A stretch of 64,000 nt of DNA, taken from NCBI GenBank assembly GCA_029553475.1, contig JAKPKV010000064.1, positions 1-64,000 on the forward strand. The letters are read 5' to 3'. The notes under the pieces were generated by a model. That model saw nothing but the letters and a program-made list of their open reading frames with translations, ran no database searches and was not told the DNA's origin. Below are positions 1 through 64,000 of this stretch, piece by piece; the first letter of the stretch is position 1, and each line of letters opens with the position of its first letter. Source of the stretch: Armatimonadota bacterium (GTDB lineage: Bacteria > Armatimonadota > Hebobacteria > CAIYQO01). Position numbers and translations under genes: made by a program.

Positions 1-178
1 CCGTTCGTCGCGGTAGCTCCGCGCGATACATTTTGGGGGGGCCGCTGCCGAGCATAGCCCAGCGGGTGGGTGATTCCACGTCTTCCCGGTGCGCCCGCCG
101 GGCGGGATGGCCGTCCACCATCACTGGGACCTGCGCATCCCTGTCGAAGGTGTACGGCCGTCGTGCCTGCGCGGACGG

Positions 179-382
179 TTCCGAAAATGACACATTTCCG
201 GAAATTAATATACGGCTATGGGCCTCTTTTGTCAAACACTTCGCGCATTTGCTCCCCTCAAACGCCCCCTGCATCGCCCCCGGACAGCAGCCCTCGGGGC
301 AAAATGCCCCCAGGCAGGCGTACCAGCGCGCCGGACGACACATTTTCGCCCGCTGGCTTCCGAGAATGTGTCATTCCTGGAA
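179..382. repeat. Invertible promoter segment, locus 1 (OFF orientation)
   Basis: This 204-bp segment is bounded by inverted 25-bp sites. The left site (179-203) has arms TTCCGAAAA and TTTCCGGAA around spacer TGACACA. The right site (358-382) has arms TTCCGAGAA and TTCCTGGAA around TGTGTCA, the reverse complement of the same spacer. The interior aligns along nearly its whole length with the reverse complement of 12647-12853. The flanks outside the sites (CGTGCC.GCGCGGACGG on the left, G.GGCGT.A.GCC on the right) align in the same direction at both loci. The interior is therefore inverted relative to its surroundings. Its promoter points away from the pseudopilin at 427. Confidence 0.75.
207..235 (-). 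promoter_or_regulatory. Sigma-70 promoter inside the invertible segment, facing left
   Basis: Read on the minus strand: -35 TTGACA (230-235), 17-bp spacer, -10 TATATT (207-212). Transcription would leave through the left recombination site towards position 1, away from the pseudopilin gene. A perfect 12-bp palindrome, ATTTCCGGAAAT (194-205), lies just downstream of the -10 and forms the inner arm of the site. Confidence 0.7.
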
Positions 383-426
383 ATGAGGCGTCAGCCATTC
401 GTTCTTTTGGAAAGGAGTGTAGAGGT

Positions 427-1626
427 ATGTCTCACATGCAGCGCAGGGGAGGCCGTCGCGCGGGCTTCACCCTCATCGAACTCCTGGTGGTGATCGCGAT
501 CATCGCGATTTTGGCCGCCATCCTCTTCCCCGTCTTCGCCAAGGCGCGGGAGAAAGCCCGGCAGAATTCCTGCATCAACAATCAACGGCAAGTCGCCATT
601 GCCATCATGATGCATGTGCAGGATCATGAAGAAACCTTCATGTCCAACACCGCGCCGAATGCCTGGTCGTCGCGGTTGAAGGACTACAACGAGCCGACGA
701 TCTACGACTGTCCGACGAAGACCGGCAAAGGCAACAACGCCGCCCCGGAATACGGCTTCAACTACTACCTCTTCAGCAAAGCCCTCGGCGATATCGAAAC
801 GCCGGTCGCCGCCATCCTCACCGCCGACCTGGACATGAGTGACCCGGACGACACCTACACCATCTCCGACTACGAAACGCAGGTGGACGCGCGCCACACG
901 AAAGGCACGGTGCTGTCGTGCGTGGATGGGCACGTGGTGCAAGTCACGCTGACCAGCGGGGCCAAGCTGAAAGATCTCCTCGACAAAGGGTACGATCTCT
1001 TCTGCGGCGGCGGCACCACCGTCCTGGACGAACCCGCGGAGATCACCGCCGGCACCACCACGACGACCGGTTATACCTGGTACATCGCACCCGACGCCGG
1101 CACGCCCACCGTCTATACGCTGCCGGACAGCGCCTGCTACAAGACCGGCGATACCACCACGCCCAACGTCAGTATCCAGGCGGATATCGCGCAGAACACC
1201 AATTATAACGACCAGACCTGGGAAGCGTTCGGCCTGTACCTGCCCCATCCCCCCACCGATGCCTCCCGCACGAACGGGCTGTATCTGGTGGAAAACGGCT
1301 ACCCGAATTACGGCTTCACCGTGAACCAGAGCCTCCAGGATTTTACCAAGGGCAAGATTCCCTACGCGTTTTCAGAAACCACCAACCAGAAACACTCAAC
1401 GGGCTACTACTTCCGCTTCCAGGTGTATCTCCTGGGCAACACTGCCACCTATTCCGTTGCAGAGTATAGGAACGACAACCTGAGCAAGGTACTCGGCAGC
1501 GGTTCTACCGCCATCAACTGGTCAGCACTGAAAGACCAGAAGAGCACGGTTCCCTTCATCTATATCGCCAACAACCGTGCCATCACCGTCTTCGTCAAGA
1601 ACGTGCTGGTGAAAATACTCAAGTAA
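427..1626 (+). CDS. Type IV pilin-like / pseudopilin protein with H-X9-DG motif (paralogue 1)
   Basis: A 399-residue secreted or surface protein with a class III prepilin leader. A short basic N-terminus ends in RRAG, cleavage is predicted before FTLIELLVV, and a hydrophobic helix of about 20 residues follows. The conserved [12 protein letters not shown] and [17 protein letters not shown] blocks come next. [14 protein letters not shown], in the middle of the protein, matches the H-X9-DG motif of planctomycete and armatimonad pseudopilins. The roughly 210-residue C-terminal extension is not recognised. The ATG at 427 follows GGAAAGGAG; longer upstream starts would run through the invertible segment. 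It closely resembles the protein at 12959 through the first 250 residues. Its promoter segment is currently reversed, so it is probably silent in the sequenced orientation. Confidence 0.9.
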
Positions 1627-1650
1627 CGGCAGCGCGGTATCAGGCGCTGT

Positions 1651-1690
1651 CACGCCGGCTGTTCCTCCGCGAGTCGGGGCAGCCGGCGTG
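1651..1690. terminator. Hairpin after pseudopilin 1
   Basis: A perfect 11-bp inverted repeat (CACGCCGGCTG / CAGCCGGCGTG) with an 18-nt loop lies 25 nt after the stop codon. No T-run follows, so termination is plausible but not assured. Confidence 0.5.
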
Positions 1691-1695
1691 CATCG

Positions 1696-1737
1696 TTGTA
1701 CGTGCAAGACCACGCGGAGACCTTCATCGGCGCGCCT
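1696..1737 (+). pseudogene. Scrap of another pseudopilin gene
   Basis: Fourteen in-frame codons read LYVQDHAETFIGAP, nearly the conserved [11 protein letters not shown] block of the pseudopilins at 427 and 12959. There is no N-terminal leader in front and no H-X9-DG region behind. It looks like the residue of a deleted or partly duplicated paralogue. Because it is short, chance similarity cannot be fully excluded. Confidence 0.45.
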
Positions 1738-1815
1738 GACACGCGACACGAACGTGCCCGCCGCGGTTGCGGCGGGCACTGCACCCATCACTGATGGCGC
1801 GCCCCCGCTCCCCGC

Positions 1816-3660
1816 TCAGTCCTTCCGCTCGTGCGCCTTCAGCAGGCGCTTGCGCAGCCGCAGGGACGCCGGGGTGATTTCCACGTATTCGTCGTCCTGG
1901 ATATAGCCGATGGCGTCTTCGAGGGACAGGAGGCGCGGCGGGGTGAGGCCGACGTCAATCTCCGAAGTGGAAGCGCGCATGTTGGTGAGCTTCTTCTGGC
2001 GGGTGATGTTCACCACCAGGTCGTTGTCGCGGGCGTTTTCGCCGACGATCATCCCCTCGTAGACCTCCACGCCGGGGCCGATGAAGAGCACCGAGCGCTC
2101 TTGCAGGCTTTCGATGGCGTAGCCGGTGCTGAGGCCCTGGTTCATGGCGATCATCACCCCGCGCGTCCGCCGCGTCACCTCGCCGGCGAGGGGGCCGTAC
2201 TCCAGGAACTGGTGATGCATCACGCCGGTGCCGCGGGTGCTGGTGAGAAAATCGGTGCGGTAGCCGAAAAGGCCGCGCGCCGGGATGCGGAAGCGCAGCC
2301 GCGTCTTGCCGTCCGCCCCCACCTCCATCTCCAGCAGCTCCGCGCGGCGCGCCCCCACCCCCTCGATGACCGTGCCCACGTATTGCTCCGGCACGTCAAT
2401 GGTGAGCTCTTCATACGGCTCGCAGCGCGCGCCGTCAATCTCGCGAGTGATGACGCGCGGCTGGGAGACCATGAACTCGTACCCCTCGCGGCGCATCGTC
2501 TCCATGAGGATGGTCAGGTGCAGCTCGCCGCGTCCGGAGACCGTGAAGGCGTCCGGCGAGTCCGTCTCCTCCACGCGCAGCGCCACGTTCGACTGCAGCT
2601 CGCGCAGCAGCCGCTCGCGCAGGTGGCGGCTGGTGAGGAATTTGCCCTCGCGCCCGGCGAAGGGCGAGGTGTTCACCAAAAAATCCACGCTGATGGTCGG
2701 CTGGTCCACCGCGATGCCGGGCAGCAGGTCCGGCGCCGCCGGATCGCCAATCGTCGCGCCGATGCTCACCGTCTCCAGCCCGGCCAGCGCGATGATCTCG
2801 CCCGCGCCCGCCTGCGTCGCCTCCGCGCGCTGCAGGTGCTCGAAGATATACAGCCGCGACACCTTGCCGGTGATGGACGCGCCCGCCAGCGGGTGCAGCG
2901 CCACCGTCTCGCCCAGCCGCACGCGGCCGCGCTCGATGCGCCCGATGGCGAGCTGCCCGAGGTAGGGTGAGTAATCCAGCGTGGAGACGAGCATCTGGAA
3001 CGGCCCTTCCGGCTGCACGCGCGGGGTGGGCACGTGGCGCAGGATCGCCGCGAAAAGCGGCGCCAGGTCCGGGCCGTCGTCCGCCGGGTCGAGCATCGCC
3101 GTGCCCAGCTTCGCCGAGCAGAAGACGGTGGGGAAGTCGAGCTGGTGGTCATTGGCGCCGAGGTCAATGAAAAGATCGAACACCTCGTTATGCACCGCGT
3201 GCGGGCGCGCGCCGGGGCGGTCAATCTTATTGATGACCACGATGGGCTGCAGCCCCAGCTCCAGCGCCTTGCGCAGCACGAAACGCGTCTGCGGCATCGG
3301 GCCGTCGGCGGCGTCCACCAGCAGCAGGCAGCCGTCCACCATGCGCAGGATGCGCTCCACCTCGCCGCCGAAGTCGGCGTGGCCGGGCGTATCCACGATG
3401 TTGATCTTCACGTCGCCCCAGCGGATGGCGGTGTTTTTGGCCAGGATGGTGATGCCGCGCTCGCGCTCCAGCGGGTTGGAGTCCATCACTCGCTCCGCCA
3501 CCTGCTGGTTCGCGCGAAACGCCCCCGCCTGGCGCAGCATCTGGTCCACCAGCGTGGTCTTGCCGTGGTCCACGTGTGCAATGATCGCGATATTCCGCAG
3601 GTGCGCGGGCGCGAGGATGCCGTCGTCGAGTTGTGCCGTAATCGTCATGGTCCCCTTCAC
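1816..3660 (-). CDS. typA: Ribosome-associated translational GTPase TypA/BipA
   Basis: A 614-residue translation-factor GTPase of the EF-G/LepA superfamily that acts on the 70S/50S ribosome in ribosome assembly and stress adaptation. The G1 motif AHVDHGKTT is at residues 28-36, followed by G3 [12 protein letters not shown] and G4 [12 protein letters not shown]-Tu domain 2, EF-G domain III/V-like regions and the BipA-specific C-terminal domain follow. Length matches the family (about 605-615). The start at 3660 is used because of its position behind a TATAAT promoter; the ATG four codons in (3648) is an alternative. It is monocistronic, with its own promoter at 3704-3733. Confidence 0.95.
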
Positions 3661-3703
3661 ACGCCAACGGCGCAGGACATCGCGCCCGCGCCGCCGCCGG
3701 GTG

Positions 3704-3733
3704 ATTATAGCAGATTGTCGGAAGCGCGTCGAA
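3704..3733 (-). promoter_or_regulatory. typA promoter
   Basis: Minus-strand -10 TATAAT (3704-3709) with an 18-bp spacer to a TTCGAC -35 (3728-3733). This predicts a leader of about 37 nt before typA. Confidence 0.6.
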
Positions 3734-3934
3734 GGGCGATACGCGCCTCCACGCGGCTTTCCCTTCGACCGCGGAGGTTACTTCCCATGCGCTCGGCTGC
3801 CCCCGCGGGAAAAGATCTCTTCCCCTTCGACTCAAAGAAGGAATCCGTGAACGATACGCGAACTCATCTCAATACAACACACAGATGACCCGCGCGAGCC
3901 CCCGCCGCCCGCGTCATCGCAGAAGGGAGTTCCC

Positions 3935-5062
3935 ATGCAACATGTCACGCGTCTGTTCAGCATCCTCTGCGCGCTTGCGCTCCTCGCTCTCCTGGCCGGC
4001 TGCGGCGGGGGCGGCGGCGGGTCCACTATCCTCCCGCCCACCACCCTGAAGAGCTCCGGCGACAACAGCATCTCCCTCGTCGGCGCCGCCTCCGCGCTGC
4101 CCGCAGGTGTGACGGTCGCCGACCTCGTCCTCACGCCGAAAGCCGCCGCCGACGTGCCCGGCGCGCCCGCCGGCGCCGCCTTCGTGGCCGCGGTGGAATG
4201 CGGCCCGGCCGGCACCGTCTTCAGCTCGCCGGTGAACCTCGTCTTCACGCTGAATCCGGCCCGCGCCCCCGGTGAAAAGCTGCCCGTCTTCCTGCTGAGC
4301 GGCGGCCTCTGGACCGCCGCCAGCACCGCCACCGTGGCCGCGGACGGCCTCACCGCCACCGCGCCCATCACCCACTTCAGCACCTACGGTCTCTTCGTCA
4401 CGGAACAGACGGCGCTGGCGGGCGACAAGATCTTCCGCTTTGACCTGGGGGTCATCGAAGATGGCCTGCCCGCCGAGATTATGTACAATGATACCCACCA
4501 GGAACTGGTGCTGCCCCACGCCGCCGCCTTTGCCGTGCAGCAGGCGTACGACGACATCACCCAGGCCCCGTTCGTCGCGTATGACGACAGCAACGGCGCG
4601 AATCCGCCCACCTTCCCCGCCACCGCGGGAAAAGTCTACGTCTTCCGCTCGTATGACTTCGGCACCGCCACCACCCGCTACTACAAGCTGCAAGTCCTCA
4701 GCGCCACCGCGCACGACAACCAGACCTACGGTGTGGTGACGTTCAAATACGAGCAGATCCTGCCGCTGTCCATCGTGGCGGCATCCGGCGAGTGGGATTT
4801 CGATAACGGCGCCCACCTTTCGGTGATGATGGGCGGCGTGGTGCTGGATTACACCGCCGGCGCCGACGCGCCGGTCATCGCCATCGAAGGCTACTACACC
4901 GACGCCAACACCCTCGTCGGCACCTGGGCGAATACCGCCACCCAGGCCGGCGGCGACGTCACCGTCACCCTGACCCTGTCCGACGGCCAGTTGGACGCCA
5001 CGCTGGTCGGCACCAACGGCCTGGACAGCGTGACGCTGACGAACGGCACGAAGCAGCAGTAG
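3935..5062 (+). CDS. Secreted lipoprotein of unknown function
   Basis: A 375-residue protein with a lipoprotein signal peptide. A hydrophobic stretch (ALALLALLAG) ends in the lipobox LAGC, cleaved before Cys, and is followed by an unusual run of glycines. The mature part starts with a ZU5-like beta region (residues about 45-150: prolines, GTVFSSPVNLVFTLNPA, then THFSTYGLF), as in extracellular proteins of Gram-negative-type envelopes. The C-terminal half is rich in Tyr, Thr and Val and not recognised. The ATG at 3935 follows AGAAGGGAG. It is transcribed divergently from typA and convergently to the arabinofuranosidase gene, with a shared terminator in between. Function unknown; a surface-anchored binding protein is possible. 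Confidence 0.8.
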   Translation: MQHVTRLFSILCALALLALLAGCGGGGGGSTILPPTTLKSSGDNSISLVGAASALPAGVTVADLVLTPKAAADVPGAPAGAAFVAAVECGPAGTVFSSPVNLVFTLNPARAPGEKLPVFLLSGGLWTAASTATVAADGLTATAPITHFSTYGLFVTEQTALAGDKIFRFDLGVIEDGLPAEIMYNDTHQELVLPHAAAFAVQQAYDDITQAPFVAYDDSNGANPPTFPATAGKVYVFRSYDFGTATTRYYKLQVLSATAHDNQTYGVVTFKYEQILPLSIVAASGEWDFDNGAHLSVMMGGVVLDYTAGADAPVIAIEGYYTDANTLVGTWANTATQAGGDVTVTLTLSDGQLDATLVGTNGLDSVTLTNGTKQQ

Positions 5063-5086
5063 CGTCCGGCGTAGCCGCGCACGCGC

Positions 5087-5118
5087 GACGGCCCCCGGCG
5101 CACGCGCCGGGGGCCGTC
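5087..5118. terminator. Bidirectional terminator between lipoprotein and GH51 genes
   Basis: A 14-bp GC-rich perfect stem (GACGGCCCCCGGCG and its complement) with a CACG tetraloop, followed by CTTTG. It lies between the convergent genes ending at 5062 and 5144. Confidence 0.7.
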
Positions 5119-5143
5119 TTTGCGTGGTGGCGCGCGGCGCCCC

Positions 5144-6952
5144 CTACCCCACCGTCACCCGCGCCACCGCCATCGGCGGCAGGGTGAGGGTGTTGAACTC
5201 GAAACACTGCGCGCCCGCCTGCCAGCCGCCCAGCAGATCGTCGCCGACGAGGAGATCGGCGTAGCCGGAAGGCGGGAAACCCTCCAATTTCACCTGCGCC
5301 TCCTCGGTCACGCTGCGGTTCACCAGGAAGAGGTAGGCGCCATCGTCCGTGGTGAGATAGGCGCCGGTGACGGCCGGCACCTCGGCGCCCTCCAGCGCCG
5401 GGCTGTCAATCGCCAGCGGCACCGCCTGGCCGGGCACCGCCGGGCGGTAGAGGCGGAAGATGTCCGCCAGCGGCGACGCCTCCACTTCCGGCCCGTGCGC
5501 GCTGAAGATGCCCATTACGTTGAACAGGTTGTAAAAATTCGCCAGCTCCAGCGCGGGGGCCAGCGCCGTGTAGTCGGCCAGGATGGTCGCGACGAACAGG
5601 CCGTGCTGCACGTCGTATTTTTCCAGGAAGTCGCGGTTGTCGTGGTGGCTGGCGTACTGCCACATGTTCCACTCCGTCATCGCCACCGTCATCTCGACGC
5701 CGGCGGCGGCGATGTCGTCCAGCGCCTGCCGCAGCGACGCGCTGATGCCCGTCGCGCTCCCCATCACCAGCGCCTGCCGCTTCACCGGGTCGTCGTCCCA
5801 GCCGCCGCAGTAATGCTGGATGGCCAGCACGTCCACCAGCTCGGCCGCCTGCTCCAGAATCGGCGCGCGCCAGGGGGCGCGCTCACCGTGCCGCATCAAC
5901 TCGCCATCCGTCACGCCGAGGGCGATGATGCGGCAGTTCGGGTAGTTCGCGCGGATGCCCGGCACGTAGGCCCGCAGCACCTCCACGTACTGCTCCCCGC
6001 TCATGCTGCCGATCTCCCACGCGCCGTAATGCTCGTTGCCGATCTGCCAGTACATCAGCGGCGGCTCCACGCCGCGGTCGCGATACCACCGCGCCACGTA
6101 GGCCGCCCACTCCGCCGCTTCCTCCGGCGTGCCGGTGCCCACGTTCACGGAAATCTGCGGCGTCACCCCGCGCGACAGGCAGTAGTCCAGGTATTCGTCG
6201 GTGCCGAACTCGTAGTGCAGGGTGAACTTGAAGACCGGATCGTGCTCCTCCGGGCGCAAGTGGCGCGGGCCGGTGCCGTTCTTCCAGTGGTAGCTGGTGG
6301 AGATGCAGCCGCCGGGGAAGCGCAGCACCGGGATATCCAGCGTGTCGAACGCCGCCAGCACGTCCGTGCGAATATCGCCCATCCCCGCCGGGCGCAGGTG
6401 TGCCTGGTCAATCCACACCATGCCCACCTCGGGCAGGATGATGTAGAAGACCGCCGCGTCGTCATCCACCGGCGCCGTCAACGTCGCCGTCACCGCGTGC
6501 CAGTAGGTGCGGGTGATGGCCAGCGTGGCCTCGCAGTAGATCGGTTTGCCGGCGTCCAGCGGGCGCAGGCCGGCGCGCAGGGTGACGGGATGGTACTGCC
6601 CGCGCACCCACAGCGTCACCTCCAGCGTCTCGCCGGCGCGGATTTTCCGGTCAATCTGCAGGATGCCGCGTTCGCGCCCGCTGTAGTTGTGGATGAGCTG
6701 CGCCTCGCCGCCGGAGAGATACAGGCCCGGCGTCAGCTCGTAGTGCGTGCCGAGGAAGTTGTGGTTCCAGCCCGAAACCCAGCCGCGCGCGATGCCGTTG
6801 TCGGGATTCGCCGGCCCCATGAATTTCGGATTCGCCAGCCGGTCGGAGGATAATCCCGGCCCCACCCCGATGCACATCTCCAGATTATGGCCGAGAATGG
6901 TGGCCGGCACGAAGTGGGCGGCCTCGCCGGACGGCCGAACAGTCACCTGCAT
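5144..6952 (-). CDS. GH51-type alpha-L-arabinofuranosidase
   Basis: A 602-residue glycoside hydrolase expected to release arabinofuranose from arabinan or arabinoxylan side chains. The clan GH-A (beta/alpha)8 signature is present: acid/base Glu307 in QIGNEHYGAW and nucleophile Glu427 in MTEWNMW. It is preceded by RFPGGC and followed by a GH51-like LANFYNLFNVMG block. The first 180 residues resemble a carbohydrate-binding-like beta domain and the last 150 the usual GH51 beta-sandwich. The start at 6952 is chosen because GGAAAAGGAG lies 8 nt upstream; an ATG 16 codons earlier has no site. There is no signal peptide, so it should act in the cytoplasm on imported oligosaccharides. GH51 assignment is likely, but substrate is inferred from family only. 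Confidence 0.85.
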   Translation of the reverse strand: MQVTVRPSGEAAHFVPATILGHNLEMCIGVGPGLSSDRLANPKFMGPANPDNGIARGWVSGWNHNFLGTHYELTPGLYLSGGEAQLIHNYSGRERGILQIDRKIRAGETLEVTLWVRGQYHPVTLRAGLRPLDAGKPIYCEATLAITRTYWHAVTATLTAPVDDDAAVFYIILPEVGMVWIDQAHLRPAGMGDIRTDVLAAFDTLDIPVLRFPGGCISTSYHWKNGTGPRHLRPEEHDPVFKFTLHYEFGTDEYLDYCLSRGVTPQISVNVGTGTPEEAAEWAAYVARWYRDRGVEPPLMYWQIGNEHYGAWEIGSMSGEQYVEVLRAYVPGIRANYPNCRIIALGVTDGELMRHGERAPWRAPILEQAAELVDVLAIQHYCGGWDDDPVKRQALVMGSATGISASLRQALDDIAAAGVEMTVAMTEWNMWQYASHHDNRDFLEKYDVQHGLFVATILADYTALAPALELANFYNLFNVMGIFSAHGPEVEASPLADIFRLYRPAVPGQAVPLAIDSPALEGAEVPAVTGAYLTTDDGAYLFLVNRSVTEEAQVKLEGFPPSGYADLLVGDDLLGGWQAGAQCFEFNTLTLPPMAVARVTVG

Positions 6953-7046
6953 AGTGCGCTCCTTTTCCCCTGGTTGGATTGAGGAGCTTATTAGACGCAA
7001 GGCGGGTAGTTCCTGCCGGCGAGGCCGCGAAAGCCCGGTGTTCTTG

Positions 7047-7439
7047 TCAGAGCGTGCCGTCGTGGGCGCGCAGGAACGCTTCCACCGCCGTCTGCTTGCC
7101 GACGACCGCCATCGCCAGCCAGGTGCGACCTTGAGCGTCGCGGGCGTTGATATCGGCGCCGGCGTTCACCAGCGCCTTGATGACATCCAGGTACCCCCGG
7201 AACGACGCCCAGTGACCCGCGGTGCGCTGCTGCTCGTCGCGCGCATTCACCTCGGCCTCCTGCGCCAGCATGCGCTGCACCACGGTGGTGTAGCCATACC
7301 AGGCGGCCTGGTGCAGCGGCGTGCGGCCTTCGGCATCGCGGGTGGTGATATCCAGCGGTTGCGACGGCGGCGGCGCCGCCTGCTTGGAACGCGACGTTTT
7401 CGCCGCGGGATTGGACTTGATCGTGGCGGTTTTCCGCAT
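7047..7439 (-). CDS. Small ankyrin-repeat protein
   Basis: A 130-residue protein. After a basic, Ala/Pro-rich N-terminus (residues 1-30) there are three ankyrin repeats. The first is DAEGRTPLHQAAWYG, the second AEVNARDEQQRTAGHWASFRG, and the third GADINARDAQGRTWLAMAV. Such repeats mediate protein-protein contacts; the partner is not evident. There is no signal peptide or membrane segment. GGGAGGG lies 7 nt before the start. It stands alone, 94 bp upstream of the arabinofuranosidase gene on the same strand. Confidence 0.85.
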   Translation of the reverse strand: MRKTATIKSNPAAKTSRSKQAAPPPSQPLDITTRDAEGRTPLHQAAWYGYTTVVQRMLAQEAEVNARDEQQRTAGHWASFRGYLDVIKALVNAGADINARDAQGRTWLAMAVVGKQTAVEAFLRAHDGTL

Positions 7440-7756
7440 ACACGTACCCTCCCATCGCAGTGTTCATAATCGGGAAGGGTCCTACCGACGCGGGCATCCA
7501 GATGTTATGGCGAAGACGGTACTCCGCGAGCCTGCCGGCGATGACAGCATGACGTCCGCCTCTGTAAGTTCACGGCGCGCGGCCGCATCACGTTGCCCAA
7601 TCCAATAATGACGCCTTATCATACGCCGATGCCCCCAGAACGTCAAATACTTGGCCCCGTCGCGGCGGGAGCGTAGGCGGCAATCACGGTGACCGGTGAG
7701 CGCAAGATCCCCTCCGTGTCGCCCCATATGCGTCACGCTAGGGTTCGCGTATCCTT

Positions 7757-7833
7757 CGTACTCGTGCTCGTGCTCATCGGAGCGCGGACATCCTGTCCGC
7801 CCGTATTCGAGTACGAGTACGAGCACGAGCACG
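7757..7833. repeat. Hexamer-built hairpin (GAGTAC/GAGCAC) with inner palindrome
   Basis: The left arm is three hexamers (GTACTC GTGCTC GTGCTC) and the right arm four (GAGTAC GAGTAC GAGCAC GAGCAC). They enclose a perfect inner hairpin GCGGACA/TGTCCGC (7784-7800). It lies in the 479-bp gene-free gap 7440-7918. The arms pair only imperfectly because hexamer order differs, so the strand could slip. The rest of the gap shows no gene. Confidence 0.75.
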
Positions 7834-7918
7834 AAACGAGCGCTGACGCCATGATGACGCGTATGCCGTGTCGCCCCCCCATTTGCATCTTCCAACGCCC
7901 TTCGGGTATCGTATCGGT

Positions 7919-9664
7919 ATGCGTATGCTGCCACGCCGCTATCGCTGGTGGCTCGTCGCCCTCGGCATCGCGCTGCTCATCGGCCTCGGCCGCTGGGCGT
8001 ATTTCGCGTGGCTGCCCATGGACGGCTGGCTCACCCGCGGCTGGTACGCCATGCATGAGGGCCGCTACCCCGCCGCCGAAATCTGCTTCCAGCGCGCCGC
8101 ACGGCGCAACCCCCGCTCCCCGCTGCCGCCGGTGGCGCTGTATGCACTGTATGTGCAACAGACAGAGTATCCACAGAAGCTGAATCCCTTCGGTCCGCTG
8201 ATGAATATTCCGATTGTCAAAGACTACCTGAGCAAGGAGTTGGAAACCCGAGCAGTGGAAGGCTGGCTGCATGCCGATGCCGAAAAATATACACAGCGTG
8301 AATGGACCGAAGCGCACTTTGGCGCTGTGGCGATTGAGGAGGTGTTTAATACCGCCTGGCTCGTTTACCCGCGTGAAACGACAGCAATAACCGAAGCCGT
8401 AGCCGCCGCCTGGGCCGGAAAGCCTGAAGATGCTTATTCTCGCTTTGCCGCACTGGAAGCCCGCGATGCCCATACCTTCAATTACATTACCAGCCTCGAT
8501 GGTCGCACCCTCTGTTACTACGCCGACGCTGCCTGGCGGACAGGCCGTCGCGCGGAGGCTACGCGCATCCTGGCGCTGCCATCGGCAAAACTACAGCCTC
8601 ATCAAAGTGACGATCGCAACTTCACATCTTCTGCGAAATATAACTACCGTCTGTCCGGTCTGGATCCCGGTCCACCGGCCCGAACCTGGATAGTCCGCCC
8701 GGACTTACTACGGGATAGCACCACGCCTGTAGAAGGCGTCAACACCTCGGGACGTGTGCTTCTTTCACCTGGCCGCGAAGGGGTGTATCTTTTTGCGCTT
8801 GCTGGTTCCGGCGGTCTGTCAGGCTGGTGGAGATGGCATGGTCAGGGATGGCAGGCATTCACTGAAGCGGATCGAATGCTCTTATTCCCGCAACGGTCAT
8901 CACCAAGAGAGATTGTTAACTCTGGCACCATCAGTGCCTGGTCAACAACGCATACCTTCCTGAGTGTAGCTGAAAGACTCGAAAACCTCAGGTCTGACCT
9001 TATCGCAATCAACGATAAGGTCGTCCCGCTGCGGGGTTTTGTCGCCCGCGAACTCGCCCTCATCAACGACGAGCTCTGGGTGCATGACGCCTACGACGGC
9101 TTCACCCGCCTGTGCAAAGACGGCACGCGCGAACTGTATCGCGACCGCGAGGTGACGCGCGTGGGCACTTTCCTCGGTGGGCGGGAGGCGCTGCCGCCGG
9201 CGAAGTTCGCCGTCAACAATGGCTGGAAGATGGCGCGCGACGGCGCGGGCCATCTCTGGCTCATCACCTGGGACGCGGCGGGCGGGGGCGTCACCCTGCG
9301 CGCGCGCTGGGACGGCGCCGCCTTCCGCCCGCCCAGCGCTCTCGAGGCGGCTGCCGCGCGCGGCGGCCTCCTCGAGAGCGCTGGGCGCCTCTGGTTCGCC
9401 GCCGACCTGCCGAACGGCTTTCAGCGCGACGCCTGGCGCGCGCCCGCCGGCCTGCCGAAGCTGAAAGACTCCGCCGTCTACGCCGTGGACCAGCGCGGCA
9501 CCCCTTGGGTCGTCTGCGGCGCCGTGGCCGCGCGCTGGGACGGCGCCCGCTGGCAGAGCGTCGCCAACCGCCTCCCCGGCCCCGCCGTCCCCTTCACCAA
9601 CATCATCGCTGACCAACACGGCGTCTTCATCACCCTGCCGGGGATGGTGGCGCATCTGGAATAA
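7919..9664 (+). CDS. Membrane-anchored TPR / beta-propeller protein
   Basis: A 581-residue protein with one N-terminal membrane helix (residues about 9-28), then a TPR-like unit (GWYAMHEGRYPAAEICFQRA). The C-terminal two thirds consist of repeated blades of the two-component-regulator-propeller type (LWLITWDAAG, LWFAADLP, TPWVVCG). The propeller part probably faces the periplasm. The ATG at 7919 is in front of a basic LPRRYRWW stretch; a GTG at 7868 is possible and no good ribosome-binding site decides. Base composition is visibly lower in GC from about 8140 to 9030 than in the rest of the gene. A 17-bp perfect inverted repeat (9331-9386) sits in the reading frame. Function unknown. Confidence 0.75.
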   Translation: MRMLPRRYRWWLVALGIALLIGLGRWAYFAWLPMDGWLTRGWYAMHEGRYPAAEICFQRAARRNPRSPLPPVALYALYVQQTEYPQKLNPFGPLMNIPIVKDYLSKELETRAVEGWLHADAEKYTQREWTEAHFGAVAIEEVFNTAWLVYPRETTAITEAVAAAWAGKPEDAYSRFAALEARDAHTFNYITSLDGRTLCYYADAAWRTGRRAEATRILALPSAKLQPHQSDDRNFTSSAKYNYRLSGLDPGPPARTWIVRPDLLRDSTTPVEGVNTSGRVLLSPGREGVYLFALAGSGGLSGWWRWHGQGWQAFTEADRMLLFPQRSSPREIVNSGTISAWSTTHTFLSVAERLENLRSDLIAINDKVVPLRGFVARELALINDELWVHDAYDGFTRLCKDGTRELYRDREVTRVGTFLGGREALPPAKFAVNNGWKMARDGAGHLWLITWDAAGGGVTLRARWDGAAFRPPSALEAAAARGGLLESAGRLWFAADLPNGFQRDAWRAPAGLPKLKDSAVYAVDQRGTPWVVCGAVAARWDGARWQSVANRLPGPAVPFTNIIADQHGVFITLPGMVAHLE

Positions 9665-9690
9665 ACCTGACACAGACGGAGAACCCTGAA

Positions 9691-10731
9691 ATGCATCTCA
9701 CCGCCATGCTGCCCGACTTGCTGACCTTCGCCGATGGCCGACCCGTGCGCGCGCCGGAGGAATGGCCGGCCCGTCGCGCGGAACTGCTGCAGGCGCTGCT
9801 CGATATCCAGTACGGCCATCTGCCGCCGGCGCCGGAGGCCGTCTCCGCGTATCCGCTGTATACGTATGCCCTCTTCCGCGACGAGGGCGTGAACGGTACG
9901 CACTATCGTCTCACCATGCAGCCCGGCGGATATGCCTTTCACCTGCAGGTGGTGATGCCGGCCGGCGAGGGGCCGTTCCCGCTCGTCATCGACGGCGACG
10001 GCTGCTGGCGGAAGACGCTCACCGATGACGTGCTGCGCGCCGTCACCGGGCGGGGGTATGCGCTGGCGATCTTCAACCGCGTGGAGATCGTCCCCGACCG
10101 CCTCACCCCGCGCGATACCGGCCTTTACACTGCGTATCCCGGCGACTACGGGGCGCTGGCGGCCTGGGCATGGGCGTATCACCGCGTGGTGGACGCCGTG
10201 CCGCAGCTGGGCGCCATTGACCCCGCGCGCGTCATCGTCACCGGCCACTCGCGCGGCGGTAAGACGGCATTGCTCGCCGGCGCCACCGACGAGCGCATCG
10301 CCCTCACCGCGCCGAATAACTCCGGCTGCGGCGGCGCGGGCTGCTATCGCTTCCCCGATGAAAGCGGCGAACGCCTGGCCGACCTGCTGCGGAATATCCC
10401 CTACTGGTTTGCCCCGCGCCTGCGCGACTTCCTGGATCGCGAAGCGGAACTGCCCTTCGACCAGCACAGCCTGAAGGCCGCCGTCGCCCCCCGCGCCCTC
10501 CTCACCACCGAGGCGCGTGGTGACCACTGGGCCAGCCCCAGCGGCACCCGCCTCACCCATGAAGCCGCCCGCGAGGTGTACCGCTTCCTCGGCGCCGAAC
10601 ACCGCATCGGCATCCACTACCGCGACGGCGGCCACGCCCACACGCTGGCCGACTGGCACACCCTCCTCGACTTCGCCGACACCGTCTTTGACGGCAAACC
10701 CATGAGCCGCGACTTCGATATGCACCCGTAA
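9691..10731 (+). CDS. CE15-like glucuronoyl esterase (alpha/beta hydrolase)
   Basis: A 346-residue alpha/beta hydrolase. The nucleophile elbow GHSRGGKTAL holds Ser187. It is followed by GATDERIAL and NNSGCGGAG, the block that marks bacterial glucuronoyl esterases (CE15), which cut ester links between glucuronoxylan and lignin alcohols. A C-terminal DGGHAH supplies the likely catalytic His. It has no signal peptide, whereas characterised CE15 enzymes are secreted, so a role on imported fragments is possible. GACGGAGA lies 9 nt before the ATG. The gene follows the propeller gene by 26 bp and may be cotranscribed. Subfamily assignment is moderately sure; an acetyl-xylan-esterase-type role is the alternative. 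Confidence 0.75.
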   Translation: MHLTAMLPDLLTFADGRPVRAPEEWPARRAELLQALLDIQYGHLPPAPEAVSAYPLYTYALFRDEGVNGTHYRLTMQPGGYAFHLQVVMPAGEGPFPLVIDGDGCWRKTLTDDVLRAVTGRGYALAIFNRVEIVPDRLTPRDTGLYTAYPGDYGALAAWAWAYHRVVDAVPQLGAIDPARVIVTGHSRGGKTALLAGATDERIALTAPNNSGCGGAGCYRFPDESGERLADLLRNIPYWFAPRLRDFLDREAELPFDQHSLKAAVAPRALLTTEARGDHWASPSGTRLTHEAAREVYRFLGAEHRIGIHYRDGGHAHTLADWHTLLDFADTVFDGKPMSRDFDMHP

Positions 10732-10742
10732 CCGGCATTTCC

Positions 10743-10874
10743 GGGCGGGCGAGACTCCGTCGAGCCGACTCCGGATGGAAGTGATGGCATGTCGTGTTCG
10801 ATAGAGAGGCTCTCGCATGCGCGCGACGGATTATACTTCCTCCCGGAGTCGGCTCGACGGAGTCTCGCCCGCCC
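10743..10874. repeat. Palindromic dispersed element, copy 1
   Basis: A 132-bp element with perfect 32-bp terminal inverted repeats (10743-10774 and 10843-10874; GGGCGGGCGAGACTCCGTCG at the outer end). The interior contains CATGTCGTGTTCGATAG and GAGAGGCTCTC. It matches the element at 17285-17420. Arm bases differ between copies, but each copy remains a perfect palindrome. No coding potential. Confidence 0.85.
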
Positions 10875-10897
10875 AGCATGATAGCGACAGAATAAAA

Positions 10898-10927
10898 ACG
10901 GGACCGGCCCCCACAGGCCGGTCCCGT
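10898..10927. terminator. Bidirectional intrinsic terminator (lysA / esterase)
   Basis: A 12-bp perfect stem (ACGGGACCGGCC / GGCCGGTCCCGT) with a 6-nt loop. It has CCCTTTTT on the plus-strand side and TTTTTATTC when read on the minus strand. It lies between the convergent esterase and lysA genes. Confidence 0.85.
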
Positions 10928-10971
10928 CCCTTTTTCCTCCGCGCGCTCCGCGCCCTCTGCGGTAAAACCCG

Positions 10972-12300
10972 TTACCCGCAGCAGCAGCACGTCTTCGCCA
11001 GCCGCGCGGGCACCACGTCGTGGCTGATCACGTCGTCCAGCGTTTCGCGGGCGACGATCAGCTCCGCCTGGCCGTCGCGCACCAGCACCATCGCCGGGCG
11101 GGTGAAGCGGTTGTAGTTGGAGGCCATGGTGTAGGTATACGCGCCGGTGGTCTGTACCGCCAGCACGTCGCCCGGCTGCACCGCGGGGAGGGCCAGGTCG
11201 AAGATCAGGTTGTCGCACTCGCAGTGCTTGCCGGCGATGGTCACCACCTCGGCGGCGGGGGCCAGCGGGTCGCCGGCCGCCAGCGCGCTGTAGCGCGCCT
11301 GGTAAAGCGCCGGGCGCGGGTTGTCGCTCATGCCGCCGTCCACGCTCACGTAGCGCCGGATGCCCGGCACGTCCTTGATCGTGCCGACGGTGTAGAGCGT
11401 GGTGCCGGCCTCGCCGGTGATGGCCCGTCCCGGCTCCTGCAGCAGTTTCGGGTGCGGCAGGCGGGCCTTCTCCACCTCCTCATGCACGCCGGTGATCACC
11501 GCCTCGGCGTAATCCTCCGGGCTCGGCGGCTGATCGTCGGCAGTGTAGCGCACCCCCACGCCGCCCCCCAGGTCCAGCTCCTCGATGACCACCCCCACCG
11601 TGTCGCGCAGGTGCGCCGCGAAGCGGATCATCATGCGCGCCGCCATCTCGAAGGAATCGAGCCCCATGATGTTGGAGCCGATGTGGCAGTGGAGGCCCAC
11701 GACCTGCAGGTTGGGGAGGGTCATCGCCTTCGCCAGTCCGCGCTCGGCGCAGCCGGTGCTGATGCCCAGCCCGAATTTCGTATCAATCTGCCCGGTGGAG
11801 ATGTAGGAGTGCGTCTGCGGCTTGATGCCCGGCGCCACGCGCAGCAGCACCGGCTGCGTCACCCCGCGGCGCGCGGCCAGTGCGTTCAGCAGCTCCATCT
11901 CGCGCTCGTTGTCCAGCACGACGCGCCCTACGCCCGCCTCCAGCGCCAGCTCCAGCTCCCAGGCGGCCTTGTTGTTGCCATGCAGGTAGATGCGTTCCAT
12001 CGGGAAACCCGCCCGCAGCGCCGTGTAGAGCTCGCCGCCGGAGGAGAGGTCCAGCCCCATCCCCTCTTCGTCCATGATGCGGCAGACCGCCATGTTGATG
12101 AGCGCCTTCGCCGCAAACAGCATCAGCGAGGACGGATAGCGCTTCTCATAGGCCGCGCGCAGCGCGCGGCACTTCCGGCGCACCGTCTCCTCGTCCAGCA
12201 CGTACAGCGGCGTGCCGAACTCGCGCGCCAGCGCCAGCGCATCACAGCCGCCGATCTCCAAATGGCCGGCCTCATTCACGCGTTGGGTCCCCAGAAACAT
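10972..12300 (-). CDS. lysA: Diaminopimelate decarboxylase
   Basis: A 442-residue PLP enzyme of the ornithine/DAP/arginine decarboxylase group III family. It removes CO2 from meso-diaminopimelate to give L-lysine. The PLP lysine is Lys65 in LFAAKALIN. HCHIGSNI, the glycine-rich DLGGGVGVRY, EPGRAI and the active-site Cys region CECDNLIFD are all present. The start at 12300 (FLGTQRVNE) is preferred because AAGGGAGA lies upstream; a longer frame to 12387 would read through a GC-rich leader hairpin. The C-terminus ends in KTCCCCG, an unusual run of four cysteines beyond the family fold. It has its own near-consensus promoter (12389-12418) and an intrinsic terminator downstream. Confidence 0.95.
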   Translation of the reverse strand: MFLGTQRVNEAGHLEIGGCDALALAREFGTPLYVLDEETVRRKCRALRAAYEKRYPSSLMLFAAKALINMAVCRIMDEEGMGLDLSSGGELYTALRAGFPMERIYLHGNNKAAWELELALEAGVGRVVLDNEREMELLNALAARRGVTQPVLLRVAPGIKPQTHSYISTGQIDTKFGLGISTGCAERGLAKAMTLPNLQVVGLHCHIGSNIMGLDSFEMAARMMIRFAAHLRDTVGVVIEELDLGGGVGVRYTADDQPPSPEDYAEAVITGVHEEVEKARLPHPKLLQEPGRAITGEAGTTLYTVGTIKDVPGIRRYVSVDGGMSDNPRPALYQARYSALAAGDPLAPAAEVVTIAGKHCECDNLIFDLALPAVQPGDVLAVQTTGAYTYTMASNYNRFTRPAMVLVRDGQAELIVARETLDDVISHDVVPARLAKTCCCCG

Positions 12301-12334
12301 GACTCGAACGTCTCCCTTCGGCACGGACACGCCA

Positions 12335-12364
12335 CCGCCGCGGGCGTCGTGACGCCCGCGGCGG
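12335..12364. other. Leader hairpin upstream of lysA
   Basis: A perfect 14-bp palindromic stem (CCGCCGCGGGCGTC and its complement) with only 2 nt between the arms. It lies in the predicted 80-nt lysA leader, about 35 nt before the start codon. It could affect translation or serve as an operator. It does not resemble a lysine riboswitch. Confidence 0.5.
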
Positions 12365-12388
12365 CGCGCTCGTTCACTACCGCGCATA

Positions 12389-12418
12389 AGTATACGGAGG
12401 GGGTTTTTCGCCTGTCAA
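12389..12418 (-). promoter_or_regulatory. lysA promoter
   Basis: On the minus strand, -35 TTGACA (12413-12418), 18-bp spacer and -10 TATACT (12389-12394). Predicted start near 12382. Confidence 0.75.
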
Positions 12419-12646
12419 GGCAACGTCCGCATCGGGGCCGGCAATGCCGATGGGGAGGTCTCGTCCGCCCGCCAGCCGGATAGCAGGCACTGACCCCGTT
12501 GCGCCGACCCGTGCCGCGTGTCCCGCGGCTGTCAGCGTCACGGTGACGGGTACCGCGGGCCGCCGGGGGCCTGATCGGGAACGCTGGGCGTGCAGGCGGA
12601 CGCCGCGGGTATTCGGTCAACTCCCTCATCGTGCCCGCGCGGACGG

Positions 12647-12853
12647 TTCCGAAAACCGCACATTCTCGGAAGCCAGCGGGCGACACAGTGGCTGATGGGC
12701 GCTCCTCCACGCCTGTATGGGGCGTACCTTTGCACCGCGGGCTGCTGTCCGGCGGCGGTACCGGGGGCGTTTGAGGGGGCAAATGCGTGAAATATTTGAC
12801 AAAGTAGGCGCATGCCGTGTATACTGATTTCCGGAAATGTGCGGTTCCCGGAA
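12647..12853. repeat. Invertible promoter segment, locus 2 (ON orientation)
   Basis: This 207-bp segment is bounded by inverted 25-bp sites. The left site (12647-12671) has arms TTCCGAAAA and TTCTCGGAA around spacer CCGCACA. The right site (12829-12853) has arms TTCCGGAAA and TTCCCGGAA around TGTGCGG, the reverse complement of the spacer. The interior is the reverse complement of the locus 1 interior (179-382), while the outer flanks match locus 1 in the same direction. The internal promoter points rightwards to the pseudopilin at 12959. The rest of the 658-bp gap between lysA and the pseudopilin holds no gene. Confidence 0.75.
12796..12825 (+). promoter_or_regulatory. Sigma-70 promoter driving pseudopilin 2
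   Basis: -35 TTGACA (12796-12801), 18-bp spacer, -10 TATACT (12820-12825). The predicted start, about 12832, falls inside the right recombination site, and the leader is about 127 nt. ATTTCCGGAAAT (12827-12838) and GTTCCCGGAAAC (12844-12855) directly follow the -10, so a bound recombinase or regulator would block transcription. Confidence 0.8.
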
Positions 12854-12958
12854 ACGCGGCGTACGCCGTGCGCGGCGTCGCGCCCTGTAGAGAGGAATTG
12901 CGCCTTTCGGAGGCCATGATGCGAATCGGGCCGCTATTTTTGAAAGGAGCGTAAGCCC

Positions 12959-14155
12959 ATGTTCCGTACCCGAGGATTCACCCTCATCGAACTTTTGGTG
13001 GTGATCGCGATCATCGCGATTTTGGCCGCCATCCTCTTCCCGGTGTTTGCAAAGGCGCGCGAGAAGGCGCGCACCAACACCTGCATGAACAATCAGCGGC
13101 AAATCGCCCTCGCCATCCAGATGTACGTGCAGGACCATGAGGAAACCTTCATGCCGGACAGCGGCAACAACGCCTGGTCGTCGCGGCTGCAGGCCTACAA
13201 TGAGCCCACCATCTACGATTGCCCGACGAAGACCGGCAAGGGCAGCAACACCGCGCCCGAATACGGCTTCAATGCCGCGCTTTTCAGCGTGGCGCTGGGT
13301 GACGTGAAGAACCCGACCCTCTGCCCCCTCACGTCGGACGCCGTGGTCAGCGGCGCCACCAGCCCGAATTTCGCCTTCACCGATTTCGACGCCCAGCTTG
13401 ACGCCCGCCACAACAAAGGGCTGAATATCGCCTGCGCGGACGGCCACGTCGCCTACGAGGCGTTCGCCAACACCAATGACTCAAAATTCGGCCTGCTCAT
13501 CGCCCGCGGCTACGACCCCTATGACGGCGTGGCCCCGGTGCTGGAGCAACCGGCGGAACTCAGCCGCGCCCAGATCACCAACCAGTGGGCGAAAGCCGCC
13601 GTCACCTATGATCTCCCCGCCGGCGCCTACTACGATGCCGCCCAGCCGAACCCCGTGCAGCCGAGCTTCGTCGCCGAAGCCGAGCTGAAGTGGTCGGCCA
13701 CCGGCTACGTCGCCGCCGTGCTGGGCGTCTTCCTGCCCGACGGCGCCGCCGTGGTGGCCAACGACGGCTGGTACTTCGGGCCGGTGAGCTACCGCACCCC
13801 GCAGTTCGGCGCCGGGCCGATCTGCGACCACACCACCGGGCCGAACAACGGCAATCCCAGCGCCAGCATCTGCGACCTCTACAATCCGTATGGCTGGACC
13901 GCCGGCGAGACCCCCGTGCCGAACGCCGCCAACGTCTGGTACACTTGCAAAAGTTTCGGCTTCCGCCAGGCGGACGGCAGCTTCAAGATGATGACCACCT
14001 TCTCCGGGAACGGCGGTCTGAAGGTGAAGACCTCCACCCAGCCGGCGGCGACCGTGGCGAACTGGCAAGACCAAAAACAGGTGGCGCTGATGGTCTACTC
14101 CAACACTACCTTCACCGGCTCCATCAGGAACGTGCGGGTGCGCGTGCTGCCGTAG
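12959..14155 (+). CDS. Type IV pilin-like / pseudopilin protein with H-X9-DG motif (paralogue 2)
   Basis: A 398-residue paralogue of the protein at 427. The prepilin leader is very short (MFRTRG), cleaved before [34 protein letters not shown] and [14 protein letters not shown] (H-X9-DG) follow. The last 230 residues differ from paralogue 1 and contain aromatic, Asn/Gly-rich segments of unknown fold. GAAAGGAG lies 8 nt before the ATG. The gene would be exported, processed by prepilin peptidase and assembled or displayed through a type II secretion/type IV pilus-like apparatus encoded elsewhere. It lies downstream of the invertible segment, which is in the expressing orientation. Confidence 0.92.
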
Positions 14156-14171
14156 CGCCGTTCGCTCATCC

Positions 14172-14201
14172 ACCCCCGCGGATCAACCGGTCCGCGGGGG
14201 T
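14172..14201 (+). terminator. Terminator-like hairpin after pseudopilin 2
   Basis: A perfect 11-bp stem (ACCCCCGCGGA / TCCGCGGGGGT) with an 8-nt loop, 16 nt after the stop codon. No strong T-run. Confidence 0.5.
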
Positions 14202-14285
14202 CTGGCGCCCCCGGAGAACACCCCGCCGCGACTGGCGGATTCGCCCCGCGTATTGTACAATAGAGGCAAGGGCGAGGTGCGGCAG

Positions 14286-15047
14286 GTGTTTTCGATCAAA
14301 TGTCCGCAATGCGGGCTGGTGAACGAGCCGGACGATGTGAATTTTCCGCAGTGCGGGGGCTGCGGCGAGGAGCTGGTGGCCTGCGCCGCCTGCCGGCATT
14401 ACGTGGACCTGGCCTGCGATGACGCGCGCGGCGCCGCCCTCTTTTCGCCGGACCGCAATAGCGCGCCCCGGTGCCCCGCCTTTCACTCGCGCTACGAAGT
14501 GCGCGGCTCCCGCTGGCTGCGCGCCCTCCCCGCCCCCGCCTGGGTGGCCGCCACCCTGCTCATCGTGCTGCTCGGCACCACCGCCCTCATCTGGATCCTC
14601 AGCCCCGACGGCCAGCTCTGGTCCGGGCGCGAGCAGCTCAAAATGGAGGTGGCCATGCCCGCCCAGATGCAGCTCGGCGTGCCCGCCACCGTGGAAGTGA
14701 CGGTGCGCAACGCCGCCGGGCAGATGGGGTCGCGCTGGTATCTCGAGCTGACCGGCTCGCTCTGCTCCAATACCCTCGCCGAGATGAGCATGCCCATGCC
14801 AGAGCCGGCGTCCATCACCCGGGACCGCGAAGGCAAAACATTCCAGCTCGAATATCCGCCGGTGAAGGACTGGAAAAAAATCCGCCTGTTCTTCCGCCCC
14901 AAACGCGCCGGCGAGCAGACGCTGGTGATCAAACTCTACACCTCCGGTCTCGACCGCGGGAGCACCGCCACCGCGCGCACCATCGTCGTGGACCGGACCA
15001 CCGGGCCGGTGAATGCGCAGAAGGAGGACCAGACCCATGAGCGTTGA
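14286..15047 (+). CDS. Zinc-ribbon membrane protein
   Basis: A 253-residue protein. The N-terminal zinc ribbon has CPQCG, then CGGCG, CAAC and a further Cys, enough ligands for one or two zinc sites. One membrane helix follows (residues about 95-117, WVAATLLIVLLGTTALIWIL), then an extracytoplasmic beta-rich domain of about 130 residues that resembles an Ig-like or CARDB-type fold. A TACAAT -10 at 14256-14261 places the transcript start near 14268. The GTG at 14286 is preferred because GAGGTG lies 6 nt upstream; GTG 14277 is the alternative. It overlaps the next gene by 11 nt. Function not recognised. Confidence 0.7.
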   Translation: MFSIKCPQCGLVNEPDDVNFPQCGGCGEELVACAACRHYVDLACDDARGAALFSPDRNSAPRCPAFHSRYEVRGSRWLRALPAPAWVAATLLIVLLGTTALIWILSPDGQLWSGREQLKMEVAMPAQMQLGVPATVEVTVRNAAGQMGSRWYLELTGSLCSNTLAEMSMPMPEPASITRDREGKTFQLEYPPVKDWKKIRLFFRPKRAGEQTLVIKLYTSGLDRGSTATARTIVVDRTTGPVNAQKEDQTHER

Positions 15048-15291
15048 AGATCGTACCATGGCCCGCCTCGTGATGCGGGAGCTTGGCCGCCGGCGCCACC
15101 TTGACCTCACCGACGTGAAGGTCTCCGTCAGCCGCGGTGTCGCGTATATCGCCGGGATCATCCGCCCCTCGCTGGGCGAGTGGCTCGATCCCAAGGCGGA
15201 AATGAAAGCCATCATGGATGGCTGCAAGCGCGTGCCCGGCTTGCGCGACGTCGCCTTCGAAGCGAAATTCGACCAGGGCGCCAAGAAATAA
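15037..15291 (+). CDS. Small BON-like domain protein
   Basis: An 84-residue protein. Its core VKVSVSRGVAYIAGII ... VPGLRDVAFEAKF matches the alpha/beta pattern of BON domains (as in OsmY), which bind membranes or phospholipid surfaces. There is no signal peptide, unlike OsmY, so it is probably cytoplasmic. AAGGAGGACC precedes the ATG at 15037, which lies inside the end of the zinc-ribbon gene, so translational coupling is likely. Family assignment rests on pattern only. Confidence 0.65.
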   Translation: MSVEDRTMARLVMRELGRRRHLDLTDVKVSVSRGVAYIAGIIRPSLGEWLDPKAEMKAIMDGCKRVPGLRDVAFEAKFDQGAKK

Positions 15292-15354
15292 CCCTCTCTG
15301 CGCTTCGCCTCCCGCGTCAGGGAGGGGGAGCGGTGACCACGACGAAGGATACGC

Positions 15355-15987
15355 ATGCAGCCAGCGACGAATTTTCGCCCGCGCGGCACGCTTTTCGTGC
15401 TGTCCGGCCCATCGGGCGTGGGCAAGAACACTGTCCTCCGCCGCGCCGCCGAGCGCGTGCGGAATCTCCAGATCTCCGTCTCCGTCACCACCCGCGCGCC
15501 GCGCCGCGGCGAGCGGCCGGACGTGAGCTACGTGTACGTCTCGCCGGACGCCTTCGCCGGGATGCGCGACGCCGGCGCCTTCCTCGAATACGCCGAGGTG
15601 CATGACGCCAGCTACGGCACCCGCGCCGCCCCGGTGCGCGCATGGCTCGACGCCGGTCAGGACGTGGTCCTCGAGATTGACGTGCAGGGCGCCCTGCAGG
15701 TGCGCGCGCACGAGCCCGATCTCGTGCTCGTCTTCCTCGCCCCGCCGAGCTGGGAGGAGCTGGCGACCCGCCTGCGCCGGCGCGACACCGAGACGGAAGA
15801 GAAGATCGCGCGCCGCCTCGCCCACGCCCGCCGGGAGATGGCGCGCATCGGCGAGTATCACTACCTCATCATCAACGACCAGCTCGCCGACGCGGTGGAG
15901 CGCTTCTGCGCCATCGTCACCGCCGAGCGCTGCCGTCCCGCCCGCCAGGACCTGCGCGGGCTGCTGGGGGAACACCGTGATGGCTGA
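15355..15987 (+). CDS. gmk: Guanylate kinase
   Basis: A 210-residue enzyme that phosphorylates GMP to GDP with ATP. The P-loop is GPSGVGKNT (residues 18-26). The GMP-binding block SVTTRAPRRGE and the Y in FLEYAEVHDASYGT are conserved, as are EIDVQGALQVR and the lid region RLRRRDTETEEKIARRL. The P-loop has Asn (KNT) where many relatives have Ser/Thr (KST/KGT). Length is as usual (about 205). It overlaps coaBC by 8 nt. In many bacteria gmk and coaBC are neighbours with rpoZ between them; rpoZ is absent here. Confidence 0.95.
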   Translation: MQPATNFRPRGTLFVLSGPSGVGKNTVLRRAAERVRNLQISVSVTTRAPRRGERPDVSYVYVSPDAFAGMRDAGAFLEYAEVHDASYGTRAAPVRAWLDAGQDVVLEIDVQGALQVRAHEPDLVLVFLAPPSWEELATRLRRRDTETEEKIARRLAHARREMARIGEYHYLIINDQLADAVERFCAIVTAERCRPARQDLRGLLGEHRDG

Positions 15988-17233
15988 CGCGCCCTTCCGC
16001 GTGATGCTCGGCATCACCGGCTCCATCGCCGCTTACAAGTGCGCCGACCTGGTGCGGAAGCTGCGCGCGCTGCGCGACCCCGCCGCCCCCGGCCGCCGTG
16101 CCGAGGTGCGCGCCATCCTCACCGATCACGGCGCGCAATTCATCACCCCCGTCACCCTGCAGACGCTCACCGGCTTCCCGGTCTACCGGGACCTGTTCGT
16201 CTCCGCCGAGGAGTGGGACGTGGAGCACATCGGACTGGCTGACGGCGCCGACCTGCTGCTCATCGCCCCCGCCACCGCCAATATCCTGGCGAAACTCGCC
16301 CTCGGCCTGGCGGACGATCTGCTCTCCTCCACCGCCCTCGCCTGCGTCGCGCCGCTGCTCATCGCCCCGGCGATGAACGTGCATATGTGGGAGCATCCCG
16401 CCACCCAGGCGCATATACGGACGCTGCTGGAGCGCGGCGCCATCGTCATCGGGCCGGAAACCGGCGCCCTCGCCTGCGGCTACGAAGGCCGCGGCCGCAT
16501 GGCGCCGGCGGAGACCATCGCCGCCGCCGTGGAGGCCTACTTCCGGCATCCGCGCGCGCCGAGGCCGGAGGCCGCGTGCGATCTGCGCGACCTGCGCGTC
16601 GTCATCACCGCCGGGCCCACCCGCGAGTACCTGGATCCCGTGCGCTTCCTATCGAATCCGAGCTCCGGCAAGATGGGCTACGCGCTGGCCGTCGCCGCCC
16701 GCCGCCGCGGCGCCCGCGTCACGCTGGTCAGCGGGCCGGTCAATCTGCCCGCGCCCGACGGCGTCACCCTCGTGCCCGTCATCTCCACCGCCGAGATGGC
16801 GGGGGCGGCGCTTGACGCCGCCGAGGACGCTGACGTGATCATCGGTGCCGCCGCCCCCGCCGACTTCGCCCCCGCCGCGCGCGCCCCGCGCAAGATCAAG
16901 AAAGCGGGCCGCGACGGGCTGGACGCGCGGCTGGTGCCCACGGTGGATATCCTCGCCACCCTGGGCGAGCGCAAGCGCCCCGGCCAGCTCATCGTCGCCT
17001 TCGCCGCCGAATCGGACGACCTCGTCGCCCACGCCCGCGAAAAACTCGCCCGCAAGCGCGCCGACCTCATCGTCGCCAACGACATCACCGCCCCCGACGC
17101 CGGCTTCCACGCCGACACCAACCGCGCCCTCCTCCTCTACCCCGACGGCCGCGCTGAGGAGCTCCCCCTCCAGCCCAAATCCGCCATGGCCGACCGCATT
17201 TTGGACGCGGTGGTGAAGCTGCGGCAGGGCTGA
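15980..17233 (+). CDS. coaBC: Bifunctional phosphopantothenoylcysteine decarboxylase / phosphopantothenate-cysteine ligase
   Basis: A 417-residue coenzyme A biosynthesis enzyme. The N-terminal CoaC flavoprotein half (residues 1-185) has GITGSIAAYK, the HIGLADGADLLLIAPATAN block and the PAMNVHMW signature of the active-site region. The C-terminal CoaB half (from about 195) has the nucleotide-binding TAGPTREYLDPVR, FLSNPSSGKMG and a KIKK motif. The ATG at 15980 overlaps the end of gmk. A GTG one codon earlier is possible. Confidence 0.95.
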   Translation: MADAPFRVMLGITGSIAAYKCADLVRKLRALRDPAAPGRRAEVRAILTDHGAQFITPVTLQTLTGFPVYRDLFVSAEEWDVEHIGLADGADLLLIAPATANILAKLALGLADDLLSSTALACVAPLLIAPAMNVHMWEHPATQAHIRTLLERGAIVIGPETGALACGYEGRGRMAPAETIAAAVEAYFRHPRAPRPEAACDLRDLRVVITAGPTREYLDPVRFLSNPSSGKMGYALAVAARRRGARVTLVSGPVNLPAPDGVTLVPVISTAEMAGAALDAAEDADVIIGAAAPADFAPAARAPRKIKKAGRDGLDARLVPTVDILATLGERKRPGQLIVAFAAESDDLVAHAREKLARKRADLIVANDITAPDAGFHADTNRALLLYPDGRAEELPLQPKSAMADRILDAVVKLRQG

Positions 17234-17284
17234 CGGGCGGGGGGAGGTCCGCTAGCTGCGGAGTACAACTCCGCGGACCAGGTG

Positions 17285-17420
17285 TGGGCGGGCGAGCGTC
17301 CCCGCGAGCCGACTCCGGGAGGAAATGATCATATGTCGTGTGCGATCGAAAGACTCTCTCGTGAGCACGACGGATGAGACTTCCCCCCGGAGTCGGCTCG
17401 CGGGGACGCTCGCCCGCCCA
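17285..17420. repeat. Palindromic dispersed element, copy 2
   Basis: A 136-bp element with perfect 35-bp terminal inverted repeats (17285-17319 and 17386-17420; TGGGCGGGCGAGCGTCCCCG at the outer end). The interior ATATGTCGTGTGCGATCG and the ACGACGGATGAGACTTCC block align with copy 1 at 10743-10874. Just upstream (17252-17279) is a small GCGGAGTACAACTCCGC hairpin related to the element at 46269-46402. Confidence 0.85.
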
Positions 17421-17503
17421 TGTTGTCGCGAGGACGCGCGCCCGCGCTTTTCCACCAGGGCTGTCTCGCGAGCAGGAGTAGCGGCCGCAGGCCAAACAGG
17501 CGG

Positions 17504-18430
17504 TTACACTTCTTCCGATTCCACCATCTCGCGCAGGCGGGCGAGGGCTTTGTGCTGGAGACGGGAGACGTGCATTTGCGAGATGTGGAGTTCTTTCGCC
17601 ACGTCGGTTTGCGACCAGCCTTTGAAGAAGCGCAGGATGATGATCTTCCGCTCGCGCGGCGTGAGGCGGCGGATGGCGTCCTCCAGGCGCGAGCGCATGC
17701 CCAACTCCTCGAAGGAGGCGTCTTCCTTGCCGACGTAGTCTTGCAGGCGCGAGCGCGAATCGTCCTCATCGTCGCCGAGCTCGTTATCCAGCGACACCAA
17801 TTCGTAGAGATGGCCGAGCTCCATGCCTTCCAGCGTCTCTTCCAGGCTGGCGCCGATCGCTTCGGCCACTTCCTGCACGGTGGGGGCGCGGTTGAGTTTG
17901 AGGGTGAGCTGCTCCACCGCCTTATTCGCGGCGAGGTTCACCTCCTGCAGGCGGCGGGGCACCTTGATGGCCCAGCCGCGGTCGCGGAAGTGACGCTTGA
18001 TCTCCCCGACGATGGTGGGGGTGGCGAAGGTGGCGAAGCGGATGCCGCGTTCGGGATCAAAGCGGTCAATGGCATGCATGAGGCCGATGGTGCCCACGCC
18101 GATGAGGTCATCGAGCGGCTCGCCGCGATTGGCGAATTTCTTCGCCAGGAAGCGCACGAGGTTCATGTGGTTCATGACCAGTTGTTCGCGAATGAGGGGA
18201 TCCCGCGTGCGGTAATAGCGATGGAAGAGCGCCTCATCGTAGTCGTGCCGGGAGGGTTCCGGCGCGCTGACGACCGGGGGCTCGGGGCGCGCGGGTTCTT
18301 CCTCGCGCTCCTCCTCCGGCTCCATCTCCATCGCCTCGTCTTCGCGTTCGACGTCGTGCAGTTCGTCTTCGATCATCTTGGCCTGTTGAGGTGCGGCATC
18401 ATCCGATCCGCCGACCAGTCCACACAGCAT
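17504..18430 (-). CDS. sigB: SigB/SigF-family RNA polymerase sigma factor
   Basis: A 308-residue alternative sigma factor. An acidic N-terminal extension of about 60 residues (EREDEAMEMEPEEEREEE) is atypical and precedes region 2. Region 2 contains NLVRFLAKKFANRG, DLIGVGTIGLMHAIDRFDP and RFATFATPTIVGEIKRHFRD. Region 3 contains VPRRLQEVNLAANKAVEQL. Region 4 is a helix-turn-helix (LTPRERKIIILRFFKGWSQTDVAKELHISQMHVSRLQ, positions about 240-278). It is the last gene of a three-gene operon in which every stop codon overlaps the next ATG by one base. RsbW is expected to hold it inactive until stress. The acidic extension could modulate anti-sigma or DNA binding (inference). Confidence 0.93.
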   Translation of the reverse strand: MLCGLVGGSDDAAPQQAKMIEDELHDVEREDEAMEMEPEEEREEEPARPEPPVVSAPEPSRHDYDEALFHRYYRTRDPLIREQLVMNHMNLVRFLAKKFANRGEPLDDLIGVGTIGLMHAIDRFDPERGIRFATFATPTIVGEIKRHFRDRGWAIKVPRRLQEVNLAANKAVEQLTLKLNRAPTVQEVAEAIGASLEETLEGMELGHLYELVSLDNELGDDEDDSRSRLQDYVGKEDASFEELGMRSRLEDAIRRLTPRERKIIILRFFKGWSQTDVAKELHISQMHVSRLQHKALARLREMVESEEV

Positions 18431-18882
18431 TATTCGCGGTCCTCTCCGGCGCGCAGGTATTTCACCATACGCACGCGCGTCCCGTCGTCCGGCGTTGAGG
18501 TGACTTCCACGTCATCCATCAGCGCCTGGATCAAGAGCAGCCCGAGCCCGCCTTCGGTCAGGGTGGCGGTGCCGGCCGCATGCGCCGCGGACGCGGCGGC
18601 GCCAGGCTCAAAACCGACGCCGGGATCATGCACGGTAATGCTCAAGCCGTCATCCGCGATGCGACAGGCAATCGTCACCATCTCGGCGCACTGCTCCGCC
18701 GGTACGCCATGCTCAATGGCATTCGTGCAGGCCTCCCCCACGGCCACCTTGATATCTTCGATCGCGCTGACATCAAAGCCCATGCGACAGGCGACAGCGG
18801 CCACGGTCAGGCGGGCGACCGCCACGAATTCCGGCCGGTTCGGCAGGCGCAACTCCACGTGACACCCAGTACAGGTAGCCAT
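18430..18882 (-). CDS. rsbW: Anti-sigma factor / serine kinase RsbW-type
   Basis: A 150-residue GHKL-ATPase-fold protein. The N box is GEACTNAIEHG, the G1 box DPGVGFEP and the G2 box EGGLGLLLIQALMDDVEV, as in RsbW/SpoIIAB. It is predicted to bind and sequester the neighbouring sigma factor and to phosphorylate the antagonist encoded just upstream. The first eleven residues include Cys-Thr-Gly-Cys (CTGC), a possible metal- or redox-sensitive pair not standard in RsbW. Coupled by one-base stop/start overlaps to both neighbours. Confidence 0.92.
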   Translation of the reverse strand: MATCTGCHVELRLPNRPEFVAVARLTVAAVACRMGFDVSAIEDIKVAVGEACTNAIEHGVPAEQCAEMVTIACRIADDGLSITVHDPGVGFEPGAAASAAHAAGTATLTEGGLGLLLIQALMDDVEVTSTPDDGTRVRMVKYLRAGEDRE

Positions 18883-19256
18883 CAGGATTCCGTCCCCCCT
18901 TGCGTCAGGTGTGCGATCGCGTCCTGCTCGGTGGCGTCTATGGGGAAGACCGTCACCAGATAGGTCACTTCCAGCAGCTTTTGCACCTTGGGCGGCGGCG
19001 CCACCAGGCGCACGCTGCCGCCCTGTTCCTGGGCGCGCACCAGCGCGCCTTTCAGCAGTCCCAATCCGGTACTATCCAGATAGTCCGTCCGCCGCAGGTC
19101 CACGACAAGGTGGTAGTACCCTTTCTCCAGCAGGTCTACCAGCACTGCTCTGGCGTGCGGCGACGTATAGACATCAATTTCGCCGGAGAAGGCCACTACG
19201 GCCACGTGTTCATGCACGCATCGGGTCTGCACTTCGAGATTCATCGCCGTTCCCAC
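18882..19256 (-). CDS. rsbV: STAS-domain anti-sigma factor antagonist RsbV-type
   Basis: A 124-residue STAS protein. The phosphorylation site is Ser62 in the motif TDYLDSTGLGLL. Dephosphorylated RsbV would bind RsbW and release the sigma factor. The start is a GTG at 19256 with GGGGAGGG 5 nt upstream; an internal ATG at 19244 is possible. It is first in the rsbV-rsbW-sigB operon. No PP2C phosphatase (RsbU/RsbP) is encoded nearby, so the activating phosphatase must be elsewhere. Confidence 0.92.
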   Translation of the reverse strand: MGTAMNLEVQTRCVHEHVAVVAFSGEIDVYTSPHARAVLVDLLEKGYYHLVVDLRRTDYLDSTGLGLLKGALVRAQEQGGSVRLVAPPPKVQKLLEVTYLVTVFPIDATEQDAIAHLTQGGTES

Positions 19257-19412
19257 CGTCTTCCCTCCCCGACCGCATCCCCGCGGTCATGGCCATGCCG
19301 CTTCCGCCACGCTATGTGCGTCATCGCGTTCAGTGTAGCGCGTTTTTCGGCGGCGGGGTGCGCGCATCCTCGCGCAATGTCCCCTCTCGCGCCGGTCAAT
19401 GCCGGCGCCCGG

Positions 19413-19685
19413 CTACTCCAGGCCAACCTGGCGGCGCATGCGGGCGGCGCCGTCGCGGGCGCCGGCCTTCGCCGCGTCGGCGGCGCGCGTCAAGTCCGCC
19501 TTCACCTGTTCCACGCCGTCGCGCAGGTCGCCGAGGCGTTCCCGCACGCCCGCCATGAGCGCGTCGCGCGTTTCCTCGCCCGACTTCGGGGCGAAGAGCA
19601 GTGCGGTGACGGCGCCCACCACGGCGCCAACCAGCAAGCCGGCCATCAGGCCCGGCCACGCGGACTGTCGGGGGTCTTCAGTCAT
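19413..19685 (-). CDS. YtxH-domain general-stress protein
   Basis: A 90-residue protein. The N-terminal membrane helix (WPGLMAGLLVGAVVGAVTALLFAP) is followed by the YtxH signature FAPKSGEETRDAL and a long amphipathic helix rich in Ala, Arg and Glu. YtxH-type proteins are SigB-dependent general-stress proteins in Bacillus. Its position 157 bp upstream of the rsbV operon on the same strand suggests it belongs to the stress regulon. The function of the family is unknown. Confidence 0.85.
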   Translation of the reverse strand: MTEDPRQSAWPGLMAGLLVGAVVGAVTALLFAPKSGEETRDALMAGVRERLGDLRDGVEQVKADLTRAADAAKAGARDGAARMRRQVGLE

Positions 19686-19846
19686 CGTCGTGCTCCTTTT
19701 CTTCTCCTGCCGCTACCGGCGATACGCCCGGCGCCGGACGACACCGACGCCGGGTATAGCATAACGGAAATCGCCCCCTGATGCAAAACCAACAGGGGTT
19801 GCCGGGCGCGCAACGCAAGCCGCGCACCGGCCTCAGGCCCTCCGCG

Positions 19847-20788
19847 CTAGGCGCGCACCGCCCGCGCGCCGCCCAGCGCCGCTTCCAGCGCCTGGATCCC
19901 TGCGGCCTCCGCGTCACGCGCCTGCGCGAGCAGCGTCGCCAGGCGGCGGCGCTCGGTCAGCGCGGGCGCGGGACCGGGATACGGCCATGCCGCGCAGACG
20001 GCGTCCAGCGCGTCGGCGACGCGGCGATACGCCTCCGCCGCGTCGGCATACGCCGGCCCCAGCCCCGCCAGAAAGGCGGCGGCATGGCGGCGGCACTCGG
20101 CGAAGACGTGGTGCGTATACGACAGGTGATCGGACGCGTGCGCCACCTCTTCTTCGGTGAGCGCGGCGATCCACACCGCCCAGGCCTCTCCGCCGAAGGT
20201 CCACTGCGCGTCGGGGGGATTGGGCCAGCGCTGCCAGGTGACCGCGCCGCGCAACGCGAGCTCCCGCGCGGAGGCGCGGTCTGCCTTCGACTTCGGCGCG
20301 GGGAACAGCGCCCAGACCTGGCAAGTATGCATCCCCAGCCGCACGTAGGGAACGCGGCCCTGCGTGTGGGCCGCGCCGGGTCCCTGGACGATATATTCCA
20401 GGCGGTCGGCATCATAGCCCACCGCGAGATAGAATTCCGGATACACGGCGTCCCAGAGGATGGCGGGGCGGCCGTCGTTGATGCTCTCCATCGTGCGCTG
20501 CCAGATGAGCTCGCGCGCTTCGTCGGCGCCGCGCATATCGCAAGAGGCGCAGACGCGGCGCAGCGAGAACATTTGCCGCAGCGGGAAGAGAATGGCGCCC
20601 CAGTCCCAGGCCGTGGGGCCGCTTGGACACAACGTGCGTTCGATGTTGAGGATGAACGCGTGGCCGGAGTAGCCAAAGAGGTCCGTGAGGGTGATCGTGT
20701 CGTCCCAGGTGCGCACCGCCCCGTAGAGGGCTGCCATCATCGAGGTGGCAAGGGCTGGTGCCTGCACCTGGGGGAGTATTGTAGCCAT
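19847..20788 (-). CDS. BtrH-like / C39-peptidase-like fold protein
   Basis: A 313-residue protein of uncertain function. The N-terminal 150 residues resemble BtrH-type acyltransferases and C39-like peptidase folds: LTDLFGYSGHAFILNIE, the WDWG turn, INDGRPAILWDAVYPEFYLAVGYD. A Cys-x-x-Cys (CASC) lies at about residue 80, and no convincing catalytic Cys is seen at the usual N-terminal place. The C-terminal 130 residues are alpha-helical and alanine-rich. GGGAGGA lies 8 nt before the start. A 17-bp palindrome sits 30 bp upstream. There is no signal peptide. Family assignment is tentative. Confidence 0.65.
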   Translation of the reverse strand: MATILPQVQAPALATSMMAALYGAVRTWDDTITLTDLFGYSGHAFILNIERTLCPSGPTAWDWGAILFPLRQMFSLRRVCASCDMRGADEARELIWQRTMESINDGRPAILWDAVYPEFYLAVGYDADRLEYIVQGPGAAHTQGRVPYVRLGMHTCQVWALFPAPKSKADRASARELALRGAVTWQRWPNPPDAQWTFGGEAWAVWIAALTEEEVAHASDHLSYTHHVFAECRRHAAAFLAGLGPAYADAAEAYRRVADALDAVCAAWPYPGPAPALTERRRLATLLAQARDAEAAGIQALEAALGGARAVRA

Positions 20789-20817
20789 GGCCGTATCCTC
20801 CCATCGTCAGGATCCAC

Positions 20818-20834
20818 ACGTGCACCGTGCACGT
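20818..20834. promoter_or_regulatory. Palindromic operator candidate
   Basis: ACGTGCAC-C-GTGCACGT is a perfect 17-bp dyad, 30 bp upstream of the gene starting at 20788. Its symmetry suggests a binding site for a dimeric repressor; the regulator is unknown. Confidence 0.5.
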
Positions 20835-20993
20835 AGTCTCTGCTTTCGTCGGGCAGCGGAAAAGTCCTGCACACCTTTCGGCACGGCGTTGTCGGGATTC
20901 TCAACCGGTGGGATGGATCCGCGCGGTGCGCGAGGGCCCGGCGGCACCGGGCCTGCCGGGTGAGGCCGCCGCTGTGATCGCATCATGGGGAGA

Positions 20994-21278
20994 TTACCCC
21001 TCTTCCATACCGAGCTCCCACATCGCTTCCAGGTCTTTGCTGGCATAGGCGCGGAAGGCGATGAGGGTATTGGTGGAGGTGATGCCGGGGATGCGCTGCA
21101 GGTGGGCGGTGACGAGACCGGCCAGCTCTTCATGCTGGCGCACGCGCGCAATCGCCACCAGATCGTAATCGCCGGCGACCGAGTAGGCTTCGGCGATGCC
21201 ATTCACGCGCATGAGCGCATCCGCCACCTCCGGCACTTTCCCCTGCTCCACGGTGATGAGAATCACGGCTGTGACCAT
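20994..21278 (-). CDS. Lrp/AsnC-type RAM (ligand-binding) domain protein
   Basis: A 94-residue stand-alone RAM domain without the helix-turn-helix of full Lrp/AsnC proteins. The pattern is VTAVILITVEQGK, then GIAEAYSVAGDYDLVAIARV and IPGITSTNTLIAF. Such domains bind amino acids and multimerise, often pairing with full-length Lrp proteins. GGAGGATGAAACG precedes the ATG at 21278. A longer reading frame extends to 22136, but it lies antisense to the hydrolase gene and is discounted. Confidence 0.88.
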   Translation of the reverse strand: MVTAVILITVEQGKVPEVADALMRVNGIAEAYSVAGDYDLVAIARVRQHEELAGLVTAHLQRIPGITSTNTLIAFRAYASKDLEAMWELGMEEG

Positions 21279-21452
21279 CGTTTCATCCTCCCGTGATGGG
21301 TGTTCGACGCCGGCGGACGCTTCCCTTGCGGATGCTGGCCGTGCTGGGCGAAAAACTGGTAGAATCGGTCGGTGATGCCGTGGGGAGGCAGGAGGCGATG
21401 CGCCATCGCTGGCACACCGTGGCGCGCTGCCTGCCGGGGGAGGATGATGGCC

Positions 21453-22211
21453 ATGGGCGCGCGGCTTGGGGCGCCGACGGACTGCACGTATACGGCGGCG
21501 CTGGATGGCACCGCGCAGCGCTACGTGGTGATGCGGCCGGAGCCGTGTGACGCGACGGCGGCGCACCCCCTGCTGGTGGCGCTGCACGGGCATGGGGCGG
21601 ACCGCTGGCAATATGTGCGGGATGGGCGCGATGAGTGTCGGGCGGCGCGGGACGCCGCCGCGCGCTACGGGATGCTGTACGTGTCGCCGGATTACCGGGC
21701 GACGACCTCGTGGATGGGACCGGCGGCGGAAGCCGACCTGTTGCAGTTGATCGCCCTGCTGAAAACGCAGTACCGCATCAGCATGGTTTTCCTCGTCGGC
21801 GGCTCGATGGGCGCCTCCTCCGCGCTCACCTTCACCGCGCTGCACCCGGAGTTCATCGCCGGCGTCTGCGCGCAGAATCCGCTGGCGAACCACCTGGAAT
21901 ACACGCAGTTTCAGGAGGCCATCGCGGCGTCGTTCGGCGGCGCGAAGACGGCGATCCCCTGGGAATACGCGCAACGCAGCGCGGAATACTGGCCGGAAGC
22001 CTTCACCATGCCGACGGCCATCACCACCGGCGGGCGCGACACGCTGGTGCCGCCGGCCAGCGCGCTGCGGCTGGTCGCGATGCTCCGGTTGCTCCAGCGC
22101 CCCGTGCTGTGCCTGCACCGCGAAGCCGGCGGGCACGCCACCGATTATGCCGACACGACGCGGGCGCTGGACTTCGTCATCCGCGCGGCGCGGCGGGAGG
22201 CGGAGCGTTGA
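21453..22211 (+). CDS. Alpha/beta hydrolase, esterase type
   Basis: A 252-residue cytoplasmic hydrolase. The oxyanion-hole region is LLVALHGHGADRW, the nucleophile elbow GGSMGAS, the acid is near GGRDTLVPP, and the catalytic His lies in REAGGHATDY. It is similar in layout to PHB depolymerase/feruloyl esterase-like proteins. Substrate unknown. The start at 21453 is chosen because GGAGG lies 9 nt upstream; ATGs at 21444 and 21447 are too close to it. A TAGAAT -10-like box is present at 21360-21365. Confidence 0.85.
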   Translation: MGARLGAPTDCTYTAALDGTAQRYVVMRPEPCDATAAHPLLVALHGHGADRWQYVRDGRDECRAARDAAARYGMLYVSPDYRATTSWMGPAAEADLLQLIALLKTQYRISMVFLVGGSMGASSALTFTALHPEFIAGVCAQNPLANHLEYTQFQEAIAASFGGAKTAIPWEYAQRSAEYWPEAFTMPTAITTGGRDTLVPPASALRLVAMLRLLQRPVLCLHREAGGHATDYADTTRALDFVIRAARREAER

Positions 22212-22285
22212 TGGGCCCCCGGTTCGCCCGCACGCCGCGGGATAGACGCCGGGCGCGGACTACCCGGTGTGACCCGATGCCATGA

Positions 22286-22624
22286 CTACACGGCGTCCGG
22301 CCCGCGCATGCGATCGCGCACGCGCACGGCGTCCATGAGCGGCATGATGAAGATTTTGCCATCGCCGTGCTCGCCGGTATGCGCGGCGGAGCAAATCGCC
22401 GCGATCACCTGTTCCACCGGCACCTCGTGCACCACGGTGGTGATGCGGATTTTGGGCAGCAGGCTGGTCTGCACCTCCATGCCGCGGTAATATTCGGCAT
22501 GCCCACCCTGGTGGCCGCAGCCCAGCACTTCATCTACCGTCATGGCGATGACCCCGATCGCATTCAGCGCCTGTTTGACGGCTTCAAATTTCTCCGGGCG
22601 AATGACGGTTTCAATGCGGAACAT
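22286..22624 (-). CDS. P-II family nitrogen regulatory protein
   Basis: A 112-residue P-II signal protein (GlnB/GlnK type) that integrates 2-oxoglutarate, ATP and ADP. The N-terminal FRIETVIRPEKFEAVKQAL, the T-loop base GGHAEYYRG and the C-terminal GDGKIFIMPLMDAVRVR are conserved. Aligned with E. coli GlnB, position 51, the uridylylated Tyr, is Val (RGMEV), and position 49 is Met, so neither known T-loop modification site is present. The start at 22624 has AAAGGAG 6 nt upstream and gives the standard length of 112. No amtB or glnA is adjacent. A dyad lies 38 bp upstream. Confidence 0.93.
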   Translation of the reverse strand: MFRIETVIRPEKFEAVKQALNAIGVIAMTVDEVLGCGHQGGHAEYYRGMEVQTSLLPKIRITTVVHEVPVEQVIAAICSAAHTGEHGDGKIFIMPLMDAVRVRDRMRGPDAV

Positions 22625-22662
22625 ACGCATCTCCTTTCTCCATGATGAGCGTAGGCGGCACA

Positions 22663-22680
22663 GGTAACAGACATATTACC
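22663..22680. promoter_or_regulatory. Dyad upstream of the P-II gene
   Basis: GGTAA-N8-TTACC (22663-22680) lies 38 bp before the P-II start, next to a minus-strand TAATAT -10-like box (22672-22677). It resembles GTA/TAC-type nitrogen-regulator sites but has a longer spacer than the NtcA consensus. Confidence 0.45.
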
Positions 22681-22770
22681 GGATGTAACGGGCGCGTTTC
22701 GGGATATGCCGAAAAAGGGAACCGCGGATGCACGCCGCCAGAGATTGTATCGCCGACACGAGAGAACGCT

Positions 22771-22800
22771 TGACGCCGGCCGCGCCCATTGGGTATAGTA
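22771..22800 (+). promoter_or_regulatory. purH promoter
   Basis: -35 TTGACG (22771-22776), 18-bp spacer, -10 TATAGT (22795-22800). The transcript starts near 22807, just before the riboswitch aptamer. Confidence 0.75.
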
Positions 22801-22820
22801 GATAGTAAGAATTCAGCGTT

Positions 22821-22920
22821 GCCGAGAGACTGGCGGATCTGTGGAGTGTACCACGAGGGATCTCGGCGATGGATGTCTGCCGACCGCCTGGGCGCCTCAT
22901 CGCGGTGTCCGGGTTTTTTT
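22821..22920 (+). ncRNA. ZTP (pfl) riboswitch with intrinsic terminator
   Basis: The aptamer is closed by a perfect 7-bp P1, GCCGAGA (22821-22827) with TCTCGGC (22861-22867). It contains the GACTGGCG segment, the GTGG...CCAC hairpin followed by GAGGGA, and the conserved CCGACCGCCTGGGC element (22880-22893). A terminator hairpin (22887-22913; CCTGGGCGCC pairs with GGTGTCCGGG using G-U pairs) is followed by seven Ts (22914-22920). The terminator uses the ligand-binding CCTGGGC strand. Binding of ZMP/ZTP, the purine intermediates that build up when 10-formyl-THF is short, should therefore prevent termination and turn purH on. Confidence 0.9.
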
Positions 22921-22971
22921 GCGCCCGGCGCCATGGGGTACGTTCCATCTCACAGTCACGGGGAGGTTATC

Positions 22972-24531
22972 ATGGCACAGGTGAAGCTGGCGCTGATCAG
23001 CGTCTCGGACAAGCGCGGGCTGGCGGAGTTCGTGCGCGGCCTGCACGAACTGGGGGTGGAGCTCATCTCCACCGGGGGCACGAAGCAGGCCATCGCCGAC
23101 GCGGGCGTGCCGGTGCGCGACATCGCGGACTACACCGGCTTTCCGGAAATGATGGACGGGCGCGTGAAGACGCTGCACCCGAAGGTGCACGGCGGGCTGC
23201 TGGCGCTGCGCGACCATCCCGAACACATGGCCATCGCCGCCGAGCACGGGATCCGCATGATTGACATGGTGGTAGTGAACCTCTACCCCTTCGAGGCGAC
23301 GGTGGCGAAGCCGGGGGTGACGCTGGAGGACGCCATCGAGCACATTGACATCGGCGGGCCTTCGATGGTGCGCTCGGCGGCGAAGAATTATCGCAGCGTG
23401 GCCATCGTCACCGACCCCGCGCGCTACCCGCAAATCCTGCAGGAGATGCGCGAGCACGGCGGCGCGGTGACCGACCGCACCCGCGCGGAACTGGCGGTGG
23501 AAGCCTACACCCTCACCGCCGGCTACGACACCGCCATCGCCGACTGGCTGCGCGTGAACATGCTGGGCGAGGCCGGTCTCCCTTCCGTGCTGACCGTGCG
23601 CGGGCAGAAGGTGCATGACGTGCGCTACGGCGAGAACCCGCACCAGGCGGGCGCCTTCTACCGCATCGCCGGCACGGCGCCGTACGGGCTGGGCGCGGCG
23701 GAAGTCCTGCAGGGCAAGGCGCTCTCCTTCAACAACTACCTGGACCTGGAAGCAGTGCTCGCCGGCGTGCGCGAATTCGACGCGCCCACCGCCTACATCG
23801 TGAAGCACACCAGCCCTTGCGGCGTGGCGTCGCAGACCGTGCTGGCGCAGGCCTACACCGACGCGCTGGAGTGCGACCCGCTCTCCGCCTTCGGCGGCAT
23901 CGTCGGCTTCAACCGCGCGGTGGACGCCGACACCGCGGGGGCGCTGCTCGACGGCATGGACCGCTACGGCTTCCTGGAATGCGTGCTCGCCCCCGCGTTC
24001 AGCGCCGAGGCGCGGGAGAAGCTGGCGGTGAAGACGAACCTGCGGCTGGTGGCGGTGGCCGAGCTGCGCGCGCTGGACCGCTACGACTACAAGCGCGTCA
24101 CCGGCGGCTTCGTCGCCCAGCAGCCGGACCTGCGCACCGATCCCGATGCACTGACAGTCGTGACGAACGCCCAGCCGACGGCGGCGCAGCTGGAGGAGCT
24201 GATATTCGCCTGGCGCGTCTGCAAAACCACCAAGTCGAACGCCATCGTCTACGCGAAGGGCACGAAGACGGTGGGCATCGGCGGCGGCGTCTACTCGCGC
24301 GTGGATGCCAACATGATCGCCGCGCGCAAGGCCGGCGACCGCGCGCAGGGCGCCGTGCTCGCCTCCGACGCCTTCTTCCCGCAGCCGGACAACATTGACG
24401 TCGCCCACGCCGCCGGCGTGGTGGCGATCATCCAGCCTGGCGGCTCCATCAAGGACCAGGAGGTGATTGACAAGTGCGACGCCCTCGGCATCGCCATGGT
24501 GGTGACCGGCGTGCGGCATTTCAAACACTAG
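22972..24531 (+). CDS. purH: Bifunctional AICAR transformylase / IMP cyclohydrolase
   Basis: A 519-residue enzyme for the last two steps of de novo purine synthesis: AICAR (ZMP) plus 10-formyl-THF to FAICAR, then IMP. The N-terminal MGS-like cyclohydrolase domain begins with ALISVSDKRGLAEF and contains the STGGTK turn and DGRVKTLHPKVHGG. The C-terminal transformylase domain has KHTSPCGVA, KTTKSNAIVYAKGTKT and VGIGGG. GGGGAGG lies 6 nt before the ATG at 22972. ZTP-riboswitch control links its expression to build-up of its own substrate ZMP. Monocistronic; a repeat block follows. Confidence 0.97.
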   Translation: MAQVKLALISVSDKRGLAEFVRGLHELGVELISTGGTKQAIADAGVPVRDIADYTGFPEMMDGRVKTLHPKVHGGLLALRDHPEHMAIAAEHGIRMIDMVVVNLYPFEATVAKPGVTLEDAIEHIDIGGPSMVRSAAKNYRSVAIVTDPARYPQILQEMREHGGAVTDRTRAELAVEAYTLTAGYDTAIADWLRVNMLGEAGLPSVLTVRGQKVHDVRYGENPHQAGAFYRIAGTAPYGLGAAEVLQGKALSFNNYLDLEAVLAGVREFDAPTAYIVKHTSPCGVASQTVLAQAYTDALECDPLSAFGGIVGFNRAVDADTAGALLDGMDRYGFLECVLAPAFSAEAREKLAVKTNLRLVAVAELRALDRYDYKRVTGGFVAQQPDLRTDPDALTVVTNAQPTAAQLEELIFAWRVCKTTKSNAIVYAKGTKTVGIGGGVYSRVDANMIAARKAGDRAQGAVLASDAFFPQPDNIDVAHAAGVVAIIQPGGSIKDQEVIDKCDALGIAMVVTGVRHFKH

Positions 24532-24559
24532 GCGGGGGGAGGCGCGACCCGCGGAACCG

Positions 24560-24722
24560 AATAGGGGTTAGGGGTTGGGGATTAGGGGGTTGTCACGTTG
24601 TAGCTTGATCTGCGAGCTGGTAGGGAACGCCCTCCGTGGCGTTCCCTTGTACGATGGACGAGGCAAGGTATACCGTGACGACCCGCTACACCTACCCCCT
24701 AACCCCCAATCCCTAGCCCCTA
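24560..24722. repeat. Inverted-repeat unit with G-tract/C-tract arms
   Basis: A left arm rich in GGGGTTAGGGGTTGGGGATT pairs imperfectly with CCCCCTAACCCCCAATCCCT on the right. The interior carries TGGTAGGGAACGCC...GGCGTTCCC, also found in the perfect inverted repeat at 25351-25561. It is the first unit of a gene-free repeat block, 24532-25604. Confidence 0.7.
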
Positions 24723-24794
24723 CTTGTAGCGGGCCGTCACGTTGCGCCTCGCTTCGCCATCTTGACCGGGGGCGCCCCACGGGAATCGGACGGC

Positions 24795-25265
24795 GCCGAC
24801 GCGGGGCGCGCCAGCGGACCCCCCGGACAGCGCCCGGTCGCCCCCCATCCCCCTGTCCCGCAGGGACCGAAGCCGTTAGCCACGGGTGGAGCGATAGCGG
24901 AACCCGTGGACCCCGCCCGGCAAAACATCACAGCCCCGCAGGGGCGACAGCAGGAGGATAGCATGGCCGATTCATTCGCCGCCCCGACCGGAGATGGCCC
25001 CGCGCATCCTCGATCAACGTAAGCGGATGGGACGCGATGAAGCGGTAGCGCGAGCCGCAGCGGACGGTGACGTTTCAGGAGGAGGATTCCGGATGCTCCG
25101 CGGTAGCGATGGGACGGGACGCTGTCGCCCCTGCGGGGCTGTGGATGTTTTGCGGCCGGGTCCCACGGGTTCCGCTATCGCTCCACCCGTGGCGAACGGC
25201 TTCGGTCCCTGCGGGACATGGGGGTAGGGGGCGACCGGGTGCTGCCCGCGGGGTCCGCTGATGCG
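24795..25265. repeat. Long inverted repeat, arms about 165 bp
   Basis: The left arm (24795-24960) and right arm (about 25110-25265) are near-identical in inverse orientation. Shared blocks include GTCCCTGCGGGAC, ACGGGTTCCGCTATCGCTCC and TCGCCCCTGCGGGGCTGTG. Each arm itself holds short perfect hairpins. Short open frames on both strands have no homology-like features and are not called as genes. Confidence 0.8.
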
Positions 25266-25350
25266 CCGTCCGTGGCCGGCGGGGGTGATCCCTTCGGGAT
25301 GACATCATAATCCTCTACCTCTTACTCCTATCTCCTATCCCCTATCTGTC

Positions 25351-25561
25351 GCGGGTCGTCACGCTGTATCGTGCCCTGCGAACCGACCGCTGGTAGGGAA
25401 CGCCCGCCGTGGCGTTCCTGGTTGTCGCAGGGGTGCGCCGTTGCGGGCGCGAGCCCGCTGGTGACCGCGGGCGGCTCGGCAACAAGGAGCGCCGGAACGC
25501 CACGGCGGGCGTTCCCTACCAGCGGTCGGTTCGCAGGGCACGATACAGCGTGACGACCCGC
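25351..25561. repeat. Perfect 68-bp inverted repeat
   Basis: Arms 25351-25418 and 25494-25561 are exact reverse complements over 68 bp (outer end GCGGGTCGTCACGCTGTATC) around a 75-bp centre. Outer flanks are C-tract sequences CCCCTAACCCCCCAATCCC. The first 16 bases of the arm, GGGTCGTCACGCTGTA, recur at the window end (63968-63983). Confidence 0.9.
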
Positions 25562-25604
25562 TACCCCCTAACCCCCCAATCCCTAACCCCCAAACGCTGG
25601 CGGT

Positions 25605-26684
25605 TCAGCACTCGGCGGCGTGGAGCATGGCCTCGCCTTCGGCGCGGTCTTTCACCCACACCGTGAATAGCATCTGCTTCAAGCCATCGCCGAACTCGCG
25701 CTTGAGGACGCGCAGCGTCTCCACTGCATCAACGCCGACGAGGAGTTTTTTGCCGGCCTCGATGGTTTTGTGATAGAGCGGCCACCAGCGCCGGTCCCAG
25801 GTGGGCTCGACGCCGGCGCCCGGCGTCCATTGCAGCATGGTCAGGCGCGGGAGGGCGAGCAGCACGTCGTGGTGCGGAAGGGCGCCGGGGCCGTCCCAGT
25901 GATACATGCAGTAGGAGACGCGCGCGGACATCTCGGCGAGCACCGGCCCCATGAACTCGGCGAACATGGCGGGAGAGATCATGGCGGAGAAGTCGCACTG
26001 GAACTTCGCCATGCGGCCGGGCGCCCACGCCCAGAAGACGCTGCCCCCCACCTCGTCGCGGATGAGATCGTAGAGCACGTCGTAGTAGCGGAAGTAGCGG
26101 TCGGTGATCTGGCGCAGGCACGCCTGCACCCACTCCGGGCGGTCGAGGAGGTCTTCCAGCAGCTCCTCGGTGCCGCGCATCGCCGCGAGGGTGTCCAGAC
26201 CTTCGATGAGGTCGGGGAAGGCCTGCATGAACTTGCCCTTTCCCTTGGCCGCCACCTCGGTATAGGCGCGCGTGCAGAAATCCCAGTAGAAGTTGGCGGG
26301 ATCGTAGTCGAAGCGGGCAGCGTCGGGGGCAGGTATGCAGGGCTCGCACCAGACGGTGCCGGGCATCTCGTGCCCGCGGCAGCCGAGAAAAAGCGCCAGG
26401 CAGTTGGGCGCGAGATCACCGGGAGCCACCGCCGGCACCGCCTCGCCCAGGCACTCCGTCTTCGCGAAGCCGCGCAGCGCCAGATTGATGCGATAGCCAT
26501 AATCCCTCGTGGAGTAGTTGGTGATCCACCCCTCCGGCTCAGGCAGCGCGGGCACGTCTTCCCACGGCTCCTCGCGCGGGGCGAAGATCTGCATCACCGG
26601 GCGGCCGATATCGCCGCCGTTCCACCAGGTGGTGAGGCGGGCGCGGGCGGCTTCCCAATCAGGGCGATACTGTAACACGGACAT
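25605..26684 (-). CDS. Uroporphyrinogen decarboxylase-like (URO-D superfamily) protein
   Basis: A 359-residue protein of the URO-D/MtaA methyltransferase superfamily in its heme-unrelated branch. Visible hallmarks are the late barrel strands CMYHWDGPGALPHHDVLLALPRL, LQWTPGAG and KLLVGVDA, with the His and Asp of the YHWDG motif suited to metal or substrate binding. Residues that define true HemE at the N-terminus (RxPVWxMRQAG) are missing. Such members often sit with carbohydrate or methyl-transfer genes. The start at 26684 (GGAG five nt upstream) lies just after the stop of the BNR_4 gene, so the two are probably cotranslated. Reaction unknown. Confidence 0.8.
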   Translation of the reverse strand: MSVLQYRPDWEAARARLTTWWNGGDIGRPVMQIFAPREEPWEDVPALPEPEGWITNYSTRDYGYRINLALRGFAKTECLGEAVPAVAPGDLAPNCLALFLGCRGHEMPGTVWCEPCIPAPDAARFDYDPANFYWDFCTRAYTEVAAKGKGKFMQAFPDLIEGLDTLAAMRGTEELLEDLLDRPEWVQACLRQITDRYFRYYDVLYDLIRDEVGGSVFWAWAPGRMAKFQCDFSAMISPAMFAEFMGPVLAEMSARVSYCMYHWDGPGALPHHDVLLALPRLTMLQWTPGAGVEPTWDRRWWPLYHKTIEAGKKLLVGVDAVETLRVLKREFGDGLKQMLFTVWVKDRAEGEAMLHAAEC

Positions 26685-26686
26685 CG

Positions 26687-27970
26687 TCACTCCTTCACAT
26701 CGCGCAGACGGTAGAGTACCAGCGGGCTGGGTGCGGGCTGTTCGCCCGCCAGCGGCTTGTCGTTATGCGGCGGCAGCGCTTCGCTGCGCAGGACGTAGCG
26801 GATGCCGGGCTCCGGCGATTTGCCGCTGCCCCCCGTCCAGCGCACGCGCAGGCCGGGGAAGGGTGACGCCGGCCTCATCAGCGCCGCAGGATAGGCTACG
26901 GGAACCTCGGCCGTGCCGAGGGGCGCGAGCGTCTCGGCATCCGCCAGCAGCATCCCCTCGCCGTATTTGACGTGCCGGTAGGTGATGCCCAGCGTCCCCT
27001 CCCTCGCCGGCGCGAGCTGGCCGAGGGTAATCGCAAAATGCATGGAGCCGGTGCCGGTGAAATCCCAGCGGTAGGCCCAGTCGCTGAGCTGGCGTATCCG
27101 CCACCCGCCCTTTTCATAGCGGGCGGCGTAGAGCTGGGTGTGGCCGGCGGCATCGAATTTGTGATAGGTGATGACGGCGCGCCCCTTCGCGTCAAAACCG
27201 AGGCGCTGGCAGCCGTTGATGATGCCGCCGCCGGCGGGGATGGGGTCCACGATGAGGCCGGGTGTCTTCAGCGAGAGGGGCAGCGCCGCCGGCGCGCCGC
27301 TGACGCTCTCCCAGTGGCGCAGGTCGCTGCTGCGCGCGTAGGAGAGATCGTGATTCGTGGCGCAGTCGGGGTCATCGCGCCAGACCCAGCAGAGGTGGTA
27401 CGCGCCATCGGGGCCGAGCAGCGGGCCGTGCATGTAGGCGTTCATCCGCCCCTGGCCGTCGGTGAGCGGGGTGTCGAGCAGGCGCGCCCAGCTTTTCGCG
27501 ACGCGATCGTACACGTTATAGATTTCATCGCCGTTGCCGCTGCCGCCGGCGCGGTAGTGGAAGATGAGCTGCCCCTCCGGCCCGCGCATGAAGGCGGGAT
27601 ACGTGCATCTCGTCTCGTCGCGCCCGATCATGGCGGGGACGCGCTCCAGACTATCCGCCTCCCACGGCTTCGCACTACGGAAGTAGATCAGCGGTACCGC
27701 GTGCATGTTGCCGCTGACGTGCAGGTAGCCGTCGTCATCCACCGTCATCGTCACGTAGTTGTGGCTGTCCACCCCGACGAACGTGGGCAGCTTCGTGTAG
27801 CGCCAGCTCTCATCCGCCAGTGTGCGGCTGGCGACCGTCATCTGGTGCCGCGCATCGTAATACGCGACGTACTGATACTCGCCGGCGGTGACCAGGCACA
27901 CGCCCACCGGGAAATCGGCGGGCACGCGGTCAATCGCCAGCGCGGACTCGATCACAGGCTCCAAGCGCAC
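26687..27970 (-). CDS. BNR_4-family beta-propeller protein (polysaccharide lyase-like)
   Basis: A 427-residue seven-bladed propeller-type protein. The BNR_4 signature runs through SHNYVTMTVDDDGYLHVSGN, YPAFMRGPEGQLIFHYRAGGSGNGDEIYNVYD, MNAYMHGPLLGPDG and NHDLSYARS. This family includes ulvan/polysaccharide lyases that use His, Tyr and Arg. The His and Tyr residues in SHNY, FHYRAG and ITYHKFD are conserved candidates. No signal peptide, so it is probably intracellular. Start is GTG at 27970 behind GGGGGAGAAA. It is cotranscribed with the URO-D-like gene. Lyase activity is inferred. Confidence 0.8.
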   Translation of the reverse strand: MRLEPVIESALAIDRVPADFPVGVCLVTAGEYQYVAYYDARHQMTVASRTLADESWRYTKLPTFVGVDSHNYVTMTVDDDGYLHVSGNMHAVPLIYFRSAKPWEADSLERVPAMIGRDETRCTYPAFMRGPEGQLIFHYRAGGSGNGDEIYNVYDRVAKSWARLLDTPLTDGQGRMNAYMHGPLLGPDGAYHLCWVWRDDPDCATNHDLSYARSSDLRHWESVSGAPAALPLSLKTPGLIVDPIPAGGGIINGCQRLGFDAKGRAVITYHKFDAAGHTQLYAARYEKGGWRIRQLSDWAYRWDFTGTGSMHFAITLGQLAPAREGTLGITYRHVKYGEGMLLADAETLAPLGTAEVPVAYPAALMRPASPFPGLRVRWTGGSGKSPEPGIRYVLRSEALPPHNDKPLAGEQPAPSPLVLYRLRDVKE

Positions 27971-28201
27971 TTTCTCCCCCCGGGCGGCATGCGGTACGGG
28001 CGCCGCCCCGGCATCATTTTCCTGTTCATTCGCGGCGGACGGCGGCTCCCCTGCCCTTCACGGCGGAAAAATGTGCCTTTTCCCGCGAAAGCTGTATCGG
28101 CCATGTTATCGGCTGACCGGCGCCGCCGATGCCGAGCACCAGAGCGTCGCGCACGCTCCGCGCTGAACGCCGCCCGGCCCCTGTCTCCCGCCGGCCGGGT
28201 G

Positions 28202-28210
28202 TGGTATAAT
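28202..28210 (+). promoter_or_regulatory. Extended -10 promoter of a leaderless gene
   Basis: TGG-TATAAT (28202-28210) is an extended -10 box that ends 9 nt before the ATG at 28220. This leaves no room for a ribosome-binding site and implies a leaderless transcript. No clear -35 is seen. Confidence 0.65.
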
Positions 28211-28219
28211 GCGGGCACC

Positions 28220-28897
28220 ATGCCGCCCACGGACGATACGACACCCCGCTCCCGCGCCTCGCGCGCCGTCTACGGCTGCGGCGCGCTCGTCATCGTCGGC
28301 AGCTTGCTCCTGCTGCTGCTGCCCTCCTTCGCCCCGCGCGGCGGCACGACGCCGACGCGGAAAACCACCGTCGTTCACACCGCGGAAGGTGACACCTTCA
28401 CCCTGGAGCAGCGCCGGGCCGGCGGAACGGCGACCTCGGCGGTCTACGCGGGCGACGCCGGCGCCGGGACGGCACTGGCCGCCGTTCAGGGCGCCGCGGC
28501 GCCGCTGGCGCCGTCCATCGTCTGCATTTACCCGGAAGCGCCGGAGCATCCGCTGCGCGTCTACGAGGTAGACCATACCCTGCTGGTGTGGAAGTGGGTC
28601 CCCAGCGGCAAATTCGGCGGCATCAGTTACGACGCGCTGAACGGTACCGCCGACCCCCACGCCTACGCCTTCCTGCTGCCCGTCGCCCGCCGCTACCGCG
28701 CGCACGCCAACCCCACCTGGCGCATCTCCTTCGCCGGCTTCCTGGCGAAGCACCATGACGCGGAAGCGCGGGCGCTCATCGAGCGCTACGCCACAGGCGA
28801 CTTCACCCCGGACGAGCGCGCCGCCGCCCCCCGGGAGACGCTGGCGCTGGCACGGCAGTACGCGCTGCAGAGCCTGGAGCATCTGCCGGAACCGTGA
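28220..28897 (+). CDS. Small secreted or membrane-anchored protein, unknown
   Basis: A 225-residue protein with a single N-terminal hydrophobic segment (residues about 20-42, AVYGCGALVIVGSLLLLLLPSF) after a Thr/Arg-rich start; it is probably a membrane anchor. The rest is predicted extracytoplasmic, ending in an alpha-helical part with SFAGFLAKHHDAEARALIERYATGDF. No domain recognised. The ATG at 28220 is in front of the extended -10 and has no Shine-Dalgarno. It converges on the MFS transporter gene with a 26-bp gap. Confidence 0.7.
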   Translation: MPPTDDTTPRSRASRAVYGCGALVIVGSLLLLLLPSFAPRGGTTPTRKTTVVHTAEGDTFTLEQRRAGGTATSAVYAGDAGAGTALAAVQGAAAPLAPSIVCIYPEAPEHPLRVYEVDHTLLVWKWVPSGKFGGISYDALNGTADPHAYAFLLPVARRYRAHANPTWRISFAGFLAKHHDAEARALIERYATGDFTPDERAAAPRETLALARQYALQSLEHLPEP

Positions 28898-28923
28898 GCT
28901 TTGTTCCCCATCCGCTTGCGGCG

Positions 28924-30291
28924 TTATGCCGGCCTGCCCTTGCGGTGCGGGCGGATGACGAACCAGACGACGGCCAGCATGAGCAGGCTGCCGGCCCAGA
29001 TGACGACGGCGGAGACGAGGAAGCTGGCGCGGAAGTTGCCCTGCAGACCGCGGAAGATGGCGAGGCCGACGAACGGCGCGAGCAGGCCGCAGATGCCCAC
29101 CAGGAAGGTGTGCGTGGCGGTATAGCGCGGGATATCCCGGCGGTCGGCGAACTGCATCACCGCGTTGAGCCAGGTGAGGTCAATGCCGGGCGCGGCGATG
29201 CCGACGAGCACCGAGGCGATGATGAGCGTGGGTATGTCGTGGGCGCCGGCATAGACGAACGGCGAAAAGCCCCACACCGCGAAGGAGAGGACGACGGCGA
29301 GGAACGGGCTGAAACGGTCCATCACGCGCCCCCAGATGAAATAAAAGAGCGCGCTGACCCCGGCAGTGATCATGGCGAGCAGGCCCACCCACGCTTTGGT
29401 GATGTGCAGCTCGTCCACCTGGAACATGGGGATGAGCGGCACCTGCAGCAGGTTGCCGAAGCCGAAGGTGAAGAAGGCCAGCGAGTAGAGGCCGAAGCGC
29501 CAATCGGTGATGAGCGTCCCCAGCCCTTCCAGCAGGTTGAAGCGCTTTGCCGGGTCACTCTCCACCGCGCCTTCGGGCAGGTGGTTGAACATCCACAACG
29601 CGAGTAAGCCCAGGAGCGCGCCGACGATAAACACCTGCTGATAGGTGATATGCAGCGCGCCATTGAGCCAGGGCGCGGCCAGCGCGCCGGCGCCGAGGAA
29701 CCCGGCGACGGCGGCGGCGCGCCAGGCGGGTTTCGCCAGCTCGTGCGCGACCGCCAGGCCGGCCAGACCGGCGGCCGTCATCACCCAGCTCCACGGCAGG
29801 CCGCCATCCATCAGCCGCCCGACGGTGACGCTGGCCAGCATGGTCATCACCGTCATCCCCACGCGCACCAGGCCCATCATCCGCCCGCGATAGGCGTCGG
29901 GATAGGCGTCCTTCATCATGGAGGCGTAGGCCGGCGAGGTGAAGCAGCCGGCGATTTGCGAGGCGATGAGAATGCCGATGAAGAGGCGGCTGGTGGTGGC
30001 GAAGGCGAGCAGCAGCACCATCCCGCGCGCGAGCATCCCCAGCCAGTACACGTAGGGTTTTTTCGGGCGGTCCTGCATGTGCCAGGCGACGAGCATGCTG
30101 AGCAGGTGGCCGAGGAACGGCGCGGAGGTGAGGAGGAAAATTTCAAAATCCGTGGCGCCCAGGTCGTCGCGCGCCACCACGCCGAAGAAGGGGACGGTCA
30201 TCCCCAGGAACAGACCGGTGAGCCAGGCGGCGCGGGCATCCCAACGGTAGGCGTACTGTATCTTGGCTGGCACGAAGCGGGTGAAGATCAT
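28924..30291 (-). CDS. Major facilitator superfamily transporter
   Basis: A 455-residue inner-membrane protein with about 12 hydrophobic helices. The MFS loop 2-3 motif appears as a degenerate DRPKKPYVYWLGMLARG, and the central cytoplasmic loop lies near residues 230-255 (PEGAVESDPAKRFNLLEG). FIWGRVMDRFSPF is the matching second-half loop. Substrate is not evident; the context of carbohydrate genes makes an oligosaccharide or sugar plausible. A minus-strand TGA-TACAAC box (30298-30306 region) ends 6 nt before the ATG, so the mRNA looks leaderless. No Shine-Dalgarno is present. Confidence 0.88.
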   Translation of the reverse strand: MIFTRFVPAKIQYAYRWDARAAWLTGLFLGMTVPFFGVVARDDLGATDFEIFLLTSAPFLGHLLSMLVAWHMQDRPKKPYVYWLGMLARGMVLLLAFATTSRLFIGILIASQIAGCFTSPAYASMMKDAYPDAYRGRMMGLVRVGMTVMTMLASVTVGRLMDGGLPWSWVMTAAGLAGLAVAHELAKPAWRAAAVAGFLGAGALAAPWLNGALHITYQQVFIVGALLGLLALWMFNHLPEGAVESDPAKRFNLLEGLGTLITDWRFGLYSLAFFTFGFGNLLQVPLIPMFQVDELHITKAWVGLLAMITAGVSALFYFIWGRVMDRFSPFLAVVLSFAVWGFSPFVYAGAHDIPTLIIASVLVGIAAPGIDLTWLNAVMQFADRRDIPRYTATHTFLVGICGLLAPFVGLAIFRGLQGNFRASFLVSAVVIWAGSLLMLAVVWFVIRPHRKGRPA

Positions 30292-30465
30292 CGGTCTGTT
30301 GTATCATTCGGACTGGCGGGGGACGGTTCCTGCCGTGATGGAAATGTTACGTAACCCGGCGGGCGATCATGCGTCGAGCCGCGCCCGCCAGCATCAGCAA
30401 AGCCTGGCAAAGTCTGCCACCCCCAGCCCATCCGCCCCCCCGCGCCGGCGGCGATCCGCACCTGC

Positions 30466-31524
30466 TCACCGACCCACCCCCGGTCGAACCTCCGCCGGCA
30501 GCGCTTCCAGCGCGTCTACCACCACGCCGATGCCATACCGCTCTTCCGCGCGCACGCGGGCCTGGCGGCCCATTTCGGCGCGGAGGGCGGGACTGGCGAG
30601 GAGCAGCTCCAGCGCATCGGCGAGCGCGCGGGGGTCGCCGGGGGGCACCAGCAGGCCGGTGTGGCCGTCCGCGATGAGCGTCTCCAGGCCGGAGACGCGC
30701 GCCGCGACCGCCGGCCGGCCCAGCGCGGCGGCCTCCAGCGCCACGCGCCCGGTATCTTCTTCCCGCGCGGGAATGGCGAGAAGATCGCAGGCGGCGAGGA
30801 AGGCAACAGGGTCTTCCACACGCTCCTCCAGCGTGACCGAATCCGCCCACCCCTGCGCCTGTACCGCGCCGCGCAGCACGGCCAGTAGCCGCTCGTCGCC
30901 CCGCCCGATCCCGCCCAGCCGCAGGCGCCCCTGCCGGCCGGCGGCGTGCAGCAGGCCGAACGCCCGCAGCAGCGTCTCCGCGCCCGACCGCGGCAGCCAT
31001 GGACCGAGCATGCCGACCACCGGCGCCGCGCCGCGCGCCCGGCGCGGCGGATCGAGTGGCCGTACTGCGCCCAGATTAATCGCCGGCAGGGACGGCAGCA
31101 GCCGCGCGCCCAGGTGCTGCGCCAGCCGTGCGAGCGCCCACGATGCCTCACCCGCCGTCTGCGCCCGCCAGCACGCCTGGCCACCGGCCAACCGCGCCGC
31201 CACCGTCCCCAGCAGCGCGCTCGCCGCGCCATTGGCATACAGGAGCGGCCGGCCCACCCGGCGCAGCGCCCCCGCCAGCCGCGGCGCCGCGACCACGCCC
31301 GGGCTCCAGCTCCAGCGCGTCGCCGGTCCGCCGTACGCCCAGCGGGGCAGCGAGATCACCGTCACCGGCACCTTCCACCGGCGCAACACCTCCGCCAGCC
31401 GTCCCTCTTCTCCCAGCACCGCCGTCACCGCCCAGGCGCGCGCCAGCAGCCCCCCGGCGAGGTCCACCAGGAAGCGCCCGGCATCGCCGAGATCGCCACA
31501 ACACTCGAAAAGGAGAATCTGCAT
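30466..31524 (-). CDS. Glycosyltransferase, GT4 (GT-B fold)
   Basis: A 352-residue retaining GT-B enzyme. The C-terminal GT1/GT4 domain has the E-x7-E motif EDTGRVALEAAALGRPAVA, followed by GLETLIADGHTGLLVPPGDP. The N-terminal acceptor domain begins QILLFECCGDLGDAG. No membrane segment. The ATG at 31524 is preferred over a GTG at 31542. It lies just downstream of the nucleoside-hydrolase remnant. Donor and acceptor unknown; envelope polysaccharide synthesis is the usual role. Confidence 0.85.
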   Translation of the reverse strand: MQILLFECCGDLGDAGRFLVDLAGGLLARAWAVTAVLGEEGRLAEVLRRWKVPVTVISLPRWAYGGPATRWSWSPGVVAAPRLAGALRRVGRPLLYANGAASALLGTVAARLAGGQACWRAQTAGEASWALARLAQHLGARLLPSLPAINLGAVRPLDPPRRARGAAPVVGMLGPWLPRSGAETLLRAFGLLHAAGRQGRLRLGGIGRGDERLLAVLRGAVQAQGWADSVTLEERVEDPVAFLAACDLLAIPAREEDTGRVALEAAALGRPAVAARVSGLETLIADGHTGLLVPPGDPRALADALELLLASPALRAEMGRQARVRAEERYGIGVVVDALEALPAEVRPGVGR

Positions 31525-31552
31525 CGCCGTGGTAGGTAACACCGGTGCCGCC

Positions 31553-31706
31553 TCACGCCAGCACCTCCCGCGCGTTCCGCGTCGCGCGCGCGACCGCGGT
31601 ATTGCCGACTACCGTGGTCATGGCGGCGACCTCTACCTCCGGTGACGCCGCCGCCAGCGCCACGGCGTCGTCACTCCCGGGGGTCCGTGTCAATTATCAC
31701 ACGCAT
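31553..31706 (-). pseudogene. Remnant of an inosine-uridine nucleoside hydrolase gene
   Basis: From the ATG at 31706 the minus strand reads MRVIIDTDP. Then one extra C in a C5 run (31679-31683) shifts the frame. In the next frame the sequence continues GSDDAVALAAASPEVEVAA and MTTVVGNTAVARATRNAREVLA, then TGA. This is the N-terminal calcium-binding region (DTDPGxDDAxA) of nucleoside hydrolases, about 50 of the usual 310 residues. The gene is broken by a frameshift and truncated. The rest of the gap (31707-31867) shows nothing recognisable. Confidence 0.8.
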
Positions 31707-31867
31707 GGCAGATTACACTGTACCAGTCTGACGGCGAAACGCTGTGCGATGGGGGTGACAAGCGCACAAACAACGGGACATCCGGTGAGAAAACCGGGGC
31801 ATGCGCCGTCCGTCACCGCCTTCCCGCGCACCCAGGTGAGGCGGGAGTATTCGTCAATCTGCAGTTT

Positions 31868-33106
31868 TCACTGCTCCTCCAGCCGCGACAGCGCCAACTG
31901 CCGCCAGGGCGAGGCGGGATAGCGATCGAGCAGCAGGCGGAGGAGGCGTTCGGCTTCGGCGGGGTCGTGGCGGTGGCGCAGGGAAAGCTGGGCGGCGCGC
32001 ACCAACGCGGTCTGCGCGTCGTCGCTGTCGGGATAGTGTTCGGTGAGCAAACAGTACGCGTCCAGCGCGTCGTCGGCGTGTCCCAGCTCTTCCAGGCTGA
32101 GCGCCATGCGCATCTGCTCGCGCACCGCCAGCACGCTGTCGGGAAAGGCGCGCAGCAGGTTGAGGTAGCTGATGGCGGCGCGCTCCGGCTTACCCTGCGC
32201 CAGGAAGTGGGTGATGGCCTTCCGGTAGAGATCGCGACAGCGCTCCGGCGTGCCGCTGGCCAGCAGCAGGCCGGCCAGCGCCTCCAGCAGCTCAGGGTCG
32301 TCGGGGTGGTCCCACAGCAGGCGCTCCACCTCGCGCCGTTTGCGCTTCGCCTGGGCCACGTCGGCGGCGGCGCGGGGAGAATCTTCCAGCGCGTATTCGC
32401 GCACGGCGTCCGGCACGGCGCGGGTGAGCGCGGCGGCGAGCACGCCCAGCAGCAGTCCGCCGATATGCGCCCAATGCGCCACCCCGCCGCTGGCGCCGGA
32501 GAGGATATCCCCCACCCCGGCGACCATCTCCCGCGCGGCGAAGAGCACGGCGAACCCCCAGAAGGGCACCCAGAGCGGCACCGGCACCGGCAGCGGCACC
32601 GGCACGCCCGGCACGCCGAGCAGCGGCAGCGTGAGGACGCGCAGCCGATAATAGCGGAACGCCGCCAGCCCGGTGACCCCGGCAATGGCCCCCGACGCCC
32701 CGATGAGCGGCACGCCCATGCTCGCGGGCATGCACGCCTGCCCGATCACCGCGTAGAGGAGAATCGCCGCCAGCAACCCGGCGAAGTAGAGCAGCAGGAA
32801 CAGGATACCGCCGATGCCTGACTCCAGCACCGTGCCCACCAGCCAGAGCAGCAGCAGGTTGCCGGTGAGGTGAAAGATATCCGCGTGCAGGAAGCCGTGG
32901 GTGAAGAGCGCCGCCGGCCGCGGATCGGTGAGGATGAACCCCCACTGCTGCTGTACCTGATACAGCGCCGATGGCGTCAGCGAGATCTGCCCGAGGAAGA
33001 CCGCGAGATTGACGAAGCACAGCGCATACGTCACATACGGCACCGCCCGCAGCGTGCGGTCGGTCTTCAATGGCAGCGCCCCCAGCTGAAAGACGGGAAA
33101 CGGCAT
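31868..33106 (-). CDS. Rhomboid intramembrane serine protease with C-terminal TPRs
   Basis: A 412-residue protease. Six membrane helices cover residues about 20-240. Catalytic Ser138 lies in GASGAIAG and catalytic His214 in HWAHIGG; the L1-loop HGFLHADIFHLTGN supplies the oxyanion-stabilising His/Asn. The segment 160-182 is a Pro/Val-rich run (VPGVPVPLPVPVPLWVP), an unusual insertion. Residues 255-412 form TPR-like helices facing the cytoplasm, probably for substrate or partner docking. The ATG at 33106 lies 7 nt after a minus-strand TATGCT box, so it may be leaderless; ATG 33118 is an alternative. It is divergent from the CBS-protein gene. Confidence 0.92.
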   Translation of the reverse strand: MPFPVFQLGALPLKTDRTLRAVPYVTYALCFVNLAVFLGQISLTPSALYQVQQQWGFILTDPRPAALFTHGFLHADIFHLTGNLLLLWLVGTVLESGIGGILFLLLYFAGLLAAILLYAVIGQACMPASMGVPLIGASGAIAGVTGLAAFRYYRLRVLTLPLLGVPGVPVPLPVPVPLWVPFWGFAVLFAAREMVAGVGDILSGASGGVAHWAHIGGLLLGVLAAALTRAVPDAVREYALEDSPRAAADVAQAKRKRREVERLLWDHPDDPELLEALAGLLLASGTPERCRDLYRKAITHFLAQGKPERAAISYLNLLRAFPDSVLAVREQMRMALSLEELGHADDALDAYCLLTEHYPDSDDAQTALVRAAQLSLRHRHDPAEAERLLRLLLDRYPASPWRQLALSRLEEQ

Positions 33107-33159
33107 CGCGCACAGCATACACGAAACGGCACCTGTGCGGCTAGAGGCGCCCCTCCGCG

Positions 33160-33188
33160 TTGACAGGGCACCACCGGCCCCTGATAAT
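33160..33188 (+). promoter_or_regulatory. Promoter of the CBS/DUF21 protein gene
   Basis: -35 TTGACA (33160-33165), 17-bp spacer, -10 GATAAT (33183-33188). It predicts a 70-nt leader before 33264. Confidence 0.75.
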
Positions 33189-33263
33189 GGGCAGGCGGCA
33201 ACCGCGAGCGGGCCGGACGGCCCCGGGCGGCCGCGGCACCCTTGCGTGAGAAAGGAAAGCCTG

Positions 33264-34550
33264 ATGGGGTCTCTGGCCGGTGAAGCACTGATCATCTTCA
33301 TCCTGATTTCGTTCAACGGCTTTTTCGCCCTGGCGGAAATCGCCATCGTCTCCTCGCGGAAATCCCGGCTGCGCCAGTTGGCGCACCGGGGGCACACACG
33401 GGCGAAGGCGGCCGTCACACTGGCGGAGACGCCGGAAACCTTTCTCTCCAGCGTGCAGGTGGGCATCACGCTGGTCGGCATTCTCTCCGGCGCATTCGGC
33501 GGCGCCACCATCGCCGGGAAGCTGGCGGATCAGTTCGCGCAGCTCCCCTGGCTGGCGCCGTACGCCGAATCCGCGGGATTGGCGCTGGTCGTCCTCTTCA
33601 TCCTCTTTCTCTCCGTGGTGCTCGGCGAGCTGGTGCCCAAGCAATTGGCGCTGAGCCATCCCGAACGCTATGCGCTGCTGGTGGCGATTCCCATGCAGGC
33701 CATCTCCCGCGTGGCCGCGCCGGTGGTGCGCCTCTTCGGCGGCTCCTCGCGTATCGTGCTGAGAAGCCTGGGCGTGACGCCGACGCGGGACGCCGCCATC
33801 ACCGATGAAGAAATCACCTTCATGGTGGATGAAGGCGTACTGCATGGCGACTTCGACCGCATCGAACAGGCCATCGTGGCCCGCGCGCTGCGCCTGGACG
33901 ACCGCGGCGTCGCGTCGCTGATGACGCCGCGCGTGGACCTGGTGTGGCTGGATGAGCAAGCGACCAATGCCGCGGTGGTGGAGACGCTACGCCGCGCGCC
34001 GCACACGCTATACCCCGTCTGCCATGACAGCGTGGACCAGATTATCGGCATTGTCACCGCGCACGATCTCTACACGCGCATGCTGGACGGACAGCCCGCG
34101 CTGGCGCCGGAAATCATCCGCCCCGCGTTCGTCATCCCCGTCAATATCCCCGCGCTGCACGCCATCACGCTGCTGAAAGACAGCGGCGAGCACCTGGCGG
34201 TGGTGGTGAATGAATACGGCGAAACGGACGGCATCCTCACCGCCGCGGACGTCCTGGCATCACTGGTCGGCGCGGCCGCGTCGCCGGAGGAGCCGGCGCT
34301 CGTCACGCGCGCGGATGGATCGTGGTCCGTTGATGGCGCCATGTCCATCGAGGACGCGCGCGGCCTGTTTCGGGAAGAGGTGTTCCCGGAGGACGAGCGC
34401 GAGCTGTATCACACGCTGGCGGGATTCATGCTGCAGCGGCTGGGGCGGATTCCCGGTATTGGCGACGCCGTGAGCTGGGCGGGCTATCGGTTTGAAGTCG
34501 TGGATATGGACGGTCACCGCGTTGACCGCGTGCTCATTCACCGCGAGTAA
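33264..34550 (+). CDS. CNNM/CorC-type membrane protein with DUF21 and CBS domains
   Basis: A 428-residue protein often annotated as hemolysin or TlyC. The N-terminal DUF21 (CNNM) membrane domain (residues 1-180) has IIFILISFNGFFALAEIAIVSSRKSRL, SSVQVGITLVGILSGAFGGATIA and LGELVPKQLAL. Two CBS domains follow (about 205-330; LMTPRVDLVWLD, VVVNEYGETDGILTAADVL). A CorC_HlyC transporter-associated domain ends the protein. Relatives take part in Mg2+/Co2+ export, with CBS domains sensing adenylates. AAAGGAAAG lies 7 nt before the ATG. Confidence 0.93.
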   Translation: MGSLAGEALIIFILISFNGFFALAEIAIVSSRKSRLRQLAHRGHTRAKAAVTLAETPETFLSSVQVGITLVGILSGAFGGATIAGKLADQFAQLPWLAPYAESAGLALVVLFILFLSVVLGELVPKQLALSHPERYALLVAIPMQAISRVAAPVVRLFGGSSRIVLRSLGVTPTRDAAITDEEITFMVDEGVLHGDFDRIEQAIVARALRLDDRGVASLMTPRVDLVWLDEQATNAAVVETLRRAPHTLYPVCHDSVDQIIGIVTAHDLYTRMLDGQPALAPEIIRPAFVIPVNIPALHAITLLKDSGEHLAVVVNEYGETDGILTAADVLASLVGAAASPEEPALVTRADGSWSVDGAMSIEDARGLFREEVFPEDERELYHTLAGFMLQRLGRIPGIGDAVSWAGYRFEVVDMDGHRVDRVLIHRE

Positions 34551-34675
34551 CCCGGCGATATCGCCGTGAAGCGGGGGTGACGCGCCGGGTGTGATGGTCA
34601 ACGCCCTGGCGTGTCTGCGCGGTTGTACCCGCGTCAAGGCAAGCTATCGCCCCACGCCGCAGACCTTGCCACGGC

Positions 34676-35740
34676 TTAAAATCCGAACACCTGGATTTCG
34701 TTGGCCGCAATCCCAGCGGCACCATAGTTCTCCTGGCCGGGGACCGGCTGAATGGTCAGATATCTGCCGGTCGCCGGGGTGGGGAGATTCACCTTGCCGG
34801 TGGTGCCGTTGGTGGTTTCCGACGTGGTTTGCGGAACGGTCACCCGCATGGCGGCGGCGCTGTGTCCCGTGCCGCCGACGATGTTGTCAACGTAAATATC
34901 CACGGTTTTCATCGATAAAGTGATGTAGGGGATAGAGGTGCCGACATTCACGATATTGATCGCGGTGATTTTGCGGGTGGTGCCCATATCGATCTGTATC
35001 CATGACGTGATGTCGCCAGTGGACCAGTTCAGCGCTGCGGGGCCAGCCTCGATGATGCTATCAACAAGTCGCGGCGCCGACGCTGCACCGCCGTCTTTCG
35101 CCGTTGCCGTCAATCCGCTCAACTGACTTTCGACGGTACAGGCCGGCCCGATCGCTGACGGATCGAAGAGCCCGGCGATGATGGCCGCTTTCGGCAGCCA
35201 GCCGACATGACCGTCCACATAGACCAGATTGGCGCCGGCGTTGTGCCGGGTGTCGACGTAGGATGCCGCGCTTTCGGAGTCGGTCATCGCACTCTTCGGC
35301 ACGACGTAGGCCTGCGTGCGGTCTTCCCCACCATTGAAGTCGGCGAGCATCGGCGCGTCGGAGGGGTTCGTCACGTCACCGAGCGCGACCTCGGACAGCA
35401 GACATCCGGCGACAAAGAAGTAGTCCGGAGAGGTCGCCGTGCACTTCTTCGACGAGGTGGGACAGTCCCACACCTTGCCGGTCAAGCCATACTGGCGGGC
35501 CAACTCGCCATTCCACTCCTTGGCGGTGGGGAAGGATTCGTCGTGATCCTGCACATACATCATCATGGCGAGGGCGAGTTGGCGCAGATTGTTCAGGCAA
35601 CTGTTGGTGCGCGCCTTCTCGCGCGCTTTCGCGAAGACGGGAAACAGGATGGCGGCGAGGATCGCAATAATCGCGATCACGACCAGCAACTCAATGAGCG
35701 TAAAGCCACGCTTCGCCCTTGCACTGGAACGGAAACACAT
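34676..35740 (-). CDS. Type IV pilin-like / pseudopilin with F5/8 type C-like domain (paralogue 3)
   Basis: A 354-residue pseudopilin. The leader [11 protein letters not shown] is cleaved before [21 protein letters not shown] and [13 protein letters not shown] follow. The H-X9-DG motif is [14 protein letters not shown]. Residues about 215-354 look like a discoidin/F5-8 type C beta-sandwich ([35 protein letters not shown]), a fold that binds carbohydrates or surfaces. GAAAGGAGAG precedes the ATG at 35740. Unlike paralogues 1 and 2 it has a fixed promoter and no invertible segment. It is divergent from an AraC regulator gene, 131 bp away. Confidence 0.9.
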
Positions 35741-35804
35741 GATCTCTCTCCTTTCAAAGCAATGCGCGTGTTGTCTCATCGGAAGTCAGCATACTGCTAT
35801 GGCA

Positions 35805-35862
35805 ATTGTAGCGTATCGCGTGCCAGGGGCAACTAGACAATCTGGCCAGACTCTTGTAATAT
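35805..35862. promoter_or_regulatory. Back-to-back promoters of pseudopilin 3 and the AraC gene
   Basis: Minus strand: -35 TTGCCC (35827-35832), 16-bp spacer, -10 TACAAT (35805-35810) for pseudopilin 3. Plus strand: -35 TAGACA (35834-35839), 17-bp spacer, -10 TAATAT (35857-35862) for the AraC gene. The two -35 boxes are one base apart, so one bound regulator could control both directions. Confidence 0.7.
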
Positions 35863-35871
35863 TTCACCAAT

Positions 35872-36792
35872 ATGACTACTGCAATACCGCCATTGCCGAT
35901 ACCGTACAGCGACAATGAGTGCTACCGGTTGTGCCGGCGGATCATGCAGACGGCGACCGGTGATACCATCGGCGGGTATCAATTTTTTCTGCACGATTTA
36001 CGGGCCACCCGCGTCCGCGCCGACTCGGTGACCTATCCGCATCGCCACCTCGGATATGAAGTCTTCTTCCTGTTCGACGGGACACTGGTGCTGGAAACCG
36101 ATGATGGGGCGGAAGTGACGGCGCACGCGGGCCAAATGCTGCTGGTGCCGGCCAACTTAGGCCATGCCACATACCGTCGCGAATCCAGTTGTCTCAATGT
36201 GACGCTGCGCTTTTTCACCGATCCGCCGATCAATCCCCCGTGGCCATTGCAGGTCACCGATGATCTGGCGCCGTTGCGTGAGCTCTTTGCGCTGTTTGAG
36301 GACGTTCGCGCGATGCGGTATGGTTGGGAGGAACGGACGCAACATCGGATGGTCGTGCTGCTGTCCCTGCTCGCGACGGCCTTTTCGCCCCTCCCCCACG
36401 CCTTCGAAGCGCCAGCCCAGCCGACCAGCCTGGCCAAGCAGGTGGATGACTATCTCCGCCAGCACCTCTCCAAAGCCATCACCCTGCGGGATGTCGCGGA
36501 AGCGGTGGGCGTCAGCGCCCGCTCACTCGTGCGTCATTTTAAGGCCGAAACCGGCGAGACGGTGATGCACCGCCTCCAGGACCTGCGCATCGAAGCGGCG
36601 CTGGCGCTCCTCGGCGCCGGCGCCGAGCACTCGATAAAACAAATCGCTGCGATGGTCGGCTTCACGGATAGCGCCTATTTCACGCGCTGCTTCCAGCGGG
36701 CAATGGGCACGAGCCCGCAGCAACACCGCACTCATCTGCAGGATACCCTGACATCCGCGAAGGAGAGCGAGGGGGAGCGTGCGTCGCAGTGA
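35872..36792 (+). CDS. AraC-family transcriptional regulator
   Basis: A 306-residue regulator. The N-terminal cupin sensor domain (residues about 40-115) has PHRHLGYEVFFLFDGTLVLE and MLLVPANLGHATYR. The C-terminal double helix-turn-helix (about 190-290) has ITLRDVAEAVGVSARSLVRHFKAETGE and IKQIAAMVGFTDSAYFTRCFQRAMGTSP. Such regulators usually sense sugars. The -10 box ends 9 nt before the ATG and no Shine-Dalgarno is visible, so it is probably leaderless. It may regulate itself, the divergent pseudopilin, or the glycosidase gene at 37064 (inference). Confidence 0.92.
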   Translation: MTTAIPPLPIPYSDNECYRLCRRIMQTATGDTIGGYQFFLHDLRATRVRADSVTYPHRHLGYEVFFLFDGTLVLETDDGAEVTAHAGQMLLVPANLGHATYRRESSCLNVTLRFFTDPPINPPWPLQVTDDLAPLRELFALFEDVRAMRYGWEERTQHRMVVLLSLLATAFSPLPHAFEAPAQPTSLAKQVDDYLRQHLSKAITLRDVAEAVGVSARSLVRHFKAETGETVMHRLQDLRIEAALALLGAGAEHSIKQIAAMVGFTDSAYFTRCFQRAMGTSPQQHRTHLQDTLTSAKESEGERASQ

Positions 36793-37063
36793 GGCCGCAG
36801 GGCGGCGATCTCCTCATGCGGGCGCTCGGTCTCCGATGAGTACGCCGTCATCTTCCTCCGCCGAAGCCGGACGCCCGGCGAGAGGTTCTACCACCCAAGA
36901 CGACGGGCGCGGCGAAGAGGGGCGGTGCATACCTCGTCGAAGGGCCTCACCGACGGATACAGCGCCATCACCGACATGGCGCCCGATGTCCGGAAGAAAC
37001 CTTTTATTCCGTTGCGAACTCTAAACATGCACCGATTAGCGCTGTCATTCTGGAGAATCGCCC

Positions 37064-39442
37064 ATGCGTCCCGTGTTATTTATGCTCATCCTCGGCTGCA
37101 CGCTGTTCGCGCGCGCCGCGGAGCCGCTCGTGTCGTACCGACTCACGCAGCTCGCCGGCCGTACCGTCATCCGCTCCTCCGCCGGCGAGACGATCCCCTG
37201 GCTCGGCTACGGCAACCAGATTGACCTGGACAAGGAGAGCTGGTTCAAGCTCTACCCGCCGCTGAAGGAAACGGGCATACGCCTGTATCACGTGAACATC
37301 ACCTCGACGAAGGCATACGGCGCGCAGCCGTTCATGCTGCCGGACGGGACGATCCCGACCGAGCCGCAGCACACCGATTTTCCGGCGATGATCGAGAAGC
37401 TGCTCATCCTTGACCCGGACGCGAAATTCTTCCTGCGCTTCGGCACCGAGCTCGACCCCGACTGGCGCAAGGCGCACCTGGAGGAGTTTCAAGTGTGTCC
37501 GCCGGGCCCGTATGCCGCCAAAGACGGCCACTCCATCGTCGCCTCGCTGGCGTCCGATACCGCGCTGCGCCATACTGACGGCATCATCCGCGCCGTCATC
37601 GGCTGGGTGGAGCGCCAGCCCTGGCGCAACCGCGTGGTGGGCTACTCGCTGCTCCCCTTCGGCGAGGGCACGCTGGAAGTGAGCTTCGCCAACGCCTACT
37701 TTGACACCTGTCCGCCGATGCAGCGCGCTTTTCAAGCCTACGTGCGGGAGACGTACCCCACCGACGCCGCGCTGCGGGCCGCCTGGGACGACCCGAACGT
37801 GACGCTGGACACGGTGCAAGTGCCCACGGGCGAGGAGTGGCTGGCGAAGAAGGCCGCGCTGAAGCTGCGGCACTGGCCCGACCCGGCGAAAGTGGGCCGC
37901 GAGCGCGACTACTTCCTGCTGCAAAAGGAGCTTTTCCACCGCTGGTGGGGCCTCTGCTTCACCGCCATGCGGGAGGCCACCGCCGCGCGCCCGGTCATCA
38001 AGGGCTACGACATCGGCAAGCAGCACCAGCAGGGGTGGATGATCAACGCCACTTTCAGCGCGGACTGGACGCCCGGCACCCTCGACACGTTCAACAGCCT
38101 GCTGCTGGCCAGTGGCTCACTGGGCATCGCCCCGCTGCTCGATCACCCCGGCATGGACGTGCTCATCACGCCGGGGATGTATAACACCCGCGCGGTGGGC
38201 TACGCCTGGGAAGCGGAGGGCTTGAGCGATACGCTGACCCTGCGCGGCAAGGCGAATTACTGCGAGGCGGATATCCGCACCTGGTCGCGCACCACCTGGC
38301 GCGGCGCGCAGATGTCGCCGACGCAGCAGATCAAGGACGCCGGCTACTTCAAAGACCCGGCGGAGATGCGCGCCGGCTTCGACCGCACCCTCGCCTGGGC
38401 GCTCACCCGCAACCAGACGTATTACTTCACCTCCGTATGCGGGGCGAATTACTGGTATCACCAGCCGCCCATCCTGGAGCATATAGCGCAGGAAGTGCTG
38501 GTCATCCAGCAGGCGCCGCGCCTGCCGTGGGCGCCGAATACCGACGCCATCTGCCTGGTGGTGGACGATGAATCGCCGCTGTACGAGGATTTTTCCAGCG
38601 GCTACCAGTATCTGGCCGTCTTCCGGCAGATCGAGGAGGGGCTGGCGCTGGCGGGCGTGCCCTACCGCGTGCACCTGCTCTCCGACCTCGCCCGCCCGGA
38701 TTTCCCCGACTACAAGTGCTACCTCTTCCCGAACCTCTTCAAGGTGGATGCGGAAGTGGAAGCGCTGCTGAAGGCGAAGGTGCTGCGGCACGGCCACGTG
38801 GCGATCTTCGGCCCGGCGACGGGCATCACCGACGGCAAGACGCTATCCGCTGACGCCGCCAGCCGCCTCTTCGGCGTGCCGATGGCGCTGGAGCCGGTGA
38901 CCACCACGCGGCGCGTGATGCTGCAGCACCACGGCCACCCCATCACCGCCGGCTTGCCCGCCATGACCATCACCGACAGCTATGCCTACGGCCCGCTGCT
39001 GGTGCCGAAGGCGCAGGTGCTGCCGGGGGACGCGGGCGTCACCGCCCTCGGCGCGGGCTTTTACTACTACTTCTTCGATCGTCCCGGCCCCTTCGTGCGC
39101 GACGCCGGCCGTGGCGGCGCCGAAAAAGGCGGCAAAGGCGCCGAGGACTACGCCGTGGTCTTCGCCCCCGCCGTGCCGCTGCCGCCGGAGTTTCTGCGCG
39201 CCTGCGCCCGCTACGCCGGCTGCCATCTCTGGACGGACCGCAACGCCGTGGTGTACGCCTCGAACAATATCGTCGCCCTGCACAGCGCGGCCGCCGGCCC
39301 GCATACCCTCCGCCTGCCCCGCCGCAGCGCGGTGTGGGACCTGATGACCGGCAAAAAGCTCTCCAGCGGCACGAAAACCCTCACCCTGACGGATGAGGCG
39401 CCGTTCACGCGCATCTTGTATCTGGGGGAGTGGCCGAAATAA
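37064..39442 (+). CDS. Secreted GH42-like glycoside hydrolase
   Basis: A 792-residue protein with a signal peptide (residues 1-19, ending ARAAEP). Residues about 40-470 look like a clan GH-A TIM barrel: WLGYGNQIDL, LRFGTELD, VVGYSLLPFGEGTLE, where Glu residues could serve as acid/base, and AWEAEGLSDT / NYCEADIRTW. Residues about 495-650 resemble the GH42 trimerisation, flavodoxin-like domain (YQYLAVFRQIEEGLALAGVPYRVHLLSDL, HVAIFGPATGITDG). A C-terminal beta domain completes the layout. Substrate probably a beta-galactoside or related glycan. CTGGAGAAT precedes the ATG. Family assignment tentative. Confidence 0.7.
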   Translation: MRPVLFMLILGCTLFARAAEPLVSYRLTQLAGRTVIRSSAGETIPWLGYGNQIDLDKESWFKLYPPLKETGIRLYHVNITSTKAYGAQPFMLPDGTIPTEPQHTDFPAMIEKLLILDPDAKFFLRFGTELDPDWRKAHLEEFQVCPPGPYAAKDGHSIVASLASDTALRHTDGIIRAVIGWVERQPWRNRVVGYSLLPFGEGTLEVSFANAYFDTCPPMQRAFQAYVRETYPTDAALRAAWDDPNVTLDTVQVPTGEEWLAKKAALKLRHWPDPAKVGRERDYFLLQKELFHRWWGLCFTAMREATAARPVIKGYDIGKQHQQGWMINATFSADWTPGTLDTFNSLLLASGSLGIAPLLDHPGMDVLITPGMYNTRAVGYAWEAEGLSDTLTLRGKANYCEADIRTWSRTTWRGAQMSPTQQIKDAGYFKDPAEMRAGFDRTLAWALTRNQTYYFTSVCGANYWYHQPPILEHIAQEVLVIQQAPRLPWAPNTDAICLVVDDESPLYEDFSSGYQYLAVFRQIEEGLALAGVPYRVHLLSDLARPDFPDYKCYLFPNLFKVDAEVEALLKAKVLRHGHVAIFGPATGITDGKTLSADAASRLFGVPMALEPVTTTRRVMLQHHGHPITAGLPAMTITDSYAYGPLLVPKAQVLPGDAGVTALGAGFYYYFFDRPGPFVRDAGRGGAEKGGKGAEDYAVVFAPAVPLPPEFLRACARYAGCHLWTDRNAVVYASNNIVALHSAAAGPHTLRLPRRSAVWDLMTGKKLSSGTKTLTLTDEAPFTRILYLGEWPK

Positions 39443-39487
39443 CTGATAGAGTGCGGCGAGCCTGCGTCCCGCGCTCCCTCGGGTGCC

Positions 39488-41809
39488 TCACCACTGCCAA
39501 AGCTGGATGGCCGGGGGCTCATTCTCGTTTGTCTTGCAGAGAAACAGGCGGGCATCCGGCGACATGGCGGCAATCCACAGGTTCGCGGGAAAATCGAACT
39601 GGTAATCGCGCACCGCATCCTTCACCCGCCAGCGATTGATTTGACTGATATGTGTGCTGACCAGATACTGGCCATCGTCGCTGACAGCCAGAAAGCGCGG
39701 AACCACACGGTTGATCGTTTGCAGGCACGCGCCATCACTCACGCGATACACCCCGATGCCGCTGCCAAGCGCCACCGCGAGAAACTGCCCATTGCGTGAG
39801 AAGGCAATCCTCCCAAAGTGAGTGCGGTCGTTGGTGATCGTCAGGATCGGCGTGCGATCTTTCGTCCGGTAGATGACGATGTTCTTGTCCGCGTCCGCCG
39901 TCGCGAACAGGGTACCATCCGCCGAGAATGCCAGCGGTGAAAACCCTGGGGAGCTGAAGTAATCGTCAGTATATCTTATCGTCGGCACACTCGGCAGCTC
40001 CGCTATCGTTCCGGCTTCCCAGCACAGCACCTTGTCACCGGTCACCCCGGTCAGCAGCGTGCCGTCGGGAGAAAACTGCAGCGACATGTTCCACGCGTCA
40101 CTACCGCGAAGGGTCCGGCTGCGCATCCCGGTCGCCATCTCCCAGATCACCGTTTCATGCCCGGCCTTGACCGCAAGAGACGCCGCATCTGCCGTGAATG
40201 CCAGCGCCCCCGTTTGCAGCAGCCTGCCGGCGGGAGAAAAGGACAGCGTGCGGACATCGCTGGCGTCACGCGTGCGCAGCACGGTAACGGAATCGCTGTT
40301 GAGATCCTGCATCGCCACCAGGTCGAGCGTCCGCGAGAATACCGGGCTATGGAAGGGCAACGGGGTGATGCGATGGGTCAGCACCTCCGGGTCTCCGGTC
40401 ACACGCTGCCGGCACAACTGCTGTCCATGCGCTATCCAGGAGAGCCATTTCCCGTCGGGCGTCAGGGTGACTGCCCCCCATGACGGGATTCCCTTACCGC
40501 GCTGCTTGCCGTCATCGGCCTGATACCGGTGTAACCACCCCTTCTCAGCAGGGAGGCCGCTCGCAACCACCACCGTATCGTCATCAAGAAAGAGCAGTTG
40601 CCTGGCTTCCGAACCGTAGAGAACCGGGATCATCGTCGTGTTATCGTCAGCGGCATCAACGGGGACATACTCGATCACATCTTCCAGTTTGGTCACATTT
40701 CCAGTCTGTGTGCTCAGCATGCCGGCTATCGCAAGACGTTGCCCATCTCTCGTGAAGGCGATCGCCGCCTGAGTCCTGACACTCACCGATATCTTCCGGG
40801 TCTGCCGCACCGAGTAATCCGGCGTCTGATAGAGGGTGAGTACCGCTTTGCGCAATACCGTGGAGGCGCTGCCGTCGGTTCCGCGCAATACCGCGAAGGC
40901 GCTGCCGTCGGGTGAATACGCTATCGCCGTTGGACGCCCGGTTTGCGCGGGAAGCGTGCGCAGGCATCTGCCGGTGGCCACGTCGTAAAAGTTGATGGCG
41001 TAATCCTTCTCCGGGATCGCGAGATATTGCCCATCCGGCGAAAAGATCGGCGTGGTCAGGCCCGGCGGCAGGATGCGCTCCTCCTCGCCGGTCGCCACCT
41101 TCCAGACATGCGTGCCCGCATCAGTGGCCGCCAGCAGACGCGTGCCATCGGGTGAGAAGAGCACCGCGCCGGCGTCCCTGTCCAACGTATGCTGGCGCAC
41201 CAGCGAGAGATCATCCATCGTGTGCAGCCGCACCACGCCATACCCCTGGGCAAAGGCCACATGCGTGCCGTCCGGCGAGTAGCCAAACGCGCCAGTCAGG
41301 CCCGCCCGTTTCCAGACCGGCGCCGGCGGGGATGGCGGCGCGTTTTCGACAAACGGCCCGCCAGCCCTCACCAGCACCGGCTGCGCCAGCAGCACCCTGT
41401 CTGTCATGGTGATCGTCAACGCCGTGGCGGCGTCCAGCGGGATCTCAATGGCTGTCGCGGCCGCGCCGGACTTGACCGCATGGGTGGCGACGACTTTACC
41501 GTCTACGGCCAGCGAGACCGTACCTTTCGCCCGTTTCCAGGCGTCGCTGACGCCGACCAGGGCGGTGAAGCGCGCGAATCCGCGCACGTCCAGCGTGACG
41601 GCGCGGGTGGCGGGAAGGGCAGCGTCAGCGACGTAGCCGTAGCCCTGATACGCCTGGCCGGCAATCTGCACGGCGGCGGGGATATAGACCCAATCGGCGC
41701 CGGAGACGCTGGATATCGCCCCATCCAACGGCACTTCCTGGGCGTGTGCGAGATAGGCAAGGAACAGGATGGTCCAGAGCAGGACGAGGGTACGGCAAAG
41801 CCGGGGCAT
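39488..41809 (-). CDS. Secreted WD40-repeat protein
   Basis: A 773-residue protein with a signal peptide (LVLLWTILFLAYLAHAQ). Residues about 30-150 form an NPCBM-like beta domain (DAALPATRAVTLDVRGFARFTALVGV). From about 170 there are many WD40/YVTN-type blades with the repeated phrase SPDGT (FGYSPDGTHVAFAQG, FSPDGTRLLAATD, FSPDGQYLAIP), suggesting two propellers. It should be periplasmic or surface located. A 33-bp tandem repeat (40851-40916) duplicates 11 residues in one blade. GC is visibly lower between about 39500 and 41000. AGGAGG lies 7 nt before the ATG. Confidence 0.85.
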   Translation of the reverse strand: MPRLCRTLVLLWTILFLAYLAHAQEVPLDGAISSVSGADWVYIPAAVQIAGQAYQGYGYVADAALPATRAVTLDVRGFARFTALVGVSDAWKRAKGTVSLAVDGKVVATHAVKSGAAATAIEIPLDAATALTITMTDRVLLAQPVLVRAGGPFVENAPPSPPAPVWKRAGLTGAFGYSPDGTHVAFAQGYGVVRLHTMDDLSLVRQHTLDRDAGAVLFSPDGTRLLAATDAGTHVWKVATGEEERILPPGLTTPIFSPDGQYLAIPEKDYAINFYDVATGRCLRTLPAQTGRPTAIAYSPDGSAFAVLRGTDGSASTVLRKAVLTLYQTPDYSVRQTRKISVSVRTQAAIAFTRDGQRLAIAGMLSTQTGNVTKLEDVIEYVPVDAADDNTTMIPVLYGSEARQLLFLDDDTVVVASGLPAEKGWLHRYQADDGKQRGKGIPSWGAVTLTPDGKWLSWIAHGQQLCRQRVTGDPEVLTHRITPLPFHSPVFSRTLDLVAMQDLNSDSVTVLRTRDASDVRTLSFSPAGRLLQTGALAFTADAASLAVKAGHETVIWEMATGMRSRTLRGSDAWNMSLQFSPDGTLLTGVTGDKVLCWEAGTIAELPSVPTIRYTDDYFSSPGFSPLAFSADGTLFATADADKNIVIYRTKDRTPILTITNDRTHFGRIAFSRNGQFLAVALGSGIGVYRVSDGACLQTINRVVPRFLAVSDDGQYLVSTHISQINRWRVKDAVRDYQFDFPANLWIAAMSPDARLFLCKTNENEPPAIQLWQW

Positions 41810-41897
41810 CGCAATCCTCCTAATCGCATGTGGCGCAGGGCCTACTGTTCAGTATACGGAGGGGCTGCATGATCTGTCAAAGAAACCACCGCGGGAT

Positions 41898-42080
41898 AAC
41901 CGTTCAGTCTTGTCAGCATGCTGTGGCGTCTGTCCGCCCACCTCTCCCCCCGCCCCTCCCCTGAGCGGGGAGGGGAGCACCGGATCTGCACACCAATCAC
42001 TCCCCCTTCCCTGCCAGGGAAGGGGGGTGGGGGGTTAGGTTTGCCATCAATTGGCGACATGCTGACAAGATTGAACGGTT
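41898..42080. repeat. 183-bp MITE-like element, copy A
   Basis: Terminal inverted repeats of 23 bp with one mismatch (AACCGTTCAGTCTTGTCAGC... at the left; reverse complement at 42058-42080). The interior has two hairpins, CCCCTCCCC/GGGGAGGGG and CCCCCTTCCCT/AGGGAAGGGGG. It is about 95% identical by eye to 61500-61682. It occupies most of the 361-bp gap 41810-42170. Confidence 0.9.
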
Positions 42081-42170
42081 GCGCCGCGGGGGCTTCTTCG
42101 GCAACATGCGCCGCACGAAGCGGCCGCGATCGCCGTTCAGCAACGCGCCACGGCGGGCGCTATGGGGCGA

Positions 42171-43748
42171 TTACGGCGCCACCGCCGCCTTCGTCAGGAA
42201 GCACAGCCCCGTGCGGGTGCCGACCCACACCCCATCCTCCGCCGGGCAGAGGGCCTGGATTTCGGCGGGGAGGATGGGGGAGTGCAGGCGCCGCGCCGCG
42301 CCGGTCCGCAGCGTGTACAGGCCGGCGCGGGTGCCGATGAGGAGCGCGCCGCCGTAGGAGGCCAGCGCGGTGATCTCGCCGGGCGGGAGGCCGGGGACGG
42401 TGGTCCAGCGGTCGCCGTCGCGCCGGGCGAGGCCGCCGACGAAGGTGCCGGCGTAGCAATGCCCGTCATGCATGGCGAGGCAGCGAATCCAGTCGTCGGG
42501 CAGGCCGCCGCGCTCATCGTGCCAGCGCAGGGTCTGCGCCTTCCGGTCCCATTCCCCGAGGCCGCGGCGCTGGGTGCCGATCCAGAGGGCCTCGCCGTCG
42601 GGATAGAGCGCGATCACGGGAATCCCCTGCAGGTCGCGCTCCGTGAGGTGATGCGTCCAGGCCGTGCCGTCGAACTCGCTCCACCCGCCCCACTGCGCGA
42701 CGTAGAGTCGCCCCCCATCAGCGGCGAGGCCGGAGGCTTCCTTGCGCGGGAGCAGCCCCTTGAAGACATCCCGCTTCCAGGCGATGCCGTCATAGACATC
42801 CACCTTGCCGTTGCCGTGGCGCACGTAGAGCTTGCCGGCGAAAAGCACCTGCTGCCGCGGGGCGTCGGAGGACATCGCGACCACCGTCTCCCACCCCCGC
42901 GGCGCGCGGACGGCGACCCCGTCCTCCAGCGTGCTCACGTAGAGGCTGCCCTGATACAGTGCCAGTGCCTGGGTGTTGTGGTCATACGGCTCATCGGGGA
43001 GCAGGTGCTGGACCCATGTATCGCCCGCCTGCTCCCAGAGGCCATTTCGCCGGGTGCCCACCCACAGTTTCCCCATGCTGCCGCCGAGGGCGGTGGCGTC
43101 GCCGATCTTCGTCGGCGCCACCAGCGTCCATCGCGCGCCGTCGTAGGCGAAGATATTCCCCTGAAACGATAACGCCAGCAACCGGTCGGGCAGCGGCAAC
43201 AGCGCGGTGATGCCGTAAATGTAGTGGCCGTAGTAGCTGTAGTCGTCGTTATATCCCGTTTCCTTTACGGTATGCGGCAGCTCCTCCCACTCCTCCCCCT
43301 GGCGGCGGAACACGCCCGTCAGCGTTGCCGCATAGCGCGCGCCCCGCCAGGTGGCGGAGGCGAGCTGCCCTTTCAGATAGGGCGCGGTGACGGGCGGCGT
43401 CTGCTCCGGCGCCCAGCGCCCCTCCTGAAAACGCGCGGCGCCGAGCGGGGTGACGGCCACCACCCCGTGCTCCGCCAGGTGAAGGGTCACCACCTCGTTG
43501 GACGGCAGGCCGTCGCGGATGGTGAACTTTCGCCAGCCGTCCGCCGCGCGGCACAGCACGCCGCCCAACGTGCTCGCCCACACCGCCCCGTCCGGCGCGA
43601 CGGCGATGCCGGTGACGTAGCGCGTGCTGGTGTACAGGGTGTCGGCGTCCGGGCTGACGCCCGGCGTCAACGCCGCGCCGCCACGCAGCAGGCCGAACGT
43701 CGCCAGCAGGATGCCGGCGAGCAGCAGCAGCAGGCGTCGTGTCATCAT
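42171..43748 (-). CDS. Membrane-anchored two-component-regulator-type propeller protein
   Basis: A 525-residue protein with an N-terminal signal or anchor helix (LLLLLAGILLATFGLL). The rest consists of Reg_prop-like blades: GIAVAPDGAVWASTLGGVLCR, KLWVGTRRNGLWEQ, ALWIGTQRRGLGEW, LLIGTRAGLYTL. No histidine kinase, GGDEF or HTH domain is fused, so it may be a stand-alone extracytoplasmic sensor. It overlaps the preceding VIT-domain gene by 4 nt (ATGA) and is certainly cotranscribed. It is similar in plan to the protein at 7919. Confidence 0.85.
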   Translation of the reverse strand: MMTRRLLLLLAGILLATFGLLRGGAALTPGVSPDADTLYTSTRYVTGIAVAPDGAVWASTLGGVLCRAADGWRKFTIRDGLPSNEVVTLHLAEHGVVAVTPLGAARFQEGRWAPEQTPPVTAPYLKGQLASATWRGARYAATLTGVFRRQGEEWEELPHTVKETGYNDDYSYYGHYIYGITALLPLPDRLLALSFQGNIFAYDGARWTLVAPTKIGDATALGGSMGKLWVGTRRNGLWEQAGDTWVQHLLPDEPYDHNTQALALYQGSLYVSTLEDGVAVRAPRGWETVVAMSSDAPRQQVLFAGKLYVRHGNGKVDVYDGIAWKRDVFKGLLPRKEASGLAADGGRLYVAQWGGWSEFDGTAWTHHLTERDLQGIPVIALYPDGEALWIGTQRRGLGEWDRKAQTLRWHDERGGLPDDWIRCLAMHDGHCYAGTFVGGLARRDGDRWTTVPGLPPGEITALASYGGALLIGTRAGLYTLRTGAARRLHSPILPAEIQALCPAEDGVWVGTRTGLCFLTKAAVAP

Positions 43749-46168
43749 GGCTGCACCTCCACCGCGGTCAGCTCGGCGCGGTTATGCGCCTTATCGGTGA
43801 GCGCGAAGGTGACGGATAACGGCCCCGGCGGCGCGTCGGGCGGCAGCGGCGCCAGCGCGTAGAAGCGCCCCGGCGCCATCTCGCGCAGCTCGCAACGCGC
43901 GCCCCACGGCAGCACGGCGATGACGCGCGCGGTATCCGCGTCGCACGTCACCTGCAGGCGCAGCGCCGGCGCGGGCGTCGTCACCCGCTGCAGCGTCGCC
44001 GTGCCCGCCGGCGGCGTCACGTCCACCGTATAGCGCCAGGTGAGCGTTTTCCGCGTGCCGTCCGTGAGGACGACGAGGATGGTGATCTCATACGCGCCGC
44101 TCTTCGCGTAGGCGGGCACGTCGAAGCGCGCCTCCCAGCGCCCGCGCTCGGCGTTGTAGCGCAGCGGCTTCACTTCGCCGTTGGGCAGCACCGCGAGCAC
44201 CTGTTGCGCGTCGGCGGGGGCATCCACGGTGATGAGCGGGTCGCCCATGCGCACGGCGAGCTGCTGCTCGCGCTGGCGCTGCTGCAGGGCGCGCGTGGGC
44301 ACGCCCGCCGGCACGGGCTGCCCGTCGCGCTGCAGCGCGAGAATCTGCGCGTCGAGGCCATCCGCGGTGAAGCGCGCGGTCAGGCGCTCCACGCGCAGGC
44401 GGGCGTGGTCCTGCCCCTCCCGCGTCGCGTAGGTTTTGATGAGGTAATCGCGCAGCGCCTCCACCTGCTTCGGGTCGGGCTCCGGCTTGGCCAGCTCACG
44501 CGCATAGCGGGCACGGATATCGCCCAACTGGCGCCAGGCGTAGCGCTCCTCGGCAGAGTGCACATACGCGTCAATGGACTGGTTCAGCGTGCCGCCCAGC
44601 CGCTGCATGTCAGCGCGAAGCTGACGGAGACGCGCGGCATCCGGGTTAGCCCGATAGCGCTCCGCCACGTAGGCATCGGCGAGCGCATTGAGCTCGTGGT
44701 TCATATACCATTGCCAGTTGCGTTCCGCGGACGCCAGATAACGCTTCGCCGATTCGCCGCTGTAACGCGCCAGGCGCTCCAGCTCGCGCTTCAGGCTCGC
44801 CTTCCGCGCCCGGTTGGGGCGCGCGGCGTGCCGCTCCGTCACCACCGCGCGCGCCACTTCATACAGGCGCCCGGAGATGTAGGAGCTCATCACCTGGCGA
44901 GGATCATCGCCGGAGAGTTTGCACAGCGCCGTCAGCCGCGCATGCAGCGCACGCGCCGTTGACGAATTTTCCCGCTCCTGCAGCACGAGCTGCGCCAACT
45001 GCGCGGCAACGAGCTCGGCGTCCGCACGCGCTTTCTCCCGCTTGTAGCGCGCCAACTCCTCCTGCGGGATGGCGATCCACGAGGCAAACGTGCTGGGAAT
45101 ATTGTAGCGCTTGCTCATCGCGATGACGGTCGTCCGGTTGCGCGCGTCCGCGCTCAGCGCTGTCAGACGCTTTGCCGCCCAGAGCTGCGTCGCCGGGTTA
45201 TTGGGGATGGCCGCCGCGCCGAACTCGACGGTGGCCGATTCGCGATAGCCCGTCCCGGTCAGCGTCACCGTGGCCGGGCCGCTCCGGCGATAGCGACCGT
45301 AGATGAAGGCGGTCTGATGGGCATTAAGCGTTTTCGGGAGGGTTGTCTCCAGCTGATAGGTGGCGACGCCGCTGATCGCCACCTGCGGCGCCGTGACCGC
45401 CTTCGTCGGGGTGAGCGCCAGCGCGAAAAAGCCGTCCGGCCCGCCAGAGGGCGCGGCGTAGAGGGAGGCGCGCAGCGGCGCCGCCGGCCACTCCAGCCGC
45501 ACGCGCAGGTCCTTCGGGGGCGAATAATTGTGCCCAACCACGGTGACGACGGCATCGCCCTCTTCCGTGGTGACGGGCAGTCCGTAATTGTTCGTCACCG
45601 CCGGCGGGTTTTTCACCCGCACCGCCGCGTCAACCTCCTCCAGCGCCGGGGCATTCTCCTCATAGAGCGGCAGGGTGTAGACGGCGGCGTGCGCGCCATC
45701 GGCGGGCAGCGCCTGCGTGAAGTGGATCTCCACCTTCAGCTCGCTGTTCGGCATCACCGGGAAGATGCGTGCGCGCAGCGTGCGGGCATCCACCATCTCC
45801 ACCAGCGCCGGATCGCGCATGCGCGAGGTGATGTGCTGGTAGATGGCGGCGGCGCGCTCCTTCTCCGCCACCCGCGCCACCACTTTCTCCTCGCCGAACC
45901 AGTACGCGAAGTAGGTGGGCACCGCTTCCTCGGGCAGTTCATAGAGGAATTCCGCCTCGATGCGCCGAGGGGATTCATTGTCGAACACCAGCGTCAAGGC
46001 GGTGGTGGCGACCTGTCCCTCTACCGTCGCCCGCGCCGTCACCGACTTCGTCCGCAGCGTGACGGCCATTTGCCCCACCGGCTTGAGCAGCACCCGACCG
46101 CACGCCGGCGCAAGGAGCACCCCCTGGCAGACCGCCAGCAGCAGCACGCAGCGCAGGAGCACGCGCAT
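43745..46168 (-). CDS. VIT-domain protein with long coiled-coil region
   Basis: An 807-residue protein with a signal peptide (LLRCVLLLAVCQGVLLAPACG). Residues about 35-165 form a VIT (vault/inter-alpha-trypsin) domain: TALTLVFDNESPRRIEAEFLYELPEEA, then FGEEKVVARVAEKERAAAIYQ. The von Willebrand A domain that normally follows VIT is not recognisable. Residues about 345-600 form a long charged helical region (ERLARYSGESAKRYLASAERNW, QLRADMQRLGGTLNQSID). Ig-like beta domains close the C-terminus. The ATG at 46168 has GGGAGGG 8 nt upstream; a GTG at 46177 abuts it. Function unknown; surface adhesion or sensing is possible. Confidence 0.8.
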   Translation of the reverse strand: MRVLLRCVLLLAVCQGVLLAPACGRVLLKPVGQMAVTLRTKSVTARATVEGQVATTALTLVFDNESPRRIEAEFLYELPEEAVPTYFAYWFGEEKVVARVAEKERAAAIYQHITSRMRDPALVEMVDARTLRARIFPVMPNSELKVEIHFTQALPADGAHAAVYTLPLYEENAPALEEVDAAVRVKNPPAVTNNYGLPVTTEEGDAVVTVVGHNYSPPKDLRVRLEWPAAPLRASLYAAPSGGPDGFFALALTPTKAVTAPQVAISGVATYQLETTLPKTLNAHQTAFIYGRYRRSGPATVTLTGTGYRESATVEFGAAAIPNNPATQLWAAKRLTALSADARNRTTVIAMSKRYNIPSTFASWIAIPQEELARYKREKARADAELVAAQLAQLVLQERENSSTARALHARLTALCKLSGDDPRQVMSSYISGRLYEVARAVVTERHAARPNRARKASLKRELERLARYSGESAKRYLASAERNWQWYMNHELNALADAYVAERYRANPDAARLRQLRADMQRLGGTLNQSIDAYVHSAEERYAWRQLGDIRARYARELAKPEPDPKQVEALRDYLIKTYATREGQDHARLRVERLTARFTADGLDAQILALQRDGQPVPAGVPTRALQQRQREQQLAVRMGDPLITVDAPADAQQVLAVLPNGEVKPLRYNAERGRWEARFDVPAYAKSGAYEITILVVLTDGTRKTLTWRYTVDVTPPAGTATLQRVTTPAPALRLQVTCDADTARVIAVLPWGARCELREMAPGRFYALAPLPPDAPPGPLSVTFALTDKAHNRAELTAVEVQP

Positions 46169-46268
46169 ATCGGTCACCCTCCCGGTGTAATTTCCACATC
46201 ATACGATAGCAGCGCCGGATTATCCAGCGATGACGGAGATGTTACCGCGAGGTGAAGAATCGCTGGCC

Positions 46269-46402
46269 ACCGGGGCCGCGTCCCGATGAAATCGGGACGC
46301 ATAAACTGGGGCCGCGGAGTTGCACTCCGCATGATATTGCGTCCTTGTTGTTGGACGAGAGCGGGAGAAAATGCGTGCGAAGTGCAACTCCGCGGCCCCG
46401 GT
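46269..46402. repeat. Nested palindromic repeat between convergent-side gene ends
   Basis: A perfect 19-bp inverted repeat (GGGGCCGCGGAGTTGCACT at 46308-46326 and its complement at 46381-46399) and an outer ACCGGGGCCGCG/CGCGGCCCCGGT pair (46269/46402). There is also an inner perfect hairpin GCGTCCCGAT-GAA-ATCGGGACGC (46278-46300). It fills most of the gap 46169-46410. A shorter relative of its GCGGAGT..ACTCCGC core occurs at 17252-17279. Confidence 0.8.
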
Positions 46403-46410
46403 ATCGCCTG

Positions 46411-48420
46411 TTATGCCTTCCCGCGCGGCCCCACCCCCGCCAGGTCAAACGGCAAAAACCCCAATCCCCACGCCGGTGAATCCGCTTCCAGCGTGAAATC
46501 GCGACCCGCGAGGTCGGCGCACCGGGGGTCGGCGACGAGGCTGTGCCGGTCATGGCCGAGGGCTTGCCAGTCGGCAAAGGACAGCGTTTCCTCACCATAC
46601 TGGTTGAGGACGGGGGCGCCGGTGACGTCCCAGTAGAGATTATCGTCGCAGTCTATCTGATGGGCGCCCGGGCCGTAATCGCCCAGCCACACGGGGATGC
46701 CGGCGCTGATGACGAGATTGCGGGTGAAGGTGAAGCCGGTATGCGGCTCCACGCGGGTGTAGCGCAGCATCGCCTCGCCGCCGAAGGCGAAGATGTTGTT
46801 GCGCACGACGTTCTCGCGGCCGTAGTGCTGGTGAAAGCCTTCCTTGCTGGTATCGTGGCAGAGGTTGAACTCCAGCAGGATATCGCTGGAGCCCTCGTCG
46901 GTGTAGAGCGCCCAGCCGCCATAGGTGCGCGATGCCACGTGGTGGATGTGGTTGTAGCGCACGCGGGTGCCGGGCTGCACGCCCAGCAGGTAGACGCCGC
47001 CCATGTCGGAGAGCACGCCTTTGCCGAGATCATGGATATGATTCCACTCGATGATATTGCCGTAGGCGTCGCCTTCGGCGTAGCCCCACGTCCACCCCGC
47101 CGAGACGCCGCTGTAGTAGAGATCGTGAATGTGGTTATGCACGATGCGGTTGCCGCTGGCCTTCCCGATGACCACCCCCACCGCCGACGGGTAAAGGATG
47201 CCGCCGTCGCCGATCTCGCAGTCGGCCACCGTATTGCGCCGGCAGCCGTGCCAGATCTTCACCCCGCCCGCGCCGAGATCGGTCATCGCGCAATGGGTGA
47301 TGGCGAGATCCCGGCAGGCGTCCGCCAGCTCCACGGCATAGGTGCCCAGGTGGGTGAAGGCGCAGCCGGTGAAGCGGCAGCTCACCGCGTGGCGGGCGAT
47401 GACCGCGCCGGGCACCTTCGGCTCCGCCTGCGTGGGGAAGATCTCATCAAGGCCGGGCGTCCACTCGGTATGGGCGAAGGTGATCCCTTCAAAGCGCAGG
47501 GCCTGTACCGGCGCTTCCGGGCTCCCTTCCAGCCGCAGCAGGTCGGGGAGCGCGGGGGCGATCACCTCGGCGGTGTCCGGGTCTTCGCCGGGCAGCGGCA
47601 GATAGTAGAGGCGACCGGACGGGCGGTCGAGGTACCACTGCCCCGGCTCCTCCAGCGCCTCGAACACATTTTCCACGATATAGGCGGCGCCGTCGCGACT
47701 GAAGTCGTAGGTGAGGCGCACCTTGCTGTTGCGATCCAGCGTGGCGATGCGCGCGGTCGGGTCCACCGCCGTCAGCTTCGCGCGGACGGATACCCACAGC
47801 GTCATGATGCGCACTTCCACGTCCGCCAGGTTGCGCCAAGCGGGCGAGATGTCGCCTTCGGCATACCCGAAACGGTCACTGCCTTTGCGCACCGTCTCAC
47901 TCCAGGTGCCCTCAAAATTGGCATCGTGAACGGTGGCGATGCGGTACTCCCCGGTTTTCGGCAGGCGCGGCCGGGCGCGCCGCGCGCCGTTCACCCAGAG
48001 CTGCGTGAACGTCCACGCCCCCGCCGCCACCGCGGGCAGGTCCGCCACCCAGGCCGTGCGCCCGCGCACCTCCTCCACCCGCCAGTCGCTGATGCGCCGC
48101 CCGCCGCTGAGCACCGGCGTCTCCCCGGGATACGCGGCGTAGACCACCGGCCGTTCGTGCGCCTGGTAGCTGTGATAATTGCTCACCTCGGCCTGACCGG
48201 AACCCTCCGCCGTGAAGACCAGCGGCTCCGCCAACTCATACCGCCCGCCGCGCAGATAGACCGTCACCGGCTCTTCCCACGCCGGCTCGCGCGGCACGGC
48301 GCGTACCGCCCGCCGCGCGGCGGCGACGGTGGCAAACGGGCCATCGGTGCCGTCGGCGTTCGGCGCCGGCAGCACACCGGACCAGGCATCGTTACCGTCG
48401 GGGGAGATGTAGAACGGCAT
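46411..48420 (-). CDS. Right-handed parallel beta-helix protein (1)
   Basis: A 669-residue protein. It starts with FYISPDGNDAWSG and GPFATVAAARRAVR, the PbH1/pectate-lyase-like entry signature. A beta-sandwich insertion (residues about 120-290) follows, then PbH1 coils with repeated N-x-I/H phrases (NTVADCEI, NRIVHNHIHDLYYSG, NIIEWNHIHDLGKG, NLCHDTSKEGF). These proteins are usually polysaccharide lyases or hydrolases acting on uronate-containing glycans. No signal peptide is apparent, so either the enzyme is intracellular or export is non-classical. ATG 48420 has GGAGA upstream. Substrate unknown. Confidence 0.85.
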   Translation of the reverse strand: MPFYISPDGNDAWSGVLPAPNADGTDGPFATVAAARRAVRAVPREPAWEEPVTVYLRGGRYELAEPLVFTAEGSGQAEVSNYHSYQAHERPVVYAAYPGETPVLSGGRRISDWRVEEVRGRTAWVADLPAVAAGAWTFTQLWVNGARRARPRLPKTGEYRIATVHDANFEGTWSETVRKGSDRFGYAEGDISPAWRNLADVEVRIMTLWVSVRAKLTAVDPTARIATLDRNSKVRLTYDFSRDGAAYIVENVFEALEEPGQWYLDRPSGRLYYLPLPGEDPDTAEVIAPALPDLLRLEGSPEAPVQALRFEGITFAHTEWTPGLDEIFPTQAEPKVPGAVIARHAVSCRFTGCAFTHLGTYAVELADACRDLAITHCAMTDLGAGGVKIWHGCRRNTVADCEIGDGGILYPSAVGVVIGKASGNRIVHNHIHDLYYSGVSAGWTWGYAEGDAYGNIIEWNHIHDLGKGVLSDMGGVYLLGVQPGTRVRYNHIHHVASRTYGGWALYTDEGSSDILLEFNLCHDTSKEGFHQHYGRENVVRNNIFAFGGEAMLRYTRVEPHTGFTFTRNLVISAGIPVWLGDYGPGAHQIDCDDNLYWDVTGAPVLNQYGEETLSFADWQALGHDRHSLVADPRCADLAGRDFTLEADSPAWGLGFLPFDLAGVGPRGKA

Positions 48421-48576
48421 GGGGGTCTCCGTTTCAGATCCTTGAAAAATGCGCGGCGCACCGTGCTGACTGACGATCGCGCGGGGCACCGCCTCATTCT
48501 ATCGTGGGTGAGGCGGTTTGCGCAACGCATACGTCCACGGGCCCGGCGGCGAGGCGGGCGGGCAGTTTCCCGCGCG

Positions 48577-49779
48577 TCACGCCGCCTCGTCGTCCAGGTG
48601 GTGCAGCGGCGCGGCGAGCAAGTCGGTGAAAAACAGCGCCTCCTCGCGCTCGACGCAGGCGGCGGCGTAGAGATAGAGGGCGGCGGACCAGGTCTGCCAG
48701 TCGTTGCCGCGCGCCGTGCCGTCCTGGGCGCGAATCCACTCGTTGAAGCCCCATTCCAGCCCCGGATCGCGGGCGAGGCGCACGAGATCGGTGAGGGCGG
48801 CGAGCTTGCGCTGCGCGAGCAGCGGGTAGCCGGCGGCGACGGCGGCGGCGATGTACAGGCCGGCGATGAAGGGCCAGATGCCGCCGTTGTGATACTCGCC
48901 CGGCCGGTTGAGCTGCGCGTAGCGCTCCAGCCAGTCGGGATCGGCCGGCTGAATATAGGGAAACAGGTTCGGGGGCAGCGCCGCCGCCAGCTCGCCGCGC
49001 GCGCGTAGCGCGTCGCATTCGTCCTCCACCCAGCGGATGAGCTGCTTGGCGCGGTTGGGCGGCGCGATGCCGAAGAGCACCGCCAGGCTGTTGCCCAGCA
49101 GGTCGAAGCGCTCGCTGCTGTAGATTTTATACGCCCACAGCGCGTAATAGGGCTTGTGCGGCACCACCAGGCCGGCGTGGACGTGCTGCTGGGATGACCC
49201 CGGCTTCACCACGAAGTGGCGCATGAGCGCGAGCAGCCGCGCCGCGTTGTGGTCATCGCGAAAGAGGCGCAGGTAGGCGTAGACCACGGTATTCACGAAG
49301 AGGCCGAAGCCGAGCACCCACTGCTCGTCCCGCCAGTCGCTGGTGGGGAGCTGGCTCACCATCATGTCGTCGCCGGGACTCTGGTAGGTCATCCACTGGC
49401 GCGCGGCCCGCGCGGCCTCCTCCAGGAAATCCGGCGGGCCGACGACCCGGCGATAGAGCGCCAGCGCCAGCAGAAACAGCGGCGTGGTGTCGCTGGCGCC
49501 GACATCATACGGGTCGCTGGCCAGCGAGGGGATGTGGCCCAGCGGCGTCTGAATGGCGGCCAGCGCCAGCAGCGTGCGGCGCAGGGCGTCAATGAGCTCC
49601 GCGTCGCCGGAGGCGAGAAAACCGAGCGCGGAGAGCATGATGTCGCGGGTATACGGTTCCGGATACCCCCAGCCGGCGGTGCGCGGCAGCCCGTGGAACG
49701 GACCCCGCGCATTCTGGCGCAGCACCGCCAGCGCCGCTGCTTTCGCTTCCGCCACCCGTGCGGCCAGTTCTGCATCCAT
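48577..49779 (-). CDS. GH100-like (alpha/alpha)6-barrel glycoside hydrolase
   Basis: A 400-residue protein. Its signatures are those of neutral/alkaline invertases and glycogen-debranching-like enzymes. GYPEPYTRDIMLSALGFLA carries the putative catalytic Asp, and HNGGIWPFIAGLYIAA, FNEWIRAQDGTARGNDWQTWSA and MMVSQLPTSDWRDEQW are also conserved. These GH100 relatives cut sucrose or related glucosides. No signal peptide. It is the last gene of a run with a glycosyltransferase and a PIG-L deacetylase, so a role in making or turning over a sugar conjugate is conceivable. Specificity is not shown by the sequence. Confidence 0.7.
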   Translation of the reverse strand: MDAELAARVAEAKAAALAVLRQNARGPFHGLPRTAGWGYPEPYTRDIMLSALGFLASGDAELIDALRRTLLALAAIQTPLGHIPSLASDPYDVGASDTTPLFLLALALYRRVVGPPDFLEEAARAARQWMTYQSPGDDMMVSQLPTSDWRDEQWVLGFGLFVNTVVYAYLRLFRDDHNAARLLALMRHFVVKPGSSQQHVHAGLVVPHKPYYALWAYKIYSSERFDLLGNSLAVLFGIAPPNRAKQLIRWVEDECDALRARGELAAALPPNLFPYIQPADPDWLERYAQLNRPGEYHNGGIWPFIAGLYIAAAVAAGYPLLAQRKLAALTDLVRLARDPGLEWGFNEWIRAQDGTARGNDWQTWSAALYLYAAACVEREEALFFTDLLAAPLHHLDDEAA

Positions 49780-49842
49780 CGCGCGGCAACTCCTGCCTCA
49801 CTCGCCGTGCCGGATCATCCGGTCCGTGCATCATCACTATGC

Positions 49843-51024
49843 TCACGCCGCGAGCGAGGTATGCGCGGGGGCTGTCGCGGAAACGGCACCGCGCAGGGAG
49901 GGCGTGACCAATTCGACCATACGGCGCGCCACCACGCGGTGGGCGAATCGCGCTTCCACCCGCGCCCGCCCGCCCGCGCCCAGGCGGCGGCGCAGGCCGG
50001 CATCGGTCATCAGCCGCAGCAGGGCGCATTCCAGATCATCCACGCTGGCGCGGTAATCCACCACCCGCGGGGGCTCCAGCGAGATGAGCGTGCCGGTGAC
50101 GTCATGCTCGCCGTCGAAGACGCGCACCTCCGTCACCGTATTTTCCCGCGCGACGCCGGCGAGCAGCGCCGTCTCTTCGTGGACCAGCGTATCGCGAAAG
50201 GCCATCGCATCCATCGCCACCACCGGCTTGCCACAGGCGCCCGCTTCGACGTGGGGCATGCCGAACCCCTCCAGCCGCGACGGGCCGACGTAGATGTCGC
50301 AGGCGGCGATGAGATGGGGCATGAAGTTGCGCGAGGCGAAGCTGCTGGCGATGGTGATGCGGTCGCGGATGCCCAGCTCCTCCGCCAGCGCCAGGTCGGC
50401 CTGCGTCTGCGCGGCGGTGCGCGGCTGCGGCCACACTTTGCACACGTAGCGCCACGCCGGCACCCGCCCCGCCAGCCGCGCCAGCGCCTCCATCACCTCG
50501 CGCGCGCCCTTCGAGGCGGCGTCGCCGCCCACGGTGAGCAGCAGCAGCTCGTCCGGCGCCACGCCCAGCAGCTCGCGCGTCAGCGCGGTGCGCGGATGCG
50601 CCGCCAGCTCCGGGGTGAAACACTCCACGTCGCACCCCACCGGCAGCACCGCCAGCGCGTCCGGGCGGATGCCGTCGCGGATGTAGACCTGGCGCACCCA
50701 GTCCGAGGTGAGGAGGATGAGCGGCAGGCTGTTCAACTCCTCGCGATAGCGGGCGAGGTAGCCGTCCGCCACCAGCCAGGGCACCGACGGCACGCCGAAC
50801 TGGCGCGGGTGCAGCACGAGCTGCGGCGTATAGCCCCAGTACCCGATGCCCAGCGCGACATCCGGCTGAAACCAGCGATAATACCACTCTTTTTCGTGCG
50901 TGGCGTCGTAATGGACGGCCTGTACGTCCACGCCGATCTCGCGCAGCCCGCGCACCAGCAGCTCGCCCTGCGTGGCCAGCCCGGCCGGCGCGGGAGGATA
51001 TTCACAGAGCACCAGCACCTTCAT
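49843..51024 (-). CDS. Glycosyltransferase, GT4
   Basis: A 393-residue GT-B enzyme. The N-terminal Rossmann half opens with KVLVLCEYPPAPAGLATQGELLVRGL. The C-terminal half has the nucleotide-sugar site LLLTVGGDAASKG and the E-x7-E motif EGFGMPHVEAGACGKPVVA. GAGGGAGATGC precedes the ATG at 51024. It overlaps the PIG-L gene by 23 nt, so the two are translationally coupled. The pair GT4 plus PIG-L deacetylase is the arrangement seen for N-acetylglucosaminyl conjugates such as mycothiol or bacillithiol (MshA/MshB, BshA/BshB), but bacillithiol itself cannot be claimed from motifs alone. Confidence 0.87.
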   Translation of the reverse strand: MKVLVLCEYPPAPAGLATQGELLVRGLREIGVDVQAVHYDATHEKEWYYRWFQPDVALGIGYWGYTPQLVLHPRQFGVPSVPWLVADGYLARYREELNSLPLILLTSDWVRQVYIRDGIRPDALAVLPVGCDVECFTPELAAHPRTALTRELLGVAPDELLLLTVGGDAASKGAREVMEALARLAGRVPAWRYVCKVWPQPRTAAQTQADLALAEELGIRDRITIASSFASRNFMPHLIAACDIYVGPSRLEGFGMPHVEAGACGKPVVAMDAMAFRDTLVHEETALLAGVARENTVTEVRVFDGEHDVTGTLISLEPPRVVDYRASVDDLECALLRLMTDAGLRRRLGAGGRARVEARFAHRVVARRMVELVTPSLRGAVSATAPAHTSLAA

Positions 51025-51661
51025 GCATCTCCCTCCAGTGCGCCAGCCAGGCGCCCAGCGCGTCCGGCGCGTCAAAGCACCAGAACGCTTCCGCGCGCGG
51101 CGCGGCGCGCGCCTCCCAGCTCTCCCCGGCGAACCCATACACCTCGCGGATCAGCCGAGACTTCTCCCGCCAGACGGCGGGGGGCAGCGGCGCGCAGCGG
51201 TGGGCGCCGGCGTCGGGGCGCGGCAGGTAGCGCCGTCGCCCGTCCTCGTAGGCGAATAGCCAGAGCCGGCGCGCGCGCAGCCGTCCGTCCAGCCACAACG
51301 CCGTCACCGCCCGGCTCACCTCTTCATGCCGCCGGTGGCGCGTATATTCTCCCGCGGGTCCGTGGGTGAGGAGCAGGTCATACCGCTCCTCACCCAGCAG
51401 CGCGAGCACGGCGGCCCGCACCTCCGCCGCGGCCAGCGGCGCCTGTTCGGGGCCATCGTCGGCGTCGCGCATCCCCCCGTCCGCGCCCAGCCGGGCCAGC
51501 ACCGCCCGAAAACGCGGCGCGCGGTCGGGATCGCCGGCGCGGCACAGGGTACCGATGCGCGCCCGCCACTCCGGATGCGCGAGCAGCAGCCCGCCGCACC
51601 AGAGCACCTCGTCATCCGGGTGCGCCACCATCACGCCGATGTCGTATGCATCACTGGACAT
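51002..51661 (-). CDS. PIG-L/LmbE-family zinc deacetylase
   Basis: A 219-residue metal-dependent deacetylase. The zinc motif AHPDDE is at residues 13-18, and HGPAGEYTRHRRHEEV supplies the third ligand region (family motif HxxH). It would remove N-acetyl groups from GlcNAc conjugates. The ATG at 51661 has no Shine-Dalgarno. A minus-strand TACAAT box (51670-51675) ends 8 nt upstream, with a GAGACA -35 18 bp further, so it is probably leaderless. First gene of the operon with GT4 and the GH100-like gene. Confidence 0.9.
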   Translation of the reverse strand: MSSDAYDIGVMVAHPDDEVLWCGGLLLAHPEWRARIGTLCRAGDPDRAPRFRAVLARLGADGGMRDADDGPEQAPLAAAEVRAAVLALLGEERYDLLLTHGPAGEYTRHRRHEEVSRAVTALWLDGRLRARRLWLFAYEDGRRRYLPRPDAGAHRCAPLPPAVWREKSRLIREVYGFAGESWEARAAPRAEAFWCFDAPDALGAWLAHWREMHEGAGAL

Positions 51662-51781
51662 CGCCTGCGATTGTAGAGGCGAGTGAGGACGTGTGTCTCG
51701 CGCGAAACTGCGCAAAAATGCGCCGAAGCCGCGTATGAGTCGGGAGAGTGAGACATCCGTGCTGGCATCAGGCCACGTCTG

Positions 51782-52042
51782 TCAGGTCTGGCAGGTTCCG
51801 ATCCCCGTGCCGGTGCGGCCGGAGCGGCTGCCAGTGTACAACATCACGTACCGCTCCGGCTCTTTGAGGACGAGGGCATACTCGACCATCTCGGCATCCC
51901 AGCCATCCGCCGAGACATCGAGGCCGGATGGCTTTCGTTCCCACGTCTCGCCATCCGCGGACTCGGCATACCCGATGCGGTACTCGGTATCGCGCGTGCG
52001 GTAGCTTCGTCCAGGCGATCGGCTGCCTCGCGTCCTCCCCAT
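51782..52042 (-). pseudogene. C-terminal remnant of a GH43/GH32-like glycosidase
   Basis: An 86-codon open frame. Its core, YRIGYAESADGETWERKPSG ... GWDAEMVEYALVLKEPERYVMLYTGS, matches the last blades of five-bladed glycosidases in which YAxSxDGxxWxR and YxMxYxG recur. The N-terminal three quarters with the catalytic Asp residues are absent, and the end is cut by a stop after GTGIG. It lies between the PIG-L promoter and the gene ending at 52060. Confidence 0.65.
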
Positions 52043-52059
52043 GACCTTTCACCGGCGCG

Positions 52060-53997
52060 TCAGCGCGCCGCCTTGCCCACGGGCAAGAGGCTGATGTCGT
52101 CTACCCACGCCAAGCCTTTGGCTCCGCGTTTCGCGTCCATGGCCAGCGAGATGGTCACGAAGTAGTTGGCGGGCTGCGGACGGACGCGCAGGGTGACGCG
52201 CTGCCAGGCGGTGGTGCCGGTGATCGGCGCCGAGGCGACACAGCTGCCCGGCTGCCCGTAGACATCCAGGCTCATGGTAAACGCGCCGTCCAGCGCCTCG
52301 GTGCGGACGTAAGCGGTCAGTTCGAGTTCGCGGCCGTCAAACGGTTGGCCGAAATAGGAGCCGCCATGCCGGACCGTCACGGCGCGCGAGGCGCCCGCCG
52401 CGTCTATGCGCAACGAGCCGGGCGCGCGATGACCGACCAGCGGGTCAATCTCATACCAGGCGCGCGGCGCGAACGGCTGCATATCGCACGACTCGGTGGC
52501 CTTCACCGTCTGCGCGGGGGAGAAGCCGGTGCCGGCGGGGAAGAACAACGCGTGGAGCCGCTGCTGCACCGCCTCATTCACCGACCAGACGGACTCCTGC
52601 CACAACCGCGCCGCCTCCGCCCCGTGCATGCTGCTGACGCGCCACTGGAAGCGCTCGGTGGCGCCGGCCGCCATCTCCCCCTTCCGGGTAGGCATCACAT
52701 GCATGTCGTGCATCACGATACACAGACCGGTCTCATAGCGCGTGCGCAATGACGCGCCGTACAATTCGTAGCGCGGGTTGACGTCCTGTTCGCCGGCATA
52801 CACGACTTCGGGCCGCGTGGCGGAAAGCAGCCCGCCGAAGATGGAAAAATGGTTGAGCGGCTGGCGATAGAACCGGTCGTCCTCGCCGCGCCAGAGGAGA
52901 TGGGTGTAGCGCCGATCCCAGCGCGGCGCTTCGGGATGCGCCGGGCCGGTGACGCCATACGCCCACGGGTCCAGCACTTCCACAAACGGCTTGCGCGCCG
53001 TCAGGTACGTCACGGTGCTGTCCACGTCATAGACATACGTGTCGCGCGCGGCGTCATAGGTGAGCGTCAGCCGGAAGAGCGCGGTGGCGGTGGGTACGCG
53101 GTCAGGCGTGCGATCAGAAGAGCGCGCCTCCAGCACCACCCGGTCGGCGGTTTCCGCGAGCACGGCGATGGGCGCCTCGGGCCAGTTGCCCAGCGTGCGG
53201 TAGCACAGCGGGATGAAATCCGCCTCGCGCGTGCCGGGGCGGAGCTTGGCTGAATAGAGGGCGATGGGGAAGCTGCCCCAGGGCTTGCCGTCTTTGCCGT
53301 CGCCCAGGCGGGCAATCGGCTCCGCGCCGTCGAAAATCCAGCGTGTCCCGCACCACGGGCGCACGGCGAAGGCCGGCTGATGCGACACGGCAGCCGCGAC
53401 CGCGGGCGCGGGCAGGCGCTTCACGGTACACTTGTCAAAGTGCAGGCGGGCGTGATTCGCCCCGGCCAGCACGCGCCCGCGCAGGATAGGCTCCACGCGG
53501 TCCACCACGTCGAGAATCTGCGTGCCATCGGCGAGAACGGTGATGCGCGGCCCGGCCAGACGCACGACCAGTCGTATCGGCTGGCCCTTTTCCAGCGGGA
53601 CGGCGGCGGCGGCCAGGAAGTTTTCCGGGGTCTTCCAGAGCGCGATGGTGTCATCGCTGGCGGAAAGCTGCAGGCGATAGGCCCGCGTTCCCCCCGCGCG
53701 CAACACCAGGCCGCCCTGAAAGCGGAACTGCGCCAGCGACATGTGGCGGGTGTAATGGGCGGTCTCGAAGGGCGGATCTACCGTCAGGTAGTCATCCACC
53801 GTGACGGTAACGGCGACTTCGCCATCGCCCACTTCGCCGCGCGCCAGCGGCTGCGTCTGCCACTGGATGGGGTAGAACTGCCAGTTCACCGCCGGCACCT
53901 CCCAGGCGGGGATGGTGCGCGGATTCAGTACCAGCGGCCGCGCGAATCCCAACCCGCACAGCACTCCGACCATCCCCACCAGTATCGCCACACGCAT
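52060..53997 (-). CDS. Secreted protein with lectin-like and CBM-like domains
   Basis: A 645-residue protein with a signal peptide (residues 1-19, ending LGFARP). Residues about 45-195 look like a concanavalin A-like/3-keto-disaccharide-hydrolase-type jelly roll (FRFQGGLVLRAGG, VRLAGPRITVLADGTQI). The middle 300 residues are beta-rich and unrecognised. The last 140 resemble a CBM4/9-type module (GSYFGQPFDGRELELTAYVRTEAL, AWQRVTLRVRPQP). GGGGGAG lies 8 nt before the ATG. It probably binds or processes an extracellular polysaccharide. Catalytic residues cannot be named. Confidence 0.75.
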   Translation of the reverse strand: MRVAILVGMVGVLCGLGFARPLVLNPRTIPAWEVPAVNWQFYPIQWQTQPLARGEVGDGEVAVTVTVDDYLTVDPPFETAHYTRHMSLAQFRFQGGLVLRAGGTRAYRLQLSASDDTIALWKTPENFLAAAAVPLEKGQPIRLVVRLAGPRITVLADGTQILDVVDRVEPILRGRVLAGANHARLHFDKCTVKRLPAPAVAAAVSHQPAFAVRPWCGTRWIFDGAEPIARLGDGKDGKPWGSFPIALYSAKLRPGTREADFIPLCYRTLGNWPEAPIAVLAETADRVVLEARSSDRTPDRVPTATALFRLTLTYDAARDTYVYDVDSTVTYLTARKPFVEVLDPWAYGVTGPAHPEAPRWDRRYTHLLWRGEDDRFYRQPLNHFSIFGGLLSATRPEVVYAGEQDVNPRYELYGASLRTRYETGLCIVMHDMHVMPTRKGEMAAGATERFQWRVSSMHGAEAARLWQESVWSVNEAVQQRLHALFFPAGTGFSPAQTVKATESCDMQPFAPRAWYEIDPLVGHRAPGSLRIDAAGASRAVTVRHGGSYFGQPFDGRELELTAYVRTEALDGAFTMSLDVYGQPGSCVASAPITGTTAWQRVTLRVRPQPANYFVTISLAMDAKRGAKGLAWVDDISLLPVGKAAR

Positions 53998-54205
53998 GCC
54001 ATCGCTCCCCCTTGGAAGGCTTGCCCCATTCTATCGGGAATGACCGTTTCCGGCAACGGCGGTATAGCCGGGGGGCTTGTTAATGTTTGTAAATAACCGC
54101 CTTCATATGCTTCAGCAGGTTTTTCGCGCCGGAGGTGGAAGTATTACCGCCGACAGTGATTTATGCACTGGATATTCACCCCCCGTATAAAGGATATTAC
54201 AGGCA

Positions 54206-55336
54206 ATGCGACTTCCGTTTCAGCGAAAGAATGAAGAGGGTGCTCCCGACCAACTCCTGGCAGAGCTGCAGGAATGCCAGGATCGCAGCGCGATGCTGTT
54301 AAGCGCCGTGCTGACGTTGATTACCTGCGTCAAGGAGTTCTCTTTCGGCTTGAAAGAGATGAACGCGGACGCTTTCGCGCGGCAGATGGAAGCGCTGAAG
54401 CAGCAATTGGACCCCGAAAAAAGCACTGCCGAGCTACGGCGCGCGTTCAGTGGGCAGCCGGAAGCGATTGACGCGTTTATCCAGCGCGAGCGCGCCTACC
54501 TGGAGGAGCGTGAGCGAGAATATCGGGCAATCATTGACATGCTGCGCGCCAGCCTGGCCACCCTCTTCGAGGAGAACCTGGGCTTCACCAACAGTTTGAA
54601 CGAGCAGGGCCTGCAGTTGGAGCAGCTCGCCGACCTGGATGATATCCGCCGTATCAAGGAGCGCCTGCGCGGTCAGGTGGAAATGATGCGCAATACGGTC
54701 GCGAAAAAAGCGGCCTCTGACCGGCAGCGCATGGAGAAACTCTCCCGCGAAGTGGATGTGCTGCGCATGAACCTGGAGCGGGTGACCGACATCTCGCAGA
54801 CCGATGCCCTCACCGGCGCGTCGAATCGCCTCGCCTTCGATCTGATGCTGCAGCGCATGATTGACCGCTTCTCCCTCACCCGTAGCGCCCGCTTCTGCCT
54901 GCTGCTGTGCGACCTCGACAATTTCAAGGTCATCAACGACACCTATGGTCATCCGGTGGGCGACCGCGTGCTGAAATCCTTCGTCACGGAGTGCCGCGCG
55001 TATTTTCGCGAGGAAGATTTCATCGCCCGCTACGGCGGCGAGGAATTCGCCATCCTCCTCCCCGGCGCCACGCTGGGTAACGCGCGCCGGCGTGCCCAGC
55101 TCTTCTGCCGGCGGTTGGCGGGCCAGCGCTTCCGCATCTACGCGGACCGGCCCGGCGAACACCTCACCTTCACCACCAGCATCGGCATCAGCGAAATTCA
55201 CCGCGATGATACCATGGAGACCCTCCTCCGCCGCGCCGACAGCGCCCTCTATCTGGCAAAACAAGCCGGGAAGAGCCGCGCGATGTGCGAACAGGATGCG
55301 GCGAAAGCGGAGCGGAGAAAGCCGGCAATACGCTGA
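54206..55336 (+). CDS. GGDEF-domain diguanylate cyclase
   Basis: A 376-residue cytoplasmic enzyme that makes cyclic di-GMP from two GTP. Residues 1-190 are helical and largely coiled-coil, with no transmembrane segment or known sensor. The GGDEF domain (about 195-360) begins TDALTGASNRLAF. The active-site motif is GGEEF at 277-281. The inhibitory I-site RxxD (REED, 268-271) lies five residues upstream, so product inhibition is expected. AAAGGA lies 12 nt upstream of the ATG. A TATAAA box is present at 54186-54191. It is followed by a strong hairpin terminator. Confidence 0.95.
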   Translation: MRLPFQRKNEEGAPDQLLAELQECQDRSAMLLSAVLTLITCVKEFSFGLKEMNADAFARQMEALKQQLDPEKSTAELRRAFSGQPEAIDAFIQRERAYLEEREREYRAIIDMLRASLATLFEENLGFTNSLNEQGLQLEQLADLDDIRRIKERLRGQVEMMRNTVAKKAASDRQRMEKLSREVDVLRMNLERVTDISQTDALTGASNRLAFDLMLQRMIDRFSLTRSARFCLLLCDLDNFKVINDTYGHPVGDRVLKSFVTECRAYFREEDFIARYGGEEFAILLPGATLGNARRRAQLFCRRLAGQRFRIYADRPGEHLTFTTSIGISEIHRDDTMETLLRRADSALYLAKQAGKSRAMCEQDAAKAERRKPAIR

Positions 55337-55373
55337 GAGCCTGTTGACAAATAGTTGTGTGTCAACAGGCTCT
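55336..55373 (+). terminator. Hairpin terminator after the GGDEF gene
   Basis: A perfect 14-bp stem (AGAGCCTGTTGACA / TGTCAACAGGCTCT) with a 10-nt loop begins at the stop codon. There is no T-run, and the TTGACA in the arm is coincidental to the stem. Confidence 0.65.
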
Positions 55374-55522
55374 GAGTCGGCGTGGGTGCTACAGGAAGCG
55401 GCACGCGCGCTGCAACCGAATGGCGCCATCACGGGTCTAACCGGACAGGAGCGCCACAACGTCTACGCAGGGAAGCGCTGAATCTCCCACCGCGCTGTCG
55501 GAGGGATATGGGAGGCCCACGA

Positions 55523-58500
55523 ATGTTACGTCTATGTTCGCTATGGTGCGCGCTGCTGCTGACGGCGTGGGCGCTGGCGGAGCCGGCGCGCGTGGACGCG
55601 CCGCTGGTCACATCGGCGGCGGAATCGGCGGCGGTGCTGCGCACCGCGCTGGCCGCGGGCCGCTGCTGGGCGGCGGAGACGAAATACGGCGCCGCCGACA
55701 CCCTCCTCCACGCCAGCAGTCCCGCCCCCCTGCCCGCCGGCCGCTATCGCGCGCATTTTCCGCTGGCGCTCGGCCCGCTGGGCGCGATTGACCTGAGCGC
55801 CATCACCATCACCCTCACCGCCAACGACGCCACCCGCGCCATCACCATGCTGCACTTCGCCAAGGCGGATGAATTCACCGACCTCACCCTCGACTTCACC
55901 GCCCCCGGCGGCCAGCCCGCCGACCTCGCGGTGGCCTGGGCGCTCACCGGCGAGCGGGCGAAATTCTACCACGCGCAGGCGCTGCGTGGGCGCGCGGCGG
56001 AAAACCCCGACGAGAAAGACGACTTTGACCTGCACCTCGACGCCCCGCCCATTGCCCGCGACGGCACCCTCGCGCTGGCCGACCTGGGCAAACTCCCCTT
56101 TCACCTGGCGGCCTGCGGGGTGCATATCGAGGCGCTCTCGCCCATCGAGGTCGTCGCGGTGACGGCCGATAAAATCGTCTACACGCCCGGCGAGACGGGC
56201 ACTGCCACGGTGGTGCTGAAGAACACCGGCGCGGCGCCCGCCCAGGCCGCGCTGGCGGTGGAATTGCGCCACGGCCTGGCGGGCACGCGCCCGGTAGCGG
56301 CGGCGACGCTGGCGCTGGCCCCCGGCGAGACGACGACGTGGACCGGCCCCTTCGCGACGAAGGACCTCGCCTGGGGCGCCGACCTGCGCGCCACGGCGAA
56401 GGTGGGGGACGGCCCGGCGGCGAGTGGGCGCTTCACCTTCGGCGTGACAAAGAACTTCTGGGAGACAGCCATCGTCACCGGCATGATGTTCTCGCGCGAC
56501 TACATGGACCCGGCGCGCGCCGAGGCCTTCATGCAGCGCCACATGGACAACGGTTTCACCGCGCTGGAGAGCGGCTTCTGGGCGCCGGACGAATTCGGCA
56601 ACTTCACCCCCGACCCGGAGATTGACATCTTCTTCGGCGGCCAGGGCGCCTATCCCGGCTCGGTGAAAGGGACGAAGAACGTCATCGCCGCCGGGCACAA
56701 GCGCGGCATGGCCTGCACCGTGTATGCCAATCTCTGGGGCGGCGACGGCTATGACTCCTTCGAGATGATGCGCCAGCACCCGGACTGGTTCAACGACGGG
56801 TTCAGCACCTCCACCGACTGGCTGGAGAACTGGGAGCTGCAGTTCATGGGGCGCATCCCGCCCATCCACGTCTGGCCGGTGACGAATATCAACCGGGACA
56901 ACAGCGACGAGGCGATCACGGTGCACGCCCGCGAACTCATCAACAGCCATCGCGAAATCGGCTGGGACGGCGTGCGCTATGACTCCTACTACAGCGATCC
57001 CTGGGTGAAGAAAGCCACCGACCAGACGCGGAACATCGTGGACGCCGAGCTGACCGGCTACGGCTGGGGCTACAACTCGCTGGTGCCCACCGACATGAAA
57101 TTCGAGAACCTGGACGTGATGTGCCGCGGCGGGCAACTGGTGATGGAGGAGGGCCTGCGCCACGCCGGCAAGGCGAAGGCGTCCATCGCGCATTACCAGG
57201 AGACGCTGGCGAAATACCGCGACATCGTCTGGTCGCATGACGGGCACCTGGGCATCTGCTACGACGTGCCCATGCAGAGTTTCGATTACGGCGGCACCCC
57301 GCTGGACGAGATTTACCTCTCGTCCAGCCTGCTCGCCGCCGGCGCGCACCCCTACTACGGCGTGATGGAGCGCGGCATCGGGCAATACCCGCGCTTCGCG
57401 CTGCGTTACGCGGAGTATCTGTACAACAATACCATGCGGCCGCTGAAAGACCCGGAAGCGGTGATTTCCTTCGGCGCGCCGGCGAAATTCATGGACTGGC
57501 AGTGGCTGGCGCGCACGGTGAGCCTGGGCGGCAACCGCCAGCGACTGGTGATCCACCTGCTGAACGCGCCGGCGGTGCCGAACACGCTGAGCAACCTGGC
57601 GCTGAAAACGCCGCCGGTGCTGCGCCAGCTCCCCGTCACCGTGAAGCTGCCGGCGGGGGCGGCGGTGAGCGGCGCGTGGTCGCTGTGCCCCATCCCCGAC
57701 GCCCATCACCTGGCGCTGGACGCGAAGAAGGCGGGCGACGCCGTCACCGTCACCGTGCCGGAGGTGCGCTTCTGGAACGTGGTGGTGATAGACTACACCG
57801 CCAACGCCCCGCTGCCCGCCGCGGCGCCGCGCGCCATTCCGCTGCCGCCGGACCGCAAACCCGCCACGCCGAAACCGGCGGTGACGCCGGAGCCGGATGA
57901 GGTCATTGCGCAACAGCAGGGCGCTGTCCCCCCGCCGGAGTGGGTTTTCCCCGCGCCGACGCCGCTGAGCATCCTCGCCGTGCACGGCCTCTGGTATCAC
58001 GAGTACGGCCTCGACCGCGCCTTCGCGCTGCTGGGCGGCACCCGCGTCACCGACACCTGGTACCAGCACGGCACCCTGCGCTTCTATCCGGAATCCTACG
58101 AGGCGCTGATGGACCATCACCTGCTGGTCATCGCCGATATTGACGCCGCCACCTTCGGCCCGGTGCGGCGTGCGCAGATCAAACGCTTCGTCGAAGCGGG
58201 GGGCGGCGTGCTCTTCCTCGGCGGGCGCATCGCCTACCGCGCGAACCAGCAGGGCACCGCCTTCGCGGAGATGCTGCCCATCACCATCGGCGCCGGCGAC
58301 AACCGGAAATCGGCGCTGGACGGCCTGGCGCTGGCGCCGGCGAAGGACGCCTTGAAGGGCTTCGGCACGCTGAACTGGGCGCAGGGACCGCGCGTCTACT
58401 ACTACCACGACGTGACGCCGAAAGCGGGCAGCACGGTGCGGCTGACCGCCGGCGACAAGCCGATGCTGGTCACCGGAACCTTCGGCAAGGGGCGCGTGGC

Positions 58501-59617
58501 CGTCTTTCTGGGCAGCGTGCAGGGCCTGCCGAAGGCCGGGCAGACGCCGTGCTGGGCGTGGAGCGGCTGGTCCGGGCTGATGGCCGAGACGCTGGCCTGG
58601 CTGGCGGAGCCGGCGACGAAGCCGCAGTCGCCGGCGCCGGAGCTGCTGGCGAAGATGAAAGCGGATCTGCTCGGCCCCGGGGTGAAGAAGGCGGATAAAC
58701 ATGGTCCGGTCATCACCCGCTACGCGCGCGTGCCGGGCAATGCCGAGACGGCGCTCACGCTGCTGAAAGCGGTGAGCATCCTCGACGGCGACGTGCCGGT
58801 AGACCTGGGCGACGCGGTGTGGGACGGCGTGCGCGAGTTCGTCACCGCTGACGGCATCGGCACGGCGGAGCTGCTGCTGGAGGGCGCCGCCTCGGCGAAG
58901 AAATCCCTCGGCCTGCGCACGTTGGGCCAGCTCAAGGCGCCGGGCGCGCGCGCGCAACTGGAGGACGCCTACAAAAACCCGGACGCCGGCGGGCCGGGTG
59001 ATGACATTGACGGCGGCATGCAGGAGACCATCACCGAAGACCCGGCCTTCGCCGCGTACATCATCAGGCTGGGCGCGCTGGAAGGGCTGGGCAACCTGGG
59101 CGACCCCGCCGCGCTGCCGCTGCTGAAGAACGCCGTGCGCGCCTACGACCGGCAGCGCTCCAAACCGTCCGGACAGCCACGGGAAGTGACGAAGGAAGAC
59201 GAGCTGTATCAGGAAGCGGTGCTCTCCGCGCTGCGCTGCGGCGACGCGGCCGCCGCCGCGCTGGCGGTGGACGCGCTGCTGGAGAATCGCTATGTCATCA
59301 TCCGCATGACGGCGTTCCTCGACAGCCCGGACTACCCCGGTCCCGAGCACGAGGCGACGCGGCGCCAGAAAGCGAAAATCCGGCGGGAGATGGGCCGCGT
59401 GCACCAGCGCCAGGCCCGCCTCTACGGCAAACTCGCCGCGCTGCCGGCCCACACGCTGGCGCCGCTCGCCACGCGCATCGCCGCCGAGGAAGACCGCCGC
59501 GTCGCCGCCATCGCCTTCGCCGCCTTCGCCGGCCTGAAAACCATCCCCGCCGACGTGCAGGCGATTTTGAAAACCGCGAACGTGGCGGCGGTGCGGGAGC
59601 TGGTGGGGACGAAATAA
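55523..59617 (+). CDS. Large secreted glycoside-hydrolase-like protein with GATase-like and HEAT domains
   Basis: A 1364-residue exported protein with a signal peptide (LRLCSLWCALLLTAWALAEP). Residues about 20-220 form a beta domain, and 225-310 a CARDB/Ig-like module (VTADKIVYTPGETGTATVVLKN). Residues about 315-680 look like a TIM-barrel hydrolase: GFTALESGFWAPDEFG, AAGHKRGMACTVYANLW, EIGWDGVRYDSYYSDPW with a candidate Asp nucleophile. Residues about 810-1010 are a glutamine-amidotransferase-like (ThuA/DUF4350-type) domain (LSILAVHGLWYHEYGLDRAF, GGGVLFLGGRIAY). The C-terminus has HEAT-like repeats (LGNLGDPAALPLLKNAV). GGGAGG lies upstream of ATG 55523. Substrate unknown. Confidence 0.75.
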   Translation: MLRLCSLWCALLLTAWALAEPARVDAPLVTSAAESAAVLRTALAAGRCWAAETKYGAADTLLHASSPAPLPAGRYRAHFPLALGPLGAIDLSAITITLTANDATRAITMLHFAKADEFTDLTLDFTAPGGQPADLAVAWALTGERAKFYHAQALRGRAAENPDEKDDFDLHLDAPPIARDGTLALADLGKLPFHLAACGVHIEALSPIEVVAVTADKIVYTPGETGTATVVLKNTGAAPAQAALAVELRHGLAGTRPVAAATLALAPGETTTWTGPFATKDLAWGADLRATAKVGDGPAASGRFTFGVTKNFWETAIVTGMMFSRDYMDPARAEAFMQRHMDNGFTALESGFWAPDEFGNFTPDPEIDIFFGGQGAYPGSVKGTKNVIAAGHKRGMACTVYANLWGGDGYDSFEMMRQHPDWFNDGFSTSTDWLENWELQFMGRIPPIHVWPVTNINRDNSDEAITVHARELINSHREIGWDGVRYDSYYSDPWVKKATDQTRNIVDAELTGYGWGYNSLVPTDMKFENLDVMCRGGQLVMEEGLRHAGKAKASIAHYQETLAKYRDIVWSHDGHLGICYDVPMQSFDYGGTPLDEIYLSSSLLAAGAHPYYGVMERGIGQYPRFALRYAEYLYNNTMRPLKDPEAVISFGAPAKFMDWQWLARTVSLGGNRQRLVIHLLNAPAVPNTLSNLALKTPPVLRQLPVTVKLPAGAAVSGAWSLCPIPDAHHLALDAKKAGDAVTVTVPEVRFWNVVVIDYTANAPLPAAAPRAIPLPPDRKPATPKPAVTPEPDEVIAQQQGAVPPPEWVFPAPTPLSILAVHGLWYHEYGLDRAFALLGGTRVTDTWYQHGTLRFYPESYEALMDHHLLVIADIDAATFGPVRRAQIKRFVEAGGGVLFLGGRIAYRANQQGTAFAEMLPITIGAGDNRKSALDGLALAPAKDALKGFGTLNWAQGPRVYYYHDVTPKAGSTVRLTAGDKPMLVTGTFGKGRVAVFLGSVQGLPKAGQTPCWAWSGWSGLMAETLAWLAEPATKPQSPAPELLAKMKADLLGPGVKKADKHGPVITRYARVPGNAETALTLLKAVSILDGDVPVDLGDAVWDGVREFVTADGIGTAELLLEGAASAKKSLGLRTLGQLKAPGARAQLEDAYKNPDAGGPGDDIDGGMQETITEDPAFAAYIIRLGALEGLGNLGDPAALPLLKNAVRAYDRQRSKPSGQPREVTKEDELYQEAVLSALRCGDAAAAALAVDALLENRYVIIRMTAFLDSPDYPGPEHEATRRQKAKIRREMGRVHQRQARLYGKLAALPAHTLAPLATRIAAEEDRRVAAIAFAAFAGLKTIPADVQAILKTANVAAVRELVGTK

Positions 59618-59630
59618 GGAGGAGACGGCC

Positions 59631-61421
59631 ATGACGTTCGACATCCTGCCCTCCGGTGATCGCTTCGCCTTCTGGGAAGACGTCACCGCCTACACCCGCG
59701 TCTATCACGTCGCGCAGGCGCATCCCGCCGCGTCCGACGATAATCCGGGCACGGAAGACACCCCCTTCAAAACCATCAACGCCGCCGCGCGCGTGCTGCA
59801 GCCGGGCGAGAAGGCCGTGGTCCACGCGGGCGTCTACCGCGAGTGCGTGCGGCCGGCGCGCGGCGGCGACGGGCCGGACCGGATGATCGCGTATGAGGCC
59901 GCGCCCGGCGAGCGCGTGGTCGTGAGCGGCGCGCATGTCTGGACGCCGGAGGTCTCTCCGAGCGCCGGCTACGCGTTCTCCACGCCGGCAAACGGCGCCA
60001 CGCCGGCAAACGGCGCCACGATATGGATGGCGGAGCTGCCGGCGGTTTTTGAAGACGGCTACCACCCTTTCCTGCTGCGGAACGCCTATGCCTACCTGCC
60101 CGTCTACGGCGAGGTGAAGGACCCCGGCTTTCTGCAGCGCGCCCTGCTGCGCCGGGGCGGCCTCTACGTGGACGGCGTTCCGCTGCGCCAGGTCTATCAC
60201 GGGCGAGAGCTGGCGGCGGACGCCGGCGCCTACTGGGTGGAGGAGCCGGGCAACCGCCTGCACTTCCGCCTGCCGGACGATGCCGACCCCGCCCGCCATC
60301 TGCTGGAGTTCTCCGTGCGCGAGCAGTGCTTCGCCCCGCGCGAGTTCGGCCTGGGCTATCTCCGCGTCAGCGGCTTCATCTTCCGGCACGCCGCCGATGG
60401 CCTGCCCGTGCCCCAGCGGGCGGCGGTGAGCACCATGCGCGGCCACCACTGGATCATCGAAGACACCGATATCGGCTGGGCGAACGCCTGCGGGCTGGAC
60501 ATCGGCGCGCAGACCTGGGAGGCGTCCGTCCCCGATCCCACCGGCGGCCATATCGTGCGCAACAACCACCTCCACCACTGCGGCGTCTGCGGCATCGCCG
60601 GCGCGCTGGGCGTGCACCACACGCTCATCGAGGGGAATACCATCGAGCATATCGGCGGATTGAACCTGGAGCGCATGTGGGAATGCATGGGGCTGAAGTT
60701 CCACCTGGCCCGGCACTGCCTCATCCGCGGCAACGTCTTCCGCCACCTGCGCCATGCCGGCGGCCTCTGGCTGGATTGCAGCAACGTGGACAACCGCATC
60801 ACCGGCAACCTGTTCCAGGATATCGAAGCGCTCACCGGCGGCGTCTACTCAGAGATGAATTACGCGCGCAACCTCATTGACCACAATATCTTCTGGGACA
60901 TCCGCGATCCGGACGGCGGCGCGGCGCTCGCCTGGGGCGGGGGCGCCGCCATCCGCGCCGACTGCAACGAGACGCTGGTGGTGGCGCATAATTTCTTCGG
61001 GCTGGTGCAGGGGTACGGCGTGATGTTTTCGTTGAACCAGAGCGACCGCCGCCACGAGGGCCGCACCGGCCTGTGCCGCGCCAACGCCGCCTATAACAAC
61101 GTCTTTTATCGCTGCCCCCACCGGGTGCACCTCGGCGCCCGCGCGGAGAACGCCTGTGACGGCAACCTGTATGATGCCGCCGATGACCAGTACGCCTTTC
61201 ACATCGCGCATCCGGCGCCGGAGACATTTCAAAATCTCGCCGGCTGGCAGCAGTACTTCGGCCTCGATCTCCATTCGACCCAGGCGCGGCTCACCGTGAC
61301 GTTCGACCCCGCCGCCGGCGCGCTGAGCTGGCAGGCGGAGGGCGAGCTGCCGGACACGCACGCGGCGCCGGCGTTGATCGGTGACAGGGAGGAGCTGCCG
61401 GGACCACGGCAGCATCCGTGA
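59631..61421 (+). CDS. Right-handed parallel beta-helix protein (2)
   Basis: A 596-residue protein. The entry motif YHVAQAHPAASDDNPGTEDTPFKTINAA and GEKAVVHAGVYRE match the DUF1565/PbH1 start. PbH1 coils follow (HIVRNNHLHHCGVCG, HTLIEGNTIEHIGG, NRITGNLFQDIEAL). It has the same plan as the protein at 46411. An in-frame 18-bp perfect tandem repeat (59982-60017) duplicates TPANGA in a surface loop. GGAGGAGA precedes the ATG, and the gap to the preceding 1364-residue protein gene is 13 bp, so they form an operon. Probably a polysaccharide lyase or hydrolase. No signal peptide is visible. Confidence 0.85.
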   Translation: MTFDILPSGDRFAFWEDVTAYTRVYHVAQAHPAASDDNPGTEDTPFKTINAAARVLQPGEKAVVHAGVYRECVRPARGGDGPDRMIAYEAAPGERVVVSGAHVWTPEVSPSAGYAFSTPANGATPANGATIWMAELPAVFEDGYHPFLLRNAYAYLPVYGEVKDPGFLQRALLRRGGLYVDGVPLRQVYHGRELAADAGAYWVEEPGNRLHFRLPDDADPARHLLEFSVREQCFAPREFGLGYLRVSGFIFRHAADGLPVPQRAAVSTMRGHHWIIEDTDIGWANACGLDIGAQTWEASVPDPTGGHIVRNNHLHHCGVCGIAGALGVHHTLIEGNTIEHIGGLNLERMWECMGLKFHLARHCLIRGNVFRHLRHAGGLWLDCSNVDNRITGNLFQDIEALTGGVYSEMNYARNLIDHNIFWDIRDPDGGAALAWGGGAAIRADCNETLVVAHNFFGLVQGYGVMFSLNQSDRRHEGRTGLCRANAAYNNVFYRCPHRVHLGARAENACDGNLYDAADDQYAFHIAHPAPETFQNLAGWQQYFGLDLHSTQARLTVTFDPAAGALSWQAEGELPDTHAAPALIGDREELPGPRQHP

Positions 61422-61499
61422 GCGCCGCGGCACGCCTCCCGCATATCCCCACAGCGACCGCGGCGCGCGCCGGCGCGCCGTCCCGATGTTGTGACACGT

Positions 61500-61682
61500 A
61501 ACAGTTCAGTCTTGTCAGCATGCTGTGGCGCCTGTCCGCCCACCTCTCCCCCCGCCCCTCCCCTGAGCGGGGAGGGGAGCACCGGCTCTGCACACCCATC
61601 ACTCCCCCTTCCCTCTCAGGGAAGGGGGGTGGGGGGTTAGGTGTGACATCAATCGGCGACATGCTGACAAGACTGAACGGTT
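61500..61682. repeat. 183-bp MITE-like element, copy B
   Basis: Nearly identical to 41898-42080: the same GTTCAGTCTTGTCAGCATG ends, the same two G/C-tract hairpins, and only scattered substitutions. It lies in the 563-bp gene-free gap 61422-61984. Confidence 0.9.
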
Positions 61683-61683
61683 A

Positions 61684-61841
61684 CTGTGACACATGACTCC
61701 GGCTGTGCTCGGCATCCGGTTGGTCTGCCCGATCGGATGAGTCCGCGCAGGTGGAAGTCGCTTCTCCCGCCCCGGATTTCAATCCAGGGGACGCACACCT
61801 GCCGATGACCAGCCACCAGAGCGGAAACCATGTGTCACAGC
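61684..61841. repeat. Second inverted-repeat element abutting MITE copy B
   Basis: A perfect 12-bp terminal repeat, CTGTGACACATG (61684-61695) and CATGTGTCACAG (61830-61841), encloses 134 bp without coding features. A related GTGACACGTAAC sits at the left edge of copy B (61491-61502), which hints at nested insertion. Confidence 0.55.
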
Positions 61842-61906
61842 GCATGCATCGGGATAGACTCCGGGCGCGAACAACATGAACCTGTGAAATATTTCCCTCT
61901 ACCCTC

Positions 61907-61935
61907 TTGACAGTCCTCGCCGTGTTCGCTAATAT
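61907..61935 (+). promoter_or_regulatory. Promoter of the padR operon
   Basis: -35 TTGACA (61907-61912), 17-bp spacer, -10 TAATAT (61930-61935), predicted start near 61942. The AT-rich stretch 61931-61971, with several ATA/TAT half-sites overlapping the -10, is the likely PadR autoregulatory region. Confidence 0.8.
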
Positions 61936-61984
61936 AGGATACGTCCAATATGTGAATACCATTGTATAGGCGAGGTCTTACATC

Positions 61985-62545
61985 ATGTCGCTGGATCATG
62001 CGATTCTCGGATTTCTACAGTACGGACCATCCACCGGGTATGACCTGAAGGCGATCTTCGATCTGTCGGTGCAGCATTTCTGGCCGGCGGATCAAAGCCA
62101 GATTTACCGCACCCTCTCTCGACTCACCGCGCAAGGATTCGTGGAGATGGAGCGAGTGGAGCAGGAAGAACGGCCAGATCGGAAGGTCTATCGGCTCACC
62201 CCCGCCGGGGTGGAGGAGTTGCAGCGCTGGCTCACCACACCGCTGCCGATGAAAGGCGGCCGCAGCGCGCAATTAGTGCAGGTGTTCTTCGCCGCGCAGC
62301 TTTCCGACGAGGAGATGCTGGCAATTTTCCGGCGGGCGGCCGAGCAATGCCGCGCCGAACTGGCGCAATTGCGCGCCATCCCGGCCGAAGCGGCTACCTA
62401 TCGTGAGGCGCTGGACTCGCCCCGCGATTACTTTTGCTGGATGCTGACGCTGGAGTGCGGCATGAATATGACGGCGGCACATCTCGCCTGGCTCGAAAGC
62501 GTGATCGCGCGTATCGAGCAGGGGGAGCTGCCCCGGCGACGGTGA
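61985..62545 (+). CDS. PadR-family transcriptional regulator
   Basis: A 186-residue regulator. The N-terminal winged helix is classical PadR: SLDHAILGFLQYGPSTGYDLKAIF, then QIYRTLSRLTAQGFVEMERV and KVYRLTPAGVEELQRWL. The C-terminal Vir_AcrR-like helical dimerisation domain (residues about 95-180) contains the effector pocket. The protein begins 50 nt after the predicted transcript start. Two flavin-dependent reductase-like genes follow on the same strand, so it probably represses them until an aromatic or redox-active compound is present (inference). Confidence 0.93.
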   Translation: MSLDHAILGFLQYGPSTGYDLKAIFDLSVQHFWPADQSQIYRTLSRLTAQGFVEMERVEQEERPDRKVYRLTPAGVEELQRWLTTPLPMKGGRSAQLVQVFFAAQLSDEEMLAIFRRAAEQCRAELAQLRAIPAEAATYREALDSPRDYFCWMLTLECGMNMTAAHLAWLESVIARIEQGELPRRR

Positions 62546-62611
62546 CATCGTCATCGTCTCACGACGTTCCGTTGATAACGATGGCATGGTGGTGGGAAGG
62601 AGGTTCCCTCG

Positions 62612-63187
62612 ATGCAAGCGGTGATTCTCTATGGCGGTACCGCGCGAGACCCCGAACTGGAGGCGGTGCATGATGAGACGGTGGCGGCGCTGCGCGCCAT
62701 GGGCTGGACGGCGGAGACGCTGCGGCTGGCGGAGATGGATATCCGCGCCTGCGTCGGCTGCTTCGGCTGCTGGCTGCGCACCCCCGGCGAGTGCGTGATG
62801 GATGACGACGGGCGGGTGACGGCGCGGGCGCAGGTACAGGCGGATGCCCGCGTCATCATCACGCCGATCTCCTTCGGCGGCTACTCGGGGCTGGTGAAAC
62901 GGGCGATGGACCGCATGGTGCCCACCATCTCGCCGCTCTTCCAGTTGATCGGCGGCGAGATTCACCACCGGCTGCGCTACCCTGATCCCGGCTCCTGGTT
63001 CGCCGTGGGGTGGCTGCCGAAGCCGGACCCCGCGCGCGCGGCGCTCTTTCAGCGGCTCATCGCGCGCAACGCCATCAACGGCCACTCGCCGCGCCACGGC
63101 GCGGTCACGTTCTCGCCCGATGACGCGCCCGACGCCCGCCAGCGGGCGCTGGCCGCGCTCTTTTCCTCGCTGGAGGGACGCCCATGA
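62612..63187 (+). CDS. Flavodoxin-like NAD(P)H-dependent oxidoreductase
   Basis: A 191-residue flavodoxin-fold protein. The FMN-phosphate loop (ILYGGTARDPE) is atypical. The CxGCFGCW element (ACVGCFGCWLRTPGECVMDDD) and PISFGGYSGLVKRAMDR match the NADPH-dependent FMN reductase/iron-sulfur flavoprotein family. Three cysteines in the CxxCxxCW arrangement could hold a metal or act in redox. GGAAGGAGG precedes the ATG. It overlaps the next gene by 4 nt (ATGA) and is the middle gene of the padR operon. Confidence 0.87.
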   Translation: MQAVILYGGTARDPELEAVHDETVAALRAMGWTAETLRLAEMDIRACVGCFGCWLRTPGECVMDDDGRVTARAQVQADARVIITPISFGGYSGLVKRAMDRMVPTISPLFQLIGGEIHHRLRYPDPGSWFAVGWLPKPDPARAALFQRLIARNAINGHSPRHGAVTFSPDDAPDARQRALAALFSSLEGRP

Positions 63188-63846
63188 CGACCCGCACCTT
63201 TCTCGCGCTGATCGGCAGCCCACGCGCGAAGAGTACTTCGGAAACCATCGCCCGCTACCTGGCGGACGGCCTGGCCGCGCGCGGCTGGACGACGGAGGTG
63301 CGCTCACTGTCCGCCGCGATACGCCATGCGGAGCGCTGGCCAGACCTGGAAGCCGCGTATCAGCGCGCCGACGTCATCGGCCTGTGCTTTCCGCTCTACG
63401 TGGACTGCCTGCCGGCGGAGATGACCGAGGCGTTGGAGCGACTGGCGCCGATAGCGCGGGACACGCGCCCCGGCTGCTTCGCCGTCTGCCAGTGCGGCTT
63501 TCTGGAAGCCGAGCAGAACGACACGGCGCTGGCCATCTGCCGCGAATTCGCCCGCGACGCCGGCCTGGACTGGCTGGGCGGCCTGGCCATCGGCACCGGC
63601 GGCGCGCTGAACGGCGGCAACTGGGAGAAGATGGGCAAGATGGCCGCGCATATCACCGATGGCTTCGCGCAGACCATCGAAGCGATAGACGCCGGCGCCC
63701 CCATCCCCGACGCCACCCAGGCGCTGGTGCGCAAACGCTTCTGCCCGACCTGGATGTACTGGCTCATCGGCAACGCCAGCATGCTCACCGAGGCGCGAAA
63801 GCACGGCGCCATGTGGAAAATCACCGCGCGGCCGTATGCGCGGTGA
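63184..63846 (+). CDS. Flavodoxin-like oxidoreductase, second of a coupled pair
   Basis: A 220-residue protein. LIGSPRAKSTSETIARYLADGLAARG is the FMN-binding loop and first helix of the NAD(P)H-dependent FMN reductase fold. DVIGLCFPLYVDCLPAEMTEALERL is the second FMN contact region. The C-terminal half (GGALNGGNWEKMGKMAAH) is also family-like. It overlaps the preceding gene by 4 nt. The pair could form a heterodimer or pass electrons to each other (inference). GAGGGA lies upstream of the ATG. Confidence 0.87.
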   Translation: MTTRTFLALIGSPRAKSTSETIARYLADGLAARGWTTEVRSLSAAIRHAERWPDLEAAYQRADVIGLCFPLYVDCLPAEMTEALERLAPIARDTRPGCFAVCQCGFLEAEQNDTALAICREFARDAGLDWLGGLAIGTGGALNGGNWEKMGKMAAHITDGFAQTIEAIDAGAPIPDATQALVRKRFCPTWMYWLIGNASMLTEARKHGAMWKITARPYAR

Positions 63847-63919
63847 CTGCATGGTAGCATGCAAACCCGTTCGTCGTGCAGCACGCAGCGGGGCGGAGTG
63901 GCGTCACCATGGGGGGCGT

Positions 63920-63970
63920 GGCGAGCCGACGCCGGGGAGGACATGATCGTCTGTCGTATGTGTCGTGGGT
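63920..63970 (+). repeat. Palindromic dispersed element, partial copy 3
   Basis: GCGAGCCGACGCCGGGGAGG and ATGATCGTCTGTCGTATG align with the left arm and interior of the elements at 10743 and 17285. The match stops after TGTCG and gives way to GGGTCGTCACGCTGTA, which is the end of the 68-bp inverted repeat at 25351. It is cut off by the window end, so whether a right arm exists cannot be seen. Confidence 0.65.
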
Positions 63971-64000
63971 CGTCACGCTGTACTTTGGAGTGGTGTTGGT

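Follow-up and report, generated by a model that had tools for sequence, protein, structure and literature searches.

Many pseudopilin genes of this bacterium are preceded by a family of short segments that are very probably invertible promoters, that is, phase-variation switches, flipped by a tyrosine recombinase. The 7-bp centres of their recombination sites would serve as addresses. The likeliest enzyme is a Cre-like recombinase, with the one on contig C43 as the first candidate. The genome has at least 35 such segments in total, 33 of them before pseudopilin genes. Two lie in the window, the stretch of 64,000 nucleotides analysed here (positions 1-64000 of contig C109 in the 194-contig assembly G000). 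The original prediction concerned these two loci. The scale of the family, the palindromic sites with locus-specific centres and the candidate recombinase go beyond it.

At locus 1, the ends of the segment (179-382) coincide exactly with the outer edges of two 25-bp near-palindromes on the forward strand. The left site is at 179-203 (TTCCGAAAATGACACATTTCCGGAA, composed of TTCCGAAAA-TGACACA-TTTCCGGAA) and the right site at 358-382 (TTCCGAGAATGTGTCATTCCTGGAA, composed of TTCCGAGAA-TGTGTCA-TTCCTGGAA). Both have the form TTCCGnnAA-N7-TTnnCGGAA, and the left centre TGACACA is the reverse complement of the right centre TGTGTCA. Between them is an interior of 154 nt (204-357, minus strand) in the OFF state, which aligns to ON interiors only when reversed. 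It carries a predicted promoter on the minus strand at 207-235, with TTGACA at 230-235, a 17-nt spacer at 213-229 and TATATT at 207-212. This promoter points away from pseudopilin gene 1 (427-1626, plus strand, 399 aa, matches to N_methyl and DUF1559), which has GGAAAGGAGTGT upstream at 409-420. We take the N-terminus of the pilin to resemble those of Armatimonadota.

Locus 2 has its sites at 12647-12671 (centre CCGCACA) and 12829-12853 (centre TGTGCGG), both given on the plus strand. Its interior of 157 nt (12672-12828, plus strand), oriented by alignment, is in the ON state. The predicted promoter (12796-12825, plus strand) consists of TTGACA at 12796-12801, 18 nt, and TATACT at 12820-12825. 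It points into pseudopilin gene 2 (12959-14155, plus strand, 398 aa), which also matches N_methyl and DUF1559.

In the output of a repeat finder, the flank aligns forward and the interior only in reverse (254-303 with 12729-12778, 88%; 339-370 with 12659-12690, 91%), as expected if the gene at 427 is preceded by the same segment with its interior inverted. The predicted outward direction of TTGACA-17-TATATT agrees with the minus-strand coordinates. The claim that the flanks are collinear with locus 2 stands for the left side (161-203 with 12629-12671, 86%, forward). On the right side, the similarity of the window pair alone is weak, and collinearity there rests on the family. Flank similarity at chance level would have pointed to independent insertions of a mobile element; the similarity is forward and above chance. 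The switch appears in both states at two paralogous loci of one assembly, OFF at locus 1 and ON at locus 2, with the inversion itself read from sequence.

We scanned the window for paired palindromic sites of 9+7+9 layout whose 7-nt centres are equal. Only these two segments were found, and five shuffles of the window gave zero pairs in the same scan. The third pilin gene of the window (35707, minus strand) is without the element. The window also contains other repeats. A second family of about 136 bp with 40-nt inverted arms (CGAGCCGACTCCGG...) occurs at 17285-17420 and 10743-10874. It has 80 matches in the genome, both strands counted, and looks like a MITE or a stem-loop repeat; one copy adjoins an invertible segment at C95:12403. 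In addition, 7725-7865 is an imperfect inverted repeat with 51-nt arms and GAGCACGAG-type short repeats.

In the genome, the segment has 45 matches. The site pattern, with up to two mismatches, occurs 81 times, against 3 for a reversed-pattern control. The degenerate exact pattern occurs 60 times, against 0. We considered 54 pilin upstream regions. Two sites were present in 28, which entered the analysis. Another 4 are truncated by a contig end and retain a single site; these served for orientation only. The remaining 22 have none. Among these 22, L030_10503 has two weak matches (14/20) that were not counted. With L129, L022 and L130 added to the 28, both sites are present at 31 loci. The choice of site pairs, based on the score of the arms and on spacing, was made once the sequences had already been inspected. 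For L023 and L047, where three or more sites qualified, we used the pair that was spaced as usual. The 31 loci comprise 29 before pseudopilin genes, one on C51 and one at C126:107368. On C51 (L022 682-1890), the segment is OFF and precedes a gene for a secreted protein with NPCBM/FGE-sulfatase domains, beside a sugar-transferase-like gene. At C126:107368, the nearest gene on one side encodes a lipoprotein-like protein without a Pfam match. An exact TTGACA is present in 24 of 29 oriented interiors. The layout is that of an inverton, in which a segment with a promoter lies upstream of a gene and is bounded by inverted repeats.

Both orientations occur at homologous loci of this one genome, with fixed flanks, which also corresponds to an inverton. 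We use ON and OFF for promoter directions only. The orientation is clear in 32 of the 33 pilin-linked segments, with one orientation far above shuffles and the other not: 14 are ON and 18 OFF. The remaining one, L129, with an interior of 328 nt, is weakly OFF; counting it gives 14 ON and 19 OFF. Among the 28 loci (378 pairs), the interior identity is 0.673 for pairs in the same state. Pairs in opposite states have 0.507 forward and 0.681 reversed. The right flank gives 0.641 and 0.633 whatever the state, against 0.49 in the reversed control. The 18-nt left flank is weaker, with a small forward excess (0.568 versus 0.52, 28 loci). Variants of the arms move with the interior: half-sites of the TTCCGAGAA type are found in 11/28 at the far end versus 1/28 at the promoter end, and TTCTG half-sites in 1/28 versus 5/28.

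The states are unclustered on either tree and scattered as if random. The interior tree (28 rows) requires 10 state changes, against a shuffled mean of 9.3, and at least 5 of them are forced by well-supported (starred) branches. The pilin-gene tree (29 rows) requires 9, against 9.5. L129 was excluded from the interior trees and the pair lists, and C51 from the 28-row interior tree. The sharpest pair is C83:2998-3202, which is ON, and C13:109883-110087, which is OFF. Their oriented interiors are 95.5% identical and their right flanks 100%; their centres differ at 3 of 7 bases. The pilin genes are much more divergent than their switches (67-69% at best for the two window genes). For this reason, the cassettes seem to spread, or to be homogenised, independently of the genes that follow them.

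In 31/31 two-site loci, the left and right 7-bp centres are exact reverse complements of each other. This is what a tyrosine-recombinase site has, inverted arms around an overlap (6-8 bp expected) that is identical in both partners. Of the 930 ordered pairs of different loci, 6 have matching centres, and the maximum over 100,000 shuffles is 8/31. There are 28 distinct centres among the 31 loci. Three of them are each common to two loci, so the addresses are not all unique. Site columns 10-16 agree in 100% of cases within loci versus 40-80% between them. Arm columns 6, 7, 19 and 20 agree less within loci than between loci, which argues that the coupling is confined to the centre and does not come from simple common descent of the two sites. 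In nine pairs with interior identity of at least 0.90, the mean divergence is 7.0% in the interior and 38% in the centre, about five times more. The element copy at C43, described below, was excluded from every centre count. Tyrosine recombinases such as Cre, lambda Int and others exchange strands across an overlap of 6-8 bp, and a mismatch there hinders the exchange. Repeated strand exchange should therefore leave an exact coupling of 7 bp beside arms that are free to vary. The divergence of centres between loci would, in turn, stop recombination from one locus to another.

The genome contains ten tyrosine recombinase (PF00589) genes, on C43, C34, C90, C148, C152, C56, C40, C13, C71 and C159, and four serine recombinases above the cut-off. 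Those on C43, C34 and C90 form one group, with about 50% identity. The nearest solved relative of this trio is Cre (E 7e-28, versus 3e-12 for XerD); for C43 alone, the values are 2e-19 and 1e-7. The candidate has this closest kinship together with the R-K-HxxR-H/W-Y residues of the Cre family, which presumably have catalytic roles. Since Cre uses palindromic arms around a spacer, we counted the kinship in favour of the switch model.

The start of the C43 gene (L126 5056-6257) lies within an element copy of 194 nt (74% identical to C75:344-540, E 5e-34). This copy is decayed, with a poor -10 and centres GCGGATC versus TCGGATC (6/7). Its -35 and -10 positions lie on either side of the start codon. 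It is thus not a working switch and looks like a captured relic. The N-terminus of C43 seems to be built from this decayed copy, a circumstantial tie between the enzyme and the switch system. Among the ten recombinase loci, a copy is present only at C43. Eight have no match, and C90 has one match of 48 nt (E 0.005) more than 3 kb from the gene. No site pairs were found at C34 or C90. Likewise, 27 Cre-like loci from a search of the phylum have no adjoining site pair, except for one weak 6-nt case (L144).

We propose the following mechanism. Two inverted sites lie about 180 bp from each other, and a tyrosine recombinase would bind their palindromic 9-bp arms (TTCCGnnAA / TTnnCGGAA). Strand exchange across the 7-bp centre would flip the interior of about 155 bp, and the promoter would then read into the pseudopilin gene (ON) or away from it (OFF). 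With arms common to the whole family, a single enzyme could act everywhere, most likely one of the three Cre-like recombinases, C43 first. Each locus would retain its own centre on both sides. Because matching centres are favoured in strand exchange, the centre would work like an address: recombination would stay within one locus, and loci would not be rearranged with each other.

Other explanations have to be weighed against this model. Independent insertions, in either direction, of a small MITE-like transposable element that ends in terminal inverted repeats would account for a repeat of about 200 bp with inverted ends dispersed through the genome in 45 matches, and for the few copies before non-pilin genes. 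However, what follows the element at 33 loci is always the same, the ribosome-binding site and leader of a pilin gene. The outer flanks stay with the gene while the interior inverts, where unrelated flanks would be expected. In addition, the coupling within a locus covers the 7-bp centre and not the whole end, and no empty site with a target duplication was found. Independent insertion is hardly credible on these grounds. Inversion by ordinary homologous recombination, or an exchange of promoter cassettes between loci in either orientation, is also very improbable. The interiors resemble each other more closely than the downstream pilin genes do, as if cassettes had spread, and contig ends of different loci have long identical interior stretches in common. 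But an exchange would not keep the two centres of a locus equal and yet unlike those of other loci, and imperfect repeats of 25 bp are short for RecA pathways.

The segments could instead be fixed promoter cassettes. On this view, a regulator binds the palindromes as a pair of operators, and the present orientations arose long ago and have stopped changing. The sites are indeed near-palindromic and adjoin the promoter, and flipping is deduced from the sequence and not directly observed. Nevertheless, binding by a regulator does not explain why the centres vary from locus to locus and still agree within every one of the 31. The states are randomised over both trees, and the C83 and C13 copies with identical right flanks are in opposite states. 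We consider a fixed cassette improbable. The switches may be real and flipped by an Xer-like or other PF00589 recombinase (C148, C152, C56, C40, C13, C71 or C159) instead of the Cre-like trio, which we regard as possible, although rather unlikely. Seven candidates of this kind stand among the ten PF00589 genes, and Xer-type enzymes are described as driving phase-variable systems elsewhere, as in the Vpma system of Mycoplasma agalactiae (PMC11868660). On the other side, C43 is the only recombinase locus with an element copy. C148, which looks like a Xer enzyme, has orthologues in the genomes G002 (92%) and G001 (77%), both without sites. The preferred reading remains a family of invertible promoters flipped by a Cre-like enzyme.

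The ends of contigs may add to this reading. They overlap by exactly 141 or 119 nt, which we take to be k values of the assembler MEGAHIT. The ends of C83 and C2 have a common 141-mer that begins at the edge of the centre; it is preceded by different outer arms in the two contigs, the left in one case and the right in the second. The starts of C23 and C151 show the same arrangement over 119 nt. These pairs could be both orientations of one locus, which is suggestive only, as two loci with one centre would look alike. We did not accept these overlaps as proving that the two orientations coexist: with equal proportions of both, contigs should break off at the centre and not 141 nt past it, and C52 and C96 supply two left flanks for one right flank. 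These two left flanks lead to the right flank on C126 through the same centre TCGAACA (L028 1-420, L053 end, L036 start). It is possibly an exchange between loci of equal centre, or an effect of assembly.

Paired sites were found in 1 of 291 genomes of the phylum, this one only, and among three genomes of the family the site pattern was also found in this one only. G002, of the same genus, and G001, of the same family, have many pilins and no such element in 15 upstream loci each; these regions contain one 18/22 inverted repeat of another sequence (L112). A wider scan of genome contigs gave two hits that were rejected: L064 from Amycolatopsis looks like a run of short repeats, and L065 from Spirochaetaceae has unequal centres. 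The site pattern was not found in viral contigs. Full-text literature searches, judged by title and abstract, gave no account of locus-specific centres or of phase variation in this phylum.

In multi-locus phase variation, a single enzyme must work at many sites and yet not join them together. A simple way to achieve this would be to combine common arms with private centres. We give about even chances to the broader view that this is a natural counterpart of the engineered heterospecific lox sites. In it, a single Cre-like recombinase would flip some 35 promoters independently. The centres would be addresses under diversifying selection, both ends being altered in concert after each duplication. 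The surface expression of pilins would be randomised combinatorially without chromosomal rearrangement. The genome offers 28 natural centres, with paired copies, for probing which differences block cross-talk, and the system would provide orthogonal sites ready for use, along with a Cre-like enzyme. The concerted change of two centres after duplication becomes a testable question, and the large, poorly understood DUF1559 pseudopilin family would be tied to on/off surface variation.

Invertible promoters at many loci under one enzyme are already known, as in the Mpi, RecV and Tsr19/BF2766 systems (PMC3090145, PMC5386303, PMC4747536, PMC5903667). The new part would be the locus-specific crossover codes, set apart from these systems as far as their descriptions go. 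In Bacteroides fragilis, the master enzyme Mpi controls 13 or more dispersed switches, of which seven precede capsule loci (PMC5386303, PMC3090145). The likeness lies in many dispersed switches under one enzyme, here a proposed one. However, Mpi is a serine recombinase (PMC4747536), and its targets are capsules where ours are pseudopilins. Its repeats are described with one common 10-bp core consensus (PMC5386303), whereas here the arms are common and the centre differs at nearly every locus. RecV of Clostridioides difficile is a tyrosine recombinase, as we propose here, and its flagellar switch is a segment of 154 bp with 21-bp imperfect inverted repeats (PMC5386303), similar in size to the interior of locus 1. 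Its switches Cdi1-Cdi7 occupy seven loci, with repeats reported as unrelated except for Cdi2 and Cdi5 (PMC5903667); unlike here, a design of shared arms and private centres does not figure in the passages cited. The invertons of Akkermansia muciniphila have the motif CGGATT..AATCCG, palindromic half-sites around a gap (PMC13343947), and 32 of the 39 invertons in one group belong to the motif family (PMC11892184). They resemble ours in number and half-site layout and differ in the arms, in a comparison by a description that omits centre specificity. Finally, Cre-loxP has palindromic arms around an asymmetric spacer, and our candidate enzyme is Cre-like. Spacer variants of loxP recombine with themselves and far less with the wild type, although Cre in vitro is reported not to depend strictly on identical spacers, a looser requirement (PMC1479339). 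The lox site is 13-8-13, and the conserved site here is 9-7-9. The heterospecific lox variants are engineered, whereas those described here are natural and come with the proposed flipping of promoters.

Follow-up and report, generated by a model that had tools for sequence, protein, structure and literature searches.

Promoter inversion at multiple loci is already known. In the Cre/loxP system of phage P1, each site has a pair of inverted arms with an asymmetric spacer between them, sites placed in inverted orientation lead to inversion, and matching spacers are needed, as heterospecific lox sites illustrate. Cre works on simple sites without helpers, and in the biology of both Cre/lox and lambda-Int, strand exchange requires spacer identity. 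Mpi is a serine recombinase. In Bacteroides fragilis, many promoters are inverted, by the global invertase Mpi/FinA at capsule loci and by tyrosine recombinases such as Tsr19 at single loci, and Mpi has been described as one global invertase acting at seven capsule loci (PMC12632263, PMC3090145). For the RecV-type system of Clostridioides difficile, one report describes seven inverting sequences, among them a pdcB switch of 174 bp with imperfect 19-bp repeats (PMC9286219). A survey of gut genomes found some that lie far above 37 invertons, with up to 181, and invertases near invertons were generally not placed so as to be regulated by them (PMC11892184). In the open-access library that was searched, no paper was found on phase variation together with Armatimonadetes, on DUF1559 together with pseudopilins, or on switches of this type for pseudopilins or in the phylum.

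Here we examine a 207-bp segment (12647-12853) of the window, the 64,000-nucleotide stretch of DNA that was analyzed. In the first-pass annotation this segment had been called an invertible promoter in the ON orientation in front of a pseudopilin gene. At a probability of about 0.88, we consider the segment to be an inverton, one of about 37 in its genome, that is flipped by a Cre-like recombinase (likeliest the one encoded on contig C43), with private spacers insulating the elements from one another. The new features are the private spacer codes, the pseudopilin targets and the self-switched recombinase.

Methods

The genome that was searched (G000) comprises 5.27 Mb in 194 contigs, and the window corresponds to C109:1-64000. 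Family members were counted with a pattern built from the inner end distal to the promoter, and chance matches to this pattern were discarded by eye. A first, generic site-pair score at recombinase genes was uninformative in GC-rich DNA, where 97 of 400 random stretches scored 28 or more, and it was replaced by a half-site score.

Results

Direct reading of the sequence places the 207-bp segment between two inverted sites whose spacers are perfect reverse complements (Table 1). The near-consensus sigma-70 promoter of the first-pass annotation is present within it, and its 11/12 match is the sole one in 600 bp, where shuffled sequences are expected to give 0.1. The promoter is directed at the ATG at 12959 of a protein with N_methyl and DUF1559 domains, in agreement with the ON orientation and the pseudopilin target that had been proposed. 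A second family element is situated near the start of the window. Its promoter (TTGACA at 235-230, TATATT at 212-207, minus strand) is directed away from its pilin, and both states therefore occur within the window: OFF at this copy and ON at 12647-12853.

Table 1. Coordinates of the window elements, their pseudopilin genes and the elements at recombinase genes
Feature	Position	Strand	Details
Second family element	179..382	-	Spacer TGACACA; sites 179-203 and 358-382; OFF
Pseudopilin behind second element	427..1626	+	399 aa from ATG 427; OFF in the assembly
Left putative recombination site	12647..12671	+	Arm TTCCGAAAA, spacer CCGCACA (12656-12662), inner arm TTCTCGGAA
Predicted invertible interior	12672..12828	.	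Homologous to interiors of other family elements
Sigma-70-like promoter inside element	12796..12825	+	TTGACA (12796-12801), 18 bp, TATACT (12820-12825); faces pilin, ON
Right putative recombination site	12829..12853	+	Inner arm TTCCGGAAA, spacer TGTGCGG (12838-12844), outer arm TTCCCGGAA
Target pseudopilin	12959..14155	+	398 aa, ATG 12959; N_methyl (PF07963) and DUF1559 (PF07596)
C43 recombinase element	L039 3964-4158		Gene starts inside element; right site within coding sequence
C34 recombinase element	L073 ~873-1060		Spacer-matched inverted-site element at gene start
C90 recombinase element	L075 ~3327-3546		Spacer-matched inverted-site element at gene start
Second element upstream of recombinase	L223 8357-8570 and L224 9282-9508		Two genera of another family; spacer GACGGTA

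A 301-bp query around the window element matched 45 places in its own genome, the longer ones at 69-80% identity. The site pattern TTCCGRRAA-N7-TTYYCGGAA gave 47 exact matches versus 0 for a reversed-pattern control, and 86 versus 5 when up to three mismatches were allowed. The inner-end pattern yielded about 37 homologous elements, which rules out a unique switch. The switch reading of the first-pass annotation was supported, but its scope of a single locus was too small, as the segment is 1 of about 37 switches. The roughly 37-fold repetition, the second copy at 179-382 and the location of the recombinases are additions to that annotation. In a comparison with relatives, the site had no exact match in 40 other genomes, and scattered single sites were among the matches listed in a scan of genome contigs that may not include the window's own genome. 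The window element had no real match in four related genomes.

An outward sigma-70-like promoter is present in every one of the 31 complete elements; it consists of TTGAC[A/G] and, 16-19 bp away, a TATACT-like -10, and it fires across the right site. A pseudopilin (H-X9-DG) target lies beside 28 of the 31, and the pilin ATG is typically 44-50 nt outside the site, the same in the ON and OFF states. The three elements for which no pilin is listed are L022, located where a contig starts and bearing a flank of the pilin type, L009, which adjoins what we take to be a secreted sulfatase-modifying-type protein, and L032, next to a presumed lipoprotein. DUF1559 matches occur at 85 places in the genome, about 33 of them behind an element by our own count; over half are without an invertible element. 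One longer variant (L017 1170-1547) measures 378 bp, versus about 205 bp, and has matched GCGCGCA spacers. At L023 4164-4205, tandem overlapping sites with the spacers TTACGTA and TTACACA have one arm in common, an arrangement perhaps left behind when the element recombined with a different one.

Within each of the 31 complete elements the two spacers agree in inverted orientation, at 217 of 217 positions overall, even though 28 different 7-bp spacers occur among the elements. None of 2000 shuffles reached the observed match at any of the seven spacer positions, and left-right matching at the variable arm positions was at or below the shuffled level. Since the spacers are matched and the arms are not, identity is confined to the site centre. 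The set was not selected on the spacer, as 30 of the 31 elements fit the site pattern with at most two mismatches at each end. The bases beside the spacer hardly vary, so the 7-bp figure does not fix the exact length of the overlap. As judged from these comparisons, identity limited to the spacer is the footprint that would be expected of a tyrosine-recombinase crossover region. By analogy with characterized enzymes, identity at the centre would be needed for strand exchange, and repeated inversion would homogenise it. The sites have the anatomy of tyrosine-recombinase sites, namely inverted arms around a spacer of 6-8 bp that is the same in both partners. This spacer-limited identity, together with Cre-like recombinases beside such elements, upholds the site type that had first been assigned. 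Three spacers (TGACACA, TGGCCTG and TCGCATG) are each common to two elements, and the members of these pairs could cross-react with each other. At outer-arm position 7, there were 6 left-right matches versus 14.9 expected, meaning that the two ends differ there more often than by chance; this position appears to follow the gene side versus the far side, and not the interior.

Among the 28 elements in front of pseudopilins, 11 are ON and 17 are OFF. Two flank classes recur, a gene-side class that ends in a GAAAGGAGTGTAGAGGT-ATG leader and a far-side class that resembles CCGCGCGGACGG. Each class was found joined to both inner ends, and the break falls at the spacer. In one pair of paralogous loci, C13 (L017:3984, OFF) and C83 (L028:999, ON), the flanks on the gene side agree at 40/40 positions and gene plus leader are 69.9% identical, while the interiors are 96% identical when inverted versus 60.5% in the same direction. 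An orthologous comparison between two genera is provided by a second element upstream of the recombinase in G234 and G032. The spacer is common to both, the outer arms are matched by position and the interior is inverted (score 95.5 inverted and 62.5 in the same direction, with 74.5 the highest score among 200 shuffles). The promoters thus lie between inverted sites adjoining a gene, and both interior orientations occur against homologous flanks, in paralogous loci and in one short orthologous element between genera. These comparisons argue for the invertible promoter that the first-pass annotation had predicted. On the pilin tree, the ON and OFF states change 8 times versus a shuffled mean of 8.2 (26 pilins; weak tree with long branches), and this lack of phylogenetic signal fits switching.

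The genes beyond the second element at L223 and L224 look like those of secreted proteins. The interiors at L017 3984-4188 and L028 999-1203 are near-identical between differing spacers and flanks and, with the contig ends of C2, C83, C52 and C126 included, interiors are 96-100% identical across loci. Such sharing may arise by gene conversion. Gene-side as well as far-side flanks meet one and the same inner end at the contig ends C2/C83 (spacer TCGGGCA) and C151/C23 (spacer CCGCATG). The overlap between several pairs of contigs is exactly 141 bp long, a length that resembles an assembler k-mer. The contig ends were set aside as evidence of mixed orientation, as the exact 141-bp overlaps and paired same-spacer elements explain them equally well.

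Ten proteins of the genome contain PF00589. Three recombinases, on C43, C34 and C90, are paralogs with 50-54% identity. The C43 protein has 349 aa with a PF00589 catalytic domain, placing it in the tyrosine recombinase (Phage_integrase) family, and its frame and those of its paralogs are intact. Cre structures are its best solved relatives (E 2e-19), with the alignment spanning the C-terminal catalytic region. The first codons of the C43 gene run through the right site of a degenerate element of the pilin type, in which the spacers match at 6/7 positions and the -10 is weak. Elements with related arms and matched spacers also accompany the C34 and C90 genes, which lie shortly downstream of them or have their start inside them; in both cases the element's promoter is directed at the gene. 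Among 291 genomes from the phylum, homologs of the recombinase were present in 22, its own genome counted. In G032, G234 and G002, the start of the recombinase gene is again at a spacer-matched site pair, and no such pair was found at 14 other homolog loci. Half-site scores were 19-22 for C34, C90, G032, G234 and G002. Random stretches gave no more than 14, seven other recombinases no more than 13, and G001 was borderline at 14. The readable promoters (C34, C90, G032, G234 and G002) are all aimed at the recombinase, so the enzyme is encountered only in the ON state. A flip to OFF would take away the enzyme needed to reverse it.

The sites and interior of the C43 element are the most like those of the pilin elements, and the C43 recombinase is therefore probably the enzyme that acts on them. 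As that element is degenerate, C43 is a best guess among the three paralogs. A search for a second dispersed family belonging to C34 and C90 found only their own sites. The simple form of the sites fits a Cre-like enzyme by analogy.

Discussion

We propose that a Cre-like tyrosine recombinase, most likely C43, would bind the 9-bp arms of both inverted sites and exchange strands across the 7-bp spacer. About 180 bp would be flipped, so that the promoter would come to face the pseudopilin (ON) or away from it (OFF), with transcription presumably lost in the OFF state and the flip reversible in the present-day bacterium. Each element would pair with itself by means of its private spacer, and recombination with other elements would be hindered; because strand exchange requires the same spacers, private spacers would insulate the loci. 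The predicted outcome is dozens of largely independent ON/OFF switches of surface pseudopilins run by one enzyme. The fuller reading, in which a Cre-like recombinase runs dozens of switches that are barred from cross-reaction by private spacers, and in which the recombinase genes are themselves self-switched such that a flip turns the enzyme off, has about even odds in our estimation.

The alternative that survives best is that inversion took place in the past and is now locked, the orientations being fossils and each pilin either constitutively on or silent. The support for switching comes from sequence comparison and one recombinase-gene copy is degenerate, as this alternative would have it. 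Nevertheless, spacer identity at 217/217 positions amid varying arms and interiors calls for homogenisation or selection that is recent or still going on, and the frames of C43 and the paralogous recombinases are intact. We therefore regard a locked state as improbable.

Less probable still is that the elements are promoter-carrying mobile repeats, similar to MITEs or REPINs, that inserted by chance in front of pilins in either direction and do not invert. The roughly 37 copies resemble such a family in their dispersal, in their terminal inverted repeats and in that some interiors are nearly identical across loci despite differing spacers. Random insertion is, however, a poor fit to the constant short distance to the ATG in both directions at most pilin loci and to the junctions of homologous flanks with either inner end. 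Neither a direct target-site duplication nor a scattered insertion position was found; the 7-mers that match are in inverted orientation within the palindromic ends. Insertion would also leave identity restricted to the spacer within a copy unexplained, and none of the elements was found to include a transposase. Finally, it is highly improbable that the ends are nucleic-acid hairpins (kissing loops, a terminator or a cruciform) whose 7-nt loops are kept complementary by base pairing. Every copy does have palindromic ends, each built around 7 nt, and its two centres complement one another. Yet because the promoter sits between the ends, with its start site within or beside the right site, the left hairpin is off the transcript. 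The arms lack covariation between the ends, and the interior occurs in both directions at homologous flanks.

If the inverton switches are live, roughly 33 of the 85 DUF1559 pseudopilins would be under flipping promoters, mostly with different spacer codes, and the bacterium could vary which of dozens of surface proteins are made. A switchable surface repertoire would give a reason for the large and unexplained expansions of H-X9-DG pseudopilins. Private spacers would be a natural way to run many switches with one enzyme while leaving the chromosome unscrambled, and they would supply mutually exclusive sites on which a Cre-like enzyme could work.

The family resembles the B. fragilis system in having many promoters within short inverted repeats, a trans-acting recombinase, surface molecules as targets and a mixture of ON and OFF loci. 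Unlike Mpi inversion, which involves a serine recombinase and a 2-bp crossover, it comprises about 37 elements of the tyrosine-recombinase type with a private 7-bp spacer each, pseudopilin targets, a homogenised 7-bp spacer and element-linked tyrosine recombinases. As in C. difficile, where some of the elements carry promoters, several loci would be phase-varied through short invertible elements by site-specific recombination; the targets in C. difficile are unrelated, and the accessible part of that report makes no mention of a family-wide spacer code (PMC9286219). The likeness to Cre/loxP lies in simple sites with inverted arms around an asymmetric spacer and in Cre being, among solved structures, the one nearest to the C43 recombinase, whereas loxP has 13-bp arms of unrelated sequence, an 8-bp spacer and a phage plasmid role, and protein identity is low. 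The elements are also like the promoter invertons of gut bacteria in the PhaseFinder and PhaVa catalogues, in which a promoter lies between inverted repeats near surface genes. Unlike the pattern in the gut survey, three paralogous recombinase genes are here placed where an inverton could drive them.
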